A stretch of DNA of 5,500 bases, taken from NCBI GenBank assembly GCA_021789565.1, contig JAJYJL010000672.1, positions 1 to 5,500 of the forward strand, given 5' to 3'. The notes beneath the pieces were generated by a model that saw only the letters and a list, made by a program, of their open reading frames with translations, searched no databases and had not been told where the DNA came from. Position 1 is the stretch's first letter. Each line of letters starts with the position of its first letter. Position numbers and translations under genes: made by a program. Positions 1-5,500 of this stretch are shown here, piece after piece. Source of the DNA: Acidobacteriota bacterium. GTDB taxonomy: Bacteria > Acidobacteriota > Terriglobia > UBA7540.

Positions 1-653
1 CTCGAAAGACACCACCGCTTGGCCATTCGCCTGATGGGGCTCTTCTTGATCATCTCGTCTTCAAAGCGCCGCCAGGGGCTCCATGCCTCGCTCGCCGAGT
101 CCGAGCACTGCTTGACCTTCTCAATCTCCTGGCGAGTCATCCACTCGAAATCAGTGCGGCCATCGCGAAACTCGACGACAGCGTATGCGCCAATCCAGTC
201 GCCGCGCTTGGCCGGATCGAGAACCGGGACGTGGACGAGTTGTCGGCCGGTGCCGAGCTTCAACGAAAATTGGTCGCCACTATGAACAATTGCTGGATAG
301 ATGCTCGATACCTTGCCGGTGCGATGGGCAAGCGCAATAAAACCGCGGTAGCCGATAAGGAGTTGGCACTTCAGAATGTTGTTGGCTTTCTTATCCCGCC
401 GCGGCACAAGGTAAGCGTGGCCGAGCTTGTTGCCGAGCATTAATCCAAGTTGCGAAGCTTCGAGCACCGACTGAACGATGCTCAGCGGCTCGCATTGACG
501 CAGAAACGAATCTGCGCGAACGGTTTCGAGCGCGACGAAAATCATCTTGTCGGCGTCAAGATGTCGCGGCAGGTATTTCACGATTTGGGTGCGGGCTTGG
601 GCAAGCAAGGCCTCGACGGGCTGACCCGTGCCCGAGCTGACGGACTGATTCAT
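1..653 (-). CDS. recT: RecT-family single-strand DNA annealing protein, 3' end beyond the window
   Basis: RecT-type proteins bind single-stranded DNA and anneal complementary strands in phage-style homologous recombination, usually with a 5'-3' exonuclease (RecE or a YqaJ-type nuclease) encoded nearby. The reading frame starts with ATG at 653 and stays open to the left edge, giving 217 complete codons. Family landmarks are visible: SQLGLMLG (about 67-74), GHAYLVPRR (78-86), LLIGYRGFIALAHRTGKV (98-115), GAYAVVEFRDG (155-165), a WMTRQEIEKVK block (171-181), and WSPWRRFEDEMIKKSPIRRMAKR (191-213), which matches the family's W...EM.KK..IRR signature. E. coli RecT is about 269 residues, so roughly 50 C-terminal residues are missing here. 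A strong ribosome binding site, GGAGG at 662-666, lies 8 bases before the ATG. The gene follows ssb on the same strand but is separated from it by an opposite-strand gene, so it probably needs its own promoter. Confidence 0.93.
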   Translation of the reverse strand, partial: MNQSVSSGTGQPVEALLAQARTQIVKYLPRHLDADKMIFVALETVRADSFLRQCEPLSIVQSVLEASQLGLMLGNKLGHAYLVPRRDKKANNILKCQLLIGYRGFIALAHRTGKVSSIYPAIVHSGDQFSLKLGTGRQLVHVPVLDPAKRGDWIGAYAVVEFRDGRTDFEWMTRQEIEKVKQCSDSASEAWSPWRRFEDEMIKKSPIRRMAKRWCLS

Positions 654-883
654 TGAATTCACCTCCGTTGTGGGTCTCGTAGGTACTTGTTGCGAGGTGG
701 GAAAAGCAAATCTACGCCAAGTCGCAAAGCTCCAGGCCAGGAACTTATCTCCATTGGGTCACGAGTTGAAAACCGAAACGTCGAGCTATATCCTTCCTCC
801 AGAGATACGAAGGAAAGTGACGAAGCCGACTTGGTAACGTTGGTAGCCTCTCTTCGCCACGAGACCATGGGGGAGAGTTGCCG
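654..883. other. Divergent intergenic region between recT and the plus-strand gene
   Basis: This 230-base stretch separates two divergently oriented genes, so it should hold promoters for both. The recT ribosome binding site is at 660-669 on the minus strand. A purine-rich GGGGGAGAG at 869-877 serves the plus-strand gene. A 66-codon plus-strand frame (TTG 687 to TGA 887) ends in a GTGA overlap with the next gene, and a 69-codon minus-strand frame (868-659) ends just ahead of recT. They overlap each other, so at most one is likely to be real. Neither has a recognisable domain. The plus-strand frame starts only from TTG, with a weak AGG ahead of it. Confidence 0.5.
766..794 (+). promoter_or_regulatory. 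Candidate sigma70-type promoter for the plus-strand gene
   Basis: TTGAAA at 766-771 matches five of six bases of the -35 consensus. It is separated by 17 bases from TATCCT at 789-794, which matches four of six bases of the -10 consensus. Transcription would begin near 801 and leave a leader of about 80 bases before the GTG at 884. This is a by-eye match to a general consensus in an unknown host. If correct, the message would not include the start of the small frame beginning at 687. Confidence 0.3.
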
Positions 884-2059
884 GTGAAATTCCTAGAGTG
901 GAAACATCATATCGAAGGCGTTGAAAAGATGGAGGGCTTCAACGCGCCAGAACGGCGCCAAGCGAAAGAAGCGTTACAGTATTTGCAAACTGTACTTGGC
1001 AATGATTTCTTGTCGAGAGCCGCCCCAAACCCACCCGTCGCAAGCCATCCGATACTGCACTTACTGGCGAACTACGCGCCGTCCTCCCGCCGTGATCTAA
1101 CGCGCTTTGCTGGGTACTTGAGGACTCTGGAAGGAAGCGAAAATCTTAACAGGATCGTGGCGAGACTCCATGATCGCGCCCAGTTCAGACACGACGCTCT
1201 CGTGATCAAATCTGCTGCTGAACTTGTGCGTGAAGGGTTCCAGGCTCGCTTCGAGCCAACAATGCCTGTCCAAGACGGCCAGAAACAGCCCGACATTAGG
1301 CTCGATGATGCGCAGACTGCGGAGAGCGTATTCCTAGAGGTGGCGGTACAGAGTAGTGCGCGGAGAGAGCGTGAGGCGGAGGATGCCGCTCAGAAGATCG
1401 GGAATCTTCTGAATGCCGTTGTAATCGACCTTTACAATAAACGCGGCGGCCTTGACCTCCGATGGGCCGGGCGTTTGTATAAGACACCATCCGAACCACA
1501 CCTAGAGGAAATACTAGGCTCAATCGGAGACCTTGCCAGACGGGCGGTCTCAGAAGAAACGATCTTGCAGTTTCATGAGGAAGGGACCATCGACCTTGTG
1601 TTTTGCCACACGCGTCAAAGGAGCCTTTTTGATGATTGGTGTAGACAATTAGGCATGCCGGATGGGGAGTATTGTGCGACCTTGGGACCACCTGTGAGAA
1701 CGAACGAAGTGGAAAGAATAAGGCAAAAGATCGAGAAGGAGCAGAGGCAGCTACCACGTCATGCTATGAATGCAATCCTTATTCTCGACCCAATAGTTTT
1801 CTGGAAGGCACGGAATCTCAGCGCCTTGATAAACGAAGTTGAGGAAGAGGTTTACAGGCATGACCATGTGGCAATTGTGATTCTTCACTCCGAGTACATA
1901 GGCCGTGGAAAAGGGACGGCCGTGTCTCGGACCGGAGACCACAAGTACACGCGCAGAGAAACAGATGGGACCACAGAAGAAAACCTACTCTTGCTCAATC
2001 GGTATGCGCGTGTACGCCCCTCGGATAATCTGATGGCCAAATTCCGCCGGGTTTTCTAG
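884..2059 (+). CDS. Uncharacterised 391-residue protein with a possible PD-(D/E)XK nuclease-like core
   Basis: I do not recognise a named family. I prefer GTG at 884 because GGAG at 872-875 sits 8 bases upstream. The in-frame TTG at 878 has only 2 bases of spacing. The N-terminal 95 residues look helical. Residues about 108-160 resemble a PD-(D/E)XK core: a helix with E113 (SAAEL), then RFEPTMP, then PDI with D137, then a strand FLEVAVQSS with E152. The usual lysine of the ExK motif is replaced (E-V-A), so activity is uncertain. A charged helix follows (ARREREAEDAAQK), and later strand-like stretches include IDLVFCH, NAILILD and HVAIVILHS. No signal peptide or membrane helix is apparent. The gene lies opposite to all its neighbours, between ssb and recT. 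It is more AT-rich than they are (sample lines about 42-53% GC against 60-67%), suggesting separate acquisition. A cargo or defence role is possible but is inference. Confidence 0.75.
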   Translation: MKFLEWKHHIEGVEKMEGFNAPERRQAKEALQYLQTVLGNDFLSRAAPNPPVASHPILHLLANYAPSSRRDLTRFAGYLRTLEGSENLNRIVARLHDRAQFRHDALVIKSAAELVREGFQARFEPTMPVQDGQKQPDIRLDDAQTAESVFLEVAVQSSARREREAEDAAQKIGNLLNAVVIDLYNKRGGLDLRWAGRLYKTPSEPHLEEILGSIGDLARRAVSEETILQFHEEGTIDLVFCHTRQRSLFDDWCRQLGMPDGEYCATLGPPVRTNEVERIRQKIEKEQRQLPRHAMNAILILDPIVFWKARNLSALINEVEEEVYRHDHVAIVILHSEYIGRGKGTAVSRTGDHKYTRRETDGTTEENLLLLNRYARVRPSDNLMAKFRRVF

Positions 2060-2166
2060 CTGAGGTGCCTCGACACGTCGGGTATACGGCGCAGCTAATG
2101 TTCACGGGCCATTTGGTACTAAAGGATTTGCCCGCACAAAGCCGGTGGCGACGTTTAACCTCTGAG

Positions 2167-2604
2167 TTAAAATGGAATTTCACTCGGATCGTCCTCGCGG
2201 AAAGGATTGTCCTCTTCGTGAGGCTCGGACGGTTGAGTGGGCGGAGCAGCTTTCGGCTTGGCGCCGTTGCCATTCGCAGATGGGGAAAGCATCTGCATGT
2301 AATGGGCAATGATGTCGTACGATTTTCGCTCGTTGCCGCCGCGGTCGGTCCACTTTCCAGTGCGAATGGCTCCTTCGACATAGCAAGATTTGCCACGGGT
2401 CAAGTATTCACCGCAAATCTCGCCCAATTTTCCGAATGCGACTACCGAGTGCCACTCTGTCCTCTTTTGAACCTCGCCGGCCTTGTTCTTGAACGTTTCG
2501 TTCGTGGCCAGCGAGAACCGGCAAACTGCGGCGCCGGACGCCTGGTACTTCACGGCTGGATCTTTTCCAACGTGGCCTATCAATATCACCTTGTTGACGC
2601 TCAT
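2167..2604 (-). CDS. ssb: Single-stranded DNA-binding protein
   Basis: SSB coats single-stranded DNA during replication, repair and recombination and recruits partners through its C-terminal tip. This 145-residue protein has a complete OB fold (residues 1-107). It begins MSVNKVILIGHVGKDP and includes VCRFSLATNE, RTEWHSVVAFGKLGEICGEYL (the conserved tryptophan is W51), YVEGAIRTGKW and a closing strand ending HYMQML. A flexible linker rich in Pro, Ala and Asn follows. It ends in an acidic tip, EDDPSEIPF, close to the canonical DDIPF that binds partner proteins, so the gene is intact. The ATG at 2604 overlaps the preceding gene's TGA as ATGA. An AGGAG at 2615-2619 lies 10 bases upstream, inside that gene. 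Its place near recT and in a phage-like cluster suggests an element-encoded copy rather than the host's main ssb. Confidence 0.96.
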   Translation of the reverse strand: MSVNKVILIGHVGKDPAVKYQASGAAVCRFSLATNETFKNKAGEVQKRTEWHSVVAFGKLGEICGEYLTRGKSCYVEGAIRTGKWTDRGGNERKSYDIIAHYMQMLSPSANGNGAKPKAAPPTQPSEPHEEDNPFREDDPSEIPF

Positions 2605-2858
2605 GATTTTTCAACTCCTCTCTTGAGAGCATTTCCTTTCATCGAACCCTTGTTCGTGCGATGTGCGCGTTCCTGTTCCGCAGCTATGATTGCGGCCCGA
2701 TTCCAGACCTGCGCCCACGTGATAAGGAGACTCTGGCGATGCCCCTTCGGACGAAGGCGAAGTCCCCAGGGCTCGACATGAACAACGAGGGGCCGCTTTC
2801 CGATTAAGAAGGGGGTTTCCAACGCCAGCCGTCTCCGGCGATCCACCAGTCGCGTCAT
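2601..2858 (-). CDS. Small uncharacterised basic protein, 85 residues
   Basis: The function is not recognised. The start ATG overlaps the stop of the upstream gene as ATGA, and its own stop overlaps the ssb start as ATGA. It is thus a link in a translationally coupled chain. A GAGG at about 2865-2868 lies 6 bases before the ATG. The middle (about 22-67) looks like a compact fold: strands in RPLVVHVEPWGLRLRPKG, then ITWAQVWNRAAIIAAEQERAHR, which should form an amphipathic helix. The first ten residues and the last twenty are strongly basic, which would fit nucleic-acid binding, but that is inference. Small proteins with a similar RPKG...W...AA..AA pattern are, as I recall, common hypotheticals in environmental phage and mobile-element DNA. 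The neat overlaps with both neighbours are the best evidence that it is a real gene. Confidence 0.72.
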   Translation of the reverse strand: MTRLVDRRRRLALETPFLIGKRPLVVHVEPWGLRLRPKGHRQSLLITWAQVWNRAAIIAAEQERAHRTNKGSMKGNALKRGVEKS

Positions 2859-3781
2859 TCATCACCTCGGGACGTGAAGCGGAACTTGCGGCCCACGCGA
2901 TCCGACACCATCGTTTCCAAATTCGCTGCAATCGCGCCAATGCCCGCCCGGACGCGCGAACGCAGTTCAGCCGTATTGCGGATCGCATCGGTAGTCGTTC
3001 CGGCGAGTAGTGCCCGCGCCCGTTCGACCTGGTCCTTCAGTTCCTCGTCATTTGTGACGTTGCGGAAATCGAACGTGTCCAGGAATTCTCTCAACTTCTG
3101 GACCGTGGATTCCCGCAGCCGCTGGGGCGTACCGTCCGGCTGGTCGGTGAGCCGGTCCCGCAGATGCGCGACCAACTCAACCATGGCCTCGCGCAGCACT
3201 TGGCGAACTTCGGTATAAGCTTCCGACATCCGCTGCGCCGCCTTTTCCCGCTCGTCCTGGAACATGCGCTCCGAGACTTCCCGAAGCTGCTCCGGGACAC
3301 CGTAGCTGACGTATTGCCAAGTCGCGCTGAATTCTGAGCGAACTTCCTCAGCCGGCGGATAATCCAGCGGATTGTAGAGGGTGCGCAACCGGGACGCCGC
3401 TTCCGCGCAAAGCCGCGGATAGGCGGCGAGAAACACTTCCACTAAATCTTGCCGCTTTGCCGCAAATTCACGAAGACTTTCGTTCACGGTTTCGATCAAG
3501 GGGATCGGGAGCAAGTGGATTCCCGGCTCGAACGGCAGACACACGCCGTAGAGATAGCGCCGAATCTCGCCGTCCAATCGGCGCACGGCTTCAAGCTCCG
3601 GCGAGTCGAGAAGTGTCTTGCTGACCTTCACGAGCCGCTTATCAGCATCCACCTCGACCTGCGCGGAACTCACCTTGCGGCTGTTGCCGGGAAGGCCCAA
3701 GCGCAGTTTGACGAAAACAGTCTTGCGGACAAGGTCTTCTCCCGGATTTTCAATGTCTTGGATCAACGGTGCTGTTGCCAT
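2855..3781 (-). CDS. Uncharacterised 308-residue protein, DUF3150-like
   Basis: No enzymatic function can be assigned. The arrangement resembles my recollection of DUF3150 proteins, which often sit beside AAA+ ATPases. An N-terminal strand region (TVFVKLRLGLPGNSRKV, about 21-37) is followed by LLDSPELEAVRRLDGEIRRYL (57-77), CLPFEPGIHLLPIPLIETVNE (81-101), VEVFLAAYPRLCAEA (114-128) and LYNPLDYPPAEEVRSEF (135-151). From about 164 to 290 it is almost entirely charged helix, probably coiled coil, including EREKAAQRMSEAYTEVRQVL. The final DRVGRKFRF is basic. There is no signal peptide or membrane segment, so it is probably cytoplasmic. The ATG at 3781 has GGAG (3789-3792) 7 bases upstream. It follows the ATPase gene by 71 bases and overlaps the next gene by 4, so the three are probably co-transcribed. 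A role as adaptor or substrate-binding partner of the ATPase is inference. Confidence 0.8.
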   Translation of the reverse strand: MATAPLIQDIENPGEDLVRKTVFVKLRLGLPGNSRKVSSAQVEVDADKRLVKVSKTLLDSPELEAVRRLDGEIRRYLYGVCLPFEPGIHLLPIPLIETVNESLREFAAKRQDLVEVFLAAYPRLCAEAASRLRTLYNPLDYPPAEEVRSEFSATWQYVSYGVPEQLREVSERMFQDEREKAAQRMSEAYTEVRQVLREAMVELVAHLRDRLTDQPDGTPQRLRESTVQKLREFLDTFDFRNVTNDEELKDQVERARALLAGTTTDAIRNTAELRSRVRAGIGAIAANLETMVSDRVGRKFRFTSRGDE

Positions 3782-3852
3782 AGATAATCTCCAAATGGAA
3801 GGAACGGTAGTACGGACGAATTGTCGGCTTGCCGGTGCTTAGGCAGGGAGAT

Positions 3853-5388
3853 TCATGCTTCGCCGACTGGTGGTGTCAGAATGGCAAGAGGTTCGTTTCG
3901 CCGGATCATGCGCCGCGGGGGGCCTTCCGCTTCATCTTCGTACCGGTAAACGCCCGACCTCGAAGCACTGAGGAATTTCCCAGAGGCCATCTGCCGCAAA
4001 GCCTTGATCTGGTCAGCCGCCGACCGCGAAACCGGGATGGTGTACTGTGCGGCAGCTATCAGACTCATCTTCAAGCGATGCGCCTTCCGGCAGCACTCCT
4101 TGATTTCCGCGCCAGTCCAGCCGAAATCATTTGGCAAGTCGCCAGACACCCCATACTTCTTCAAATAGATTTCCCAGATCGCCTCTCGCTCCTCGGTCGT
4201 GGGCAGGTCAAAGAAGAACGTGCCGAGCGTAAAGCGCCGCCTCAGTTCCGGCGGCAGGCTGGTGATGGAGTTGCACGTGGCGATAAACAACGTCCTTCCT
4301 TGGGAGACGGCTTCCACAACTTTGAGCGCGGTCCGCAAGCGCTCTCCCGATGCTCCCACGAGCGAACTCTCCATGGCCGTCAAATCAAACGCAATCGTCG
4401 GAATGCCTGCCGTGGCGCCCGTAGCCTTTGCCGTCGCACTCTTCGCGCTCCCGGGCGGACCGATGAAGATCAGGCCGTCTGCCTCGTGGTCCTGCATCCA
4501 GGTGAGCATCGTGCCGGCCATTTCGGTCTTCACGCCCGAGAGGTCCGTCCTGGTTCCTGCAAACGCCTTTTCAATTTCATCGATGAAGACGATCACCCGT
4601 GGCGGATCAACGCCGGCGAGCACCTCCCCCAGGAATTGCTTGACGTTATCGAGCCCGCCCAACCCATCGAATGTCTCACCGCCACGCCAGACGGAGAGCC
4701 CGGGCGTCTGTTCGATCATCTGCCGCTTTCGCTCCGAGAGGTCTTCCGGATCGAGTTCGCCGTAGACCAGCGACATGGCGAGCGCCTGCTCGGCCGGGAA
4801 GCCCGCGAGGCCAATCAATGCATCCACGGCGCCGGTCATAAGTGCGCTGTCAGGCTCGTCAAAGCCCGCGTCCTTGAATGTTGCCCGCACGATCCGCTTC
4901 AGGTCATCCTCGGATGGCAATGGCTCATCGAGGATGAACACGTCCTGCGCGAGTTCCGCTGGCAGAGTGGCGCCGGGGGATGTCAGCAGTACCAGCATCC
5001 GACCGTTCGCCTTGAAAGCATCGCGGAGATTCCAGATCGCCTGCATGACGCTCGATTCATTCCAGAACCGGTGCGCGTTCGCGTAAATCAGTACTGCATC
5101 TTCAGAAAGCTGGCGAGCCATGAGCAACGCATCCGCGGGCCCCACCGTTGCGGCTTCACGGTCACCTAGGATTCGTGCCGATTCGTCGCTGCTTTCCTTG
5201 TTGATGGCGTAGAGGCCCCGCATCACGTCCCATCCAATAATCGGAGTCAGCTCGCGGTCCTGCTTGAGGGCCTCGCTGAGGAAGCGCGTTGAACTCGCCG
5301 GGTCTGCGGTTCGCAATGCAATGAGCGGAGTCGAAACACACCGCGCGGAATGGAACGCCGACGCAAATTCCTCCATAGATCGAATCAT
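3853..5388 (-). CDS. AAA+ ATPase with Ycf46-like N-terminal half and reordered Walker motifs
   Basis: This is a 511-residue ATPase that probably uses ATP hydrolysis to remodel a protein or nucleoprotein target; the target is unknown. Residues about 20-170 (TPLIALRT, IIGWDVMRGLY, AVLIYANAHRFW, RMLVLLTSPGATLPAEL, DEPLP) match the N-terminal region of Ycf46-type AAA proteins. The ATPase core begins at GGLDNVKQFLG (244-254). Walker B, VIVFIDE, is at 265-271, followed by TMLTWMQD. Only then comes Walker A, GPPGSAKS, at 310-317 (alanine in place of the glycine before the lysine). Then come SSLVGASGERLR (341-352), sensor 1 TLFIATCN (366-373), the arginine-finger segment ELRRRF (381-386), FFFDLPTTEER, and a sensor-2-like TGAEIKECCRKA (425-436). 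In ordinary AAA proteins Walker A precedes Walker B. All key residues are present, so activity is plausible. ATG 5388 has AGGAG (5397-5401) 8 bases upstream. The same frame stays open upstream through the pyrG fragment. Confidence 0.93.
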   Translation of the reverse strand: MIRSMEEFASAFHSARCVSTPLIALRTADPASSTRFLSEALKQDRELTPIIGWDVMRGLYAINKESSDESARILGDREAATVGPADALLMARQLSEDAVLIYANAHRFWNESSVMQAIWNLRDAFKANGRMLVLLTSPGATLPAELAQDVFILDEPLPSEDDLKRIVRATFKDAGFDEPDSALMTGAVDALIGLAGFPAEQALAMSLVYGELDPEDLSERKRQMIEQTPGLSVWRGGETFDGLGGLDNVKQFLGEVLAGVDPPRVIVFIDEIEKAFAGTRTDLSGVKTEMAGTMLTWMQDHEADGLIFIGPPGSAKSATAKATGATAGIPTIAFDLTAMESSLVGASGERLRTALKVVEAVSQGRTLFIATCNSITSLPPELRRRFTLGTFFFDLPTTEEREAIWEIYLKKYGVSGDLPNDFGWTGAEIKECCRKAHRLKMSLIAAAQYTIPVSRSAADQIKALRQMASGKFLSASRSGVYRYEDEAEGPPRRMIRRNEPLAILTPPVGEA

Positions 5389-5396
5389 TTCTAGTG

Positions 5397-5401
5397 CTCC
5401 T
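5397..5401 (-). promoter_or_regulatory. Ribosome binding site deciding the ATPase start
   Basis: AGGAG on the minus strand lies 8 bases before the ATG at 5388. It matters because the frame is open further upstream. This site argues that the ATPase is translated from its own start rather than only as an extension of the PyrG-like sequence. Confidence 0.7.
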
Positions 5402-5403
5402 AC

Positions 5404-5500
5404 ACTGATGGCCAGGCCCTGCCCGCAGAGCGCATCCCTGTAATTGTTGTTGAATTCATAGCGGTGCCTGTGCCGCTCGGAGAGATCCCTTATGCCGTAT
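5404..5500 (-). pseudogene. pyrG: CTP synthase (PyrG) fragment from the glutaminase domain, 5' part beyond the window
   Basis: CTP synthase converts UTP to CTP using ammonia from glutamine. The minus-strand frame from 5499 reads YGIRDLSERHRHRYEFNNNY, then RDALCGQGLAIS. ERHRHRYE(F/V)NN is a highly characteristic sequence of the C-terminal glutamine amidotransferase domain of PyrG, and the following 'YR..L...GL..S' also fits. Similarity stops after about GLAIS (near 5404). The expected continuation (the LVEIIE strand, then the HPWF...QFHPE segment with the catalytic His and Glu) is absent. Instead the frame runs, with no stop, through GALE into the ATPase's MIRSMEEF. A PyrG made from this copy would therefore lack part of its glutaminase triad. 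It is either a truncated remnant at an element boundary or rearrangement, or an assembly chimera. Only about 32 residues are visible, so the state of the upstream part is unknown. Confidence 0.75.

What the first reader, a model, noticed from the sequence alone, without database searches (positions are those of the whole stretch)
4264..4602. AAA+ core with Walker B placed before Walker A (segment swap within the ATPase domain)
The order seen is VIVFIDE (265-271), T.LTW.QD, then GPPGSAKS (310-317), SSLVGASGE, TLFIATCN (366-373), ELRRRF. Canonical AAA proteins run Walker A, second helix region, Walker B, third helix, sensor 1, arginine finger. Moving the block at about residues 263-304 to just after VSQGR (365) would restore the canonical order exactly. 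The two join points lie in similar strands (GLIFIGPPGS and RTLFIATCNS). So beta-3 plus its helix appears to have moved ahead of beta-1, while the sheet could still assemble and every catalytic motif is kept. This is not a simple circular permutation of the whole domain. I know of permuted GTPases, but not of a described AAA+ family with this order.
Basis: partly seen in the sequence, partly recalled or inferred. Interest (0 to 1): 0.9.

Follow-up and report, generated by a model that had tools for sequence, protein, structure and literature searches.

The report
Block-swapped AAA+ ATPase of soil phages
A widespread ATPase gene of soil phages and their bacterial hosts has two pieces of its catalytic core in swapped order yet keeps the catalytic motifs and is predicted to fold into the usual engine, which suggests that this very common molecular motor can be rewired by evolution.

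Summary
The 511-aa ORF at 5388-3853 (-) has Walker B (265-271) before Walker A (310-317), then sensor 1 and arginines. Neither chance nor misassembly explains it: all 121 fetched family proteins, 159 viral loci fetched with permuted queries (partly the same contigs), 38 genome-contig ORFs and one cultured phage (Tunturi_3) share the order. Canonical-order relatives match piece by piece and show an exchange of two adjacent blocks, beta1-alpha1-beta2-alpha2 with beta3-alpha3. A tree built without the core puts all 48 sampled permuted proteins on one side of one branch (SH-aLRT 100). AlphaFold2 gives a confident core model (pLDDT 92.8, pTM 0.89), and strong coevolution joins the moved block to the end of alpha2, its canonical neighbour. 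No duplicated intermediate was seen. The gene stands where a canonical Ycf46-like ATPase stands in relatives, with DUF3150 and often DUF1257 and DUF2997. Most likely it is an active classical AAA remodelling ATPase with rewired connectivity; substrate and partner roles are inferred. Six literature searches of an open library found no described AAA+ family of this order.

The parts
3853..5388 (-). gene for the permuted Ycf46-like AAA+ ATPase (511 aa)
   Evidence: GGAG upstream of ATG
4618..5388 (-). residues 1-257: N-terminal half, AAA-like domain without a Walker A, plus linker
4480..4617 (-). residues 258-303: moved block, beta3 (Walker B) and alpha3
   Evidence: hhalign to canonical 296-343, E 4e-18; Pfam AAA 59-97, below cut-off on its own
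4576..4596 (-). Walker B VIVFIDE (265-271)
   Evidence: sequence; D270 and E271 invariant in 87 aligned family members
4294..4479 (-). residues 304-365: beta1 (Walker A), alpha1, beta2, pore-loop-like LVG, alpha2
   Evidence: hhalign of 302-365 to canonical 241-304, E 1e-22; Pfam AAA 1-55
4438..4461 (-). Walker A GPPGSAKS (310-317), Ala instead of Gly before Lys
   Evidence: sequence; K316 invariant in 87; Ala at this place in 195 of 260 unique permuted members with the motif, Gly in 86 of 86 canonical ones with it
4270..4284 (-). sensor 1 IATCN (369-373)
   Evidence: T371 and N373 invariant in 87
4231..4242 (-). RRRF (383-386), candidate arginine finger
   Evidence: R385 invariant in 87; role by analogy
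3856..4293 (-). residues 366-511: beta4, beta5, helical lid and tail
   Evidence: hhalign of 366-500 to canonical 345-475, E 3e-28
2855..3781 (-). DUF3150 gene, conserved partner, 71 bases downstream
   Evidence: Pfam PF11348 E 9e-7, 28.9 bits against 24.9; DUF3150 within 3.5 kb downstream in 100 of 120 permuted loci
2167..2604 (-). single-strand DNA binding protein
   Evidence: Pfam SSB 7e-34, phrog_44
3..662 (-). RecT-like annealing protein, cut by the window edge
   Evidence: phrog_148 5e-61

Best explanation
This is an active classical-clade AAA ATPase of the Ycf46-like type whose core was rewired once by the exchange of two adjacent blocks, giving the chain order beta3-alpha3-beta1-alpha1-beta2-alpha2-beta4-alpha4-beta5. 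Shown: the order, its conservation, one permuted side of the sampled tree, the piecewise match to canonical sisters, the conserved catalytic motifs, the shared gene partners. Predicted: the chain folds into an AAA core with the usual neighbours of Walker B. Inferred: ATP binds between Walker A and the N-terminally placed Walker B, subunits form a ring with arginines from the neighbour, the N-terminal half (which enters the core through the Walker B strand) serves as a platform without its own P-loop, and the motor remodels a protein with the help of DUF3150 and, in many loci, DUF1257 and DUF2997, in the recombination/replication region of phages and prophages. The swap most simply arose by tandem duplication of the two-block segment and loss of one outer block at each end (inferred, no intermediate seen).
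Against: No coordinates could be read, so strand order in the model was not measured; the aligners may be sequential and may have left the moved block out. The full-length model is only moderate (pLDDT 75.2, pTM 0.54). Coevolution is shallow (about 98 effective sequences) and mixed: by strand pairs beta3-beta4 scores highest but beta1-beta2, not neighbours in the canonical sheet, is also high, and the whole class of newly neighbouring pairs is not significantly raised (p 0.098). No biochemistry exists; remodelling function, oligomer and partners are inferred. No intermediate supports the duplication route. Ala replaces the usual Gly before Lys in Walker A. The tree was 'quick', with long canonical branches flagged.
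Confidence: 0.85

Rival explanations
1. Assembly or cloning artefact: the two pieces were joined in the wrong order in this contig.
For: None found; it was the default doubt.
Against: The same block order in 261 unique sequences from many assemblies and in a complete cultured phage genome, down to 39% identity.
Confidence: 0.01
2. Dead or non-catalytic scaffold: the swap broke the ATPase and the protein persists as a binding platform.
For: Walker A usually has Ala before Lys (195 of 260); no activity data.
Against: K316, D270, E271, N373, R385 invariant in 87 diverse members; 259 of 261 unique permuted members have DE at Walker B; confident core model.
Confidence: 0.08
3. Domain swap between subunits: the N-terminally placed Walker B strand completes the sheet of the neighbouring subunit, making an interlocked ring.
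For: Coevolution cannot tell contacts within a chain from contacts between chains.
Against: The single-chain model is confident (pLDDT 92.8) and the linkers are short in it: about six residues before the moved strand and three after its helix.
Confidence: 0.06
4. Anti-phage defence ATPase of the IetA type carried as phage cargo.
For: Weak PADLOC and NCBIfam matches to IetA.
Against: NCBIfam score 31 against a cut-off of 510, covering only general AAA parts; neighbours are DUF1257, DUF2997, DUF3150 and recombination/replication genes.
Confidence: 0.05

Closest known systems
Canonical Ycf46-like AAA ATPases of plasmids and phages (Ca. Manganitrophus WDT73634.1, Pseudomonas phage SM1 gp026, Mycobacterium phage Firecracker gp100)
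   Same: for the Manganitrophus-led canonical profile, N-terminal half, both core blocks, sensor 1 and lid all align; partners DUF1257, DUF2997 and DUF3150 are annotated behind the Manganitrophus gene
   Different: Walker A before Walker B in these and in all 93 unique canonical sequences classified; Gly before Lys in Walker A in the 86 with the motif
Tunturiibacter phage Tunturi_3 gp103
   Same: 43% identical, same permuted order, cultured phage of Acidobacteriota
   Different: annotated only as ATPase; the paper on the phage (PMC11924767, passages seen) has no occurrence of ATPase or AAA in its main text
Cdc48/p97, Vps4 and FtsH classical AAA domains
   Different: canonical chain order
Circularly permuted GTPases (YlqF/YjeQ type)
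   Same: a P-loop NTPase with motifs in changed order (recalled, from no call)
   Different: there the GTPase domain is cyclically permuted (recalled); here two internal blocks are exchanged while sensor 1 and the lid stay C-terminal

Membership tests
classical AAA (AAA+) ATPases | Walker A, Walker B, sensor 1 Asn and arginines present and conserved | tested here: met
   invariant K316, D270, E271, N373, R385 in 87 members; Pfam AAA whole-protein score 52 against cut-off 21
classical AAA (AAA+) ATPases | chain order Walker A, Walker B, sensor 1 | tested here: not met
classical AAA (AAA+) ATPases | AAA fold with sheet order 5-1-4-3-2 | tested here: inconclusive
   confident core model and close structural matches and partly supportive coevolution, but strand order was not read from coordinates
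classical AAA (AAA+) ATPases | hexameric ring with arginine finger in trans | not testable with these tools
   needs biochemistry or structure
Ycf46-like ATPases | homologous N-terminal half and C-terminal part | tested here: met
   the three best viral structural hits bear the name ycf46; that the cyanobacterial sisters are Ycf46 is recalled
Ycf46-like ATPases | canonical core order | tested here: not met
   93 of 93 unique canonical sisters Walker A first, 261 of 261 unique permuted ones Walker B first
Ycf46-like ATPases | gene neighbourhood with DUF1257 and DUF2997 | tested here: inconclusive
   DUF1257 in 72 and DUF2997 in 73 of 120 permuted loci, 22 and 19 of 76 canonical loci (profiles trained mostly on permuted loci, and part of the DUF1257 set has only weak Pfam support); neither found in this window, which has DUF3150 only
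IetA anti-phage ATPase | curated NCBIfam cut-off | tested here: not met
   31 bits against 510

The most novel reading that the evidence does not exclude
A natural, active AAA+ motor whose core connectivity was rewired in one event, so that the inactive N-terminal half now feeds into the Walker B strand instead of the P-loop strand, with a co-adapted Walker A (AK for GK). That would mean the supposedly fixed AAA+ chain order is not needed for function and that ring-to-ring coupling differs from the AAA+ machines known so far.
Probability: 0.5. Interest if true: 0.9.

Novelty: new variant of a known kind. Interest (0 to 1): 0.8.

Why it matters
AAA+ domains are among the most studied folds and are recognised by motif order. 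A conserved family with exchanged blocks, and sisters without the exchange beside the same partner genes, is a natural experiment on which connections of the AAA core matter for folding, allostery and coupling between rings. It also warns that profile searches that assume motif order score such proteins poorly: the Pfam AAA match here is split (52 bits in 2 stretches, against 90 bits in one stretch for the sister).

Tried and rejected
Misassembly: rejected by independent genomes. Intermediates (ABAB, ABA, BAB): none among 419 classified ORFs, so the duplication route stays unproven. An N-terminal P-loop: a regular expression hit 6 of 261 unique permuted sequences; the stretches shown look like chance matches in a variable region (my judgement). 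A first Walker A expression was wrong and was corrected. Coevolution by strand pairs was mixed and the whole-class test not significant (p 0.098). Foldseek on both models gave global alignments of high rmsd; pdb_via rows aligned up to 209 of 251 residues, which may exclude the moved block, so they do not prove its place. The genome search: 3 of 297 genomes of the phylum matched at 1e-40, one of them the seed genome, with only part of the first-look candidates scored, so the gene looks accessory. The SSB-DUF3150 stretch as DNA had no match in the phages collection. In the phages collection the order was read only for 8 fetched records, while 138 records matched the canonical query. Literature: nine searches in the open PMC library; six bear on permuted AAA+ or P-loop proteins and found no permuted AAA+ family, three concern Ycf46, the DUFs or the phage. 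Passages of the DNA phosphorothioate, jumbo-phage and MCM papers speak of other permutations. Subscription papers are not covered. DUF3150 homologues (581 at E <= 1e-3, best 120 listed) give no function.

Full report
What is there. The finding lies in a 511-residue ORF on the minus strand (5388-3853). Residues 265-271 are VIVFIDE, 310-317 GPPGSAKS, 366-373 TLFIATCN, 383-386 RRRF. The ORF is followed 71 bases downstream by a DUF3150 gene and then by SSB and RecT genes, a phage-like recombination setting. No whole genome is held for the window.

Is it more than one odd sequence? A protein search scored 7997 candidates and found 1782 at E <= 1e-3, of which the best 120 were listed and fetched. 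With the window protein that makes 121, and all 121 have the order Walker B, Walker A, sensor 1 by block profiles. Genome contigs gave 48 loci, mostly Acidobacteriota, with Deltaproteobacteria and Planctomycetota members of permuted order; viral contigs gave 216 relatives, best 80 kept, 39-72% identical, and a second scan 398, 79 distinct kept, partly the same contigs. Over everything held at that time 319 ORFs (261 unique) are permuted, 97 (93 unique) canonical, 2 lack the Walker B block and 1 lacks sensor 1 (three partial ORFs, which I take to be cut by contig ends); none shows a duplicated block. All 80 loci kept with the canonical query are canonical and all 159 kept with permuted queries are permuted; this partly reflects the queries. 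One cultured phage, Tunturi_3 of an Arctic soil acidobacterium, carries the permuted form. In 297 genomes of one phylum 3 matched strongly, the seed genome included, so the gene looks accessory.

What was swapped. The nearest canonical relatives, about 30% identical, are on plasmids of Candidatus Manganitrophus; relatives also occur in many phages (138 records), and the 7 fetched from these phage searches are canonical. Profile comparison of pieces with the canonical sisters gives N-terminal 1-257 to 1-237, Walker A block 302-365 to 241-304, Walker B block 258-303 to 296-343 and the rest 366-500 to 345-475. So two adjacent blocks changed places and sensor 1 and the lid stayed. Pfam AAA positions of the pieces agree: 1-55, 59-97, 103-124, the last two below cut-off on their own.

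One event. A tree of 93 rows (48 permuted, 45 canonical, sampled from 179 representatives of 404 usable sequences) made from the N- and C-terminal parts only put all permuted rows on one side of one branch with SH-aLRT 100. It is a quick tree and some canonical rows have long branches. The root was not inferred; that the canonical order is ancestral rests on its being the rule in AAA+ proteins (recalled).

Is it active? K316, D270, E271, T371, N373 and R385 are invariant in 87 diverse members. Walker A differs from the canonical sisters: Ala stands before Lys in 195 of the 260 unique permuted proteins with the motif, Gly in 48, while Gly is there in 86 of the 86 canonical ones with the motif (7 of 93 lack it by this expression). 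I infer an active ATPase.

What it works with. Within 3.5 kb downstream DUF3150 is found in 100 of 120 permuted loci, DUF2997 in 73, DUF1257 in 72, any of them in 111; behind canonical genes DUF3150 in 21 of 76, DUF1257 in 22, DUF2997 in 19, any in 34. The profiles come mostly from permuted loci, which favours those, and some DUF1257- and DUF3150-group members are below Pfam's cut-off on their own. The Manganitrophus plasmid has the canonical gene followed by all three as annotated, so I infer that the association is older than the swap. The window itself shows DUF3150 only. Other neighbours in a sample of 69 proteins drawn from 13 viral loci include exonucleases, DnaB-like helicases, DnaC-like loaders, Erf-like annealing proteins and methyltransferases, one to three members each, and a radical SAM group lies downstream in 12 of 87 loci. 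I infer a ring-forming protein remodeller acting in phage DNA metabolism, with DUF3150 as main partner. This last step is not shown.

Known or new? Six searches of the open PMC library on permuted AAA+ or P-loop proteins found no described AAA+ family with permuted core. The ATPase of Tunturi_3 is not discussed in the main text of its paper (passages). The protein is a new variant of a known kind: AAA+ by homology and predicted fold, outside the canonical definition by chain order.

Noticed in passing
window 878-2059 (+): A 393-aa ORF on the opposite strand between the RecT and SSB genes, G+C 0.53 against 0.60 for the ATPase and DUF3150 genes, without a Pfam, PHROGs or PADLOC match at the limits used; possibly a cargo gene.
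   Followed up: partly
window 4438-4461 (-): Walker A of the permuted family mostly reads G..G.AK[ST] instead of G..G.GK[ST] (195 of 260 against 0 of 86 canonical with the motif), perhaps a co-adaptation to the swap.
   Followed up: partly
L130 7872-10578: On a Ca. Manganitrophus plasmid the canonical ATPase is followed by genes annotated DUF1257 (Ycf35 in cyanobacteria and plastids), DUF2997 and DUF3150, a cassette of uncharacterised families shared by plasmids and phages.
   Followed up: partly
L001 7328-7942: A radical SAM / 4Fe-4S single cluster gene occurs near the permuted ATPase in part of the loci (22 loci; Pfam).
   Followed up: partly
genome handles G001, G003, G006: Several copies of the permuted core in one genome (two strong full-length matches in G001, four in G003), and in G006 also matches split in a way that looks canonical.
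   Followed up: no
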